Shown piece by piece: positions 1-64,000 of a DNA stretch of 64,000 bases. Both the position numbers and the translations under genes were made by a program. The stretch's first letter is position 1, and each line of letters opens with the position of its first letter. The stretch covers positions 370,224 to 434,223 of the forward strand of contig JAUJOY010000002.1 of the NCBI GenBank assembly GCA_030447385.1. Direction: 5' to 3'. This stretch comes from Mycobacteriales bacterium (GTDB lineage: Bacteria; Actinomycetota; Actinomycetes; Mycobacteriales; SCTD01). The notes under the pieces were generated by a model. It did no database searches, had not been told where the DNA came from, and was given only the letters and a program-made list of their open reading frames with translations.

Positions 1-1
1 C

Positions 2-193
2 GAGCACGAGATGTCGCTGGCCAACAACAGCCGTGACCTGCTCCTGCAGGTCGAGCGGGCCCTGGGCCGGCTCGACGCCGGGACGTACGGCCGGTGTGAG
101 AACTGCGGCAACCCGATCCCCAAGGCCCGGCTCCAGGCGTTCCCGAGGGTGACCTTGTGCGTGACCTGCAAGCAGCGTGAGGAGAGGCGCTGA
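2..193 (+). CDS. TraR/DksA-type zinc-finger protein, C-terminal part
   Basis: Only the last 63 residues are present; the frame is open to the left edge of the window. The visible part is the C-terminal zinc finger of the TraR/DksA family: CENC and, 17 residues later, CVTC (a CXXC-x17-CXXC arrangement), preceded by the helical lead-in EHEMSLANNSRDLL that normally ends the coiled coil. Family members bind RNA polymerase through the secondary channel and alter initiation; that role is inferred from the family, because the coiled-coil tip is outside the window. The stop overlaps the proposed CTG start of lspA, so the two genes look translationally coupled. An internal ATG at position 11 is not the real start. 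Confidence 0.9.
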   Translation, partial: EHEMSLANNSRDLLLQVERALGRLDAGTYGRCENCGNPIPKARLQAFPRVTLCVTCKQREERR

Positions 194-726
194 GCGACCA
201 GGCCCAGGTCGCCTCGGCGAGAGCTCCGGCGCGCCGTACGCCTCTGCTGGCCCTCGTCGCGGCCTTCGTCCTCGCGCTGGACGTGGCCACGAAGTCTCTC
301 GTGGTCGCCGAGCTGGAGGGCCGGCGGACGATCGAGCTGCTCGGCGGCCAGCTGCTCATCCGGGTGACCCGCAACTCGGGGGCGGCCTTCTCCTTCGCGG
401 AGGGCTACACGCTCCTGTTCACGCTCGTCGCCATCGGCGTGATCGTGGTGATCGTCCGCATCTCACGGCGGCTCTACAGCTCGGCGTGGGCGCTCAGCCT
501 CGGCCTGCTGCTCGGTGGAGCGACGGGCAACCTCCTCGACCGGCTGCTGCGCAGTCCCGGACCGGGCAGAGGAGCGGTCGTCGACTTCCTCGACTTCCAG
601 GTCTGGCCCAGCTTCAACGTCGCCGACAGCGGCATCGTCGTCGGCGGCGTGCTGGCCGTGGTGCTGTCGTTCCGCGGGCTCGAGGTGGACGGCACCCGAG
701 GAGGCCGCAGCTCGCAAGCCGCATGA
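190..726 (+). CDS. lspA: Lipoprotein signal peptidase (signal peptidase II)
   Basis: Inner-membrane aspartyl protease that removes the signal peptide of prolipoproteins after diacylglyceryl modification. From the CTG at 190 it is 178 aa with four hydrophobic segments. Conserved blocks are visible: DVATK (31-35, where DQxTK is usual), RNSGAAF (61-67), [10 protein letters not shown] and FNVADS; the two catalytic aspartates would be D117 and D146. Start choice: the first GTG (283) lies inside the conserved DVATK block and would delete the first membrane helix. The frame is closed by a TGA at 178-180. CTG 190 has a GAGGAG Shine-Dalgarno five bases upstream and overlaps the previous stop, so a rare CTG start is the best reading. 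Substrates in this window include the lipoproteins at 8.3-9.0 kb and LivK. Confidence 0.93.
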
Positions 727-733
727 TGTACGC

Positions 734-1675
734 GTGAGCCAGCGCCGGTCCCTGCCCGTCCCCGAAGGGCTCGACGGGATGCGACTGGACGCCGCCATCA
801 GCCGGCTGTTCGGCGTGTCCCGCACGGCGGCGGCGGACCTGGTCGGCACCGGCGCGGCCAGCCTGGACGGCCAGGTGAGCACCAAGAGCGAGCGCGTGAC
901 CACCGGCGCCGTGCTCGACGTCGACCTGCCCGATCCGCCGAAGCCGCCCGGCGTGGAGCCGGGCCCGGTCGAGCACCTGAGCGTGGTCCACGCCGACGAC
1001 GACCTGCTCGTCGTGGACAAGCCGGTCGGGGTCGCCGCGCACCCCAGTCCTGGCTGGGAGGGGCCGACGGTGCTCGGCGGCCTGGCCGCGGCCGGGCATC
1101 GCGTGAGCACGAGCGGAGCGGAGGAGCGGCAAGGCATCGTCCACCGGCTCGACGTCGGCACGAGCGGGCTGATGGTCGTCGCCAGGAGCGAGCGCGCCTA
1201 CACCGTCCTCAAGGACGCCTTCCGGGAACGGACGGTCGACAAGCGCTACCACGCCCTCGTGCAGGGCCACCCCGACCCGTCGAGCGGCACCATCGACGCG
1301 CCGATCGACCGCCACCCGAGCTCGGCGTACCGGTTCGCCGTCGTGGCCGGCGGTCGGGACAGCGTCACGCACTACGAGACGATCGAGGCGTTCCGGCACG
1401 CGTCGCTGCTCGAGGTCCACCTGGAGACCGGCCGCACCCACCAGATCCGCGTGCACATGGCGGCGGTGCGGCACCCGTGCGTGGGCGACGTCACGTACGG
1501 GGCGGACCCGACGCTCTCGCGCAAGCTCGGACTGGAGCGGCAGTGGCTGCATGCGGTGCGGCTGTCGTTCGCCCACCCCGCAGACGGGAGCTGGGTGAGC
1601 TTCGACAGCGCCTACCCGGAGGACCTGCGGCGCGCGCTGGAGCGGGTCGCGGAGGCCGACGGCGGCCGGCTGTGA
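734..1675 (+). CDS. RluA/RluD-family 23S rRNA pseudouridine synthase
   Basis: Converts specific uridines of large-subunit rRNA to pseudouridine. The 313-aa product has an N-terminal S4 RNA-binding domain (about residues 10-75, with [20 protein letters not shown]) followed by the RluA-type catalytic domain. The catalytic aspartate is D140 in [23 protein letters not shown] later in the protein is the second family signature. The GTG at 734 lies seven bases after the lspA stop, and lspA-rluD is a conserved actinobacterial pair. Length and motifs fit RluD (23S positions near 1911-1917), but the exact target positions cannot be read from the sequence. A longer in-frame start upstream would run into lspA and adds no homologous residues. 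Confidence 0.93.
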
Positions 1676-1720
1676 GGGGCTGGGGAACGGGCGGTGGAGT
1701 GGGCGCTGAAGCCTGGGACG

Positions 1721-1768
1721 CCGTGCCCGGCGCTGGCACGGGCGCCGTGCCCGGCGCTGGGACGGGCG
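1721..1768 (+). repeat. Two-copy 24-bp tandem repeat before a membrane-protein gene
   Basis: Two adjacent 24-base units (1721-1744 and 1745-1768) differ at a single position. Each contains a small dyad, GTGCC-N7-GGCAC in the first copy, so each can fold into a hairpin. The repeat ends eight bases before the GTG start at 1776 and would lie in the untranslated leader or act as a weak terminator after the pseudouridine synthase gene. Confidence 0.6.
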
Positions 1769-1775
1769 CTGCCCG

Positions 1776-2594
1776 GTGAGCCTGCGCGATCTCGACGACC
1801 GGTTCGCCGCCAGCGGCCCGCTCGGCCTCGTCCGCGAGGTGCCTCAGCTCGGGCTGCTGGTGGTCACCGCCGTCTTCCTGGCCGGCAGCGCCGCCGCGCT
1901 GACCCTGCGCGAGGACGCGGCACGCCCCACGTCTGCGCGGGAGCAGCCGGGAGCGCCGGGGCTGCTGACCGAGCTCGGGCCGCCCGTCGGCAGCAGCGTC
2001 GAGGAGCACCTCGCCGGCGCGCGCGAGCGTGCCCTCGGCGCCGCACGCAGCGATCCGCGGGGACGTCACCTCGCGCTGGTCAGCCTGCGCGACGAGCAGC
2101 CCCCGGCCCGGGTCCAGCAGCTGCTCACGCGCAGCTCGCTTCTCGCCCGGCGGCTCTACCTGCGGGCACCGGTGGCCGGTGAGCTGGTCGACGTCCTGCC
2201 CGTGGACGTCGACGGGGAGGTGCTCAGCCCCGTGCGTCGGGAGCTGGCGCAGGCCGCACAGCGCAAGGCAGACGAGCAGCGGGAGTTCACCTCGCTCGCC
2301 GGCTCCATCGACCCCGGCACCGCCGAGGAGCGGGAGTTCCGGGCCTTCTACGAGGCGGCCGCCCGCACCGCCGGGGAGGAGGCCGCCGTCTACCGGGGGA
2401 CGTGCGCCTGCGTCTTCGCGGTCGTCGTCGAGGGGACCGCTCGGCAGCTGGCCGACCTCGCCGCGGTCCCCGAGGTCCGGGGGGTGGAGCTGGCAGCACG
2501 GGGCGCCGCGCTGGAGGACCTGCAGATCGCCCCGCTGCCGCCCGACGTGACGGGTGTCGTGCAGGCTCCGGCGCAGGTTCCGGACAAGCCGTGA
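1776..2594 (+). CDS. Membrane-anchored protein of unknown function
   Basis: 272 aa from the GTG at 1776. One membrane segment is evident near the N-terminus (about residues 25-44, LGLLVVTAVFLAGSAAAL), after a short positively charged cytoplasmic stretch; the rest is hydrophilic and probably faces outside. The C-terminal half alternates Ala/Glu/Arg-rich helices with a hydrophobic strand (CACVFAVVVEG), which suggests a folded extracytoplasmic domain, but I recognise no family. No convincing Shine-Dalgarno is seen and the start follows a 24-bp repeat. Its stop overlaps the GTG of the following acetyltransferase (GTGA), so the two are likely co-translated. Codon use matches the neighbours, and I see no sign of transfer. 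Confidence 0.75.
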   Translation: MSLRDLDDRFAASGPLGLVREVPQLGLLVVTAVFLAGSAAALTLREDAARPTSAREQPGAPGLLTELGPPVGSSVEEHLAGARERALGAARSDPRGRHLALVSLRDEQPPARVQQLLTRSSLLARRLYLRAPVAGELVDVLPVDVDGEVLSPVRRELAQAAQRKADEQREFTSLAGSIDPGTAEEREFRAFYEAAARTAGEEAAVYRGTCACVFAVVVEGTARQLADLAAVPEVRGVELAARGAALEDLQIAPLPPDVTGVVQAPAQVPDKP

Positions 2595-3052
2595 CGCTGC
2601 ACGTACGCCTCGCCCAACCCGCGGAGCTGCCCGCGGTGTACGCGCTGCGCCACGAGGTGTTCGTGGTGGGCCAGGCTGTGCCCGAGGAGCTGGAGCGCGA
2701 CGCGCTGGACGCCGTCGCGGACCACGCCGTCGCCCTGCTGGACGGGACGGTCGTGGGCACCGGGCGTCTCGTCGACGGCCGGATCGACGTCGACGGCCGG
2801 CTCGTCCCGGCGACGCGAGGACAGGTCGGCACGATCGGTCGGATGGCGGTGGCACAGGCACACCGCGGCAGCGGAGCCGGACGGGCTCTGCTCGACCTGC
2901 TGGTCGCGAGGGCTGCCGAGCAGGGCTTGCCCGAGGTCGAGCTGCACGCACAGGTGCACGCCCGGAGCTTCTACGAGCGGGCGGGCTTCGTGGCCCACGG
3001 ACCGACCTATGACGAGGCCGGGATCGAGCACGTGGGCATGCGCCGGCGGTAG
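2591..3052 (+). CDS. GNAT-family N-acetyltransferase (ElaA-like)
   Basis: 153-aa acyl-CoA-dependent N-acetyltransferase. Motif A, the pyrophosphate-binding loop, is visible as RMAVAQAHRGSGAGRALL, and the C-terminal FYERAGF is the usual motif B segment. The N-terminal LRHEVFVVGQAVPEELERD resembles the ElaA subgroup (RxxVFVxEQ..). Substrate unknown. GTG 2591 overlaps the stop of the membrane protein by the GTGA arrangement; longer in-frame candidates upstream lie inside that gene and carry no recognisable sequence. It converges with the aldo/keto reductase, leaving only 11 bases between the stops. Confidence 0.88.
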   Translation: MTLHVRLAQPAELPAVYALRHEVFVVGQAVPEELERDALDAVADHAVALLDGTVVGTGRLVDGRIDVDGRLVPATRGQVGTIGRMAVAQAHRGSGAGRALLDLLVARAAEQGLPEVELHAQVHARSFYERAGFVAHGPTYDEAGIEHVGMRRR

Positions 3053-3063
3053 CCCGCGGCGGC

Positions 3064-3870
3064 TCAGGCCCGCCTGGCCAGCCCGTCCAGGGCCGCCATC
3101 TCGGCCTCGATCAGGACGAGCCCGTCCACGTCGGCGTTCTCGCGGATCCGCTGCTCGCGGGTGGACTTCGGGATCGCGACGACGCCGTGCTGCACCTGCC
3201 AGGAGACCAGGACCTGCGCCGGTGTCGCCCCGTGCCGCTTGGCGATCTGCGCGACGACCGGCGCCTGCAGGGTGCCGCCCTTGAGGCCGCTGTAGCCCTC
3301 GACGACGATGCCCCGCTCGCGGTGCCCGTCGAGCAGCGCCGCGTCATAGAGGTAGGGGCTCCACTTGATCTGGTTGACCGCCGGCTGGACGCCGGTCGCG
3401 TCGGCGAGCTCGTCGATCTGCGCCAGTGTGAAGTTGCTGACTCCGATGTCGCGGACGAGGCCGTCCTGCTGGGCGCGGACGAACTCGCGCCACAGCTCGA
3501 GGTCGGCCTGTCCGGGCCAGTGGATCAGCCAGAGGTCGACGACGTCCGTGCCGAGCTTCTGCAGGCTCTGCTCGAGGGTGGCCCTCGGCGGCGCGTCGTG
3601 ATCTGGAGGCAGCTTGGTGGTCACGAAGACCTTCTCGCGAGGCAAGCCGCTCGCCAGCAGCCCGGCACCGACCTCGCGCTCGTTGCGGTAGATCGTCGCG
3701 GTGTCCAGGTGCCGGTAGCCCAGAGCCAGGGCGGTCGCTGTGGCCGTGGTGGCCTCCGCTCCGCTCAGCTGCCAGGTACCGAAGCCGACGAGCGGCATCG
3801 CGGCGCCGCTGGGCAGTGGTGCGGCAGTCCGGGGGATGGCGGGCAGGGTCTCGGTCGGGTTCTGGGCCAT
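3064..3870 (-). CDS. Aldo/keto reductase
   Basis: 268-aa NADPH-dependent aldo/keto reductase with a single TIM-barrel domain. The catalytic tetrad is visible: D in HLDTATIY with the following tyrosine, K in TTKLPPDH and H in LIHWP; IPKSTREQRIREN is the C-terminal NADP-binding segment. It resembles the 2,5-diketo-gluconate reductase group, but the substrate cannot be assigned. The ATG at 3870 has an AGGAG seven bases upstream; a longer frame to 4194 carries no related sequence. The start codon lies inside a nested inverted repeat (3868-3914), so translation or transcription may be controlled there. It is divergent from dnaE. Confidence 0.92.
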   Translation of the reverse strand: MAQNPTETLPAIPRTAAPLPSGAAMPLVGFGTWQLSGAEATTATATALALGYRHLDTATIYRNEREVGAGLLASGLPREKVFVTTKLPPDHDAPPRATLEQSLQKLGTDVVDLWLIHWPGQADLELWREFVRAQQDGLVRDIGVSNFTLAQIDELADATGVQPAVNQIKWSPYLYDAALLDGHRERGIVVEGYSGLKGGTLQAPVVAQIAKRHGATPAQVLVSWQVQHGVVAIPKSTREQRIRENADVDGLVLIEAEMAALDGLARRA

Positions 3871-3914
3871 GGCAGGCTCCTGCCCCTCCGGAAGGGGCCA
3901 CACGCCCTGCCATG
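3868..3914 (-). promoter_or_regulatory. Nested inverted repeat over the aldo/keto reductase start codon
   Basis: An outer perfect 9-bp inverted repeat (CATGGCAGG at 3868-3876, CCTGCCATG at 3906-3914) encloses an inner hairpin (GCCCCT-CCGGA-AGGGGC, 3882-3898). In the reductase mRNA the AUG would be in the outer stem and the AGGAG Shine-Dalgarno in the bulge between the stems. It could be an RNA structure limiting initiation, or a DNA operator for a dimeric repressor shared with the dnaE promoter region. Confidence 0.55.
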
Positions 3915-4051
3915 AGCCAGCTTGGCCGCGCCGGTGCGTCGTGCCGGGTTCCTGTCGGTCCCGCATGGCAGAGTTCAGGTCGCACAGCACGGCCCGCCTT
4001 CCCCTCGGACCGACGCTGACCGTTGGCGTACGCACCCTGGAGAGCGCAGCC

Positions 4052-7590
<3,539 letters not shown>

Positions 7591-7594
<4 letters not shown>

Positions 7595-8316
7595 TGGAGG
7601 ACATGACAGAGCGCGTGATCCGCTCGGCCGACCCGTCCGGTGATGCGCAGCCGGGCCCTGCGCGCGGCGCGGCGACCGGCATGGCCGAGATGCAGCTGTG
7701 CGCGGGCACGTTGACGGTTGAGCACCCGGACCAGGTGCTCCTCGACTACCTCGATGTGCGCAACGGCTACGCCTACCCGGCCTACGACACGCTGCGCACC
7801 AACGGCTCGGCCGAGCTGGTCGACGGCGACCTGCTGGCGCCGATGCTGATCGGCGCCCACATCGACAACGGGCGCTTCGCGCTGCTGCGCGAGATGCTGC
7901 CGGCGCTCGAGGCGGTGGCCGAGCTGCCCGCTGTTCAGCTGCAGGGCGCCGACGACGACCACGTGCTGTGCGTGGCCGGGCTGTTCGGGATCCTCGACGA
8001 GCCGCGCTACGCCGGCCGCGGCATCCGCGGCACGATCGTGAGCAAGGTGCTCCACCGCAAGCGGCCCGAGCTGGTGCCGATCTACGACTCGCGCATCTTC
8101 GAGGCCTACACCGCGCCCGGGGTGATCCCCCGGGCCACCGACCGCTCATGGCAGCACTTCATGGCGCTGCTGTGCAGCCAGATGCGCGACGACCTGCAGG
8201 CCGAGGAACCGGCCTTCGCCGCGCTCGAGAAGCTCGCCGCCGACGCGGGCGCCCCGGTCACGCGGCTGCGCATCCTCGACATCCTGGTCTGGCGCACCGC
8301 CGACGCCTGGCACTGA
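7591..8316 (+). CDS. Protein of unknown function coupled to dnaE (DUF6308-like)
   Basis: 241 aa; I do not recognise a biochemical function. It resembles actinobacterial proteins of the DUF6308 type, a family call I make with limited certainty. The core block FGILDEPRYAGRGIRGTIVSKVL followed by KRPELVPIYDSRIFEAY is helical and looks like a compact globular domain; the first 25-30 residues are low-complexity. Its ATG overlaps the dnaE stop, so the two are probably translated together, which hints at a DNA-related role but is only context. ATGs at 7591, 7594 and 7603 are all in frame; 7591 is preferred because of the ATGA overlap. Confidence 0.75.
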
Positions 8317-8345
8317 CGGCGGCCGCCCCTCGGCCCCGGGTGGCG

Positions 8346-8969
8346 TCAGGCCGTGGTTCTGGCCCGGTCGACCAGCAGCAGCGCCAGGGACGTGGCCACC
8401 TGCGGGTCGGCTCGAGGACGGTCCCCGTACGCGAGCAACCAGGTGTTGCGCCCCTGGCGGAAGCGCAGGGTCACCAGCTCGCCCGCCGCGCCGCCCGGCA
8501 GCGGCTGGCGGCGGGCCTGCGCGGCCTCGCCGATGACCGGCACCGGCACCGGCTCGCCGGCCGACGCCGCGAGATCCCCGTCCAGGTCGGCCCTGGCGCC
8601 CGCCGACGCGGCGAACTGGGTGACGACCACGGACAGCACCCGGGGGCTGCTCGGGTCGGCGTACTGCGCCACGTAGGCGCTCTGGAAGCCGTTCCTGCCC
8701 AGGGCTGCGGCCGCGGCAGCCGGGTCCGCGGAGTAGGCGGCCACCGCCGCCGCATCGCGCTTTCCGCTGCCGGTCAGCAGCGGAAGCATCCCCTCCGGCA
8801 CCTCATCCAGCGCGGGCACCAGCGCGGTGAGCGGGTCGGACGGAAGGGCGATCTCGGGCTCCGCGGGAGCCGGAGGTACCCGCAGCGCCGGGTCCTGCTC
8901 GGTGCACGCCGTCAGGCTCGCGGCGGCGAGCAGCACGACCGCTGCCGTCCTTCGGGCAGAGAGCGCCAT
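8346..8969 (-). CDS. Lipoprotein of unknown function
   Basis: 207 aa. The N-terminus is a lipoprotein signal: MALSARR, a hydrophobic run, then the lipobox LTAC with the cysteine at about residue 22, so the mature protein would be anchored to the outer face of the membrane after Lgt and LspA processing. The mature part begins with a Pro/Ala-rich spacer and contains two beta-rich stretches (SPRVLSVVVTQFA and GELVTLRFRQGRNTWLLAYG) reminiscent of small extracytoplasmic sensor or DUF domains; no family is assigned. The ATG lies seven bases downstream of a TAGGCT -10 element with no Shine-Dalgarno, so the mRNA is probably leaderless. Confidence 0.85.
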   Translation of the reverse strand: MALSARRTAAVVLLAAASLTACTEQDPALRVPPAPAEPEIALPSDPLTALVPALDEVPEGMLPLLTGSGKRDAAAVAAYSADPAAAAAALGRNGFQSAYVAQYADPSSPRVLSVVVTQFAASAGARADLDGDLAASAGEPVPVPVIGEAAQARRQPLPGGAAGELVTLRFRQGRNTWLLAYGDRPRADPQVATSLALLLVDRARTTA

Positions 8970-8976
8970 GCCGGCA

Positions 8977-8982
8977 AGCCTA
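8977..8982 (-). promoter_or_regulatory. Leaderless -10 element for the lipoprotein gene
   Basis: TAGGCT on the minus strand, seven bases before the ATG at 8969. A TANNNT hexamer this close puts the transcription start at the start codon. Confidence 0.6.
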
Positions 8983-9058
8983 GGACCCACCGGCTCCCGG
9001 AGGGGCCGCACACGTGCGGCCCGGGCGGGCCGCAGCACCCTGCTCGGGCGGAGGGCGG

Positions 9059-9064
9059 CACGAT
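9059..9064 (+). promoter_or_regulatory. Possible leaderless -10 element
   Basis: CACGAT, six bases before the GTG at 9071. It keeps the A and final T of the TANNNT pattern but lacks the first T, so this is a weaker case than the others in the window. Confidence 0.35.
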
Positions 9065-9070
9065 GGTCGC

Positions 9071-9640
9071 GTGAGCACCTCGTGGTCCGACTCGGACACC
9101 CGCACAAGGCCGGTCTCGGGCACCGCTTTCGGCCGGCCGTACGCGCTGGTCGAGCCCGCCTCTCCGCCGGTGCAGGAGGACGTGAAGGTCGGTCTGCTCA
9201 CGCTGGTCGTCACCGTGCTGGTGGGCGCACCTGTGGGACTGGCCTGGGCGGCGGTTGCGCCTCACGTGAAGGTGGTCGTCGTCGGGCAGCAGGTCAACCT
9301 GGTCGAGGCCTACGGCGACGGGTTCATCGCCGCAGACGCGTACTTCCTCGCCGCGACGCTGCTCGCCGGCGTTCTCGGCGGCCTGATCGCCTGGCGGCTG
9401 GCCGCCGCGCACGGGCCGGTCGTGGTGTTCGCCCTCACCGGCGGTGGCCTGATCGCGGCCTACGTGGCGATGACCGTGGGGGAGCAGGTCGGCCTCGACG
9501 CGCTGCGCTCTGCCGTACGCGCCGGTGGACAGGGGATGTTCGAGCTCAACCTGGAGCTGAAGTCCCAGGCGGCGCTGGTCGGGTGGCCACTCGGGTCGTT
9601 GCTGGCCTACCTCGGCGCCTCCCTGGCCCGGGGACGCTGA
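9071..9640 (+). CDS. Four-helix membrane protein of unknown function
   Basis: 189 aa from GTG 9071. Four membrane segments are visible at roughly residues 36-58, 88-110, 115-138 and 162-182, with a short outside loop carrying a conserved-looking VVVGQQVNLVEAYGDGF stretch between the first two. This topology recurs in actinobacterial membrane proteins of unknown function (possibly the DUF2567 group; not certain). No Shine-Dalgarno is seen; a weak -10-like hexamer six bases upstream suggests a leaderless transcript. It converges with the LON-domain gene, with nine bases between the stops. Confidence 0.75.
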   Translation: MSTSWSDSDTRTRPVSGTAFGRPYALVEPASPPVQEDVKVGLLTLVVTVLVGAPVGLAWAAVAPHVKVVVVGQQVNLVEAYGDGFIAADAYFLAATLLAGVLGGLIAWRLAAAHGPVVVFALTGGGLIAAYVAMTVGEQVGLDALRSAVRAGGQGMFELNLELKSQAALVGWPLGSLLAYLGASLARGR

Positions 9641-9649
9641 GCAGGACGG

Positions 9650-10321
9650 TCAGTTGGGGCTGACCGGCCCGCGGGTCAGCTCGGGAGCCGGCGTCGCCCC
9701 CAGCGCACGCAGCAGCGTGACCTCCCGGCGCAGCAGCGACAGCTCTGCCCGCAGCCGCGCGGTCCCGTCCTCCGCGGCCAGCAGCGCCTGCCGGTCCTCG
9801 AGGTCCACGACCACGCTGGCCGCGATGACGTAGCCCAGGACGAGGCTGCTGTCCGGGAGGTCCGGCGAGGACGCCTCCCGTCCGCCCGCTTCCTCGAGCG
9901 CGGCCAGGTAGTCCAGGAAGGCCGCGCGCACCGCCCGGTCGAGCAGCGGAGCCTCCTCGGCCGGGCCCATGTCGTCGGGCAGCCACTGCACCCTGCCGGT
10001 GAGGTAGGGCCCGCTCGGCTCGAGCCCGGTCAGCCGGAAGCGCTCCGCCCCGGTCGTGAGGATGTCGAAGCGCCCGTCCTCGTGGCTGTCCACCCGTCGC
10101 ACCCGCGCGACGCAGCCCACCTCGTGCAGCGCCGTCACGCCGCCAGCCCCCACCTCGCGGCCCGACCGGATCGCGACGACCCCGAAACGCCGCTGCTCCT
10201 CGGGCAGCTCGAGCAGCTCGGTCATGAGCAGGCGGTAGCGCTCCTCGAACACGTGCAGGGGCAGCAGGAGGCCGGGCAGCAGCACGAGGCCCAGCGGGAA
10301 CAGCGGGAGCCGGTCGGGCAC
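9650..10321 (-). CDS. LON substrate-binding domain protein
   Basis: 223-aa stand-alone LON N-terminal (PUA-like) domain without the AAA+ ATPase or serine protease parts. RLPLFPLGLVLLPGLLLPLHVFEERYRLL is the standard opening of the fold and LHEVGCVARV the conserved middle strand. Stand-alone forms may act in substrate recognition or protein quality control; this is unproven. The GTG at 10321 is seven bases after a TAGCCT element with no Shine-Dalgarno, so it is probably leaderless. It is divergent from hisC; in many actinobacteria this gene neighbours hisD, which is absent here. Confidence 0.88.
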   Translation of the reverse strand: MPDRLPLFPLGLVLLPGLLLPLHVFEERYRLLMTELLELPEEQRRFGVVAIRSGREVGAGGVTALHEVGCVARVRRVDSHEDGRFDILTTGAERFRLTGLEPSGPYLTGRVQWLPDDMGPAEEAPLLDRAVRAAFLDYLAALEEAGGREASSPDLPDSSLVLGYVIAASVVVDLEDRQALLAAEDGTARLRAELSLLRREVTLLRALGATPAPELTRGPVSPN

Positions 10322-10328
10322 GCGCTCG

Positions 10329-10334
10329 AGGCTA
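10329..10334 (-). promoter_or_regulatory. Leaderless -10 element for the LON-domain gene
   Basis: TAGCCT on the minus strand, seven bases before the GTG at 10321; no Shine-Dalgarno sits between. Confidence 0.6.
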
Positions 10335-10378
10335 CGGGCGTACGCCGCCGCGCGCCTCGGGAGCGGACGCGCCGCCAC

Positions 10379-10384
10379 TACGCT
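10379..10384 (+). promoter_or_regulatory. Probable -10 element of the his operon
   Basis: TACGCT, 45 bases before the hisC GTG, in the 108-bp divergent gap. Together with the GAGGAG at 10416-10421 it gives a leader of about 38 bases. No clear -35 is seen. Confidence 0.45.
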
Positions 10385-10429
10385 GAGCCCTCCCCGCCCG
10401 TGGAGCCAGCCAGCCGAGGAGCCTTCGCC

Positions 10430-11575
10430 GTGCCGACCCGCACCGACGCCCGCAGCGCGCTCGGCGGTCAGGTCGGGCGCTCGCTGCCGGTGCGCAGCGA
10501 CCTTCGGGGGCGCTCGCCGTACGGCGCCCCGCAGGTCGGCGCGGCCGGCGTGGGCGACGTCATCGCGCTCAACGTCAACGAGAACCCCTACCCGCCCTCG
10601 CCGGCGCTCGTCGCCGACCTGGCGGCGGCGGTCGCAGCGGCCGCGACGACGCTGCACCGCTACCCGGACCGGGAGGCGCTCGAGCTGCGCGGCGACCTGG
10701 CGGCCTACCTCTCGGCCCGGACCGGCGTGCCTTTGGACATCGGGCAGCTGTGGGCCGCCAACGGCTCCAACGAGGTCCTGCAGCAGGTCTGCCAGGCCTT
10801 TGGCGGTCCCGGCCGGGTGGCCCTCGGCTTCGAGCCCTCCTACTCCATGCACCCGCTGCTGTCCGCCGGGACCAGCACCGCCTGGGTCAGCGAGCGGCGG
10901 GCCGAGGACTTCACGCTGTCCGCGGACGCGGCGGTCGCGGCCGTCGAGCGCCACCGCCCGGCGATCACCTTCCTGACGACGCCCAACAACCCGACCGGGA
11001 CAGCCACCGGGCTCGACGTCGTCGACGCGGTGTGTGCGGCCAGCGACGGGGTCGTCGTGGTCGACGAGGCCTACGCGGAGTTCACCGCGGCGCCCAGCGC
11101 GGTCACGCTGCTCGACCGCCACCCCCACCTGATCGTCAGCCGCACGATGAGCAAGGCCTTCGCCCTGGCCGGCGCACGGCTCGGCTACCTCGCGGCGGCT
11201 CCCGAGGTCGTCGAGGTCCTGCGCCTGGTGCGCCTGCCCTACCACCTGTCGGGGCTGACCCAGGCTGCCGCGCGCGTGGCGCTCGCCCACGCCGGCGAGC
11301 TGCTGGTCACCGTGGAGGCCGTACGCGCGCAGCGCGACCGCATGGTGCGCGAGATCCGGGAGGCCGGCCTGCAGGTCGTGCCGACCGAGGCCAACTTCCT
11401 GCTGTTCGGCCCCTTCGCGCAGCCCGCCGCCGTGTGGCAGTCGCTGCTGGACCGCGGCGTGCTCGTCCGCGACGTGTCCGCTGGGCCCGGGCTCGAGGGC
11501 TGGCTGCGGGTCAACGCCGGCACCCCCGCGGAGACGACGGCGTTCCTGGACGCACTGCGAGAGGTTCTGGGGTGA
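10430..11575 (+). CDS. hisC: Histidinol-phosphate aminotransferase
   Basis: PLP-dependent class II aminotransferase, 381 aa, converting imidazole-acetol phosphate to histidinol phosphate. Visible are the substrate-binding [11 protein letters not shown], the cofactor-binding [17 protein letters not shown] and the Schiff-base lysine K242 in [19 protein letters not shown] 10430 is chosen because GAGGAG lies eight bases upstream; an in-frame GTG at 10400 has no such site. It heads a tight operon with hisB (GTGA overlap). In many actinobacteria hisD precedes this gene; here the upstream 108 bp hold no trace of it. Confidence 0.97.
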
Positions 11576-12165
11576 GCGGCGTGCGAACGGCCCTGGTGGA
11601 GCGCACGACGAAGGAGAGTGACGTCCGCGTCGAGCTGGACCTCGACGGGACCGGGCAGGCCAGCTCCGACACCGGCGTCCCGTTCTTCGACCACATGGTG
11701 TCCCAGCTGGGCAGGCACGGGGGCTTCGACCTCACGGTCCGCACCCGCGGCGACCTGGAGGTCGACGCCCATCACACCGTCGAGGACACCTCACTGGCGC
11801 TCGGGGCCGCGCTCAAGCAGGCCCTCGGCGGCAAGACCGGCATCCGCCGCTTCGGCGACGCCACGGTCCCGCTGGACGAGTGCCTGGTGTCGGCGGCCGT
11901 CGACCTGTCCGGCCGGCCCTACCTCGTGCACGAGGAGCCCCACCTCGTCCAGCTCATCGGCTCCTACGACACGACGCTCACCCGGCACATCTGGGAGTCG
12001 TTCGTGGCGACGGCCGACATCGCCCTGCACGTGCGCGTCCTGTCCGGGCGCAACGCCCACCACGTCGTCGAGACGCAGTTCAAGGCCGTCGCGCGCGCCC
12101 TGCGCGACGCCGTCGCCCTCGACCCGCGGGTGGCGGGGGTCCCGAGCACCAAGGGCTCGCTGTGA
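11572..12165 (+). CDS. hisB: Imidazoleglycerol-phosphate dehydratase
   Basis: 197-aa monofunctional HisB, manganese-dependent dehydration of imidazoleglycerol phosphate. The repeated histidine-rich metal motifs are present: [30 protein letters not shown] and, in the second half, [14 protein letters not shown]. The phosphatase half found in enterobacterial HisB is absent, as in other actinobacteria. The GTG overlaps the hisC stop (GTGA); another GTG at 11581 is also possible. Its stop overlaps hisH in the same way. Confidence 0.97.
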
Positions 12166-12776
12166 GCCCTACTGTCGCGGTGCTCGACTACGGCTCGGGC
12201 AACCTGCGCTCGGCCGAGCGCGCGCTGGCGCGCACCGGCGCCGAGGTGAGCGTGACCAGTGACTACGCCGATGCGCTCGAGGCGGACGGCCTGGTCGTCC
12301 CCGGGGTGGGTGCGTTCGCGGCCTGCATGAAGGGCCTGGAGGCCGTGCGCGGCGCGACCCTCGTCCGGGAGCGCCTGGAGCGGCGGCGTCCGGTGCTCGG
12401 CATCTGCGTCGGGATGCAGGTGCTGTACGAGCAGGGCGTCGAGCACGGTGAGCGCACCGAGGGGGTCGGACTGCTGCCGGGTGCGGTCACCCGCCTCGAC
12501 GCCGCCGTCGTCCCCCACATGGGATGGAACACCGTGGACGTCGCGCAGGGCTCCGTGCTGTTCGCGGGCCTGGCGCAGGAGCGCTTCTACTTCGTGCACT
12601 CCTACGCGGCGCGCCCCTCGGCCCCGGACGGGGGCGCACTGCACACGACCTCGACGCACGGCGAGCGCTTCGTCGCCGCGGTGGAGCGGGGCCTGCTGTC
12701 GGCGACGCAGTTCCACCCGGAGAAGAGCGGCGACGCCGGCGCCGGGCTGCTCGCCAACTGGGTCGCGACCCTGTGA
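12162..12776 (+). CDS. hisH: Imidazole glycerol phosphate synthase, glutaminase subunit
   Basis: 204-aa class I glutamine amidotransferase that supplies ammonia to HisF. The catalytic triad is visible: nucleophile C82 in LGICVGMQ, H185 and E187 in [19 protein letters not shown] at the N-terminus and PGVGAF are standard. The GTG overlaps the hisB stop. Its partner HisF is three genes downstream (14242), so the complex subunits are separated by the small membrane protein, hisA and ridA. Confidence 0.97.
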
Positions 12777-12783
12777 CCGGGCG

Positions 12784-13125
12784 ATGAGCAAGCAGCGGCA
12801 GCGCGCCCGGGCGGCCCGCGAGGCGCAGGAGGCCGAGGAGCGGGACCGCAGGGCCGCCGCGGCCGCCCGGACGCCGAAGGCGGCGAGGCTGCGGCCGGTA
12901 CTGCCCGACCTGCCGCACCGCCGGCCGGTCTACCGCCAGCGCCGCTTCCCGCCCCTGCCGTGGCGGCTCAAGCTCGCCCTCGCCCTCGGCTGGACGACGG
13001 TCGCGGCGCTGGTGCTCGTCTTCGTGCCCACCTGGACGGGCCGGCTCGGCTTCCTCGTCGTCGCCACCTTCACCCTGCCCCTGATCGTCGTGCTCGTGCA
13101 GGACCCGACCCGGAGGACCCGTTGA
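12784..13125 (+). CDS. Small two-helix membrane protein in the his operon
   Basis: 113 aa. Residues 1-55 are highly charged, Arg/Glu/Ala-rich and probably helical; two hydrophobic segments follow (about 60-82 and 87-105). I recognise no domain; small membrane proteins of this kind are often seen inside actinobacterial his operons and their role is unknown. It starts seven bases after hisH and its stop overlaps the TTG of hisA, so it is co-transcribed. Codon use is like that of the neighbours. Confidence 0.75.
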
Positions 13126-13844
13126 CCCTCGAGCTGCTGCCGGCGGTCGACGTGGCGGCTGGGCAGGCCGTACGCCTGGTGCAGGGGGAGGCGGGCAGCG
13201 CCACGTCCTACGGCGACCCGCTCGAGGCGGCGCTGACCTGGCAGCGCGACGGCGCCCGGTGGGTGCACCTGGTGGACCTCGACGCCGCCTTCGGGCGCGG
13301 CTCCAACCGCGAGCTGCTGGCGCGGGTCGTCGGTGCGCTGGACGTCGCCGTCGAGCTCAGCGGGGGCATCCGGGACGACGCCTCGCTGGAGCAGGCGCTG
13401 GCGACCGGCTGCGCCCGGGTCAACCTCGGGACGGCCGCGCTCGAGTCGCCGCAGTGGTGCGCCGAGGTGATCGCGAAGCACGGCGACCGCATCGCCGTCG
13501 GCCTGGACGTACGCGGCACGACCCTCGCCGCCCGCGGCTGGACGAAGGAGGGCGGCGACCTCTGGGAGGTCCTCGCCCGCCTGGACGCGGAGGGCTGCGC
13601 CCGGTACGTCGTCACCGACGTCCGCCGCGACGGGACGCTGAGCGGGCCCAACGTCGAGCTGCTGCAGCAGGTCTGCGCCGTCACCGATCGGCCCGTGGTC
13701 GCGAGCGGCGGCGTCTCCGCACTGGCCGACCTGCGGGCGCTGGCGGCGCTCGTACCCGCTGGGGTGGAGGGCGCCATCATCGGGAAGGCTCTCTACGCAG
13801 GTGCCTTCACCCTTCCGGAGGCGCTGGCGGCGGTGTCGTCGTGA
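13122..13844 (+). CDS. hisA: Phosphoribosyl isomerase, probably bifunctional PriA (HisA/TrpF)
   Basis: 240-aa (beta/alpha)8 barrel that isomerises ProFAR to PRFAR in histidine synthesis and, in actinobacteria, often also phosphoribosyl-anthranilate in tryptophan synthesis. The catalytic aspartates are in [10 protein letters not shown] (D10) and [21 protein letters not shown] and VASGGVS are the phosphate loops. The loop-5 segment [11 protein letters not shown] matches the PriA form, where the Arg and Trp help accept both substrates. No trpF is seen beside trpE/trpC/trpB/trpA, which supports the dual role. TTG start: GGAGG lies five bases upstream and the codon overlaps the preceding stop. Confidence 0.95.
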
Positions 13845-14245
13845 CGCTGCGCCACGTCTCGACCGGCACGTCCTGGGAGGAGGCCGTCGGCTACAGCCGG
13901 GCGGTGGCGGCGGGCGACACGATCTACGTGTCGGGCTGCACCAGCGTGGAGGGCGGGGCCTACGACCAGACCGTGCGAGCCCTCGGGACGATCCGGGCCG
14001 CGCTCGCCGCCCTCGGCGCCCCCATGCGCTCGGTGGTGCGCACCCGGCTCTACGTCACCCGGATCGAGGACTGGCAGGAGGTGGGCCGCGCCCACCGCGA
14101 GGCGTTTCCCGAGGCGCCTCCGGCCACCTCGCTGGTGCAGGTCGCCGGCCTGATCGACCCGCGCATGCTCGTCGAGGTGGAGGCCGTGGCCTGGACCGGC
14201 GACCTCGCGAGTGCAGCGGCCGAGGCGGAAGCGCCGACCGGGTGA
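13841..14245 (+). CDS. RidA/YjgF-family protein
   Basis: 134-aa single-domain member of the YjgF/YER057c/UK114 family. RidA enzymes hydrolyse reactive enamine/imine intermediates made by PLP enzymes. The strand pattern is typical: [19 protein letters not shown] at the N-terminus, [14 protein letters not shown] in the middle and [25 protein letters not shown] at the C-terminus, where an Arg usually contacts the substrate carboxylate. The GTG overlaps the hisA stop and the stop overlaps hisF, so it is tightly embedded in the his operon, next to PLP-dependent HisC. This subgroup may not be a true deaminase. Confidence 0.88.
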
Positions 14246-15012
14246 GCGTCGCTGTCCGGGTCATCCCGTGCCTGGACGTCGATGCCGGCCGGGTGGTCAA
14301 GGGCGTCAACTTCCGGGAGCTGCGCGACGCCGGTGATCCGGTCGAGATGGCCCGGCTCTACGACGCCGAGGGCGCCGACGAGCTGGTGTTCCTGGACATC
14401 ACCGCGAGCAGCGGCAGCCGCGAGACGACGTACGACGTCGTGCGCCGCACCGCGGAGCAGGTGTTCATCCCGCTCACCGTCGGCGGGGGGGTGCGCTCGG
14501 CCGACGACGTCGACCGGCTGCTGCGGGCTGGGGCCGACAAGGTGGGAGTCAACACGGCGGCGGTGGCCCGACCCGAGCTCCTGAGCGAGATCTCGCGGCG
14601 CTTCGGCAACCAGGTCCTGGTGCTGTCCGTCGACGCGCGGCGGGTACGCGACGGCTCGACGGCGAGCGGGTTCGAGGTCACGACCCATGGCGGCCGCACC
14701 GGCACCGGCCAGGACGCGGTGGCGTGGGCGCGGCTCGGCCAGGAGCTGGGCGTCGGGGAGATCCTGCTCAACTCGATGGACGCCGACGGCACCCGCGAGG
14801 GCTTCGACGTGGAGATGCTCGCGGCCGTGCGTGCGCAGGTCAGCGTCCCGGTGATCGCCAGCGGCGGCGCCGGCCGGCTCGAGCACTTCAGCCCCGCGGT
14901 GCAGGCCGGAGCCGACGCCGTGCTCGCCGCGAGCGTCTTCCACTTCGGCGCGCTGCGGATCGGCGAGGTCAAGGCGGCGCTGCGCGAGGGCGGGCACTGC
15001 GTCCGGGCCTGA
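14242..15012 (+). CDS. hisF: Imidazole glycerol phosphate synthase, cyclase subunit
   Basis: 256-aa (beta/alpha)8 barrel that joins ammonia from HisH to PRFAR, giving IGP and AICAR. The N-terminal [20 protein letters not shown] carries the first catalytic aspartate, and [17 protein letters not shown] carries the second. LTVGGGVRS and VIASGGAG are the phosphate-binding loops. The GTG overlaps the ridA stop. It ends the his operon proper; hisI is 4.4 kb further on, beyond the ABC exporter pair. Confidence 0.97.
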
Positions 15013-15123
15013 CCGCCGGGCAGCGGGAATCTCTGTTGCCGAGCCGGCGTCAGGACTGTGACAGTTCCATGACACTGACCGCCGCGGCCCGCCCCGGCCA
15101 CGACGGTCCCACCGAGGAGCGTC

Positions 15124-16949
15124 GTGCCCGCGCCCGGCTCACCACCGCCCGTGCCCCCCGGGGTGATCCGCCGCGGGTTGCGGATCCTGTGGACCGGCGT
15201 ACGCGAGGAGCCGCGGATCTTCGCGATCTCGGCAACGGGCAGCGCCCTGTTCGCGCTCACCACCATCGGCCAGGCGTACGTGTTCGGCGCGATCACCGAG
15301 CGGGTCATCGTCCCCGGGATCCGGGACGGCAACGCACCCGCCGCCGGCCTCGCGCTGGCCTTCCTGGCGATCCTCGGCATGACCACGCTGAAGATCATCG
15401 GCATCCTCGCCCGGCGCCTCGGCGCCGGATCATGCAGTACCGCCTCGAGGCGACCTACCGCAAGCGCGTGACCCGGCGCTACCTCGAGCTGCCGCTGTCC
15501 TGGCACGAGGAGCACTCGACCGGCGAACTGCTGTCCAACGCCAACAGCGACGTCGAGACGACCTGGTACCCGATCGCGCCCTTTCCGCTGGCGGTCGGCG
15601 TGCTGCTCATGCTCGTCACGACGCTCGGCCTGCTGCTCGTCACCGACCCGGTGCTCGCGCTCGTGGGCTCGGTCATCTTCCCCGCGATCGCGATCCTCAC
15701 CGTCCTGTACTCCCGGCGCATGTCACCGCTCATGACCCGCGCGCAGGAGCTCCGCGGCGAGGTCAGCGGCATCGCGCACGAGTCCTTCGACGGGGCGCTG
15801 GTCGTCAAGACCCTCGGCCGCGAAGCCGGGGAGACCGAGCGCTTCCGGCACACGTCGGAGGAGCTGCGCGACACCATGACCGCGGTCGGGCGGGTGCACG
15901 GCATCTTCGACCCGATGATGGAGGCGCTGCCCGTGATCGGGGTGCTCGCGGTGCTGCTCGCGGGCACCAGCCGGGTAGGCAGCGGCAATCTCGAGGCCGG
16001 CGAGCTCGTGCGCGTCGCCTACCTGTTCACCCTGCTGGCCTTCCCCGTGCGCGCGATCGGGTGGGTGCTCAACGAGATCCCCAGCAGCGTCGTCGGCTGG
16101 GACCGCGTACAGCGTGTGCTGACGGCCACCGGCGCGCAGGAGTACGGCGACCGGACCCTTCCCGGGCAGGCCCCGGCCGCCCTCACCGTGCACGGGGTGT
16201 CCTTCTCCTACGCCGACGCGCAGGTCCTGCACGAGATCGCCTTCGACGTGCGTCCCGGCCGGACGCTGGCCCTCGTGGGGCCTACCGGTGCCGGGAAGTC
16301 CACCCTGGCCTCGGTTCTCGTGCGCCTGCTCGACCCCGCGACCGGCCGCGTGGCGTACGACGACGTGGACGTGCGCGCGCTCGCTCCCGGAGCGCTCGCG
16401 GGGGTTGCCAGCCTCGTGCCGCAGTCGACCTTCCTGTTCGACGACACCGTCCGGGGCAACGTCACCCTCGACAGCGACCTGCCGGACGAGGACGTCTGGG
16501 CGGCCCTTCGGGTCGCGCAGGCCGACGGCTTCGTCGCGGCTCTCCCGGCGGCGCTGGACACGAGGGTGGGCGAGCGCGGCACGACGCTGTCGGGCGGGCA
16601 GCGGCAGCGCCTGGCCCTGGCCCGGGCGGTCGTACGCCGGCCCCGGCTGCTGGTGCTCGACGACGCGACCAGCAGCGTCGACCCGCAGGTGGAGCAGCGC
16701 ATCCTCGCGGGGCTGCGCCGCAGTGAGCACACGAGCACGGTCGTGGTGGTCGCCTACCGCCGCGCCACCATCGCCCTGGCCGACGAGGTGGTCTACGTCG
16801 AGAACGGCCGCGTCGCCGCGCGCGGCGCCCACGACGAGCTGCTGCTCACCTCCCGCGGCTACCAGGACCTCGTCTCGGCCTATGAGCGCGCCGAGGCCGA
16901 GCGGGTGGCTCTGGAGTCCACGGCCGACGAGGCGGAGGTGGCGGTGTGA
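15124..16949 (+). pseudogene. ABC exporter subunit A (heterodimer partner), one-base frameshift
   Basis: Type IV ABC exporter half-transporter split between two frames. Residues 1-102 (15124-15428) hold the first membrane helices; at 15427-15429 one base is missing, and the protein resumes in the next frame at IMQYRLEATYRKRVTRRYLELP, running to 16949. The ATPase is intact but asymmetric: Walker A GPTGAGKST, signature LSGGQRQRLALARA, Walker B LLVLDDATSSVDP with Asp for the catalytic Glu, and a switch region VVVAYRR with Tyr for His. These are features of the degenerate-site subunit of heterodimeric exporters such as TmrAB. GTG 15124 has GAGGAG four bases upstream. Either a pseudogene or an indel error; the conserved ATPase suggests recent or artefactual damage. 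Confidence 0.85.
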
Positions 16950-18739
16950 GCGCACCCGCCGCCGGCACCACTCTCGACGGCCGCGGGACCGAGCGCGGCT
17001 CGCTCGCGACGCTGAGGCACGGCATCCGGCTCACGCCGGAGTTCCGTGAGGGGCTGGGGCTGACCCTGCTGCTCGCCGTCGTGGCGACCGCCGGACGGGT
17101 GGTCGTCCCCGTCGCGGTGCAGCAGACGATCGACGAGGGCCTGCTGCGGCCAGGAGGACCCGACCTCGGGCTCGTCCGGCTCGCCTGCGGGCTGGCCTTC
17201 GTGGCGGTGCTCGTGACCGCCGTGGCCAACTACTTCACCAACGTCCGCATCTACCGCACGACCGAGAGCGGGCTGTCGGCCCTGCGGGTGCGGGCCTTCC
17301 GCCGGGTGCACGACCTGTCGGTGCTGCACCAGGCGGCGGAGCGCCGCGGTTCGCTGGTCTCACGGGTGACCAGCGACGTCGACGCGATGAGCACCTTCAT
17401 GCAGTGGGGCGGCCTGCTCGTCGTCGTGTCGACCGTGCAGCTGCTCCTGGCGACCGGCCTGATGCTCTTCTGGTCGTGGCAGCTGACGCTGCTCGTCTAC
17501 GTGTGCTTCGTGCCGCTCGCGCTGGCGGTGCGGGTGCTGCAGCGCCGGCTGCAGCAGGCCTACCGGGTGGTGCGCGAACGGGTGGGCGAGATGCTCGGCG
17601 TCGTGGCGGAGTCGGTGGTCGGCGCGCAGGTCATCCGGGCGTACGCCGTGCAGGGCCGCACCACCTCGCGCCTCGACTCGGCCGTGGACGCCGCCCGGGT
17701 GGCGCAGACGCGGGCGCAGCGCCTCGCTGCGATCACGTTCTCCTCCGGCGAGCTGATCGCGGCCCTCGCGACCGGCGCCGTCGTGGTCGTCGGGGTCCTG
17801 CTGGGTGTGGCGGGGGACATCACGACCGGCCGCCTGGTGGGCTTCCTGTTCCTCGTCACCCTGTTCATCCAGCCGGTGCAGGTCGCCACCGAGCTGCTCA
17901 ACGAGGCCCAGAACGCGATCGCCGGCCTGCGCCGCGTCCTCGGCGTCCTCGACACCCCGAGCGACGTCGCCGACCCCGGGGACGGGCTGCCGCTGCCGGA
18001 GGGGCCAGTTCAGGTGCGCTTCGAGCACGTCGAGTTCGCCTACCCGGGCGGCCGCCCCGTGCTGCACGACGTCGACCTGGAGCTCGCGCCGCGCACCCGC
18101 GTCGCGGTCGTCGGGGAGACCGGCAGCGGCAAGACGACCTTCGCCAAGCTGCTGACCCGGCTGATGGACCCCACCTCCGGGCGGGTCCTGCTGTCGGGGG
18201 TGCCGCTCGACCAGGTCAGCTTCGCGTCGCTGCGCCGGCGGGTCGTCATGGTCCCGCAGGACGGGTTCCTGTTCGACTCGACGGTCGCGGCCAACGTGCG
18301 GTTCGGCCGGCTCCCGGCCAGCGACGACGACATCACCTTGGCCTTCCACGAGCTCGGCCTGAGCGACTGGCTCGAGCAGCTCCCGGACGGCCTGCACACC
18401 TCGGTAGGGGAGCGCGGCGAGTCGCTGTCGGTCGGTGAGCGCCAGCTCGTGGCGATCACCCGGGCCTACATCGCCGACCCCGACCTGCTGGTGCTCGACG
18501 AGGCCACCAGTGCGGTCGACCCGGCCACGGAGGTGCGCCTGCAGCGGGCGCTGGACTCGCTGACCCGCGGCCGCACGACGGTGGCCATCGCGCACCGGCT
18601 GTCCACCGCCGAGGCCGCCGACGAGGTGCTGGTCGTCGAGGACGGGGTGGTCGTGCAGCGTGGCCCGCACCGCGATCTGCTCGCGCAGGACGGGCCGTAC
18701 GCCCGGATGCACGCCTCCTGGATCTCCCAGTCCCGCTGA
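16946..18739 (+). CDS. ABC exporter subunit B (heterodimer partner)
   Basis: 597-aa half-transporter: six membrane helices (about 30-320) and a C-terminal ATPase. Walker A is GETGSGKTT, Walker B VLDEATSAVDP with the catalytic Glu and the switch His in AIAHRLST are canonical, while the signature is the altered LSVGERQ. This complements the upstream subunit exactly: canonical Walker site here pairs with the canonical LSGGQ there, and vice versa. It therefore probably forms a heterodimeric multidrug or lipid exporter. The GTG overlaps the stop of the first gene. Substrate unknown; the pair interrupts the his/trp block between hisF and hisI. Confidence 0.93.
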   Translation: MSAPAAGTTLDGRGTERGSLATLRHGIRLTPEFREGLGLTLLLAVVATAGRVVVPVAVQQTIDEGLLRPGGPDLGLVRLACGLAFVAVLVTAVANYFTNVRIYRTTESGLSALRVRAFRRVHDLSVLHQAAERRGSLVSRVTSDVDAMSTFMQWGGLLVVVSTVQLLLATGLMLFWSWQLTLLVYVCFVPLALAVRVLQRRLQQAYRVVRERVGEMLGVVAESVVGAQVIRAYAVQGRTTSRLDSAVDAARVAQTRAQRLAAITFSSGELIAALATGAVVVVGVLLGVAGDITTGRLVGFLFLVTLFIQPVQVATELLNEAQNAIAGLRRVLGVLDTPSDVADPGDGLPLPEGPVQVRFEHVEFAYPGGRPVLHDVDLELAPRTRVAVVGETGSGKTTFAKLLTRLMDPTSGRVLLSGVPLDQVSFASLRRRVVMVPQDGFLFDSTVAANVRFGRLPASDDDITLAFHELGLSDWLEQLPDGLHTSVGERGESLSVGERQLVAITRAYIADPDLLVLDEATSAVDPATEVRLQRALDSLTRGRTTVAIAHRLSTAEAADEVLVVEDGVVVQRGPHRDLLAQDGPYARMHASWISQSR

Positions 18740-18782
18740 CGCAGCCTCGGCAGGCGCCACCCCCGCCCGGAACCCGTCCACG

Positions 18783-18788
18783 TACCGT
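18783..18788 (+). promoter_or_regulatory. Probable -10 element of the 59-aa protein gene
   Basis: TACCGT, 40 bases before the ATG at 18829, leaving a short leader that contains the GGAGG Shine-Dalgarno. Confidence 0.45.
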
Positions 18789-18828
18789 CGTCGTTGAAGG
18801 TCCACGACGTACCGCTTCGGAGGCTCAC

Positions 18829-19008
18829 ATGGCAGGTCTGCTCGGCAAGGTTGCTGTCTTCGCCCGCTCCCCGCAGGGACGTGCGGCGATCGCCAAGGCG
18901 CGTACGGCCGCCAGCGACCCCCGCAACCGCGCGAAGCTCGACGGGATCGTCGGCAAGGTCAAGGGCAGGGGGCGTCACCCGGGTGCGCCGGGTGAGCCCC
19001 CGCGCTGA
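18829..19008 (+). CDS. Small basic protein (59 aa), unknown function
   Basis: A short reading frame of 59 codons with an excellent start: GGAGG five bases upstream of the ATG and a TACCGT -10 element 40 bases upstream. The product (MAGLLGKVAVFARSPQGR onward) is rich in Lys, Arg and Ala, has a short amphipathic N-terminal helix and a flexible Gly/Pro/Arg tail. It has no cysteines and no membrane segment. Charge and length suggest a nucleic-acid-binding or ribosome-associated protein, but that is inference. It stands alone between the exporter genes and a repeat-bearing gap. Confidence 0.65.
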   Translation: MAGLLGKVAVFARSPQGRAAIAKARTAASDPRNRAKLDGIVGKVKGRGRHPGAPGEPPR

Positions 19009-19046
19009 GCCGCTCGCGCACCCGCACAACCGCACCTCCCCGCGGC

Positions 19047-19376
19047 GATCATGCAGCTGTTGCCCAAGGCGCACGCTCAGCAAGGAGCGCGAACTCTCTG
19101 ATCAGCGCGCGGGTGGGAAGCGGGGCCGGGCACGCACGCACATCTCGTGATCGTCTGCCTGCCCTGCCGCCGGGACCGCACGCTCAGCGGCTCCCGAAGC
19201 GGATCGCGACGTGTGCAGAGGTGCCCGCTCCACGGGGGCGAGCCGTCCCGCCCGGCCGTCTTGCGCGCTGATCATGGCGTTGTTGCACCGTCCCCACGCT
19301 CAGCGGTGAGCACGAGCTCCATGATCCGCGAAGAGGACGCTCAGCGCGCGGGCCCGAACTCCATGATCAGCGCGGG
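19047..19376. repeat. Degenerate dispersed repeats in the gap before hisI
   Basis: The 399-bp stretch between the 59-aa gene and hisI has no convincing gene. It holds repeated elements: GATCATG followed by a CTGTTG/GTTGTTG-like core at 19047 and 19269; ACGCTCAGC at 19072, 19179, 19296 and 19337; and the reverse pairing AACTCCATGATCAGCGCG at its right end (19358-19375), with weaker copies near 19091 and 19314. The GATCATG and CATGATC arms can pair across each unit, giving long imperfect hairpins. They look like degenerate REP-type intergenic repeats. Confidence 0.55.
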
Positions 19377-19407
19377 AGGGGGGGGCGCGGCCTGGCAGGA
19401 TGGCTGC

Positions 19408-19800
19408 ATGACCGGACCGGCCCGAGCCGCTGACCTCGACCCCGCCATCTCCGCGCGGCTCAAGCGCGACCAGGACGGACTGGTCGTCGCCGTCGCGCAG
19501 CAGCACGACACGGGCGAGGTGCTGATGGTGGGCTGGATGGACGACGAGGCGCTGCACCGCACCCTCACGACCGGCCGCTGCACCTACTGGTCGCGCAGCC
19601 GCAGCGAGTACTGGGTCAAGGGCGACACCTCCGGCTCGCAGCAGTGGGTGAAGTCGGTTGCGCTCGACTGCGACGGCGACACGCTGCTCGTCCGGGTGGA
19701 CCAGATCGGGGGCGCCTGCCACACCGCCGACCGCACCTGCTTCGACGCCGGTCTGCTGCCGGCCGTGGAGGGTGTGCGCCCCCGCGCCTCCGCCTCGTGA
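19408..19800 (+). CDS. hisI: Phosphoribosyl-AMP cyclohydrolase
   Basis: 130-aa zinc enzyme that opens the adenine ring of PR-AMP in histidine synthesis. Diagnostic segments are [36 protein letters not shown] and [26 protein letters not shown]; the cysteines of the latter and the Cys of RCTYW bind zinc, and the Asp cluster binds magnesium. The HisE pyrophosphatase domain is not fused. It is separated from hisF by the ABC exporter pair, the small basic protein and the repeats. It is followed by trpE after 28 bases, so it probably forms a unit with the trp genes. Confidence 0.96.
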
Positions 19801-19828
19801 GGCCCACCCGCCGCGTGGGCCGGCGGTG

Positions 19829-21349
19829 ATGCTCGGGGCGACGGTGCCCTCCCGCGAGGAGTTCGCCACCCGTACCGACGCCGTGGTGCCGGTGACGCGG
19901 CGCCTGCTCGCCGACGGGGAGACGGCCGTCGGCATCTACCGCAAGCTCGCCGGCTCGCGTACCGGCACCTTCCTGCTGGAGTCGGCCGCGCAGGGCCGAT
20001 CCTGGTCGCGGTGGTCGTTCGTCGGCGTGCGGTGCGACGGCGTGCTGATCGAGCGCGAGGGCAAGGCCGTCTGGCTGGGGGAGGGGCTGCCCACCTCCAG
20101 CGACGACCCCCTGGAGGCGCTCGTGCAGGCCGAGGCCATGCTGCGCTCGGCCAAGTCCGAGGGGGCGCCGCCGCTGACCGGCGGCCTGGTCGGCTACCTC
20201 GGCTACGACGTCGTACGCCGGCTCGAGCGGCTGCCGGCGACGGCGCCCGACGAGGTCGGGATGCCCGAGCTGGCGATGATGCTCGCGAGCGACCTGGCCG
20301 TGCTCGACCACGGCGACGCGACCGTCCTGCTCATCGCCAACGTGCTGCCGGGCGCCGACCGCGCAACGGCGTACGACGACGCGCTCGCCCGCCTGGACGC
20401 CATGACCGCCGACCTGTCCGGGCCCACCGCCGCGAGCGTCGCGACCCTCGACCTGACGGTCAAGCCCGAGGTCGTACGCCGGACGACGCGCGCGGACTAC
20501 ATGGCGGGCGTCGAGCGGGTGCGCGAGCACATCCGGGCCGGCGACGCCTTCCAGGTCGTGCTCAGCCAGCGCTTCGAGGTGGCCACCGACGTGGACGCGC
20601 TGGACGTCTACCGGGTGCTGCGCGCGACCAACCCCTCCCCGTACATGTACCTCCTGCGCTTCGCCGGAGCGCACTCGCCCTACGACGTCGTGGGGTCCTC
20701 GCCGGAGGCTCTCGTGACGGTCACCGGCGACTCGGCGGTCGTCCACCCGCCGGCGGGGAGCCGCCCGCGGGGGGGCACGCCGCAGGAGGACGTGCGCCTC
20801 GCGGCTGAGCTGCGCAGCGACCCCAAGGAGCGGGCCGAGCACGTGATGCTCATCGACCTCGCTCGCAACGACCTCGGGCGGGTGTGCCTGCCCGGGACCG
20901 TCGACGTCGCCGACTTCATGCGGGTCGAGCAGTACAGCCACGTCATGCATCTCGTCTCGACCGTGTTCGGCCGGCTGCGACCGGAGGCGCAGGCGCTGGA
21001 CGTGCTGCGGGCCGCGTTCCCGGCAGGCACGGTCTCCGGCGCGCCGAAGCCCAGCGCGATGACGATCATCGAGGCGCTCGAGCCGGCCCGCAGGTCGCTC
21101 TACGCCGGAACCGTCGGCTACGTCGACGCGGGCGGCGACATGGACATGGCCATCGCGATCCGCACGGCCGTGCTGCACCAGGGCCGGGCCTACGTCCAGG
21201 CCGGTGCCGGCATCGTGGCCGACAGCGAGCCGGCTGCCGAGCAGGCCGAGTGCGAGAACAAGGCCGCCGTGGTGCTGCGGGCGCTGGCCGCCGCCGCGAC
21301 GCTCCGCCCTGCCGGCGCCGTGCCCGAAGGGCGGCCGGACCGGGCATGA
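19829..21349 (+). CDS. trpE: Anthranilate synthase component I
   Basis: 506-aa chorismate-utilising enzyme. The N-terminal domain carries the feedback element [19 protein letters not shown], whose LLES part binds tryptophan in known TrpE proteins, so the enzyme is probably tryptophan-inhibited. The C-terminal chorismate domain shows [44 protein letters not shown] and [12 protein letters not shown]. The glutamine amidotransferase partner (TrpG) is not in the window. ATG 19829 is used; GTG 19826 is in frame and equally possible; no strong Shine-Dalgarno. The stop overlaps the ATG of the following membrane protein. Confidence 0.97.
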
Positions 21350-21933
21350 GCCGCCCCGCTGCCGACAGCCGCCGGGAGCTGGCCCTCGCGGTCGCGCTGT
21401 GCCTGCTGGCCTCCGCGGGTGCGCTCGTCGCGGCCGGACGCACCTGGGCTTCCGGCTCGGTGGCGGCGCTGCCCCCCCTTCCGGCGCGCGAGGTGGCGGT
21501 GACGGCGGCGCAGGCCGGCGGACCCGTGCGCGGCCTGGCCCTGCTCGGGCTGACCGGCGCCATCGCGGTCCTCGCGGCCACGGGCTGGTTGCGCGTGGGG
21601 GTCGGCGTCCTTGTGCTGCTGTCCGGGCTCGCCCTCACGGCAGTGGCTCTGGGCTTCGACGCGGGTGCGGAGCTCGCACGTCTGGGAGTCGCGCCGCAGG
21701 AGGCCGGCCGCACCGGCTGGCCGCTCGTGGCGGCCGGGTGCGGGGGAGGCCAGGCGGGGGCCGGCCTGCTCGTCGCGCTCCGCGGGCGCACCTGGTCAGG
21801 CCTGTCGCGCAGGTACGACCCGCCCACCGTCCACGAGGGCACGGCGGCCGCGCCGTCGCACCCAGGGCCGGGCGTACCCGCGGAGCGGCGGCTGTGGGAG
21901 GCGCTCGACCGGGGGGAGGACCCGACCGCATGA
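21346..21933 (+). CDS. Trp biosynthesis-associated membrane protein (TIGR02234-like)
   Basis: 195 aa with four membrane segments (about residues 12-32, 58-77, 84-104 and 124-146), then a hydrophilic C-terminal tail of about 45 residues ending in an acidic stretch. The position, coupled by an ATGA overlap to trpE and followed by trpC, is the hallmark of the actinobacterial family TIGR02234, whose function is not known. The conserved RTW motif in the first loop (AAGRTWAS) is consistent. Its constant linkage suggests a role in tryptophan supply or transport; that is inference. Confidence 0.82.
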
Positions 21934-21997
21934 GGCGCCGCCGCCGAGCCCGCTCGGGCGGCGTCCGGCCCGCCGGCCTCCGGGCGCCGGCCCCGGC

Positions 21998-22003
21998 TAG
22001 CCT
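21998..22003 (+). promoter_or_regulatory. Probable internal promoter for trpC-trpB-trpA
   Basis: TAGCCT lies 35 bases before the trpC GTG within a 104-bp gap, with the trpC Shine-Dalgarno GGAGGG in the resulting leader. It would allow trpCBA to be expressed separately from trpE. Confidence 0.45.
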
Positions 22004-22037
22004 CCAAGAACCGACCGGCCGAGCAGGAGGGAACCCC

Positions 22038-22843
22038 GTGAGCGTGCTCGACGACCTCCTCGTCGGCGTGCGGGAGGACCTCGCGCAGCGGCAGGCCCGC
22101 ATCCCGCTCGAGGCGCTGCAGGAGCGGGCGCACGCGCAGCCACTCCCGCTCGACGGCGTGGGGTGCCTCCAGCAGCCCGGGACCGCGGTCATCGCCGAGG
22201 TCAAGCGGAGCAGCCCGTCCAAGGGCGCGCTCGCGGCGATCGCCGACCCGGCCGCCCTCGCCGAGGACTACGAGGCCGGCGGCGCCAGCGTCATCAGCGT
22301 GCTCACGGAGGGCCGCCGCTTCGGAGGGAGCCTCGCCGACCTCGAGGCGGTGCGGGCCCGGGTCCGCGTGCCCCTGCTGCGCAAGGACTTCGTGGTCTCC
22401 AGCTACCAGCTCTGGGAGGCCAGGGCCTACGGCGCCGACCTCGCCCTGCTCATCGTCGCGGCGCTCGAGCAGCCGGCGCTGGTGTCCCTGGTGGAGCGGA
22501 CGCACTCCCTCGGCATGGCGGCGCTGGTCGAGGTGCACGACGAGGACGAGCTCCGGCGCGCGATCGCCGCGGGCGCCCGGATCGTCGGTGTCAACGCCCG
22601 CGACCTGCGCACGCTCGAGGTCGACCGCGGCGTCTTCGGCCGGCTCGCCCCGCTGATCCCCGACGGGGTCGTCAAGGTCGCGGAGTCCGGCGTGCGCGGG
22701 CCGCACGACCTGCTGGCCTACGCCGCCGTCGGCGCCGATGCGGTGCTCGTCGGCGAGGGCGTCGTCACCGGCGGCAACCCGCGCCAGGCCGTGGCCGAGC
22801 TGGTCACCGCCGGCAACCACCCCTCCTCGCGGGGGCTCGAGCC

Positions 22844-22847
<4 letters not shown>
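22038..22847 (+). CDS. trpC: Indole-3-glycerol-phosphate synthase
   Basis: 269-aa TIM-barrel enzyme converting CdRP to indole-3-glycerol phosphate. Catalytic residues are visible in [13 protein letters not shown] (Glu and Lys), [10 protein letters not shown] (Lys), [11 protein letters not shown] (Glu) and [14 protein letters not shown] (Asn); [10 protein letters not shown] is the phosphate loop. It is not fused to TrpF, consistent with PriA providing that activity. GGAGGG lies five bases before the GTG. The stop overlaps the trpB GTG. Confidence 0.97.
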
Positions 22848-24097
<1,250 letters not shown>

Positions 24098-24113
24098 CCC
24101 TCGCCGCTCGCAG

Positions 24114-24905
24114 ATGAGCGCGCTCGACGACCTGTTCGCGCGCTGCCGGGGGGAGGACCGCGCCGCGCTGATCGCCTACCTGCCGGCCGGCTTCCCCTCC
24201 TACCAGGTCGCGGTGCAGGCCATGACCGCGATGGTCGAGGCCGGGGTGGACGCCGTCGAGGTCGGCATGCCCTACAGCGACCCGCTCATGGAGGGCCCGG
24301 TCATCTCGGCGGCGCACCAGGCGTCCTTGGACGCCGGTACGCGGCAGGCGGACGTGCTGCGGACCGTCGAGGCGGTCGCCGCCACGGGGGTCCCCACCCT
24401 CGTGATGGGCTACTGGAACCCGGTGCACCGCTACGGCTTCGCGCGCTGGGCGGCGGACCTGAAGAAGGCCGGTGGCGTCGGCGCGATCACGCCCGACCTC
24501 ATCCCGGAGGAGGCACCGCAGTGGCTGGAGGCCTGCCGGGAGCACGACCTCGACCCGGTCTTCCTGGTGGCCCCGAGCAGCAGCGACGAGCGCATCGCCG
24601 TGGTCGGCCGCGCCAACCGCGGCTTCGTCTACGCCGCCGCCGTCATGGGGGTCACCGGCGCCCGCACCGAGGTGGGGAAGGGGGCACGCACGCTCGTCGA
24701 GCGGGTGCGTGCGCAGACGCCGCTGCCGGTCGCGGTCGGCCTCGGGGTGAGCAACGGCGCCCAGGCCGCCGAGGTCGCCGGGTTCGCCGACGCCGTCGTC
24801 GTGGGCTCAGCGCTGGTGCGCGCCCTGGCGGACGACGGCGTCGACGGGGTACGCCGGCTCTCGGCAGAGCTCGCGCAGGGGGTGCGTACGCCCGACCGCT
24901 CCTGA
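24114..24905 (+). CDS. trpA: Tryptophan synthase alpha chain
   Basis: 263-aa TIM barrel that cleaves indole-3-glycerol phosphate and channels indole to TrpB. The catalytic acid is E49 in DAVEVGMPYSDP, and D56 in the same block is the second catalytic residue. GVGAITPDLIPEEA and VGLGVSNGAQA are further family segments. The ATG is 16 bases after trpB; a GTG at 24094 is out of frame and closes at once. No Shine-Dalgarno is evident, so translation is probably coupled to trpB. In many actinobacteria lgt follows; here the next gene is the VIT transporter. Confidence 0.97.
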   Translation: MSALDDLFARCRGEDRAALIAYLPAGFPSYQVAVQAMTAMVEAGVDAVEVGMPYSDPLMEGPVISAAHQASLDAGTRQADVLRTVEAVAATGVPTLVMGYWNPVHRYGFARWAADLKKAGGVGAITPDLIPEEAPQWLEACREHDLDPVFLVAPSSSDERIAVVGRANRGFVYAAAVMGVTGARTEVGKGARTLVERVRAQTPLPVAVGLGVSNGAQAAEVAGFADAVVVGSALVRALADDGVDGVRRLSAELAQGVRTPDRS

Positions 24906-24962
24906 CCCGCACGCGCACGACGCCCCCCGCAACCCGGACGGGCCGGGTGCAGCGTCCGCCCG

Positions 24963-24968
24963 TACCCT
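24963..24968 (+). promoter_or_regulatory. -10 element upstream of the VIT transporter
   Basis: TACCCT lies six bases before a GTG at 24975 that opens a 19-codon frame. This is the spacing of a leaderless transcript. Confidence 0.55.
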
Positions 24969-24974
24969 GGGCGG

Positions 24975-25034
24975 GTGAGCCCCGCCGCTGCGCCGAGCGC
25001 CGCACCGCGCGTGCACCTCCCGGGTCCGTCGTGA
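24975..25034 (+). CDS. Possible leaderless leader peptide (19 aa) ahead of the VIT gene
   Basis: GTG 24975 sits six bases behind a TACCCT element and opens 19 codons whose TGA overlaps the GTG of the transporter (GTGA). The transporter start has no Shine-Dalgarno, so ribosomes may reach it only after translating this peptide (VSPAAAPSAAPRVHLPGPS). The peptide itself may have no function. It could be a chance frame; the case rests on the promoter spacing and the overlap. Confidence 0.4.
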   Translation: MSPAAAPSAAPRVHLPGPS

Positions 25035-25750
25035 CCTCCGCGGAGACCAGCCGGGCCACTCCCGAGCACCACCACGACCACCGCGACGTCACCGGCGGCT
25101 GGCTGCGTCCGGCGGTGTTCGGCGTCATGGACGGGCTGGTCAGCAACACCGCGCTGATCGCGGGGGTCGCCGCCGGGGTGGACTCGCCCTCGACGGTGCT
25201 GCTCGCCGGGTTCGCCGGGCTCGCCGCTGGGGCGTTCTCGATGGCGACCGGCGAGTACGTCTCGGTCGCCTCCCAGACCGAGCTGACGCGCGCGGAGATC
25301 GAGATCGAGAAGGCCGAGATCCGGCGGGTCCCGGCGGCGGAGGAGGCCGAGCTCGCGGGCATCTACCGCAGCCGCGGGGTCGACGCCGCCCTGGCTGCGG
25401 AGGTGGCCCGCCAGCTCTCCCGCGACCCCGAGCAGGCCTGGCGCGTCCATGCGCGAGAGGAGCTGGGCGTCGACCCGGACGACCTGCCGTCGCCGTGGGT
25501 GGCAGCCGGCTCGTCGTTCGCCGCCTTCACGCTCGGGGCGCTGGTTCCGCTGCTGCCCTACCTGTTCGGCGGTTCCGGGCTCCTGGTGCCGATCCTGCTC
25601 GCGCTGGTCGCCCTGTTCGTCGCGGGGGCGCTGGTCAGCCGCTTCACCGACCGCAGCTCGCTCTACAGCGGGACCCGCCAGCTGGTGCTCGGCGGCGCGG
25701 CGGCCGCGCTCACCTACGGCGTCGGCACCGTGGTCGGCACGCAGATCTGA
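25031..25750 (+). CDS. VIT/CCC1-family iron or manganese transporter
   Basis: 239-aa membrane protein of the vacuolar iron transporter (VIT1/CCC1, DUF125) family, which moves Fe2+ or Mn2+. The first helix carries FGVMDGLVSNTALIAG, and the second GFAGLAAGAFSMATGEYVSV, with conserved Asp, Met and Glu residues of the transport path. A cytoplasmic helical metal-binding domain (about residues 70-155, many Glu) follows, then three further helices. The N-terminus is His-rich (HHHDHRD). GTG 25031 overlaps the stop of a possible leader peptide. The gene converges with the histidine kinase. Confidence 0.93.
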   Translation: MTSAETSRATPEHHHDHRDVTGGWLRPAVFGVMDGLVSNTALIAGVAAGVDSPSTVLLAGFAGLAAGAFSMATGEYVSVASQTELTRAEIEIEKAEIRRVPAAEEAELAGIYRSRGVDAALAAEVARQLSRDPEQAWRVHAREELGVDPDDLPSPWVAAGSSFAAFTLGALVPLLPYLFGGSGLLVPILLALVALFVAGALVSRFTDRSSLYSGTRQLVLGGAAAALTYGVGTVVGTQI

Positions 25751-25778
25751 TCCGCGCAGGTCTGCAGCGGGACCGGGC

Positions 25779-27104
25779 TCAGCTGCTCAGCGAGCCCTGC
25801 AGCGACCGCCCGGCGGGCCGCAGCCGCACCTGGACGGTCACCCAGCCGCTGTCGCTGCGCACCTCGACCGACCCGCCGTGCACCTCGACGAGGCGCCGCA
25901 CGACGTAGAGGCCGACGCCGATCCCCTCCCGGTCGCGGGTCGCTCCGGAGTGGGCCTGGGTGAAGGGCTCGAACAGCCGGCCGGCCTTGGTGAGCTCGAG
26001 AACCGGCCCCTCGTTGCTCACCGTCAGCCAGACGCCGTGCTCATCGGCTCCGCCGGCGATCAGCGGGACGGCACCCGACGCCCCGTGGAGCAGCGCGTTG
26101 TCGACCAGGTTGGCGATCACCTGGTGCAGGGCCTGCCGGTGAATCTGCGCCGTCGTGCCGGACTCCACCAGGACCGAGATGAGCGGGCGGTCCGGACGTC
26201 CCCCGCCGGCCAGCATCGCCACCTCGGCCGCGACGGCGTCCACCTCCGCGGACGCCGACGGGTCGGTGTCGGTGGCCCTGGCGGCGATGAGCATGTTCTC
26301 CAGCAGCCGGCTCAGGCGCTCCTGCTGGTCGAGCACGGCGTGCAGCAACCGGTCCCGGCCGTTCTTGTCCAGCCGGTCGCCGCGCTTGAGCAGGGTCAGC
26401 GCGGCGCCGCGGATGCCCGTGAGCGGGGTGCGGAACTCGTGGGACACGGTGGCGATCAGATCGGCGCGCATCCGGTCGGTCTCCGCCAGCCGGGCCTGCA
26501 CGCTGCTGTGGTCGGCGGACAGCTGCGACCGCAGGCGCTGCTCCTCGTCGGCGCGCCCCCGCTCCTCGGTGCGCCAGATGAGCATGAGCGCGGCGGTCTC
26601 GGCCACCAGGGCGAGCACGTGCAGCGCCGTCCACCCCCAGCCGGGCCACGGCGCGCCGGCTCCGGTCGTGCCCGCACCGGTGGACGCGAGCAGCAGCGGG
26701 ACCACCGCGAGCAGCAGGGCGAAGCCGGACAGGGCCCGGTTCTGGTAGAGCGCGACGAGAGCAAGGACCGCGAAGGCATGGAAGTACGCCTCCGTCGCGC
26801 CGTCGCCGAGGCGGACGACCAGCAGCGAGGCGGTCATGAGGCCGGTGCCCGCGGCGAGGGCCCTGTGCCCGGCCGGGCTCCTGGTCCTGGCGCCGAGCAG
26901 CAGGCCGCCCAGCGCGAGGGCCGCCAGCGCGGCCTCGGCGCCCCGCCCGACGGCCAGCGCCCACCCCGTCAGGAGCGGGACGTGGACCGCGAGCACCAGG
27001 CAGACGAGGCGGTGGCGCCACTGCCAGTTCGCCGGACGCAGCGCGGTGCCGCACGCGAGCCACGAGGCCAGGCGCGCGACCGGCGCAGGGGGGAACGGCA
27101 CCAC
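25779..27104 (-). CDS. Orphan membrane sensor histidine kinase
   Basis: 441 aa. The N-terminal 190 residues contain about six membrane helices and no recognisable extracytoplasmic sensor, so the signal may be in the membrane. A HisKA domain follows with the phosphoacceptor His in VSHEFRTPLTGIRGAALTLL, then the ATPase domain with N box ANLVDNALLHG and G boxes ending in GIGVGLYVVRRLVEVHGG. No response regulator adjoins it. GTG 27104 follows a GGGGGAG at good distance; the longer frame upstream runs antisense to the gltB leader. It is divergent from gltB. Target regulator and signal are unknown. Confidence 0.9.
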   Translation of the reverse strand: MVPFPPAPVARLASWLACGTALRPANWQWRHRLVCLVLAVHVPLLTGWALAVGRGAEAALAALALGGLLLGARTRSPAGHRALAAGTGLMTASLLVVRLGDGATEAYFHAFAVLALVALYQNRALSGFALLLAVVPLLLASTGAGTTGAGAPWPGWGWTALHVLALVAETAALMLIWRTEERGRADEEQRLRSQLSADHSSVQARLAETDRMRADLIATVSHEFRTPLTGIRGAALTLLKRGDRLDKNGRDRLLHAVLDQQERLSRLLENMLIAARATDTDPSASAEVDAVAAEVAMLAGGGRPDRPLISVLVESGTTAQIHRQALHQVIANLVDNALLHGASGAVPLIAGGADEHGVWLTVSNEGPVLELTKAGRLFEPFTQAHSGATRDREGIGVGLYVVRRLVEVHGGSVEVRSDSGWVTVQVRLRPAGRSLQGSLSS

Positions 27105-27197
27105 GTCATGCTCCCCCGAGGTGGCTAGGACCACCATGACCCGAACGGGCCATGTCGGGACAGGAACCCCCGCGGACCCCCCGCAGCGTGCGCCCCT

Positions 27198-27225
27198 TTG
27201 GAGGCGGGCCCGCGGCGTGTAACCT
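27198..27225 (+). promoter_or_regulatory. Probable gltB promoter
   Basis: TTGGAG (27198-27203) and TAACCT (27220-27225) are separated by 16 bases, a sigma-70-type arrangement, and give a leader of about 77 bases before gltB. Confidence 0.5.
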
Positions 27226-27308
27226 CGCCGACATCTGCAGCAGGGCCAAGGACGTCCCGGGTGAGCAGGCGCACCAAGTCGACACCCCGGCGCGAGAGGG
27301 CTACTGCC

Positions 27309-30300
27309 ATGACGACTCCCACGGCCCCCTCTGCGGGCTCGGTTCCCGCGTCCGCGGGGCTGTACGACCCGGTGAACGAGCACGACGCCTGCGGCGTGGC
27401 GTTCCTCGCCGACATCGCCGGCCGGGTCACCCACACCCTCGTCGAGCAGGGGCTGACCGCACTGCGCAACCTCGACCACCGTGGCGCCTCGGGCAGCGAG
27501 CCCGACACCGGCGACGGCGCCGGCATCCTCACCCAGGTTCCTGACGCCTTCCTCCGGGCGGTCCTCGCCGAGCAGGGCACCGAGCTCCCGCCGGCTGGGC
27601 TCTACGCCGTCGGCACGGCCTTCCTCGCCCAGGACGAGCAGGAGGCGGCCGCGACCCGCGCCGCCGTCGACGCGCTGGCCGCCGAGGAGGGGCTGCGCAC
27701 GCTCGTCTGGCGCGAGCTGCCGGTCGACCCCGACGGGGCCGGGATCGGCAGGACGGCCCGCTCGGCCATGCCCCGGTTCGCGCAGCTGGTGCTGGTCAGC
27801 GGTGGTGCCGACCTGAGCCCGTACGCCCTGGAGCGTCGGGCCTACGCGACCCGCAAGCGCGTTGAGCACGAGACGGGGACCTACTTCGCGTCGCTGTCCT
27901 GCCGGACGCTGGTCTACAAGGGCATGCTCACGACCGGCCAGCTGCAGGCGTTCTTCCCCGACCTGGCCGACGAGCGGTTCGCCAGCGCCCTCGTCCTAGT
28001 GCACAGCCGCTTCTCGACCAACACCTTCCCGAGCTGGCCGCTCGCGCACCCCTACCGCTACATCGCGCACAACGGCGAGATCAACACGGTCCGCGGCAAC
28101 CGCAACTGGATGCGCGCCAGGGAGGCGCTGCTGCGCGGCCCGCAGGAGCTGCCGGACGACCTGTCGAGGCTGTTCCCGATCTGCACGCCGGGCGCCAGCG
28201 ACAGCGCGACCTTCGACGAGGTGCTCGAGCTGCTGCACATGGGCGGCCGGTCGCTGCCGCACGCCGTGCTCATGATGGTGCCCGAGGCGTGGGAGAACGC
28301 CGTCGACATGGACCCCGCCAAGCGGGCCTTCTACGCCTTCCATTCCTCGCTCATGGAGCCGTGGGACGGCCCGGCCTGCGTGGCGTTCACCGACGGCACC
28401 CAGATCGGGGCGGTCCTCGACCGCAACGGCCTGCGGCCGAGCCGCTGGTGGGAGACCGCCGACGGACGGGTCATCCTGGCCAGCGAGGTCGGTGTGCTCG
28501 ACGTCCCCGCCGACCAGGTCGTGCGCAAGGGCCGGCTGCAGCCCGGGCGCATGTTCCTCGTGGACACCGCCGAGGGGCGGATCGTCGAGGACGACGAGAT
28601 CAAGGCCGAGCTGGCGCGGGCGCACCCCTACGCCGACTGGCTGCACGCCGGGCAGCTCGAGCTGGGCGGGCTGCCCGACCGCGACCACGTCGTCTACTCG
28701 CACGAGTCGGTGCTGCGCCGCCAGCAGGTCTTCGGCTACACCGAGGAGGAGCTGCGGATCCTGCTGAGCCCGATGGCGCAGAACGGCGTCGAGGCCATCG
28801 GCTCGATGGGCACCGACACCCCGGTGGCGGTGCTCTCCCAGCGCCCGCGACTGCTGTTCGACTACTTCACGCAGCTGTTCGCGCAGGTCACCAACCCGCC
28901 GCTCGACGCGATCCGGGAGGAGCTGGTCACCAGCCTGTCCGGCAGCATCGGGCCGGAGCAGAACCTCCTGGAGCCGTCGGCGGCCTCCTGCCGGCAGATC
29001 GTCCTGCCGTTCCCGGTGCTGTCCAACGACGACCTGGCCAAGATCGTCCACGTCAACGAGGACGGCGACCTCCCTGGCTTCTCGAGCGTCACGGTTCACG
29101 GCCTCTACCCGGTCAACGGTGGCGGCGAGGCGCTGCGGGACGCGCTCGACCGGGTACGCCGGGAGGTGTCGACCGCGATCGCGGCCGGCGCGCGCATCCT
29201 CGTGCTGTCCGACCGCGACTCGACCGAGCACATGGCGCCCATCCCGTCGCTGCTGCTGACCAGCGCGATCCACCACCACCTGATCCGGGAGAAGACGCGC
29301 ACGCGCGTGGGCCTGCTGGTGGAGGCCGGGGACGCCCGTGAGGTGCACCACATCGCCCTGCTTCTCGGGTACGGCGCAGCAGCGGTCAACCCCTACCTCG
29401 CGTTCGAGACGATCGAGGACATGATCCGGGTCGGCACCCTGGTGGGCGTCGAGGCGGAGGAGGCGGTGCACAAGTACGTCAAGGCGGCCGGCAAGGGCGT
29501 GCTCAAGGTGATGAGCAAGATGGGCATCTCGACCATCGCGTCCTACACCGGCGCGCAGGTCTTCGAGGCGCTCGGCCTGGCGCAGGATCTGGTCGACGAG
29601 TACTTCACCGGCACCACCAGCCGGCTCGGCGGCATCGGCCTGGACGTGCTCGCCGAGGAGGTCGCCTCGCGCCACCGCCGGGCCTACCCGGAGAACGCGA
29701 CCGAGCGGGCCCACCGCACGCTCGAGATCGGTGGGGAGTACCAGTGGCGCCGCGAGGGGGAGGTGCACCTGTTCAACCCGCAGACGGTGTTCGCGCTGCA
29801 GCACTCGACCCGCGCGCGCAAGTTCGACCTGTTCCGGCAGTACACCGCTGCGGTCGACGAGCTGTCGGCGTCCGCGGGCACGCTGCGCGGGCTGTTCTCG
29901 CTGCGGGAGGGCGTGCGCCCGCCGGTGCCGATCGAGGAGGTCGAGCCGGTCTCGGAGATCGTGAAGCGCTTCAACACCGGAGCGATGTCGCTGGGCTCGA
30001 TCAGCCCGGAGGCGCACGAGACGCTGGCGATCGCGATGAACCGCCTCGGCGGGCGCAGCAACACCGGGGAGGGCGGGGAGGACCCGGAACGGCTCTACGA
30101 CCCCAGCCGCCGCAGCGCGATCAAGCAGGTGGCGAGCGGCCGGTTCGGCGTCACGAGCGAGTACCTCGTCCACGCCGACGACATCCAGATCAAGATGGCC
30201 CAGGGGGCCAAGCCCGGTGAGGGCGGCCAGCTGCCTGGCCCGAAGGTCAACCCCTACATCGCCAAGACCCGCTACTCCACGCCAGGTGTGGGGCTGATCA

Positions 30301-31859
30301 GCCCTCCGCCGCACCACGACATCTACTCGATCGAGGACCTCGCCCAGCTGATCCACGACCTGAAGAACGCCAACTCCTCGGCCCGGATCCACGTCAAGCT
30401 GGTGGCCGAGGTCGGGGTGGGGACCGTCGCGGCGGGCGTGTCCAAGGCGCACGCCGACGTCGTGCTCATCTCCGGGCACGACGGCGGTACCGGCGCCTCA
30501 CCGCTCACCTCGCTCAAGCACGCCGGCTCACCGTGGGAGCTCGGTCTGGCCGAGACGCAGCAGACGCTGCTGCTCAACGGGCTGCGCGACCGCATCGTCG
30601 TGCAGGTCGACGGCCAGCTCAAGACCGGGCGTGACGTCGTGATCGGCGCGCTGCTGGGGGCGGAGGAGTACGGCTTCGCGACCGCTCCGCTGGTGGTCAG
30701 CGGCTGCGTCATGATGCGGGTCTGCCACCTCGACACCTGCCCGGTGGGGATCGCCACCCAGAAGGCCGAGCTGCGCAAGAAGTTCTCCGGCCGGGCCGAC
30801 TACATCGTGACCTTCTTCGAGTACATCGCGCAGGAGGTCCGCGAGATCCTGGCCTCGCTGGGCTTTCGCAGCCTGGTGGAGGCGATCGGCCACGTCGAGG
30901 TGCTCGACACCCGCAAGGCGGTCGAGCACTGGAAGGCCGCCGGTCTCGACCTGTCGCCGATACTGCACCTGCCCGAGCTGCCGGAGGGCACCCCGCTCAC
31001 CCAGACCGTTCCGCAGGACCACGGGCTGCAGCACGCGCTCGACAACCGGCTGATCGAGCTCGCCGAGGACGCTCTGCTCACGGGCGCGCCGATCAACCTG
31101 AGCCTGCCGGTGCGCAACGTGAACCGCACCGTCGGCACGATGCTCGGCGCGCAGCTGACCCGGCGCCACGGTGGTAAGGGGCTGCCGGACGGCACGATCG
31201 ACATCACGCTGACCGGCTCGGCGGGGCAGTCGCTGGGCGCGTTCCTGCCCAGGGGCATCACGCTGCGGCTGTTCGGGGACGCCAACGACTACGTCGGCAA
31301 GGGCCTGTCCGGCGGACGCGTCGTCGTACGCCCCGACCGCGCAGCCACCTTCCGGGCGCAGGACAACGTGATCGCCGGCAACACCCTGCTGTACGGCGCC
31401 ACCGGCGGCTCGTTGTTCGTGCGGGGCCGGGTCGGGGAGCGCTTCTGCGTACGCAACTCCGGCGCGACCGCCGTCGTCGAAGGGGTGGGCGACCATGCCT
31501 GCGAGTACATGACCGGTGGGCGCGTGGCGATCCTCGGCGAGACCGGGCGCAACGTCGCGGCCGGCATGAGCGGGGGTGTCGCCTACCTGCTGGACCTGGA
31601 CCGCGGCAAGGTCAACCTGGAGCTGGTGGAGCTCGAGGAGCTCACGGAGGGCGATCTCGAGACCCTGCGGCAGATGCTGCGCGAGCACCTCGCCGAGACC
31701 GGCTCGGACGTGGCGGGCGACCTGCTCGAGCGGGGCGAGTGGGCCCGGTTCACCAAGGTCATGCCCCGCGACTACAAGAAGGTGCTGGCCGCGATGGAGC
31801 AGGCCCGCGAGGACGGGTCCGACGTGGACGAGGCCGTCATGGCCGCGAGCAGGAGCTAG
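27309..31859 (+). CDS. gltB: Glutamate synthase large subunit
   Basis: 1516-aa alpha subunit of NADPH-GOGAT, which makes glutamate from glutamine and 2-oxoglutarate. Domains in order: class II glutamine amidotransferase (the nucleophile becomes C28 in [10 protein letters not shown] after removal of a 27-residue propeptide), central domain, FMN-binding synthase domain with [16 protein letters not shown] and [11 protein letters not shown], the 3Fe-4S cluster with C1133, C1139 and C1144 ([13 protein letters not shown]), and the C-terminal glycine-rich beta-helix. ATG 27309 has GAGAGGG upstream. gltD follows after nine bases. Confidence 0.98.
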
Positions 31860-31868
31860 GGGCCCGAG

Positions 31869-33308
31869 ATGGTCGACCACACCGGCTTTCTCAAGTATGA
31901 GCGGGCGCTGCCCACACGGCGCCCGGTGGATGTGCGCATCCGTGACTGGAAGGAGGTCTACGAGGACTTCCCGCCGCCCGCCCTCCAGAAGCAGGCCGGT
32001 CGCTGCATGGACTGCGGCATCCCCTTCTGCCACAACGGCTGCCCGCTCGGCAACCTGATCCCCGAGTGGAACGACCTCGTCCACCGCGACGACTGGGCCC
32101 AGGCCATCGAGCGGCTGCACGCCACGAACAACTTCCCGGAGTTCACCGGGCGGCTGTGCCCGGCTCCCTGTGAAGCCGCGTGCGTCCTCGGCATCAACGC
32201 CGATCCGGTGACCATCAAGCAGGTCGAGGTCGAGATCATCGACCGCGCCTACGAGGAGGGCCGGGTGGGGCCGCACATGCCGGCCAGCCGCACGGGGCGC
32301 AAGGTGGCCGTGGTCGGCTCCGGGCCGGCCGGTCTCGCGGCGGCCCAGCAGCTCACCCGCGCCGGGCACGACGTCACCGTTCTGGAGCGGGCCGACCGCA
32401 TCGGCGGCCTGCTGCGCTACGGGATCCCGGAGTTCAAGATGGAGAAGCGGGTCCTCGACCGGCGCCTCGAGCAGATGCGCGCCGAGGGCACGCAGTTCCG
32501 CACCGGTGTCGAGGTCGGCGTGGACATCTCGGCAGGCACCCTGCGCGAGGACTACGACGCCGTGCTGCTGACCGGCGGCGCGACGCTCGCCCGCGACCTG
32601 CCGGCGCCGGGGCGGGACCTGGGCGGGATCCACGTGGCGATGGACTACCTCGTCCCCTCCAACCGGGTCCAGGAGGGTGACCTGGCCGAGTCGCCGATAT
32701 CCGCGAAGGACAAGGACGTCGTGATTATCGGCGGCGGGGACACCGGAGCCGACTGCCTGGGCACCGCGATCCGCCAGGGAGCCCGCTCGATCACCCAGCT
32801 CGAGATCCTGCCGCGCCCACCTGGCGAGCGCCCGGTTTCGACACCGTGGCCGACCTGGCCGCTGATCTACCGCACCAGCAGTGCGCATGAGGAGGGTGGC
32901 GAGCGCCTGTTCAGCGTCAACACCCAGCGCTTCCTCGGCGAGGGCGGGCAGGTCACGGGTTTGGAGCTGGTGGACGTCGAGCTGGTCGAGGGGCGGTTCG
33001 AGCCGGTGGAAGGCACCACCCGCGTCCTGCCGGCGCAGCTCGTCCTGCTCGCGATGGGCTTCACGGGTCCGCAGCGGACCGGGCTCCTCGAGGCGCTGGG
33101 GGTGGAGCTGGACGGACGGGGCAACGTGGCGCGGGACGAGAGCTGGGCCACGAGCGTGCCGGGGGTCTTCGTGGCCGGCGACATGGGACGTGGGCAGTCA
33201 CTGATCGTGTGGGCAATCGCGGAGGGGCGCGCGGCGGCCGCGGCGGTGGACCGGGCGCTGTGCGGGTCGACCGCACTGCCCGCTCCGGTGACCCCCACCA
33301 GCCGGTAG
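31869..33308 (+). CDS. gltD: Glutamate synthase small subunit
   Basis: 479-aa FAD- and NADPH-binding beta subunit that feeds electrons to GltB. The N-terminal domain carries low-potential 4Fe-4S ligands: CMDCGIPFCHNGCP (C46, C49, C54, C58) and LCPAPCEAAC. The FAD fold GSGPAGLAAAQQL and the NADPH fold IGGGDTGADCLG are intact, and the C-terminal GVFVAGDMGRGQSLIVWA is the second FAD segment. It starts nine bases after gltB and is surely co-transcribed. Confidence 0.98.
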   Translation: MVDHTGFLKYERALPTRRPVDVRIRDWKEVYEDFPPPALQKQAGRCMDCGIPFCHNGCPLGNLIPEWNDLVHRDDWAQAIERLHATNNFPEFTGRLCPAPCEAACVLGINADPVTIKQVEVEIIDRAYEEGRVGPHMPASRTGRKVAVVGSGPAGLAAAQQLTRAGHDVTVLERADRIGGLLRYGIPEFKMEKRVLDRRLEQMRAEGTQFRTGVEVGVDISAGTLREDYDAVLLTGGATLARDLPAPGRDLGGIHVAMDYLVPSNRVQEGDLAESPISAKDKDVVIIGGGDTGADCLGTAIRQGARSITQLEILPRPPGERPVSTPWPTWPLIYRTSSAHEEGGERLFSVNTQRFLGEGGQVTGLELVDVELVEGRFEPVEGTTRVLPAQLVLLAMGFTGPQRTGLLEALGVELDGRGNVARDESWATSVPGVFVAGDMGRGQSLIVWAIAEGRAAAAAVDRALCGSTALPAPVTPTSR

Positions 33309-33336
33309 GACCTCACCCGATGACATCTGCGGCCCC

Positions 33337-33342
33337 TACTGT
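33337..33342 (+). promoter_or_regulatory. Leaderless -10 element for pyk
   Basis: TACTGT, six bases before the pyk GTG, with no Shine-Dalgarno between. Confidence 0.6.
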
Positions 33343-33348
33343 GTCGGC

Positions 33349-34836
33349 GTGAAGCGTCGCGCGAAGATCGTCTGCACGCTCGGCCCGGCGACCCACTCCT
33401 ACCAGGCGGTGCGCAGCCTGGTCGACGCCGGCATGGACGTGGCCCGGCTGAACTTCAGCCACGGCGCGCACGTCGAGCACGCCGAGGCCTACGCCTGGGT
33501 CCGCCGGGCCTCGGACGAATCCGGCCGGGGTGTAGGAGTTCTCGTCGACCTGCAGGGCCCGAAGATCCGGCTCGGCTCCTTCGCCTGCGGCCCCGTGGTG
33601 TGGACCACCGGCGAGCGGGTCACCATCACGACCGCCCCGTGCCCCGGCGACCACGACCGGGTCTCCACGACCTACCGCGGCTTCGCCGCCGACGTCTCCG
33701 CGGGTGACCCGGTGCTGGTCGACGACGGGCGGGTCAGCCTCCAGGTCGTCGCGGTGCAGGGCGAGGACGTCGTCCTCCGCGTGGTCGAGGGCGGCCCGGT
33801 CAGCAACGCCAAGGGGCTGTCGTTGCCCGGCGTCGCGGTCAGCGTGCCCGCCCTGTCGGAGAAGGACGAGGAGGACCTGCGGTTCGCGCTGTCCCTGCGC
33901 GCGGACATGGTCGCGCTGTCGTTCGTGCGCTCGGCAGCCGACATCAAGCGGGTCCACGAGATCATGGACGAGACGGGGCCGCGCCTGCCGGTTCTCGCAA
34001 AGATCGAGAAGCCACAGGCCGTCGAGAACCTCGAGGACATCGTCTCCGCCTTCGACGGCCTCATGGTCGCGCGCGGCGACCTCGGCGTGGAGATGCCGCT
34101 CGAGCGCGTCCCCCTGGTGCAGAAGCAGGCGGTGCAGGCCGCCCGCGAGCAGGCGAAGCCGGTCATCGTCGCCACCCAGATGCTCGACTCGATGATGGGC
34201 GCCTCGCGCCCGACCCGGGCCGAGGCCAGCGACGTCGCCAACGCCGTCCTCGACGGAGCCGACGCGGTGATGCTGTCGGGCGAGACCAGCGTCGGGCGGT
34301 TCCCGATCGAGTCGGTGTCGACGATGTCCCGGATCATCGTGGCGGCGGAGGAGGACCTGAGCCGGCTCCCACTGGTGAGGGCCGAGCCGGCGACGATCAG
34401 CGGCGCCATCGCCCGGGCCGCCGCCGTCGTCGGCCGCACCGTCGGTGCCAGCGCCCTCGTGGCGTTCACCCAGAGCGGCAACACCGCCCGCCTGCTGGCC
34501 GGGCACCGCTCCCCGATCCCGCTGCTGGCCTTCACGCCCACGCCGGAGGTCCGCAGCCAGCTCGCGCTGACCTGGGGGGTGGAGACCTTCCTCGTGCCCT
34601 CGGTCAGCCACACCGACGAGATGGTGCGCCAGGTCGACAGCGCGATGCTCGAGCTGGGCCGGATGTCGCCGGGGGAGTACGTCACCATCGTCGCCGGCAG
34701 CCCGCCCGCGACGAGCGGCTCGACCAACGCGATGCGCGTCCACCGGCTGGGCAGCCCCGTCCCGCCCTGGCCCCTGGCGCGCCGTCACGACGACCCGGTC
34801 GAGCAGCTCTCGGGCGCCGACCCGGGGCTAGGCTGA
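33349..34836 (+). CDS. pyk: Pyruvate kinase
   Basis: 495-aa glycolytic enzyme transferring phosphate from PEP to ADP. The N-terminus KRRAKIVCTLGPATHS and RLNFSHGAH hold the PEP- and nucleotide-binding residues; LAKIEKPQAVENLEDI contains the catalytic lysine and the magnesium-binding glutamate; VARGDLGVEMP and ATQMLDSMMGASRPTRAE are the other signatures. The C-terminal domain (about 350-480) is the usual regulatory fold. Leaderless GTG start at 33349. A tRNA gene follows nine bases after the stop. Confidence 0.97.
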   Translation: MKRRAKIVCTLGPATHSYQAVRSLVDAGMDVARLNFSHGAHVEHAEAYAWVRRASDESGRGVGVLVDLQGPKIRLGSFACGPVVWTTGERVTITTAPCPGDHDRVSTTYRGFAADVSAGDPVLVDDGRVSLQVVAVQGEDVVLRVVEGGPVSNAKGLSLPGVAVSVPALSEKDEEDLRFALSLRADMVALSFVRSAADIKRVHEIMDETGPRLPVLAKIEKPQAVENLEDIVSAFDGLMVARGDLGVEMPLERVPLVQKQAVQAAREQAKPVIVATQMLDSMMGASRPTRAEASDVANAVLDGADAVMLSGETSVGRFPIESVSTMSRIIVAAEEDLSRLPLVRAEPATISGAIARAAAVVGRTVGASALVAFTQSGNTARLLAGHRSPIPLLAFTPTPEVRSQLALTWGVETFLVPSVSHTDEMVRQVDSAMLELGRMSPGEYVTIVAGSPPATSGSTNAMRVHRLGSPVPPWPLARRHDDPVEQLSGADPGLG

Positions 34837-34845
34837 CCCGGCTCC

Positions 34846-34920
34846 GCCCCCGTAGCCCAACTGGCAGCAGGCACGAGACTCAAAACCTCGACAGTGTGGG
34901 TTCGAATCCCACCGGGGGCA
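34846..34920 (+). tRNA. tRNA with anticodon CAA (Leu), short variable loop
   Basis: 75 nt folding as a full cloverleaf: 7-bp acceptor stem (GCCCCCG/CGGGGGC, perfect), 3-bp D stem with G18-G19 in the loop, anticodon stem with a mismatch at the last pair (A31-C39), loop CUCAAAA giving anticodon CAA after U33, a 5-base variable loop (ACAGT), and T arm GTGGG-TTCGAAT-CCCAC. Discriminator base is A; CCA is not encoded. Bacterial tRNA-Leu normally has a long variable arm, so this class I architecture is unusual. It lies between pyk and the PdtaR-type gene. Confidence 0.85.
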
Positions 34921-34968
34921 CCTGGGGGCACCGCGGTGCCTCGGGCGCGGTCGGTCTCGCTCGCTCGG

Positions 34969-34974
34969 TAGCCT
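34969..34974 (+). promoter_or_regulatory. Leaderless -10 element for the response regulator
   Basis: TAGCCT, six bases before the GTG at 34981. Confidence 0.6.
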
Positions 34975-34980
34975 GCCGCC

Positions 34981-35604
34981 GTGACCGCCTCGGTGCCCTC
35001 CGTGCGACAGCCCCTACGGGTGCTCGTCGCCGAGGACGAGGCCCTGATCCGGATGGACCTCGTCGAGATGCTCGAGGAGGAGGGCTACTCCGTCGTGGGG
35101 GAGGCCTCGGACGGGGAGACTGCCGTACGCCTGGCCAGCGAGCTGCGGCCGGACCTGGTGCTTCTCGATGTGCGCATGCCGGTGCTCGACGGGCTGTCGG
35201 CAGCCGAGCAGGTGGTGTCGGCGCGGCTGTCGGCTGTCGTGATCCTCACCGCGTTCAGCCAGCGTGACCTCGTCGAGCGGGCGCGTGAGGCGGGCGTCAT
35301 GGCCTACCTCGTGAAGCCGTTCCAGAAGAAGGACCTGCTGCCGGCCATCGAGATGGCGGTGTCGCGGTTCACCGAGCTGGTGGCGCTGGAGCGGGAGGTC
35401 GGCGACCTGTCCGGTCGGCTCGCCGCCCGCAAGCTCCTCGACCGGGCGAAGGGGCTGCTGCAGACCGACCACGGGATGAGCGAGCCGGAGGCGTTCCGGT
35501 GGATCCAGCGGCGCTCGATGGACCAGCGGCGCTCGATGCGGGCCGTGGCGCAGGACCTGCTCGACGGCGCCGCCGCACCTTCGGCACCGGAGCCACCTGA
35601 CTGA
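34981..35604 (+). CDS. pdtaR: ANTAR-domain response regulator (PdtaR-like)
   Basis: 207 aa. Receiver domain (about 12-130) with acidic pair E18/D19, phosphoacceptor D63 in VLLDVRMP and K in LVKPF. After a helical linker comes an ANTAR RNA-binding domain (LLDRAKGLLQTDHGMSEPEAFRWIQ and SMDQRRSMRAVAQDLL), which binds paired hexaloop hairpins in nascent RNA to prevent termination. In Mycobacterium the PdtaS/PdtaR pair works this way; no cognate kinase is adjacent here. Position between pyk and polA is conserved. Leaderless GTG start. Confidence 0.93.
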   Translation: MTASVPSVRQPLRVLVAEDEALIRMDLVEMLEEEGYSVVGEASDGETAVRLASELRPDLVLLDVRMPVLDGLSAAEQVVSARLSAVVILTAFSQRDLVERAREAGVMAYLVKPFQKKDLLPAIEMAVSRFTELVALEREVGDLSGRLAARKLLDRAKGLLQTDHGMSEPEAFRWIQRRSMDQRRSMRAVAQDLLDGAAAPSAPEPPD

Positions 35605-35651
35605 CGGGCGGCCAGGTCACGACCTGACAACGACCGCGTCCCACTTCGCCA

Positions 35652-35685
35652 GAGCGCCGCCACGGCGCTCACGCTCCGCTACCGT
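35652..35685 (+). promoter_or_regulatory. livK promoter with overlapping 8-bp inverted repeat
   Basis: A perfect inverted repeat GAGCGCCG-CCA-CGGCGCTC (35652-35670) is followed by TACCGT at 35680-35685, which would place the repeat across the -35 region. It may be a repressor operator for livK; a terminator for the preceding regulator is the alternative, though no U-run follows. Confidence 0.5.
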
Positions 35686-35751
35686 CGCAAGCATTCTCCA
35701 TCGCCGCGAGGCTGCGGCGTCCCTTCGTACACACACACAAGGAGACGGTGG

Positions 35752-37068
35752 ATGAATTCCTCCGTACGTACCTGGCGCTTGCTTGCCGCCATCAGCGCAG
35801 GCAGTCTCCTCCTCACCGCCTGCGGTGGTGGGGGCGATGACGACGACACCGCCACCGGAACCAGCACGGCGAGCGCCACACCCAGCAGCTCCGCCACCGC
35901 TAGCGGTTCGGCCGCACCCGCCAACACGGCTGACGGCACCCTCACGATCGGCACGCTGCTGCCGCAGACCGGCTCCCTCGCCTCCCTCGGCCCGCCCGAG
36001 TTCGCGGGGGTCTCGCTGGCGGTCAAGGAGATCAACGACGCTGGCGGCGTGCTCGGAAAGCCCGTCGCGAAGGTCGATTCGGACTCCGGGGACACCTCCA
36101 CCAACATCGCGTCGCAGTCCGTCGACCGCCTGCTGAGCCAGAAGGTCGACGCCATCGTCGGCGCCGCGTCCTCCTCGGTCAGCCTGACCGTGATCGACAA
36201 GATCACGGGAGCGGGTGTCATCCAGATCTCGCCGGCCAACACGGCCATCGCGCTGTCCGACTACCCCGACAAGGGGCTCTACTTCCGGACCGCGCCGCCG
36301 GACCTGCTGCAGGGCCGCATCCTGGGTGACACGGTCATCGCCGACGGCATCGACAGCGTCGGCATCCTCGCCCTGCAGGACGCCTACGGCACCGGCTTGG
36401 CCGACCAGGCCGAGAAGGCGATCAAGGGCGCCAACGGCGAGGTGGTCGAGAAGATCATCTACGACCCCAAGGCGGCGGAGTACTCCGCGGAGGTCTCCAA
36501 GATCAAGGCCAAGGACCCCAAGGGCGTCATCCTGATCGGGTTCGAGGAGTCCGCGAAGGTCATCCAGGAGCTGGTCAAGCAGGGCATCGGCCCGCAGACC
36601 AAGCCGCTCTACCTGGTCGACGGCAACCTCGAGGCCGACCCGGTCAAGGCCCTCGGCGGCCCGGTGCTCAAGGGCGTGAAGGGGACCACTCCTGGTGCGT
36701 CGGCGCCTGGCGACTTCCGCCAGCGCGTGCTCGGTGTCGACCCGTCGCTCAAGGCCTTCCCCTACGCCGGTGAGTCCTACGACGCGGTCATGGTCGTGGC
36801 ACTGGCCGCCGAGGCCGCCAAGAGCGACGCCGGCACCGCCGTCGCCAAGCAGCTGGAGGCCGTGAGCAAGGGCGGCACCAAGTGCAAGGGCTTCAAGCAG
36901 TGCGCCGACCTGGTCAAGGCCGGGACCGACATCGACTACGACGGGATCTCCGGCCCGATCGAGTTCGACAACAAGGGCAACCCGACCGAGGCCACGATCG
37001 GCGTCTACACCTACGGCCCGGACGCCAAGCTGCTCGACGCGGTCGACTACAAGAGCGGCAAGCTGTAA
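35752..37068 (+). CDS. livK: Branched-chain amino acid ABC transporter, substrate-binding lipoprotein
   Basis: 438 aa. Lipoprotein signal with lipobox LLTAC and a Gly/Asp-rich linker, then a type I periplasmic-binding fold (Peripla_BP_6): LTIGTLLPQTGSLASLGPPEFAGVSLAVKEIN at its start is typical when read in short blocks. ATG 35752 has AAGGAGAC at good distance. The gene faces livF across a strong bidirectional terminator, so the binding protein is transcribed separately from the permease and ATPase genes. Substrate class is inferred from family and neighbours; it could also bind other amino acids. Confidence 0.93.
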   Translation: MNSSVRTWRLLAAISAGSLLLTACGGGGDDDDTATGTSTASATPSSSATASGSAAPANTADGTLTIGTLLPQTGSLASLGPPEFAGVSLAVKEINDAGGVLGKPVAKVDSDSGDTSTNIASQSVDRLLSQKVDAIVGAASSSVSLTVIDKITGAGVIQISPANTAIALSDYPDKGLYFRTAPPDLLQGRILGDTVIADGIDSVGILALQDAYGTGLADQAEKAIKGANGEVVEKIIYDPKAAEYSAEVSKIKAKDPKGVILIGFEESAKVIQELVKQGIGPQTKPLYLVDGNLEADPVKALGGPVLKGVKGTTPGASAPGDFRQRVLGVDPSLKAFPYAGESYDAVMVVALAAEAAKSDAGTAVAKQLEAVSKGGTKCKGFKQCADLVKAGTDIDYDGISGPIEFDNKGNPTEATIGVYTYGPDAKLLDAVDYKSGKL

Positions 37069-37081
37069 GCACTCGCATCTG

Positions 37082-37130
37082 CGTACGACGGCGGGGTCCG
37101 GCCACTGCGGCCGGGCCCCGCCGTCGTGCG
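37082..37130. terminator. Bidirectional terminator between livK and livF
   Basis: Long GC-rich hairpin: an 18-bp stem (arms 37086-37103 and 37109-37126, loop ACTGC, one G-T pair) that extends to 22 bp. It lies between convergent genes and can serve both. Confidence 0.85.
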
Positions 37131-37144
37131 CAGGCCGGTGACCG

Positions 37145-37996
37145 CTAGCGGGAGGAGCCGAGCGTGCCGAGGTAGAGCTCGATGACCTTCGGGTCGTGGG
37201 CGAGGTCGGCCCCGCTCGCGGTGTAGGCGTTGCGGCCCTGGTCGAGCACGTAGCCGCGGTCGCAGATCTGCAGGCAGCGGCGGGCGTTCTGCTCGACCAT
37301 CACGACCGAGACCCCGGTCTTGTTGATCTGGCGTACACGCAGGAAGACCTCGTCCTGCAGCGCCGGCGACAGGCCGGCCGACGGCTCGTCCAGGAGGAGG
37401 ACGGACGGCTCCATCATGAGCGCCCGGCCCATGGCGACCATCTGCCGCTCGCCCCCGGACAGGGACCCGGCCCGCTGCTTGCGCCGCTGCGCCAACGCCG
37501 GGAACAGGCCGGCGACGAACTCGAAGCGCTCCGCGAAGCGCTTGGGCGCCTGGAACAGCCCCATCTCGAGGTTCTCCTCGATGGTCAGCCCCGGGAACAC
37601 GTTCTCGGTCTGCGGCACGAATCCCACCCCCTGCCGGACGAGGGTGTGCGCCTTGAGCCCGGTGATCGGGTTGCCCCGCAGGACCACGCTGCCGGACCGG
37701 ATGGTCACCAGGCCGAAGACGGCCTTGAGCAGGGTGGACTTCCCCGCGCCGTTCGGGCCGATGATGCCGACCAGCTCGCCGTCGTTCACGTAGAGGTCGC
37801 AGCCGTTGAGGATGTTCACCCCCGGGACGTAGCCGGCGACGATCTCGTCGGCGCGCAGCAGCGCCCCCTCCGCGGCGCTGAGGTGGGCGTCCCGGTCGGC
37901 GACGTCGCCGCGGACCTGGGCGTCGGCCTCAGCTGCCTTCGAGTCGACGACGAAGCCGGGGTCGTCCAGCCCGCCCTGCAGGCCAGGGGTGGTCAT
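37145..37996 (-). CDS. livF: Branched-chain amino acid ABC transporter, ATP-binding protein
   Basis: 283 aa. Walker A GPNGAGKST, Q loop in FVPQTENVFPGLTIEENLE, signature LSGGERQMVAMGRAL, Walker B VLLLDEPSAGLSP and switch His replaced by Gln context MVEQNARR as is normal for LivF. The N-terminal 45 residues are an extra hydrophilic extension. The ATG overlaps the livG stop (ATGA). It is the last gene of the livHMGF operon. Confidence 0.94.
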   Translation of the reverse strand: MTTPGLQGGLDDPGFVVDSKAAEADAQVRGDVADRDAHLSAAEGALLRADEIVAGYVPGVNILNGCDLYVNDGELVGIIGPNGAGKSTLLKAVFGLVTIRSGSVVLRGNPITGLKAHTLVRQGVGFVPQTENVFPGLTIEENLEMGLFQAPKRFAERFEFVAGLFPALAQRRKQRAGSLSGGERQMVAMGRALMMEPSVLLLDEPSAGLSPALQDEVFLRVRQINKTGVSVVMVEQNARRCLQICDRGYVLDQGRNAYTASGADLAHDPKVIELYLGTLGSSR

Positions 37997-38943
37997 CGCG
38001 TCGCCTCCGGATCCTTGCGCCGGGAGCTGGCTTCGTCGCGCAGGGGCGCGTCCTCCGGCGCGTCCAGCGGCGCGTCGTGGTGCCCGCCCAGGTAGGCGTC
38101 GATCACCGCCTCGTTCGCCATGATCTGCTCGGGCGGGCCTTCGGCGATGATCCTGCCCTGCGCCATGACGAGGACCCAGTCACTGATGTCGCGGACCATG
38201 TCCATGTCGTGCTCGACGAACAGCACGGTCATCCCCTCCTCGCGCAGCGACTTGACGTGGCCGAGCAACGACTGCGTGAGGGCGGGGTTCACCCCCGCCA
38301 TCGGCTCGTCGAGCATGACCATCTCCGGGCCGACCATGAGCGCGCGGGCCATCTCGAGCAGCTTGCGCTGCCCGCCTGACATCGTGCCCGCGAAGTCGTC
38401 CCGCTTGGTGTCGAGCCGGAAGCGGCCGAGCAGCTCCTCCGCACGGGCCGTGTTGGCCCTCTCCTGCGCCCGCCAGATCGGCGGGAAGATGGCCCGCAGG
38501 AAGCTCTCGCCCTTCTGGCCGGTCGCGCCGAGCAGCATGTTCTGCATGACCGTCAGCCGGGACAGGGCCTTGGTCAGCTGGAACGTGCGCACCATGCCGC
38601 GTCGAGCGACCCGGTGCGGCGGGACACCCGAGAGGGACACCCCGTTGAAGGTCCAGGTGCCGTCGTCGGGCTTGTCGAAGCCGGTGAGCAGGTTGAAGAA
38701 CGTGCTCTTGCCTGCCCCGTTGGGTCCGATGAGCGCGGTGATGGAGCCGCGCTGGATCTCCACGTGGTCGACGTCGACGGCGGTCAGCCCGCCGAAGCGC
38801 CGGGTCACCCCGTCGGCCACGAGGATCGGGTCCGGCTTCTTCGCGCCGGGCACGGGGTCGACACCGGCCAGGGCCTGCATCGCCGCGTCCTTGTAGCGGG
38901 TGGGCGAGACCGCCCGCTCGGACTTCGTCAGGTCAGCGGGCAT
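37993..38943 (-). CDS. livG: Branched-chain amino acid ABC transporter, ATP-binding protein
   Basis: 316 aa. Walker A GPNGAGKST, signature MSGGQRKLLEMARAL, Walker B MVMLDEPMAGVNP and switch His in FVEHDMDMVRDISD, the LivG-type FVEHDM motif. About 35 extra residues at the N-terminus and a charged, Ala/Asp-rich C-terminal tail exceed the usual LivG length. Its start overlaps livM by 11 bases. Confidence 0.94.
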   Translation of the reverse strand: MPADLTKSERAVSPTRYKDAAMQALAGVDPVPGAKKPDPILVADGVTRRFGGLTAVDVDHVEIQRGSITALIGPNGAGKSTFFNLLTGFDKPDDGTWTFNGVSLSGVPPHRVARRGMVRTFQLTKALSRLTVMQNMLLGATGQKGESFLRAIFPPIWRAQERANTARAEELLGRFRLDTKRDDFAGTMSGGQRKLLEMARALMVGPEMVMLDEPMAGVNPALTQSLLGHVKSLREEGMTVLFVEHDMDMVRDISDWVLVMAQGRIIAEGPPEQIMANEAVIDAYLGGHHDAPLDAPEDAPLRDEASSRRKDPEATR

Positions 38944-39925
38944 CGAGTGCGAGCTCCCTTCGGTCGCCGAAGAGCCCCTGCGGGCGGAAGATCATCAGGG
39001 CCATGAGGCCGAGCCCGACCAGCATCAGGCGCACCTGGCCGACCTGGACGGTGCTGAGCAGTGCCTCGGGGATGTAGCCGGCCGACTTGGCCTGGTTGAG
39101 GGCGTTGTCGGTGAACGACAGCAGCGCCCAGAAGATCGCCGCCCCGACCACCGGCCCGAACACCCGCGCGGCACCGCCCAGGATCACGATCGTGTAGGCG
39201 TAGAACGTCGTCTCGGTGCTGAAGTTGTCCGGCTGGACCACCGCGTTGCCCCACGCGGTCATGAAGCCGGCGAGGCTGCCCAGCACCCCGCCGAGGACGA
39301 GGCTCTGGAGCTTGTAGCCGTAGACGTTCTTGCCGAGGCTGCGCACGGCGTCCTCGTCCTCCCGGATCGCCTTCAGGACCCGCCCCCACGGGCTGCGCAT
39401 CAGCAGGAAGACCAGCAGGCAGGACAGCCCGACGAGGGTCCAGCCGACGCTGAGCACCCACGTCTGGCGCTCGTTGAAGTCGAGCGGGCCGAGACCGTAG
39501 CTGCCCGGTGAGATGGGGTTGATGGAGTAGAAGCCCTCCGCGAAGCGGCCCAGGCCGTCGCTGCCGCCGGTGTACTCGGACAGCGTCACCGAGCGGAACA
39601 CCAGGCGGACGATCTCCGCGGCCGCGATCGTGACGATGGCGAGGTAGTCCGCGCGCAGCCGCAGCGTCGGGGCGCCGAGCAGCAGGGCCAGCACCACGGC
39701 ACCGAGCAGGCCGACGGCCACGCCCACCAGGGTGGGCAGCTGGAACGTCGCGACGCAGATCGCGAGGCCGTACCCGGCCACCGCGAGGAATCCGGCCTGG
39801 CCGAAGTTCAGCAGACCCGTGTAGCCGAAGTGCACGTTCAACCCGATCGCCGCCAAGGCGAAGATCACCGTCTCCAGCCCCACGGCTGCGGCAAGAGCGT
39901 TCGAGAAGATCAGGAACCAGTCCAT
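38933..39925 (-). CDS. livM: Branched-chain amino acid ABC transporter, permease
   Basis: 330-aa inner-membrane permease with about nine hydrophobic segments. HFGYTGLLNFGQAGFLAVAGYG near the N-terminus and WGRVLKAIREDEDAVRSLGKNV (the coupling-helix EAA-like loop that touches the ATPases) are LivM hallmarks when read in short blocks. ATG 39925 lies 11 bases after livH. Downstream it overlaps livG. Confidence 0.93.
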   Translation of the reverse strand: MDWFLIFSNALAAAVGLETVIFALAAIGLNVHFGYTGLLNFGQAGFLAVAGYGLAICVATFQLPTLVGVAVGLLGAVVLALLLGAPTLRLRADYLAIVTIAAAEIVRLVFRSVTLSEYTGGSDGLGRFAEGFYSINPISPGSYGLGPLDFNERQTWVLSVGWTLVGLSCLLVFLLMRSPWGRVLKAIREDEDAVRSLGKNVYGYKLQSLVLGGVLGSLAGFMTAWGNAVVQPDNFSTETTFYAYTIVILGGAARVFGPVVGAAIFWALLSFTDNALNQAKSAGYIPEALLSTVQVGQVRLMLVGLGLMALMIFRPQGLFGDRRELALDAR

Positions 39926-39936
39926 GAGGCTCCCGG

Positions 39937-41199
39937 TCAGCCGACCCGCTCGGCGCGGCCCAGGATGCCCTGGGGGCGGAAGAGCAGGATGAGGATGAGG
40001 ACGGCCAGGGCGCCGGCGTTCTTGAGCTCGGTCGGGATCACCAGGGTCGACACCTGCGTGAAGACGCCGACCGCGACGCTGCCGACCAGCGCGCCGAAGG
40101 CCGTGCCGAGACCACCGAGGGTCACACCGGCGAAGACCAGCAGCAGGATCTGGAAGCCGAGCTGGAAGCTGGCCTGCTGGCCGAGAGCGAGCAGGATGCC
40201 CGCGAGCCCGGCCAGGGCGGCGCCCGCGATCCAGACCGTGGAGATGACCCGCTCGACGTCGATGCCGGAGGAGGCGGCCAGTGCGGGGTTGTCCGCGACG
40301 GCGCGCGTCGCCTTGCCGAGCCGGGTCCGCAGCAGGGCGAAGGCGACCAGGAGCAGCATGACCAGGCAGATGGCCATGGTGAACGCGTCCTTGGGTGCGA
40401 GCGCGACCGGGCCGATGTCGAGCGCCGCCTGCAGCTGGTAGTCGCGGTAGGGCCGGGGAGCACCGCCGAACAGGTAGAGGAACAGGCCCCGGGCGAACAG
40501 CGCGAGCCCGATCGTGACCACCAGCATGGCGATCAGCCCGGTGCCCCTGCGGCGCAGCGGTCGCCAGAGCGCGAAGTCCTGCGAGCCGCCGAGCACGGCG
40601 CAGACGAGCACCGCGAGGATCGTCGACGGCACCAGGTGCAGCCCGGCGATGGCGTTGAAGTAGTAGGCGACAAGGGCTCCGAGCGTGACCAGCTCGCCGT
40701 GCGCGAAGTTGACCAGCCCGGTGGTCCCGTAGATCAGGGACAGGCCGACCGCCGCCAGCGCGATGATCAGGCCGAAGATCAGCCCTTCGAGGGCGAGCTG
40801 GGGCAGACGGGCGAGGTCGCTCTGCTGCTGCCGGCTGCCCTCGCCGAGCGGGAACAGCACCGACCGCTGCTGACCGGGGGCGATCGGGAGCGTCACGGAG
40901 GCACTGCGCCCCTCGCGGATCTCCACCCCGTCGGGCAGCGAGTCCTCGTCGAGGGTGACGGTGTAGTCCCCGGGCTCGGGGAGCTCGATGAGGAAGGCGC
41001 CCTTCTCGTCGGTCTCGTCCTTCCCGACGTCGCCGCCTCCGGCCTTGGTGACGGTGATGGTGACGCCTTCCAGGGGCTTCCCGGCGTTCTGCAGCGTCCC
41101 CTGCACCGCCTCGCCGGCTGCGAGGGCAGCCGAGGGGAGCAGCAGGACCATCAACGCCGCCAGGAGTGCGCTGAGCGCAGCTCGAGCAGCGACGCGCAC
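39937..41199 (-). CDS. livH: LivH permease with an N-terminal extracytoplasmic Ig-like domain
   Basis: 420 aa, about 130 longer than usual LivH. Residues 1-28 are a signal peptide or signal anchor ending ALAAG; residues about 30-110 form a carboxypeptidase-regulatory-like/Cna-B-type beta sandwich (LQNAGKPLEGVTITVTKAGG, ETDEKGAFLIELPEPGDY); then comes the eight-helix LivH permease (GLSLIYGTTGLVNFAHGELV). The extra domain would sit outside the cell, possibly to dock LivK or the cell wall. GTG 41199 has AGGAG seven bases upstream; a longer frame to 41274 has no signal-peptide logic. Confidence 0.9.
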   Translation of the reverse strand: MRVAARAALSALLAALMVLLLPSAALAAGEAVQGTLQNAGKPLEGVTITVTKAGGGDVGKDETDEKGAFLIELPEPGDYTVTLDEDSLPDGVEIREGRSASVTLPIAPGQQRSVLFPLGEGSRQQQSDLARLPQLALEGLIFGLIIALAAVGLSLIYGTTGLVNFAHGELVTLGALVAYYFNAIAGLHLVPSTILAVLVCAVLGGSQDFALWRPLRRRGTGLIAMLVVTIGLALFARGLFLYLFGGAPRPYRDYQLQAALDIGPVALAPKDAFTMAICLVMLLLVAFALLRTRLGKATRAVADNPALAASSGIDVERVISTVWIAGAALAGLAGILLALGQQASFQLGFQILLLVFAGVTLGGLGTAFGALVGSVAVGVFTQVSTLVIPTELKNAGALAVLILILLFRPQGILGRAERVG

Positions 41200-41291
41200 G
41201 CAGGGCTCCTGGTCTCGACAGCGGGTAAGCCGGACAGCGACGGTCGCGCGTGCGCAGCGGGATGTGTCGCACACCCGATCAGGTTGCGGGG

Positions 41292-41374
41292 AGCATAAAC
41301 CCTGAGCTGGGGCCTCGTGATGTCGACCGCGCCTTCTGCGGCTGCTGCCGCCGGGTGCCCGGGCGCGCTACTGT
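41292..41374. promoter_or_regulatory. Divergent promoter region, livH (-) and GNAT gene (+)
   Basis: Minus-strand TATGCT (complement of 41292-41297) is a -10 candidate for the liv operon with a leader near 86 bases; plus-strand TACTGT (41369-41374) is a -10 candidate for the GNAT gene with a leader near 100 bases. The rest of the 283-bp gap shows nothing else I can name. Confidence 0.4.
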
Positions 41375-41482
41375 CGCCCTCCCCGCCAAGCCAGTCCGGG
41401 GTCGGGACAAGACCACCCCTGCCGCATCCGCGGCACGGGCTTCCTCCGCGCCTCGCGGCGCTCGTACGCGGCAGGAGCAGGT

Positions 41483-42088
41483 GTGGTCCGGACCGCGCTC
41501 GACGTACGCGCTGCCACGATCGAGGACCTGCCGGAGCTGCTGGCCTTCGGCGAGGAGCTGCGCGACCAGCTGCTCGTGCCGGCGGACGGCACCCGCTCCC
41601 GAGGGGTCTCCTCCGCAGCTCGAGCCGGGTTGGAGCAGCGCTACCGCGATGCGCTCGCCGACCCGCTACGCCATCTCGTCGTCGTGACCGGCGAGGACGA
41701 GGCGCTGGGCATGGCGCTGTTCACGGTGGCGCCCGCCAACGCGCTGCTCGACCTGCCGGCCGTCCACGTCAGCCACGCGGTGGTGGCCGACCGGCACAAG
41801 CGCCGGGGCGCCGGCAAGGCACTGGTCGCCGCCGCCGTGGCCTTCGCGGAGGAGCGCCACCTCGAGCAGGTCGTGGTCTCGGTCCATCCCGGCTCACGTG
41901 ACGCCAACCGCTTCTTCGCCCGCCTCGGCTTCGCGCCGCTCGCGGTGCGCCGGGTGGCGCCGGTCTCGCTGGTTCGGTGGCGCCTGGCGCAGCTCGACAC
42001 CCGCCCCCCCGACTCGGTGCCGCGCCGGCCGCGCCGCCGCGTGCGGCTCCCGCACATCGCGCTCGGCGCGGCCGACGGCGAGTCCTGA
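41483..42088 (+). CDS. GNAT-family N-acetyltransferase
   Basis: 201 aa. The acetyl-CoA loop is VVADRHKRRGAGKALVAAA (the RRGAG form of Q/RxxGxG/A), followed by ANRFFARLGF. The C-terminal 40 residues are Arg- and Pro-rich and outside the GNAT fold, possibly a nucleic-acid or ribosome contact. Substrate unknown. GTG 41483 has AGGAG five bases upstream. It is next to polA, a conserved position in many actinobacteria, but polA has its own promoter. Confidence 0.88.
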   Translation: MVRTALDVRAATIEDLPELLAFGEELRDQLLVPADGTRSRGVSSAARAGLEQRYRDALADPLRHLVVVTGEDEALGMALFTVAPANALLDLPAVHVSHAVVADRHKRRGAGKALVAAAVAFAEERHLEQVVVSVHPGSRDANRFFARLGFAPLAVRRVAPVSLVRWRLAQLDTRPPDSVPRRPRRRVRLPHIALGAADGES

Positions 42089-42096
42089 GCCGCTCC

Positions 42097-42102
42097 TACA
42101 CT
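42097..42102 (+). promoter_or_regulatory. Leaderless -10 element for polA
   Basis: TACACT, seven bases before the polA GTG at 42110. Confidence 0.6.
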
Positions 42103-42109
42103 CCCCGGC

Positions 42110-44863
42110 GTGGCTGCTGCGAGGAAGGATGCCGGACCGGGCGGGCCGGCCGACGGACCCGCGCCGGCCCGCGCCCGGCTGCTCCTGCTGGACGGGCACT
42201 CGCTGGCCTACCGGGCCTTCTTCGCCCTGCCCGTGGAGAACTTCTCCACGACCACCGGGCAGCCCACCAACGCGGTGTACGGCTTCACCGCGATGCTCAT
42301 CAACGTCCTGCGCGACGAGGCGCCGACCCACGTCGCGGTGAGCTTCGACATCTCCAAGTCGACCTTCCGCACCGAGACCTACGCCGACTACAAGGCCGGT
42401 CGGGCCGAGACACCCACGGACTTCCAGGGTCAGGTCTCACTCGTGCGCGAGGTGCTCGACGCCCTGCGGGTGCCGGTCGTCTGCGCCGAGGGGTTCGAGG
42501 CCGACGACGTGATCGCGACGCTCGCCACCCGCGCCGCCGCCGAGGACATGGACGTCCTGATCGTCACCGGCGACCGCGACGCCTTCCAGCTCGTGAGCGA
42601 CCGGGTCACGGTGCTCTACAACGCCCGCGGCGTGTCCGACATGCGCCGGATGACGCCGGCCTCCGTCCAGGAGAAGTACGGCCTGTCCCCCGAGCAGTAC
42701 CCCGAGTTCGCGGCCCTGCGCGGCGATCCCAGCGACAACCTGCCGGGGATCGCCGGACTGGGGGAGAAGACCGCGACCAAGCTCATCCAGCAGTACGGCG
42801 ACGTCGCCTCCCTCATCGACCACGTCGACGAGGTGAAGGGGAAGGTCGGCGACAACCTGCGGGCCGGCGCGGCCAGCGTGCTGCGCAACCGCAAGCTGAC
42901 CGAGCTCGTGCGCGACGTGCCGCTGGACTACGGGCCGCACGACCTGCGCCTCGGGCAGTGGGACCGCGACGAGGTCCACAAGGTCTTCGACGCGCTGCAG
43001 TTCCGGGTGCTGCGCGAGCGGCTCTACGCGACCCTGTCCGCGGTCGAGCCGGAAGCCGACCAGGGCTTCGAGGTGGACAGCCGGCTGCTCGGCTCCGGTG
43101 AGGTCCGCGCCTTCCTCGACGCCCTCGCGCGCGGCAGCCGGGTGGGCCTGCACGTGCGTGGCTCCTGGGGGCGCGGCACGGGCGACGCCACCGGGCTCGG
43201 GATCGCCGGTCCCTCGCCCGGGCCCGACCGGGGGGCGGGGCCGGGCGCCCCGGCGGCCTTCCTGGACCTGACCGCCCTCGACGCCGACGACGACGGCGCG
43301 CTCGCCGCCTGGCTGGCCGATCCGGCGGTGCCCAAGGCGATGCACGACGCGAAGGGTCCGCTGCTCGCCCTGCAGGCGCGCGGCTGGACCGTCGCGGGGC
43401 TGACCAGCGACACCGCACTGGCGGCCTACCTGGCGCTGCCGGGTCAGGGGGTGTTCGACCTCGGCGACCTCGTGCTGCGCTTCCTGCGCCGGGAGCTGCG
43501 CGCGGAGGCCGAACCCGAGGGGCAGCTGTCCTTCGACGACGGCGCCGACGACGAGACCGGGGCGAGGGACGCCGCCGTACGCGCACGCGCCGTCGCCGAC
43601 CTCTCGGTCGCGCTCGACGAGGACCTCGAGCGGCGCGGAGGGACCGCGCTGCTGCGCGACCTCGAGCTGCCGCTCGTCGCGGTCCTCGCCGGCTGCGAGC
43701 GGACCGGCATCGCCGCGGACGTCGAGCACCTGGTGGAGCTGGAACGCCGGCTGCGCGACCAGGTGAAGGACGCCGCCGAGCAGGCCTACGCGGCGGTGGG
43801 ACACGAGTTCCACCTGGGCTCGCCGAAGCAGCTGCAGACGCTGCTGTTCGAGGAGCTGGGCCTGCCCAAGACCAAGAAGATCAAGACGGGGTGGACGACG
43901 GACGCGGACGCGCTCACGAACCTGCTCGGCACCCACCCGGTGATCGAGGCGCTGCTGCTGCACCGGGAGATGACGCGGCTGCTGATGGTGGTGGAGAAGC
44001 AGCTGCTGCCGACCGTCGCCGAGGACGGCCGCATCCACACCACCTTCAAGCAGATGGTCGCCTCCACCGGCCGGCTGTCCAGCGACAACCCCAACCTGCA
44101 GAACGTCCCGATCCGCACGCAGCAGGGCCGCGAGATCCGTCAGGGCTTCGTGGCAGGGCCCGGCTTCGAGTCGCTGATGACCGCCGACTACAGCCAGATC
44201 GAGATGCGGATCATGGCCCACCTGTCGGAGGACGCCGGGCTCGTGGAGGCCTTCCTGACGGGGGAGGACCTGCACACCTTTGTCGCGTCCCGGGCCTTCG
44301 GGGTGCCGCTGGAGGCGGTCGACCCCGAGCTGCGCCGGCGCGTGAAGGCGATGTCCTACGGCCTGGCGTACGGGCTCTCGGCGTTCGGCCTGGCCGCGCA
44401 GCTGCGGATCAGCGTCGACGAGGCCAAGGAGCAGATGGCGGCCTACTTCGAGCGGTTCGGCGGGGTCCGCGACTACCTGCGCAACGTCGTGGCGCAGGCG
44501 CGCAAGGACGGCTACACCTCGACGATCCTCGACCGCCGGCGCTACCTGCCCGACCTCACCTCCGACAACGGCCAGCGCCGGGCGATGGCCGAGCGGATGG
44601 CGCTCAACGCCCCGATCCAGGGCAGCGCGGCGGACATCATCAAGCTCGCGATGCTCGGGCTGTCCCGCGCCCTGGCGAGGGACGGGCTGCGGTCGCGGCT
44701 GCTCCTGCAGGTCCACGACGAGCTGGTCCTCGAGGTCGCCGACGGGGAGCGCGACGCCCTGGAGACGCTGGTGCGCCGGGAGATGGGCTCGGCCTACGAG
44801 CTGTCCGTGCCGCTGGACGTGAGCATCGGGGTCGGTCGGACCTGGGACGAGGCCGGGCACTGA
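42110..44863 (+). CDS. polA: DNA polymerase I
   Basis: 917 aa. 5'-3' exonuclease domain (about 20-310; LLLLDGHSLAYRAFFALP, ITGDRDAFQ-type acidic motif), a 3'-5' exonuclease fold that looks inactive (FLDLTALDAD replaces the catalytic DxE), and an intact polymerase: motif A TADYSQIEMRIMAHLS, motif B RRRVKAMSYGLAYGLSAFG, motif C LLLQVHDELVLEV. Loss of proofreading residues is normal in actinobacterial PolA. It fills gaps in excision repair together with UvrABC encoded downstream. Leaderless GTG start. Confidence 0.97.
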   Translation: MAAARKDAGPGGPADGPAPARARLLLLDGHSLAYRAFFALPVENFSTTTGQPTNAVYGFTAMLINVLRDEAPTHVAVSFDISKSTFRTETYADYKAGRAETPTDFQGQVSLVREVLDALRVPVVCAEGFEADDVIATLATRAAAEDMDVLIVTGDRDAFQLVSDRVTVLYNARGVSDMRRMTPASVQEKYGLSPEQYPEFAALRGDPSDNLPGIAGLGEKTATKLIQQYGDVASLIDHVDEVKGKVGDNLRAGAASVLRNRKLTELVRDVPLDYGPHDLRLGQWDRDEVHKVFDALQFRVLRERLYATLSAVEPEADQGFEVDSRLLGSGEVRAFLDALARGSRVGLHVRGSWGRGTGDATGLGIAGPSPGPDRGAGPGAPAAFLDLTALDADDDGALAAWLADPAVPKAMHDAKGPLLALQARGWTVAGLTSDTALAAYLALPGQGVFDLGDLVLRFLRRELRAEAEPEGQLSFDDGADDETGARDAAVRARAVADLSVALDEDLERRGGTALLRDLELPLVAVLAGCERTGIAADVEHLVELERRLRDQVKDAAEQAYAAVGHEFHLGSPKQLQTLLFEELGLPKTKKIKTGWTTDADALTNLLGTHPVIEALLLHREMTRLLMVVEKQLLPTVAEDGRIHTTFKQMVASTGRLSSDNPNLQNVPIRTQQGREIRQGFVAGPGFESLMTADYSQIEMRIMAHLSEDAGLVEAFLTGEDLHTFVASRAFGVPLEAVDPELRRRVKAMSYGLAYGLSAFGLAAQLRISVDEAKEQMAAYFERFGGVRDYLRNVVAQARKDGYTSTILDRRRYLPDLTSDNGQRRAMAERMALNAPIQGSAADIIKLAMLGLSRALARDGLRSRLLLQVHDELVLEVADGERDALETLVRREMGSAYELSVPLDVSIGVGRTWDEAGH

Positions 44864-44881
44864 CCCAGCCGCGCCGCTGGG
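44864..44881. terminator. Short hairpin between polA and a convergent methyltransferase gene
   Basis: CCCAGC-CGCGCC-GCTGGG, a 6-bp stem with 6-base loop directly after the polA stop. It lies in a 39-bp convergent gap, so it may be a terminator; no U-run follows. Confidence 0.45.
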
Positions 44882-44902
44882 CCTGCCGCCGCCGGCCGGA
44901 CC

Positions 44903-45712
44903 TCAGGGCCGGGAGACCACCCAGATGGACGTGCCGGGCACCAGCCGGCCGCGCAGCGGCGACCACTGGCCCCACTCCCGGCCGTGCTCGTCCGGCCACT
45001 CCGGCTCGATCAGGTCGTCGAGGACGAGCCCGGCGGCGAGGAGCTCGCGCACCCGGTCACCGACGGTCCGGTGGTGCTCCACGTAGGCCGCCTGCCCGTC
45101 CTCGTCCACCTCCACGTACGGCGTCCGGTCGAAGTAGGACTGCACGACGGTCAGGCCGGCCGGACCTGGGTCGTCCGGGAAGACCCAGCGCAGGGGGTGC
45201 GTCACCGAGAACACCAGCCGCCCGCCCGGCCGCAGCACCCGGGCGACCTCGCGCAGAGCCCGGGCAGAGTCGGCGACGAGGGGAAGCGCGCCGAAGGCGC
45301 TCACCACGACGTCGAAGGACTCCGACCGGAGCGGCAGGTGCTGCGCGTCGGCCTGGACGAGGCGGGGTACGGCCACGCCGGTGCGCTCGTCGAGCCGCCG
45401 AGCCTCGCGCAGCTGGCCGGCGGAGACGTCGAACGCCGTCACCCGGGCGCCCGCGGCGCTCAGCCACCGCGCCCCCTGGGCGGCCCCGCACCCCATCTCG
45501 AGCACGTCCCGTCCGGCGACGTCCCCGAGCAGGCGCGCGTCGCTCTCGCGTACGCCCTCGGGGCACCACAGCAGGTCCACGTCGCCGAGGAAGGCGCCGT
45601 GCTCGTCCTGATAGGCCCGTGCCTGCGCGTCCCACCACCGCCGGTTGGCCCGCGCGCTCTCGGCCGGCCCGGCCGGCCGGTGCACGACGAGAACGGGCGG
45701 GTCCTGCTGCAT
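44903..45712 (-). CDS. Class I SAM-dependent methyltransferase
   Basis: 269 aa. SAM-binding motif I VLEMGCGAAQGARWL, motif II acidic strand end AFDVSAGQLREAR, then LVQADAQHLPLRSESFDVVVSAFG and ALREVARVLRPGGRLVFSVTHPLRWVF of the Methyltransf_11 group. Substrate unknown. ATG 45712 (MQQDPPVLVV) is preferred because AGAGG lies seven bases upstream; an in-frame GTG at 45766 would add 18 residues. It is divergent from rpsA, a placement common in actinobacteria. Confidence 0.9.
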   Translation of the reverse strand: MQQDPPVLVVHRPAGPAESARANRRWWDAQARAYQDEHGAFLGDVDLLWCPEGVRESDARLLGDVAGRDVLEMGCGAAQGARWLSAAGARVTAFDVSAGQLREARRLDERTGVAVPRLVQADAQHLPLRSESFDVVVSAFGALPLVADSARALREVARVLRPGGRLVFSVTHPLRWVFPDDPGPAGLTVVQSYFDRTPYVEVDEDGQAAYVEHHRTVGDRVRELLAAGLVLDDLIEPEWPDEHGREWGQWSPLRGRLVPGTSIWVVSRP

Positions 45713-45767
45713 GTGTCCGCCTCTCCGGCCGGGCTGCGCGGGCTTTGCCGCCGACTGCACCGGCACC

Positions 45768-45773
45768 TACAGT
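45768..45773 (+). promoter_or_regulatory. Probable -10 element of rpsA
   Basis: TACAGT on the plus strand; transcription from about 45780 would give an rpsA leader of roughly 177 bases, long enough for S1 autoregulation. Confidence 0.45.
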
Positions 45774-45956
45774 GGACCCACGCGCTGCGGGCGCGCGCAC
45801 CCGCACGCCCGCGTTCGGCGTCCTCGACGACGTCCTCTCCCGATGTCGCCCCGGCTCGACGATCCGCCCGCCGCGTGCAGCCCCTTCCCGGGGCGACCCC
45901 GCCGACCCGCCCACCCGGGGCCGGTCACGACCCCCATCCCGCCGGAGCCGACTTCC

Positions 45957-47489
45957 TTGACCAGCACCCTCACCTCCACTCCTGTCGAGGCGCCCACCAC
46001 GCCTCAGGTCGCCGTCAACGACATCGGGAGCATGGAGGACTTCCTCGCCGCCATCGACGAGACCATCAAGTACTTCAACGACGGCGACATCGTCGAAGGC
46101 ACCATCGTCAAGGTCGACCGCGACGAGGTCCTGCTCGACATCGGCTACAAGACCGAGGGCGTCATCCCCTCGCGCGAGCTGAGCATCAAGCACGACGTCG
46201 ACCCCAACGAGGTCGTCAAGGTCGGCGACCTGGTCGAGGCCCTCGTCCTGCAGAAGGAGGACAAGGAGGGGCGGCTGATCCTGTCCAAGAAGCGCGCGCA
46301 GTACGAGCGCGCCTGGGGCACGATCGAGAAGATCAAGGAGGAGGACGGCATCGTCACCGGCACGGTGATCGAGGTCGTCAAGGGCGGCCTGATCCTCGAC
46401 ATCGGCCTGCGCGGCTTCCTGCCCGCCTCCCTGGTCGAGATGCGGCGTGTCCGCGACCTCCAGCCCTACGTCGGCAAGGAGCTCGAGGCCAAGATCATCG
46501 AGCTGGACAAGAACCGGAACAACGTCGTGCTCTCCCGGCGCCAGTGGCTCGAGCAGACCCAGTCCGAGGTGCGGAGCACGTTCCTCGCGACGCTGCAGAA
46601 GGGCCAGGTCCGGTCCGGTGTCGTCTCCTCGATCGTCAACTTCGGCGCCTTCGTCGACCTCGGCGGCGTGGACGGCCTCGTCCACGTCTCCGAGCTGTCC
46701 TGGAAGCACATCGACCACCCGTCCGAGGTCGTCGAGGTCGGTCAGGAGGTCACCGTCGAGGTCCTCGACGTGGACCTGGACCGCGAGCGGGTGTCGCTGT
46801 CGCTCAAGGCGACGCAGGAGGATCCCTGGCAGCAGTTCGCGCGCACGCACGCGATCGCCCAGGTGGTTCCTGGCAAGGTCACCAAGCTGGTGCCGTTCGG
46901 TGCGTTCGTGCGGGTGGACGAGGGCATCGAGGGACTGGTCCACATCTCCGAGCTGGCCGAGCGTCACGTCGAGATCCCGGAGCAGGTCGTCAACGTCGGC
47001 GACGAGCTGCTCGTCAAGGTCATCGACATCGACCTCGAGCGCCGCCGGATCAGCCTGTCGCTGAAGCAGGCCAACGAGGGCGGGGGAGGCGGCGACGCCA
47101 CCTTCGACCCGGCCCAGTACGGCATGGCCGCCTCCTACGACGACAAGGGCGAGTACATCTACCCCGAGGGCTTCGACCCCTCGACGGGGGAGTGGCTGCC
47201 CGGTCACGAGGAGGCCCGGGACCTGTGGGAGAAGCAGTACGCCGACGCGCAGAAGCGCTTCGAGGCTCACCAGGAGCAGATCAAGCGCATGCAGGCCGCG
47301 GATGTCGAGGCGGCTCTGCCGACCTCCTACTCCTCCGGCACCGGCGCCGAGGGTGAGCCCGCGGCCGACGGTGGTGAGGCCTCCGCTGCCGCCGCGGCCA
47401 AGCCGGCACCGGCGCCCTCGGGTGGCACCCTGGCCAGTGACGAGGCGCTGCAGGCGCTGCGGGAGAAGCTCTCCGGCGGCAGCAGCTAG
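45957..47489 (+). CDS. rpsA: 30S ribosomal protein S1
   Basis: 510 aa with four S1 RNA-binding repeats (starting near GDIVEGTIVKVDRDEVLLDIG, GIVTGTVIEVVKGGLILDIG, GQVRSGVVSSIVNFGAFVDLGG and GKVTKLVPFGAFVRVDEG, each read as a short block). The actinobacterial Ala/Gly-rich C-terminal tail follows, ending LREKLSGGSS. TTG 45957 is preferred with GGAG about ten bases upstream; the frame is open further back to 45645 but that part is unlike S1. The protein binds mRNA leaders and delivers them to the 30S subunit. Confidence 0.96.
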   Translation: MTSTLTSTPVEAPTTPQVAVNDIGSMEDFLAAIDETIKYFNDGDIVEGTIVKVDRDEVLLDIGYKTEGVIPSRELSIKHDVDPNEVVKVGDLVEALVLQKEDKEGRLILSKKRAQYERAWGTIEKIKEEDGIVTGTVIEVVKGGLILDIGLRGFLPASLVEMRRVRDLQPYVGKELEAKIIELDKNRNNVVLSRRQWLEQTQSEVRSTFLATLQKGQVRSGVVSSIVNFGAFVDLGGVDGLVHVSELSWKHIDHPSEVVEVGQEVTVEVLDVDLDRERVSLSLKATQEDPWQQFARTHAIAQVVPGKVTKLVPFGAFVRVDEGIEGLVHISELAERHVEIPEQVVNVGDELLVKVIDIDLERRRISLSLKQANEGGGGGDATFDPAQYGMAASYDDKGEYIYPEGFDPSTGEWLPGHEEARDLWEKQYADAQKRFEAHQEQIKRMQAADVEAALPTSYSSGTGAEGEPAADGGEASAAAAAKPAPAPSGGTLASDEALQALREKLSGGSS

Positions 47490-47518
47490 CTCGGCGCCCC
47501 CCAGCGCAGCAGCGTCTT

Positions 47519-47551
47519 CCGGCCCGTGACGATCTCGCCGTTGCGGGCCGG
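47519..47551. terminator. Hairpin between rpsA and coaE
   Basis: Perfect 8-bp arms CCGGCCCG (47519-47526) and CGGGCCGG (47544-47551) with a 17-base loop, 30 bases after the rpsA stop. A likely terminator or attenuator for rpsA. Confidence 0.5.
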
Positions 47552-47578
47552 AGTCGTGCCGACCGCTCGTGCCCGGAC

Positions 47579-48556
47579 GTGCTGACCGTCGGCCTCACCG
47601 GCGGCATCGGCTCCGGCAAGTCGGCCGTCAGCTCGGTGCTCGCCTCTCTCGGCGCCACGGTCGTGGACGCCGACCGCATCGCCAGGGAGGTCGTGGCTGC
47701 GAGGACGCCCGGCCACGCCGCGGTCGTGGATGCGTTCGGACAAGGGGTGCTGCGGGACGACGGGTCCCTCGACCGGCCGGCGCTGGCCGAGGTCGTCTTC
47801 GCCGACGACGCCGCCAGGAGCCGCCTCGACGCGATCGTCCACCCCCTGATCGGCGCGCGCACCCGTGAGCTCGTCGAGGAGGCGAAGCGGAAGGGCACGC
47901 AGATCCTGGTGCACGACGTGCCGCTGCTGGTGGAGGCGGGCCTGGCTCCCGGCTACCACCTGGTCGTCGTCGTGGACGCGCCGGTCGGGGTGCGCGTGGC
48001 CCGGCTCGTGCAGCGTGGCCTGTCGGAAGAGCAGGCCCGGGCCCGCATGGCTGCGCAGGCGGACGAGGCCAGCCGTCGCGCCGCCGCGGACGTCTGGCTG
48101 GACAACGGTGGGACGCGGGAGCAGCTGGCTGCCGAGGTGCACGCGATGCACGAGGACCGCCTCGTGCCCTACGCCCGCAACCTGGCCGATCGCCGTCCAG
48201 CACTGCGCGGCCGGGTGCAGGACCCGCTCCGCCGGGTGGGACCGGCGGAGGCCGCTCGGCTGCACGCCCGCATCTCCCACCTGTGCGCGGGTGTTCCCGC
48301 GGCCCGCATCGGGGCGGCGGCGCTGCCGGCGGGCTTCGACGTGATCCGCCTGGAGGTCCAGGTCCCGGGCGGCGAGGCGGCCGAGGCGCTGGCGGAGCCG
48401 CTCACCACCGGGGGCTTCCCCCGAGCGGATGAGGTGGACGGCAGGGCGATCCCGCCGGAGGGGGCCGCGCCGGCTGCCCGCCGGCGCCAGCGCCTGCACT
48501 CCAGCGCGGACCCGGCAAGGCCCGCCGACGTGCACGTACGGCTGCTCGGCAGCTGA
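47579..48556 (+). CDS. coaE: Dephospho-CoA kinase with truncated GrpB-like C-terminal domain
   Basis: 325 aa. Kinase domain (1-200) with P loop LTGGIGSGKSAV, VVDADRIAREV, HPLIGARTRE and DVPLLVEAGL; it makes coenzyme A from dephospho-CoA and ATP. Residues about 200-325 correspond to the first part of the GrpB/UPF0157 domain that actinobacterial CoaE carries: EALAEPLTTGGFPRADEV and RQRLHSSADPARPADVHVR are recognisable, but the usual HIGSTSVPG loop is changed to RIGAAALPAG and the domain stops right after VHVRLLGS, lacking its second half. No other frame supplies the rest. The kinase should be active. Confidence 0.93.
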   Translation: MLTVGLTGGIGSGKSAVSSVLASLGATVVDADRIAREVVAARTPGHAAVVDAFGQGVLRDDGSLDRPALAEVVFADDAARSRLDAIVHPLIGARTRELVEEAKRKGTQILVHDVPLLVEAGLAPGYHLVVVVDAPVGVRVARLVQRGLSEEQARARMAAQADEASRRAAADVWLDNGGTREQLAAEVHAMHEDRLVPYARNLADRRPALRGRVQDPLRRVGPAEAARLHARISHLCAGVPAARIGAAALPAGFDVIRLEVQVPGGEAAEALAEPLTTGGFPRADEVDGRAIPPEGAAPAARRRQRLHSSADPARPADVHVRLLGS

Positions 48557-48631
48557 GCGCCAGGAACCGTTGCGGCCCAGGTGGGGGCCGGGACGCTCGC
48601 GAAGACCACCCGCTCGACCCCGCACCCTTCC

Positions 48632-48703
48632 GGTAACCGGCTCGTTACCTCAAGTCAGCACCAAGTCCGGTTTGACCCACGAACCACCGGGTAAAGGTAT
48701 GGT
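48632..48703 (+). promoter_or_regulatory. Promoter and operator-like dyad before the exported TIM-barrel protein
   Basis: A perfect dyad GGTAAC-CGGCTC-GTTACC (48632-48649) precedes TTGACC (48672-48677) and TATGGT (48698-48703). TATGGT is six bases before the ATG at 48710, so the transcript is probably leaderless; the TTGACC spacing of 20 is too long for a standard -35, so an activator at the dyad is plausible. Confidence 0.5.
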
Positions 48704-48709
48704 CCTCGA

Positions 48710-49894
48710 ATGCCACCAGCGCCGGTCCGCAGCACCGAAAGCGGGCGAACTCTCGCCTTCTCGGCGAGCCGGGAGTTCGCAGTCTGCCTCACCGCGGTGC
48801 TTCTCGTGGGACTCGGCGCTCTGCAGTCCTCGGCGGCGTCGCGCGGGTCGGCGCCGGCCGTCCTCGCCAGCTCGGTCGAGGTCGCGCCGGTACCCCTGCC
48901 GGACGGCCCGCTGCCCAGCCGCGCGGACCGCCTGCCGATGATCGAGTCGCCGGTGGCAGGGGCGATCGCGGCTGCGCCCGCACCAGTGCCGGCCCCGCCG
49001 CCACCGCCCGCCGTCCCGCGCTGGCTGCCCACAGGCACCGGGATGTGGCTGCACGAGTGGCGCAAGTCCGAGAACGGCGATCCGCGCGCGGTGGTCGCCC
49101 GCGCTCAGCAGACCGGGCTGAGCCACCTCTACGTCCAGACCGGCAGCACCGGCAAGGGCTGGATCGGCGAGGAGGTGCTGTCCGCGCTGATGCCCGTGAC
49201 CGAAGCCGCCGGCCTGAAGGTCATCGCCTGGGACTTCCCGAAGCTGGACAACCCGGAGGCCGACGCCCGGCGGATGGCGCTCGCGGCCACCTGGAGCCGT
49301 CCCGGCGCCGCGCGGGTCGCCGCGGTGGCACCGGACATCGAGACCGCCGCTGAGGGCACGCGCCTCAGCCCCGACCGGGTGCTCCGCTACTACGCCGTCC
49401 TGCGGGCCGCTCTGCCGCCGGAGATCCCCATCCTGGCGACGGTCCCGTGGCCCAGCGAGAAGCGGATCGGCATGTACCCCTACGCCGAGACGGCTCCCTT
49501 CACCGACGCGTTCATCCCGATGGTCTACTGGTACAACCGCCCGGCCGCGGTGGTGACCGAGACCTCCATGAGCTGGCTGAAGCAGTTCGGCAAGCCGGTG
49601 ATGCCGGTCGGGCAGGGCTACGACGGGCGGCTCGACGCGCCCTACCTGGCGGCGGACCCGGCCCCCGACCAGAGCGTCCAGGCCTTCGTCGACGTCGCCC
49701 GCGCCGGCGGTGCCCAGTCGATCAGCCTGTGGTCCTGGCAGACGACCGGGCCGCTGCAGTGGGGGGTCCTCGCTCGCGCGGGCGCCGGGTTCGCCCCAGC
49801 GCCGGCCGCGCCGCCCGCGCCTGCCGTTCCCGAGCCGGCCCCGTCGATCGTGGACCAGCTCCTGTCGGTGATCCGGGTGGGTCCGCGCTCGTAG
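48710..49894 (+). CDS. Exported or membrane-anchored TIM-barrel-like protein, possible glycosidase
   Basis: 394 aa. One hydrophobic segment (about 22-42) forms a signal anchor or signal peptide, followed by an Ala/Pro/Val-rich linker to residue 100 and a domain of about 270 residues. Its strands alternate like a (beta/alpha)8 barrel of the GH-like type: GLSHLYVQTGSTGKGW, LKVIAWDFPKLDN, VAAVAPDIETAAEGT, PILATVPWPS, DAFIPMVYWYN, PVMPVGQGYDG and AQSISLWSWQTT. Acidic residues at strand ends (D, E of APDIET) could be catalytic, but that is inference; no glycosidase family is assigned. The tail is again Pro/Ala-rich. Confidence 0.75.
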   Translation: MPPAPVRSTESGRTLAFSASREFAVCLTAVLLVGLGALQSSAASRGSAPAVLASSVEVAPVPLPDGPLPSRADRLPMIESPVAGAIAAAPAPVPAPPPPPAVPRWLPTGTGMWLHEWRKSENGDPRAVVARAQQTGLSHLYVQTGSTGKGWIGEEVLSALMPVTEAAGLKVIAWDFPKLDNPEADARRMALAATWSRPGAARVAAVAPDIETAAEGTRLSPDRVLRYYAVLRAALPPEIPILATVPWPSEKRIGMYPYAETAPFTDAFIPMVYWYNRPAAVVTETSMSWLKQFGKPVMPVGQGYDGRLDAPYLAADPAPDQSVQAFVDVARAGGAQSISLWSWQTTGPLQWGVLARAGAGFAPAPAAPPAPAVPEPAPSIVDQLLSVIRVGPRS

Positions 49895-49899
49895 CCGTC

Positions 49900-50316
49900 C
49901 CGTCGGCAGGTCAGCGGCTCGCGCTGCCGCGAGCGGCATTGCCAGGCCGGCCAGGAGGACGACGAACACCGCGATCAGGCAGCACAGGCCAAGACCAGGG
50001 TTGCGCCGCCGATGCGCCCGCCGCGCGTGCCCAACGGCCGAGGGACCAGGCCCAGCGGCAGCGTCAGGCCGGGGCGGCCGGTCCGCCCAGCAGGGGGAGG
50101 ACGTAGTCGGCCAGCTCGTACTCCCCGAGCGGCGTGTCCCCGCCACGAGGAGCAGCGGGACGCAGGCGGCGCCGAGGATCAACCCCGCCAGCGCCCCGGG
50201 CAGGCGGGGTGGCGGATGCCCACGCCCCGGCCGTCCCCGTCGACCACGACCCGGCGGTCGAGGTCGGCAAGCGCCCGATCGAGGCGGACCGTGTCGTCGT
50301 CAGGTCGTTCCGCCAC
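49900..50316 (-). pseudogene. Multiply frameshifted membrane-protein gene
   Basis: From a GTG at 50316 the frame reads [19 protein letters not shown] then [17 protein letters not shown], and continues in successive frames as [53 protein letters not shown] and LIAVFVVLLAGLAMPLAAAR. Each switch (near 50202, 50142, 50068 and 49981) is repaired by adding one base, so four single-base deletions are needed. The joined product would be a soluble N-terminal segment and about three membrane helices; family not recognised. It is divergent from uvrB. Could also be clustered sequencing indels. Confidence 0.55.
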
Positions 50317-50370
50317 GGCCCGAGCGGACGGCTGCAGACGTGCACAACCAGGTCTGTCAGGGCCCGGACG

Positions 50371-50376
50371 TACCGT
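50371..50376 (+). promoter_or_regulatory. Leaderless -10 element for uvrB
   Basis: TACCGT, six bases before the uvrB GTG at 50383. No LexA-type dyad is seen here. Confidence 0.6.
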
Positions 50377-50382
50377 GGTCGA

Positions 50383-52548
<2,166 letters not shown>

Positions 52549-52567
52549 CCGCGTGGACACGCTGCGT

Positions 52568-52594
52568 GAACGCCCGTTCCCTGCTGGGTAGCCT
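52568..52594 (+). promoter_or_regulatory. LexA-box-like dyad and -10 element before the GT4 cassette
   Basis: GAAC-GCCC-GTTC (52568-52579) is the palindromic core of the actinobacterial SOS box and overlaps where a -35 would be for TAGCCT at 52589-52594. The outer flanks do not match the full TCGAAC...GTTCGA consensus, so LexA binding is possible, not shown. Confidence 0.4.
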
Positions 52595-52636
52595 GTGCGC
52601 TCCGGATCATCGAGGAGCCGACCGGCGAGGAGCGCA

Positions 52637-53956
52637 GTGCAGCAGGACATCGCGGCGGACGGGGGACGGCCGCTGCGCATCGCCCTCCTGAGCTACCGCA
52701 GCAAGCCGCACTGCGGCGGGCAGGGCGTCTACGTCCGGGCGCTCTCCCGCGAGCTCGTCGCGCTCGGCCACAGCGTCGAGGTGATCAGCGGCCCGCCCTA
52801 CCCGGAGCTGGACGCGGTGCCGGGCCGTGCCGGCCCCACCCTGACCGAGGTGCCCAGCCTGGACCTCTACCGGGAGCCCGATCCGTTCCGGGTGCCGCGG
52901 CTGCGTGAGTTCCGCTCCGCCATCGACGTCCTCGAGTTCCTGCTGATGTGCACCGCGGCCTTCCCGGAGCCGCTGACCTTCAGCCTGCGGGCCTCCCGGC
53001 TGCTGGGCGGTCGCCAGGACGAGTTCGACCTGGTGCACGACAACCAGACCCTGGGCTACGGCCTGCTGCTGATGCAGCGTGCGGGCGTGCGGGTCGTGGC
53101 CAACGTGCACCACCCGATCACCGAGGACCGCCGCCATGATCTGGCGGCTGCGGCGGCGCTGCCCACCGGCCCCCTGCGCAAGCAGGTCTCGACCCGCCGC
53201 TGGTACTCCTTCCTGCGCATGCAGGGGCGGGTCGCGCGCCGGCTGCCCGCCCTGCTGACGGTGTCGCAGAGCTCCTACACCGACATCGTGCGGGACTTCC
53301 GCGTGCGTCCCGAGCGGCTCACCGTCGTGCCGGTCGGGGTGGACGTGGACGTGTTCCGGCCCCCCACGACCCCCCGAGTCCCGGGGCGCATCGTGGCCAC
53401 CGCCAGCGCGGACGTGCCGCTCAAGGGGCTCGTCCCCCTGCTGGAGGCGGTCGCCAAGCTGCGCACGGAGCGGGACGTGGAGCTCGTCGTCGTCGGCCGC
53501 CCCAGCCCTGGTGGTGCCGCCGCCGCCGCGATCGAGCGGCTCAACCTGGACGGCTCGGTCCGCTTCCTGTTCGGCATCTCCGAGCCGGACCTCGTCCGGC
53601 TCTTCGGCTCGGCCGGGGTGGCCGTGGTCCCGAGCCTGTACGAGGGGTTCAGCCTGCCGGCGATCGAGGCCCTCGCCTGTGCCACGCCCCTGGTCGCCAC
53701 GACGGCCGGTGCACTGCCCGAGGTCGTGGGGGCGGACGGCGTCAGCGCGCTCCACGTGCCGCCGGGGGACCCGGAGGCACTGGCCGTGGCGATCGGGCGG
53801 GTCCTCGACGACCCGGCCTTCGCCGCACGCCTCGGAGCCGCTGGCCGGGCGCGTGTCGTCGAGCACTACACGTGGCGGGCCGTCGCGGAGCGGACCGTCG
53901 CCTGGTACCGCGCCGTCCTCTCTCCTGCCGACGCCGTCACCACGAAGGAGAGCTAG
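52637..53956 (+). CDS. GT4-family glycosyltransferase
   Basis: 439 aa. N-terminal GT-B domain with SKPHCGGQGVYVRALSRELVALGHSVEV (glycine-rich loop), middle HDNQTLGYGLLL, and C-terminal donor-binding domain with VVPVGVDVDVFRPP, LVPLLEAVAKLR, FLFGISEPDLVRLFGSAGVAVVPS and the EX7E signature in SLYEGFSLPAIEAL. Such retaining enzymes transfer sugars from nucleotide donors; acceptor unknown. GTG 52637 has GAGGAG five bases upstream. First gene of a tight four-gene unit with the methyltransferase, toroid protein and thioesterase. Confidence 0.93.
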   Translation: MQQDIAADGGRPLRIALLSYRSKPHCGGQGVYVRALSRELVALGHSVEVISGPPYPELDAVPGRAGPTLTEVPSLDLYREPDPFRVPRLREFRSAIDVLEFLLMCTAAFPEPLTFSLRASRLLGGRQDEFDLVHDNQTLGYGLLLMQRAGVRVVANVHHPITEDRRHDLAAAAALPTGPLRKQVSTRRWYSFLRMQGRVARRLPALLTVSQSSYTDIVRDFRVRPERLTVVPVGVDVDVFRPPTTPRVPGRIVATASADVPLKGLVPLLEAVAKLRTERDVELVVVGRPSPGGAAAAAIERLNLDGSVRFLFGISEPDLVRLFGSAGVAVVPSLYEGFSLPAIEALACATPLVATTAGALPEVVGADGVSALHVPPGDPEALAVAIGRVLDDPAFAARLGAAGRARVVEHYTWRAVAERTVAWYRAVLSPADAVTTKES

Positions 53957-54687
53957 TGCTCACCGTCGACTTCGACCGGCTGCCGGTCGGGCCGGGCGAC
54001 CGCGTGCTCGACATGGGCTGCGGGGGCGGACGGCACGCGTTCGCGCTCTACCGCCGCGGTGCGGGGGTGGTCGCCCTCGACCAGGACCCGGCCGAGCTCA
54101 AGGACGTGGCCGGCATGTTCTCGGCGATGAAGGACGAGGGCGAGGTGCCCGCGGAGGCGACGGCTGCCGCGGTGCGCGGCACCGCCTACGCGCTCCCGTT
54201 CGCCGACGGCACGTTCGACTACGTAGTGTGCGCCGAGGTGCTGGAGCACCTGCACGACGACGCCGGAGCCATGGCCGAGCTCACGAGAGTGCTCCGCCCC
54301 GGCGGCCGCATCGCCGTGACCGTCCCGCGGTGGGGACCCGAGCTCGTCTGCTGGGCGCTGTCGAGCGCCTACCACGAGGTGGAGGGCGGCCACATCCGCA
54401 TCTACCGGGGCAGCGAGCTGCTGCGGCGGCTGACCGCGGCCGGTCTGGAGCCCCTGGACCGGCACCACACGCACGGGCTGCACTCCCCGTACTGGTGGCT
54501 GAAGTGCGCGGTGGGTGTCACCGACGGCGAGCACCGGCTGGTGTCCGCCTACCACCGCCTGCTCGTCTGGGACATGGTCAGGGCGCCCAGGATCACCCGG
54601 ATCACCGAGCGGTTGCTCGACCCGGTGATCGGCAAGAGCCTCGTGGTCTACCTGCGCAAGCCGGAGCAGCCCCGTGCCGCTGCATGA
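53956..54687 (+). CDS. Class I SAM-dependent methyltransferase
   Basis: 243 aa. Motif I VLDMGCGGGRHAFALY, motif II VVALDQDPAELK, then GTAYALPFADGTFDYVVCAEVLEHL and AELTRVLRPGGRIAVTVP, all of the Methyltransf_11/25 type. The C-terminal 100 residues, with EVEGGHIRIYRGSELLRRL and LHSPYWWLKCAVG, resemble methyltransferases acting on sugars or lipids; substrate not known. The GTG shares one base with the stop of the glycosyltransferase, and AAGGAG precedes it. The downstream gene overlaps its end by 14 bases. Confidence 0.92.
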   Translation: MLTVDFDRLPVGPGDRVLDMGCGGGRHAFALYRRGAGVVALDQDPAELKDVAGMFSAMKDEGEVPAEATAAAVRGTAYALPFADGTFDYVVCAEVLEHLHDDAGAMAELTRVLRPGGRIAVTVPRWGPELVCWALSSAYHEVEGGHIRIYRGSELLRRLTAAGLEPLDRHHTHGLHSPYWWLKCAVGVTDGEHRLVSAYHRLLVWDMVRAPRITRITERLLDPVIGKSLVVYLRKPEQPRAAA

Positions 54688-55759
54688 CCTGCCCGGTGTC
54701 CTGACCCGCCAGCAGCTCGCTTCCACCGTCGACGCCCTGGCGGCCGCGCAGGAGTCAACCGGCGCGCTCCCGTGGCCGGACGGCCACACCGACCCTTGGG
54801 ACCACGTCGAGTGCACCATGGCGCTCACCCTCGGCGGACGGCTGGACGCGGTGCGCGCGGCGTACGGCTGGCTTCGGCGTACGCAGGAGCGCGACGGTGC
54901 CTGGCGCACGAAGTACGCCGGTGAGCGGGTCCTCGACGCGAGCGTCGACACCAACCAGTGCGCGTACGTGGCCGTGGGGGTCTGGCAGTGGTGGACGGTG
55001 ACGGGGGAGCGGGCGCTGGTCGACCTCATGTGGCCGCACGTCCGGCGGGCGCTCGACTTCGTGCTCGACCTGCAGGCACCCGGCGGGCAGTTCTTCTGGT
55101 CCCGCGACCCCGAGGGGGAGTACGACTGCGACGCCCTGCTCACCGGCTCGTCGTCGACCTACCAGGCGCTGCGGTGCGGGATCGCGCTGGCCGAGCTGGT
55201 CGGGGAACCGCAGCCGGAGTGGGAGCTGAGCGCCGGGCTGCTGCAGCACGCCGTGGCGCGCCACCCGGAGGTGTTCCTCGACAAGTCCCGCTTCTCGATG
55301 GACTGGTACTACCCGGTGCTCGGCGGCGCCGTCCGCGGGCGGGCGGGCCGCGAGATGCTGGCCACCAGGTGGGACGCGTTCGTCGTGCCGGGTGTCGGGG
55401 CGCGGTGCGTGTCCGACCAGCCGTGGGTCACCGGGGCGGAGACCGCGGAGCTCGTGATCGCGCTGGCCACCGTCGGGCAGCACGAGCCTGCCCTGCGGCT
55501 GTTCTCCGACGTCCAGCACCTTCGGGACCCGGACGGCTCGTACTGGACCGGGCTGGTCTACGACTCGGGGGTCCGCTGGCCGGCCGAGCGCTCGTCCTGG
55601 ACGTCGGCAGCCATGATCCTGGCTGCGGACGCGCTGGCCGGGGGCCCCACCCTCGAGCTGTTCGCCGGCACCCGCCTGCCGGTCGGGGTGCCACTGCCGC
55701 CCGACGCCTGCCTCGCCGACGGGGCGGCCTGTGCCGCCGGCGCCTACGACCGCTCGTGA
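54674..55759 (+). CDS. Alpha/alpha-toroid (prenyltransferase/cyclase-like) protein
   Basis: 361 aa, helical throughout, with repeated QW-like blocks: GALPWPDGHTDPWDHVE, YGWLRRTQERDGAWRTKY, PGGQFFWSRDPEGEYDCD and DPDGSYWTGLVYDSGVRWP. This is the six-hairpin toroid seen in squalene cyclases, prenyltransferases and some glycosidases. The DXDD motif of terpene cyclases and the zinc ligands of protein prenyltransferases are not seen, so the reaction is open. GTG 54674 overlaps the previous gene by 14 bases and the stop overlaps the next start. Similar proteins are annotated prenyltransferase in databases; I would not take that literally. Confidence 0.82.
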   Translation: MPLHDLPGVLTRQQLASTVDALAAAQESTGALPWPDGHTDPWDHVECTMALTLGGRLDAVRAAYGWLRRTQERDGAWRTKYAGERVLDASVDTNQCAYVAVGVWQWWTVTGERALVDLMWPHVRRALDFVLDLQAPGGQFFWSRDPEGEYDCDALLTGSSSTYQALRCGIALAELVGEPQPEWELSAGLLQHAVARHPEVFLDKSRFSMDWYYPVLGGAVRGRAGREMLATRWDAFVVPGVGARCVSDQPWVTGAETAELVIALATVGQHEPALRLFSDVQHLRDPDGSYWTGLVYDSGVRWPAERSSWTSAAMILAADALAGGPTLELFAGTRLPVGVPLPPDACLADGAACAAGAYDRS

Positions 55760-56166
55760 GCCTGTGGTCGGCAGCGGTCCGCTACGCCGAGTGTGACCAG
55801 CAGGGTGTCGCCTTCCACGGCCACTACCTGACGTGGGCCGACGAAGCCGCGACGGCGCTGATGGCGGCGAAGGGGATGCCCTACGTGACGCTGCGCGCCC
55901 GAGGGCTGGACACGTCGGTGGTGGCAAGCACGCTGTCGTGGTCCTCGCCGGCGCGCTGGGGGGACGTGGTCGACGTGGACGGGGTCGTCGAGCGGCTGGG
56001 CCGGACCAGCTTCACCTTCGCCCTGACTCTCCGCGTGGGCGAGCGGGCCTGCTGCGAGGTGCGGACGACCTACGTCCTCGTGGACGACGAGGGGCGGCCG
56101 GCTCCGCTGCCGGACGACCTGCGGCAGGCGTGGTCGCCGGTCGGCGGCGGTCCGGCACCGTCCTGA
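55756..56166 (+). CDS. Hotdog-fold acyl-CoA thioesterase (4HBT-like)
   Basis: 136 aa. VRYAECDQQGVAFHGHYLTWADEA is the 4-hydroxybenzoyl-CoA thioesterase signature (read in short blocks), with the catalytic Asp of AECDQQG. The rest (WGDVVDVDGVVERLGRTSFTF) continues the hotdog sheet. It would hydrolyse an acyl-CoA; substrate unknown. The GTG overlaps the toroid gene stop (GTGA), so the thioesterase belongs to the GT4 cassette, which makes a lipid- or acyl-linked product plausible. Confidence 0.88.
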   Translation: MSLWSAAVRYAECDQQGVAFHGHYLTWADEAATALMAAKGMPYVTLRARGLDTSVVASTLSWSSPARWGDVVDVDGVVERLGRTSFTFALTLRVGERACCEVRTTYVLVDDEGRPAPLPDDLRQAWSPVGGGPAPS

Positions 56167-56208
56167 CGACGCCGCTGCTGCAGTGCCTACGCTGATGCGC
56201 CCCCCCCG

Positions 56209-56369
56209 GATCTTGGTGCCGGGCCGGTGCGGCGGCCGGGCAGTGCTGGCACCGGGGAACGGGGGCCGGCCCGGGCGGCGCCCCCCCGAGGCGCGCGCCC
56301 TGATCTCGGTGCCGCCCCGCAGCGGCGGCCGGGCAGTTCTGGCACCGGGAACGGGGGCCGGCCCGGGGG
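56209..56369. repeat. Two-copy direct repeat with hairpins between convergent genes
   Basis: Two imperfect copies of about 69 bp start at 56209 and 56302 (each opens GATCTTGGTGCC or GATCTCGGTGCC). Within each copy GGTGCC and GGCACC form an inverted pair about 30 bases apart, and a GGGGGCCGGCCCGGG tract follows. They fill most of the 245-bp gap between the thioesterase and the minus-strand methyltransferase and may act as terminators for both. Confidence 0.65.
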
Positions 56370-56411
56370 CTCCCCCGCCCGCGGCGCCACCCACCGCGCC
56401 GGTCGCCCGAG

Positions 56412-57062
56412 CTACCTGCGCCGCAGGACCCGCAGCGACCCGGTGACGCCGACCTCGTCGTAGTCGCCGACGTACAGCGCCCGCCGGAAGACGTTCCACG
56501 GCGGCCGGCCACCGTCCTCCGGGTGCTCGAAGACGTCGTGGATCAGCAGCAGGCCGCCGGGGACCAGGTGCCCGGCGAAGGCCGCGAAGTCGTGCTGCGC
56601 GACCTCCTCGGTGTGGTTGCCGTCCAGGAACAGCAGGGTCAACGGCGTCGTCCACCACCTCGCCACCTGCTGCGTGGAGCCCACCACCACGCTCACCACG
56701 TCGTCCAGCTGCGCGTCCCACAACGTCCGTCGCAGAGACGGAAGCGTCTCCAGCCGGCCGGTGTGCGGGTCCACCAGCGACGGGTCGTGCCACTCCCACC
56801 CCGGCTGGTTCTCCTCCGACCCGCGGTGGTGGTCCAGCGTCACGACCTGCGCGCCGACCGTGGCGGCCGCTGCACCGAGGTGGACGGTGGACTTCCCGCA
56901 GTAGGTCCCGACCTCGAGCCAGGTTCCGGCGGGAGCGGACAGCGCGGCGTCGTGCAGCGCGGCACCCTCGCCGGCCGGGAGGAAGCCCTTGGTGGCGTCC
57001 GCGACAGCTGCGCGCACGGGGTTCATCGGGGGCATCGAAGGAGTATCTCCGCGCCGCGCCAT
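56412..57062 (-). CDS. Class I SAM-dependent methyltransferase
   Basis: 216 aa. Motif I WLEVGTYCGKSTVHLGAAA and VVTLDHHRGSEENQPGWEWHD belong to the Methyltransf_24/CmcI-like group; LTLLFLDGNHTEE and LVPGGLLLIHDVFE follow. Substrate unknown. ATG 57062 (MARRGDTPSMPPMNP) has GGAGG five to six bases upstream; an ATG at 57104 lacks one. It faces the GT4 cassette across the direct repeats and may belong to the same function, as the second methyltransferase there. Confidence 0.9.
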   Translation of the reverse strand: MARRGDTPSMPPMNPVRAAVADATKGFLPAGEGAALHDAALSAPAGTWLEVGTYCGKSTVHLGAAAATVGAQVVTLDHHRGSEENQPGWEWHDPSLVDPHTGRLETLPSLRRTLWDAQLDDVVSVVVGSTQQVARWWTTPLTLLFLDGNHTEEVAQHDFAAFAGHLVPGGLLLIHDVFEHPEDGGRPPWNVFRRALYVGDYDEVGVTGSLRVLRRR

Positions 57063-57135
57063 CAGAGTCCTCCCGGCATGCTTCCGGGTACCGGCCTCTG
57101 GCACGGCAGTACGGTCCGGCTCACGTCCTTTCCGG

Positions 57136-57408
57136 ATGACCGCGGAGGCCCTCCCGGTTCTCGCCGCCGCGGCCGACCGGGCGTGCTCCCGGCGCGGCGT
57201 CGAGCCTGCACACGACCGAGCAACTCACGAGATCGTGCTTCGCGGCGAATGGGGGTCGCTGCCGCGCTTCCGCACCAGCAAGAACGCGACCTTGTCGCTG
57301 GAGACCGGCTGTCACCTGCGGGGGGACGGGGTAGCGCCCCCTTCTGTCGAACCGGAGGAGCCGCGGGTACGGAGAACAACGAGCCAGCCGCGGTGTGCAA
57401 TGATGTAA
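57136..57408 (+). CDS. Possible small protein, unsupported by homology
   Basis: 90 codons from ATG 57136, the only candidate in a 368-bp gap between divergent genes. The first 60 codons have GC-rich third positions like real genes here; later codons do not. The product (MTAEALPVLAAAADRACSRR onward) contains four cysteines and no recognisable domain, and no Shine-Dalgarno precedes it. It may be a remnant or a chance frame. Confidence 0.25.
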   Translation: MTAEALPVLAAAADRACSRRGVEPAHDRATHEIVLRGEWGSLPRFRTSKNATLSLETGCHLRGDGVAPPSVEPEEPRVRRTTSQPRCAMM

Positions 57409-57430
57409 CTCTGTAATCGAAGGAGACATC

Positions 57431-58003
57431 ATGCATGAGCACAGCGGCAGCAAGGCCCGCCCCCGCCGCCGGGCGGAACGCGAGGAACGGGACGTGCCGT
57501 CCCCCGAGGGCATCGACGGCTGGTTCGCTGGCCGCCTGCCTGAGGGCTGGTTCGACGGTCCGCCGGAGGTCACGGTGGACCGGGACGAGATCCTGGTGGT
57601 CGGGCACCTGGCGGCGCCGGAGCTGCCCGACGGAGCCGAGCGGGCCTCGAAGGTCGCCGCGGAGGCCGGCCGGGTGCAGCGCTTCCGGGAGGAGACCCGC
57701 GAGCAGCGCATGCGGCTGGCCGACGAGGCCGAGGGGCGTTTCCGCCGCAAGGTCGCCTGGGGTGCACAGGCGGGCGACACACGGCACACGTTCACCTCCC
57801 TGTCCATCCCGGTCATGACGCGGCTGCGCCAGCCGGAGCGGCAGGTGCTGGACACGCTGGTGGAGTCCGGCGTGGCCCGGTCGCGCTCGGAGGCGCTGGC
57901 CTGGTGCGTACGCCTGGTCGGCAAGCACTCCGCGGACTGGCTCGAGGAGCTGCGGGCCAGCCTGGAGGCGGTCCAGCGGGTCCGCTCGCAGGGACCGGCC
58001 TGA
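57431..58003 (+). CDS. Protein of unknown function with ribbon-helix-helix-like end
   Basis: 190 aa. The first 35 residues are Arg/Lys/Glu-rich; the middle (about 85-120) is a charged helix, possibly coiled coil; the last 60 residues, TSLSIPVMTRLRQPERQVLDTL and VESGVARSRSEALAWCVRL, look like a ribbon-helix-helix DNA-binding fold, whose helix 2 often reads GxxxSRSEA. A regulatory role is inference. AAGGAG lies five bases before the ATG. The upstream 57397-57417 stretch is the most A/T-rich of the area and probably holds the promoter. It converges with the MBL gene nine bases later. Confidence 0.72.
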   Translation: MHEHSGSKARPRRRAEREERDVPSPEGIDGWFAGRLPEGWFDGPPEVTVDRDEILVVGHLAAPELPDGAERASKVAAEAGRVQRFREETREQRMRLADEAEGRFRRKVAWGAQAGDTRHTFTSLSIPVMTRLRQPERQVLDTLVESGVARSRSEALAWCVRLVGKHSADWLEELRASLEAVQRVRSQGPA

Positions 58004-58012
58004 CCGCAGGGC

Positions 58013-58693
58013 TCACCAGCCTCTGGCGCGCCACTCGGGCAGTGACGCCCGCTCGGCACCCAGCGTCGTGTCCTTGCCGTGGCCGGGGTAGACCCAGGTC
58101 TGGTCCGGCAGCCGCCCGAAGACCTTGCGCTCGAGGTCGTCCATGAGCCGCCCGAAGCGCTCGGGGTCCTTGTCGGTGTTGCCGGCACCGCCCGGGAACA
58201 GGCTGTCCCCGGAGAACAGGTGCGGCCGCTGCGGGTCGCCCTCGTAGAGCAGGGCGATGCTCCCAGGCGTGTGCCCGTCCAGGTGGATCACCGACAGGGT
58301 GCAGGCTCCCACCTCCACGGCGTCGCCGTCCTCCACCAGCCGGTCGGGCCGCACCGGGAGCTCGGCGGCGTCGGCGGGGTGCACGAGGACGGCCGCACCC
58401 GAGGCCGCCTGCACGTCCGCGAGCGCCTGCACGTGGTCCCAGTGCGAGTGCGTCTCCGCGACAGCCATGAGCGTGCCGTTCCCCACGAGCGACAGCAGCC
58501 GGGGAGCGTCCCCGGCAGCGTCGATCAGCAGCGTCTCGCCGGTGGCGGTGCACCGCAGCAGGTAGCAGTTGTTCTCGAACGGCGGCGTCGCGACCTTGGT
58601 GATCGTCAGGCCGGGCACCTCGCGTACGTCCTCCGGGCCGCCGACCACCACCTCGCCGGTGTAGCCGCCCGCGTCGCCGTCCTGATCCGGCAT
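58013..58693 (-). CDS. MBL-fold metallo-hydrolase (glyoxalase II-like)
   Basis: 226 aa. Metal-binding motif [12 protein letters not shown] (HxHxDH), [14 protein letters not shown] for the third histidine, [15 protein letters not shown] for the bridging Asp and [12 protein letters not shown] for the last His make a complete binuclear site. It resembles hydroxyacylglutathione hydrolase-type thiolesterases, but the natural substrate in an actinobacterium (probably a mycothiol or other thiol ester) is not shown. ATG 58693 has GGAGG eight bases upstream. It is divergent from uvrA. Confidence 0.92.
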
Positions 58694-58839
58694 GTTGGTC
58701 GCCTCCCGAGGACCTCGCGCCGGCCGCTTCGACGCCGGCGAGGAGCCCCCACTGTGGCAGGTGGGGGCGGAGGGAGGCACGTGCAGGGGCGCCGGCTCCG
58801 CCGCCGGCGGCAGCCCAGCGTTCTGTCGGGGAGCGCGGT

Positions 58840-58845
58840 TAGCCT
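58840..58845 (+). promoter_or_regulatory. Probable -10 element of uvrA
   Basis: TAGCCT, about 47 bases before the uvrA ATG; the leader carries AAAGGAT as Shine-Dalgarno. No LexA dyad is recognised nearby. Confidence 0.45.
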
Positions 58846-58892
58846 GGGAACGCCGGCTCCCCGGCCCCGACAGTCGACGTACAAAGGATCCG

Positions 58893-62072
<3,180 letters not shown>

Positions 62073-62808
62073 GTGCGGGAGCCCTGCGCAGCCCCCGAGA
62101 ATCTTGTGCAGCCTTGCGGGCACCTCCCCGCCCACCGGCGCAGCAGGCGCCGTGACCCGCTCGCTGACCGTCTCCCCTGCGAGATCTTCGGAACATCCAC
62201 AGCACCTGGATGCTGGGGATCTTCCGACGATCTTGAACCGTCCCAGCAGTGACCTGACCGACCCCAGCGACCCCGGCACGTCGTCGGGGCAGGAGCCGCC
62301 ACGCGACGAACGCCGCCGTGCGCACTGCCGCTGCTGAGCCCCCACGCCCTTACGCATGCGGCCTGAGGCACCGGCATCGGCAGTGTCCGTCCACCCTCCG
62401 GCGCTGTTCGCCCGCTGCGTTGACGGTGAGCAGGAGCGCGGTGGCCGCGTGGCCATCCACAGTGCCGTCACCCGCAGGGGCAGTCTGCACAGGCGCCCGG
62501 CGTGGATGTGTCCACCTGGCGGCCCACGCTGACGAAGATCCACAGCAGCCTGGCGAAGATCCACCGCAGGATCGCCGCGTTCCGGGGGCCCGGGCTGCGT
62601 TGGCGCCGGGGCGGCTGAGCAGTTGCGCGACGGCGCTGCCGGCTGAGCCCGGCGATCCTGCGGACGATCAACGATGCGGGGGCTGGGTGCGGAGCCCGGG
62701 GTGCGGGGGCTGGGGGCGGAGACGGGCGCGCGGAGCCGGGGGGCGGAGACGGGCGCGCGGAGCCGGGGTGGGGAGCAGCCGGTGGTGCGGGGAGCGGAGG
62801 GGGTGCGC
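62073..62808. other. 736-bp gap without a gene, repeat-rich
   Basis: No supported gene on either strand. Present are: a hairpin CATCCA-N7-TGGATG (62194-62212); ATCCACAG at 62195, 62455 and 62538 plus a near copy at 62559, resembling the right part of a DnaA box; a 21-bp tandem pair (62529-62549, 62550-62570) containing CGAAGATCCAC; and GGGGGCGGAG-type minisatellite repeats between about 62674 and 62768. The gap separates convergent uvrA and the SsgA-like gene. Confidence 0.6.
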
Positions 62809-63237
62809 TCAGAACGACTGCAGCCGGTGCAGCAGCGCCTCGATGGCCTCGTCGCTGCGCTCCTTCCCGCACGGGACCGCCTGCTCCGTACGGTCCAGGA
62901 ACGCCCTCAGCAGCGGCCGCGCCACCGACACGCTCGCCGCCCGCCCCGGCCGGGCGAGCTCGAACCACACCCGGTCCCGCAGGTCGTCCGGCCGCAGGCG
63001 CACGTCGCCGTCCCCGGTCGGCTCCTCCAGGGCGTAGCGCAGGAAGTCCCGCAGGATCACCCAGCTCCCGCGCGGGAGGGCGGGATGGTCGGGCTGGGCG
63101 CTCAGCGTCAGCTCCACCGCCAGCGGGTCGCGAGGGCTCCAGGACAGCTTCAGGACCGTCAGCCGGCCGCGGCCGCTGTGGCCGCCGTCGTGGATCACGG
63201 CCTCGGCGGTCACCGGCTCGCTGGATGGCAGCTCCAC
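62809..63237 (-). CDS. SsgA-like sporulation/cell-division regulator
   Basis: 142 aa with the SsgA-like (SALP) pattern: [16 protein letters not shown] near the N-terminus, [23 protein letters not shown] in the middle, and [18 protein letters not shown] at the end (RxxxxVPxGxE is the family signature). In Streptomyces these small whirly-like proteins direct septum placement and spore-wall synthesis through SsgB and FtsZ. Which SALP subclass this is cannot be told. GTG 63237 gives the expected length; longer frames run antisense to uvrC. It is divergent from uvrC, an unusual placement I can only note. Confidence 0.85.
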
Positions 63238-63290
63238 GGTCGCAGCGTGGCATCCAGTCCTGCGCGGGCGAAAGCGGGGGGCCCAAGACG

Positions 63291-63296
63291 TAGGCT
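63291..63296 (+). promoter_or_regulatory. Leaderless -10 element for uvrC
   Basis: TAGGCT, seven bases before the uvrC GTG at 63304. Confidence 0.6.
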
Positions 63297-63303
63297 GAAG
63301 ACC

Positions 63304-64000
63304 GTGGCTGATCCGGCGTCGTACCGTCCGGCCGCCGGCACGATCCCCGTGTCCCCAGGCGTGTACAGGTTCCGGGACGCCTCCGGCCGGGTGGTCTACG
63401 TCGGCAAGGCCAAGAGCCTGCGCAGCCGCCTGTCGAGCTACTTCCAGGACGTCGGGGCGCTGCACCCGCGTACCCGCCAGATGGTCACGACGGCGGCCTC
63501 CGTGGAGTGGACGGTGGTGCAGACCGAGGTCGAGGCGCTGCAGCTGGAGTACAGCTGGATCAAGGAGTACGACCCGCGCTTCAACGTGCGCTACCGCGAC
63601 GACAAGAGCTACCCGAGCCTTGCCGTCACCGTGTCCGAGGAGTTCCCGCGGCTGCAGGTCATGCGCGGACCGAAGAAGCGCGGGGTGCGCTACTTCGGGC
63701 CGTACGCCCACGCGTGGGCGATCCGCGAGACGCTCGACCTGCTGCTGCGGGTGTTCCCGGCCCGGACCTGCTCGCAGGGGGTCTTCGTCCGCGCCGGGCA
63801 GGTCGGCCGGCCGTGCCTCCTGGGCTACATCGACAAGTGCTCGGCGCCCTGCGTCGGCCGGGTCGACCAGCAGACCCACCGGCAGATCGTCGAGGACTTC
63901 TGCGACTTCATGGCGGGGCAGTCCGGCCGATTCCTGCGCCGGCTCGAGAAGCAGATGGCCGACGCCGCCGGGGCGCAGGACTACGAGCGGGCGGCACGCC
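63304..64000 (+). CDS. uvrC: Excinuclease ABC subunit C, N-terminal part
   Basis: 232 codons are visible before the window ends. The GIY-YIG nuclease domain that makes the 3' incision opens with [36 protein letters not shown] (read in blocks: GVYRF and [13 protein letters not shown]), and [29 protein letters not shown] and [17 protein letters not shown] follow, as in every UvrC. The UVR motif that binds UvrB begins near the right edge ([14 protein letters not shown]). The RNase H-like 5'-incision half is outside the window. Leaderless GTG start. Confidence 0.97.

Follow-up and report, generated by a model that had tools for sequence, protein, structure and literature searches.

A heterodimeric ABC exporter beside hisF in a Mycobacteriales genome and a probable consensus indel in its subunit A gene

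The window analysed here, a 64,000-nucleotide stretch of the Mycobacteriales bacterium assembly GCA_030447385.1 (contig JAUJOY010000002.1, positions 370,224–434,223), carries two adjacent ABC half-transporter genes on the forward strand. The first, subunit A, spans 15124–16949 from a GTG start at 15124 and is read in two frames. Its first frame (15124–15471) encodes the N-terminal part, approximately residues 1–102, and then runs through out-of-frame residues to a stop at 15469–15471, whilst the second (15429–16949) completes the transmembrane domain and adds the nucleotide-binding domain, where LSGGQ, LVLDD and VAYR are found. The two meet at 15427–15429, where both homologues and a coding model place a frame break and the sequence is one base short compared with all relatives. 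Subunit B (16946–18739) is an intact half-transporter with the motifs LSVGE, LVLDE and IAHR, whose GTG start at 16946 gives a 4-base overlap with the end of A. The pair sits between hisF and hisI-trpE (14230–21349). In 20 distinct relatives hisF is likewise found upstream of the exporter genes, and Jiangella shares the whole order hisF, A, B, hisI, trpE with this genome. Therefore, the linkage of this exporter to the histidine and tryptophan genes is old.

Both proteins match PF00664 and PF00005, each thus joining a single transmembrane domain to a single nucleotide-binding domain; for A (P0002) the match is to the second-frame piece, the N-terminal part being in the first frame. In fragment coordinates, A has a Walker A motif GPTGAGKST at 284, the signature LSGGQ at 387, a Walker B motif LVLDD at 408 and the switch VAYR at 441. 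The corresponding motifs of B (P0003) are GETGSGKTT at 390, LSVGE at 494, LVLDE at 515 and IAHR at 548. Thus, in A the catalytic Glu is replaced by Asp and the switch His by Tyr, and the signature is canonical, whilst B retains both the Glu and the His and its signature is deviant. These asymmetric motifs are kept in every relative whose fetched DNA covers them, the B signature being LSVGE or, in two distant relatives, LSAGE. The switch Tyr of subunit A, within VAYR at 16752–16763, is also retained in every relative covered. An earlier note on this DNA, made from the sequence alone, had proposed a heterodimeric exporter with complementary motif asymmetry, and the motifs, the conserved gene order and the homology to solved heterodimers all bear this out.

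A close solved comparison is the mycobacterial MsRv1273c/Rv1272c (PDB 8wcw; PMC12038006), in which two neighbouring half-transporters likewise form a degenerate and a consensus site. Its chain A matches subunit A (E 1.6e-64) and its chain B matches subunit B (E 6e-79). In that protein the degenerate site is marked by Asp497, replacing Glu, and Gln528, replacing the switch His, and the working site by Glu553 and His584; the switch residue of A is thus Tyr here as opposed to Gln in MsRv1273c. MsRv1272c has special features, such as a periplasmic helical hairpin, and the likeness drawn here rests on motifs and homology. A second relative, TM287/288 of Thermotoga maritima (PDB 3qf4), is again a heterodimeric exporter that pairs a degenerate site with a consensus one, a layout reviewed in PMC7756269. 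Its chain A (TM287) matches subunit A (E 1.7e-71); it comes from a distant phylum and is likened here by homology and overall site layout. Also close are the actinobacterial orthologues beside hisF, such as those of Jiangella endophytica and uncultured Frankineae, which share the motifs of both subunits and the gene order, are up to about 85% identical in subunit A and are all unbroken at the frame-change site. Taken together, these data support assigning the pair to the heterodimeric type IV (exporter-fold) ABC transporters with one degenerate ATP site, as an ordinary two-gene member whose assembly and export are predicted from the sequence. The kind of transporter is already known, and the motif layout is that of a textbook heterodimeric type IV ABC exporter.

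By analogy with such systems, the two ATPase domains would form a head-to-tail dimer in which the Walker motifs of A face the LSVGE of B in a degenerate site, predicted to bind ATP and to hydrolyse it slowly. The Walker motifs of B and the LSGGQ of A would then make up the canonical working site, which may power an inward/outward cycle of the kind seen in solved relatives.

The earlier note had further claimed that subunit A is split by the loss of one base at 15427–15429 and that the rest of its frame is clean. Read from the GTG at 15124, the first frame gives 102 plausible residues ending in RRLGAG and then the out-of-frame residues SCSTASRRPTASA before the stop. From 15429 onwards the second frame reads IMQYRLEATYRKRVTRRYL and stays clean until its stop at 16947–16949. 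We compared these pieces with 32 distinct homologous loci (L009–L037 and L040–L042; L038 and L039 were left out as repeats of L010 and L021), which are about 58–85% identical in protein. In every one of them (32/32) residue 102 of the first piece directly precedes residue 1 of the second within one open frame. Since the pieces join without residue loss, the deficit amounts to exactly one base, immediately upstream of 15429. A three-periodic coding model, which makes no use of homologues, places the frame change at 15427/15428; the log-likelihood gain is 23 across the 44 bases that lead up to the old-frame stop, well beyond chance. Both lines of evidence therefore uphold the claim of a one-base loss, and A has no lesion other than the frame break. 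One relative (L021/L039, G003:C161) has an irregularity of its own further downstream in subunit A, with 532 open codons and part of the query matched twice; despite this it is open across the 15427–15429 site.

Constraint on subunit A is close to that seen between intact relatives after the break (pN/pS 0.29 vs 0.26). Before the break it is 0.48 vs 0.32 over 89 codons, indicating that the 102 N-terminal residues are somewhat more divergent, a point that counts against a mere consensus error, whereas the downstream value counts in its favour. An old pseudogene is ruled out by the absence of any other lesion in A, by this near-normal pN/pS downstream and by the open frame at all 32 loci.

Three origins of the break had been put forward, namely a recent lesion, an assembly error or a programmed shift, and a comparison with other strains was suggested to separate them. 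That comparison found the same break in none of the 32 distinct loci. Because no relative shares it, the break is neither programmed nor ancient, and this part of the proposal falls away; an assembly error is favoured in light of the many breaks elsewhere in the assembly, with a recent lesion keeping a smaller share of the probability.

The evidence from the assembly comes from a sample of 864 kb of the window's genome, taken in stretches, and 796 kb of related genomes, the latter made up of 396 kb drawn from seven genomes within the family and 200 kb each from G037 and G050. Looser scans for frame junctions were too permissive, returning many matches in the genome itself and in the controls that were ordinary gene overlaps. 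A likelihood criterion was therefore adopted, requiring a same-strand frame change whose new frame outscores the old one under the coding model for at least 35 bases ahead of the old-frame stop, with a log-likelihood gain above 18. By this criterion the window's genome contains 25 abrupt unexplained frame changes at 16 distinct loci in 864 kb, and the related genomes, judged identically, contain 0 in 796 kb. At the rate of the window's genome, the probability of finding none in 796 kb is about 1e-10 by hits and 4e-7 by loci. One probable break did turn up in the control genome G009 in the looser scan, and some of the 25 may be false or may reflect genuine lesions in mobile genes, such as a transposase and a terminase-like gene. 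Measured against random positions, the breaks sit closer to homopolymers (p 0.007). The 464 kb checked for in-frame stops yielded none that was convincing. Gaps of 100 N and a single N also occur in the assembly.

Several of these frame changes are clustered. A succinate dehydrogenase flavoprotein gene (G000:C8:117003–118800; L095:17003–18800), otherwise well conserved, contains three within about 600 bp. It is flanked by intact genes for the neighbouring subunits and its pieces are 63–95% identical to relatives. Of five relatives in which the gene was followed through, four have a single uninterrupted frame of about 595 residues, the fifth (L130) being itself broken. The window's genome contains a second, divergent sdhA-like copy and so the broken gene need not be essential; its frame changes are probably assembly indels. 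Similarly, a MurJ-like gene and a neighbouring ligase-like gene (G000:C1:599709–601775; about L093:5486–7552) together contain five frame changes within about 2.1 kb. Clusters of indels in genes that are otherwise conserved, unaccompanied by nonsense changes, are the pattern expected of consensus errors and not of gene decay.

Many comparable breaks in this assembly, and almost none in related genomes, thus favour an error in the consensus, and the break at 15427–15429 is most likely such an indel. The main competing explanation, which we regard as unlikely though deserving of consideration, is a genuine break, in which one base was recently deleted and this strain was left with a null allele of subunit A. 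The printed sequence is unambiguous at the site, no homopolymer longer than 3 occurs there, and the remainder of A shows a clean frame and normal constraint, as would be expected of a very recent lesion. Against this, the number of such breaks in the assembly, several of which group together in conserved genes, with no nonsense changes to match, gives error a high prior. Were the allele null, ribosomes would halt at 15471 and a downstream restart could at most yield A lacking its first transmembrane helices; the exporter would be off, and B, coupled to A through the 4-base overlap, may be poorly made. It is very improbable that the break is genuine and tolerated, with this strain alone making A through an unconserved frameshift or as two pieces. 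A programmed ribosomal frameshift joining both frames into full-length A, which would account for their exact join without loss of a residue, is rejected as scarcely credible, given that all 32 distinct loci of about 58–85% protein identity are open and that inspection of the printed sequence shows no evident slippery heptamer where the frames meet.

In summary, the break is either an error or a lesion, and in neither case a mechanism. We favour a consensus error, under which the organism most likely produces full-length subunit A. Given the many single-base frame breaks in this assembly, other findings of broken genes there should be treated with caution, as probable consensus errors pending checks against the reads. 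As a transporter, the pair adds one further member to a well-described kind.
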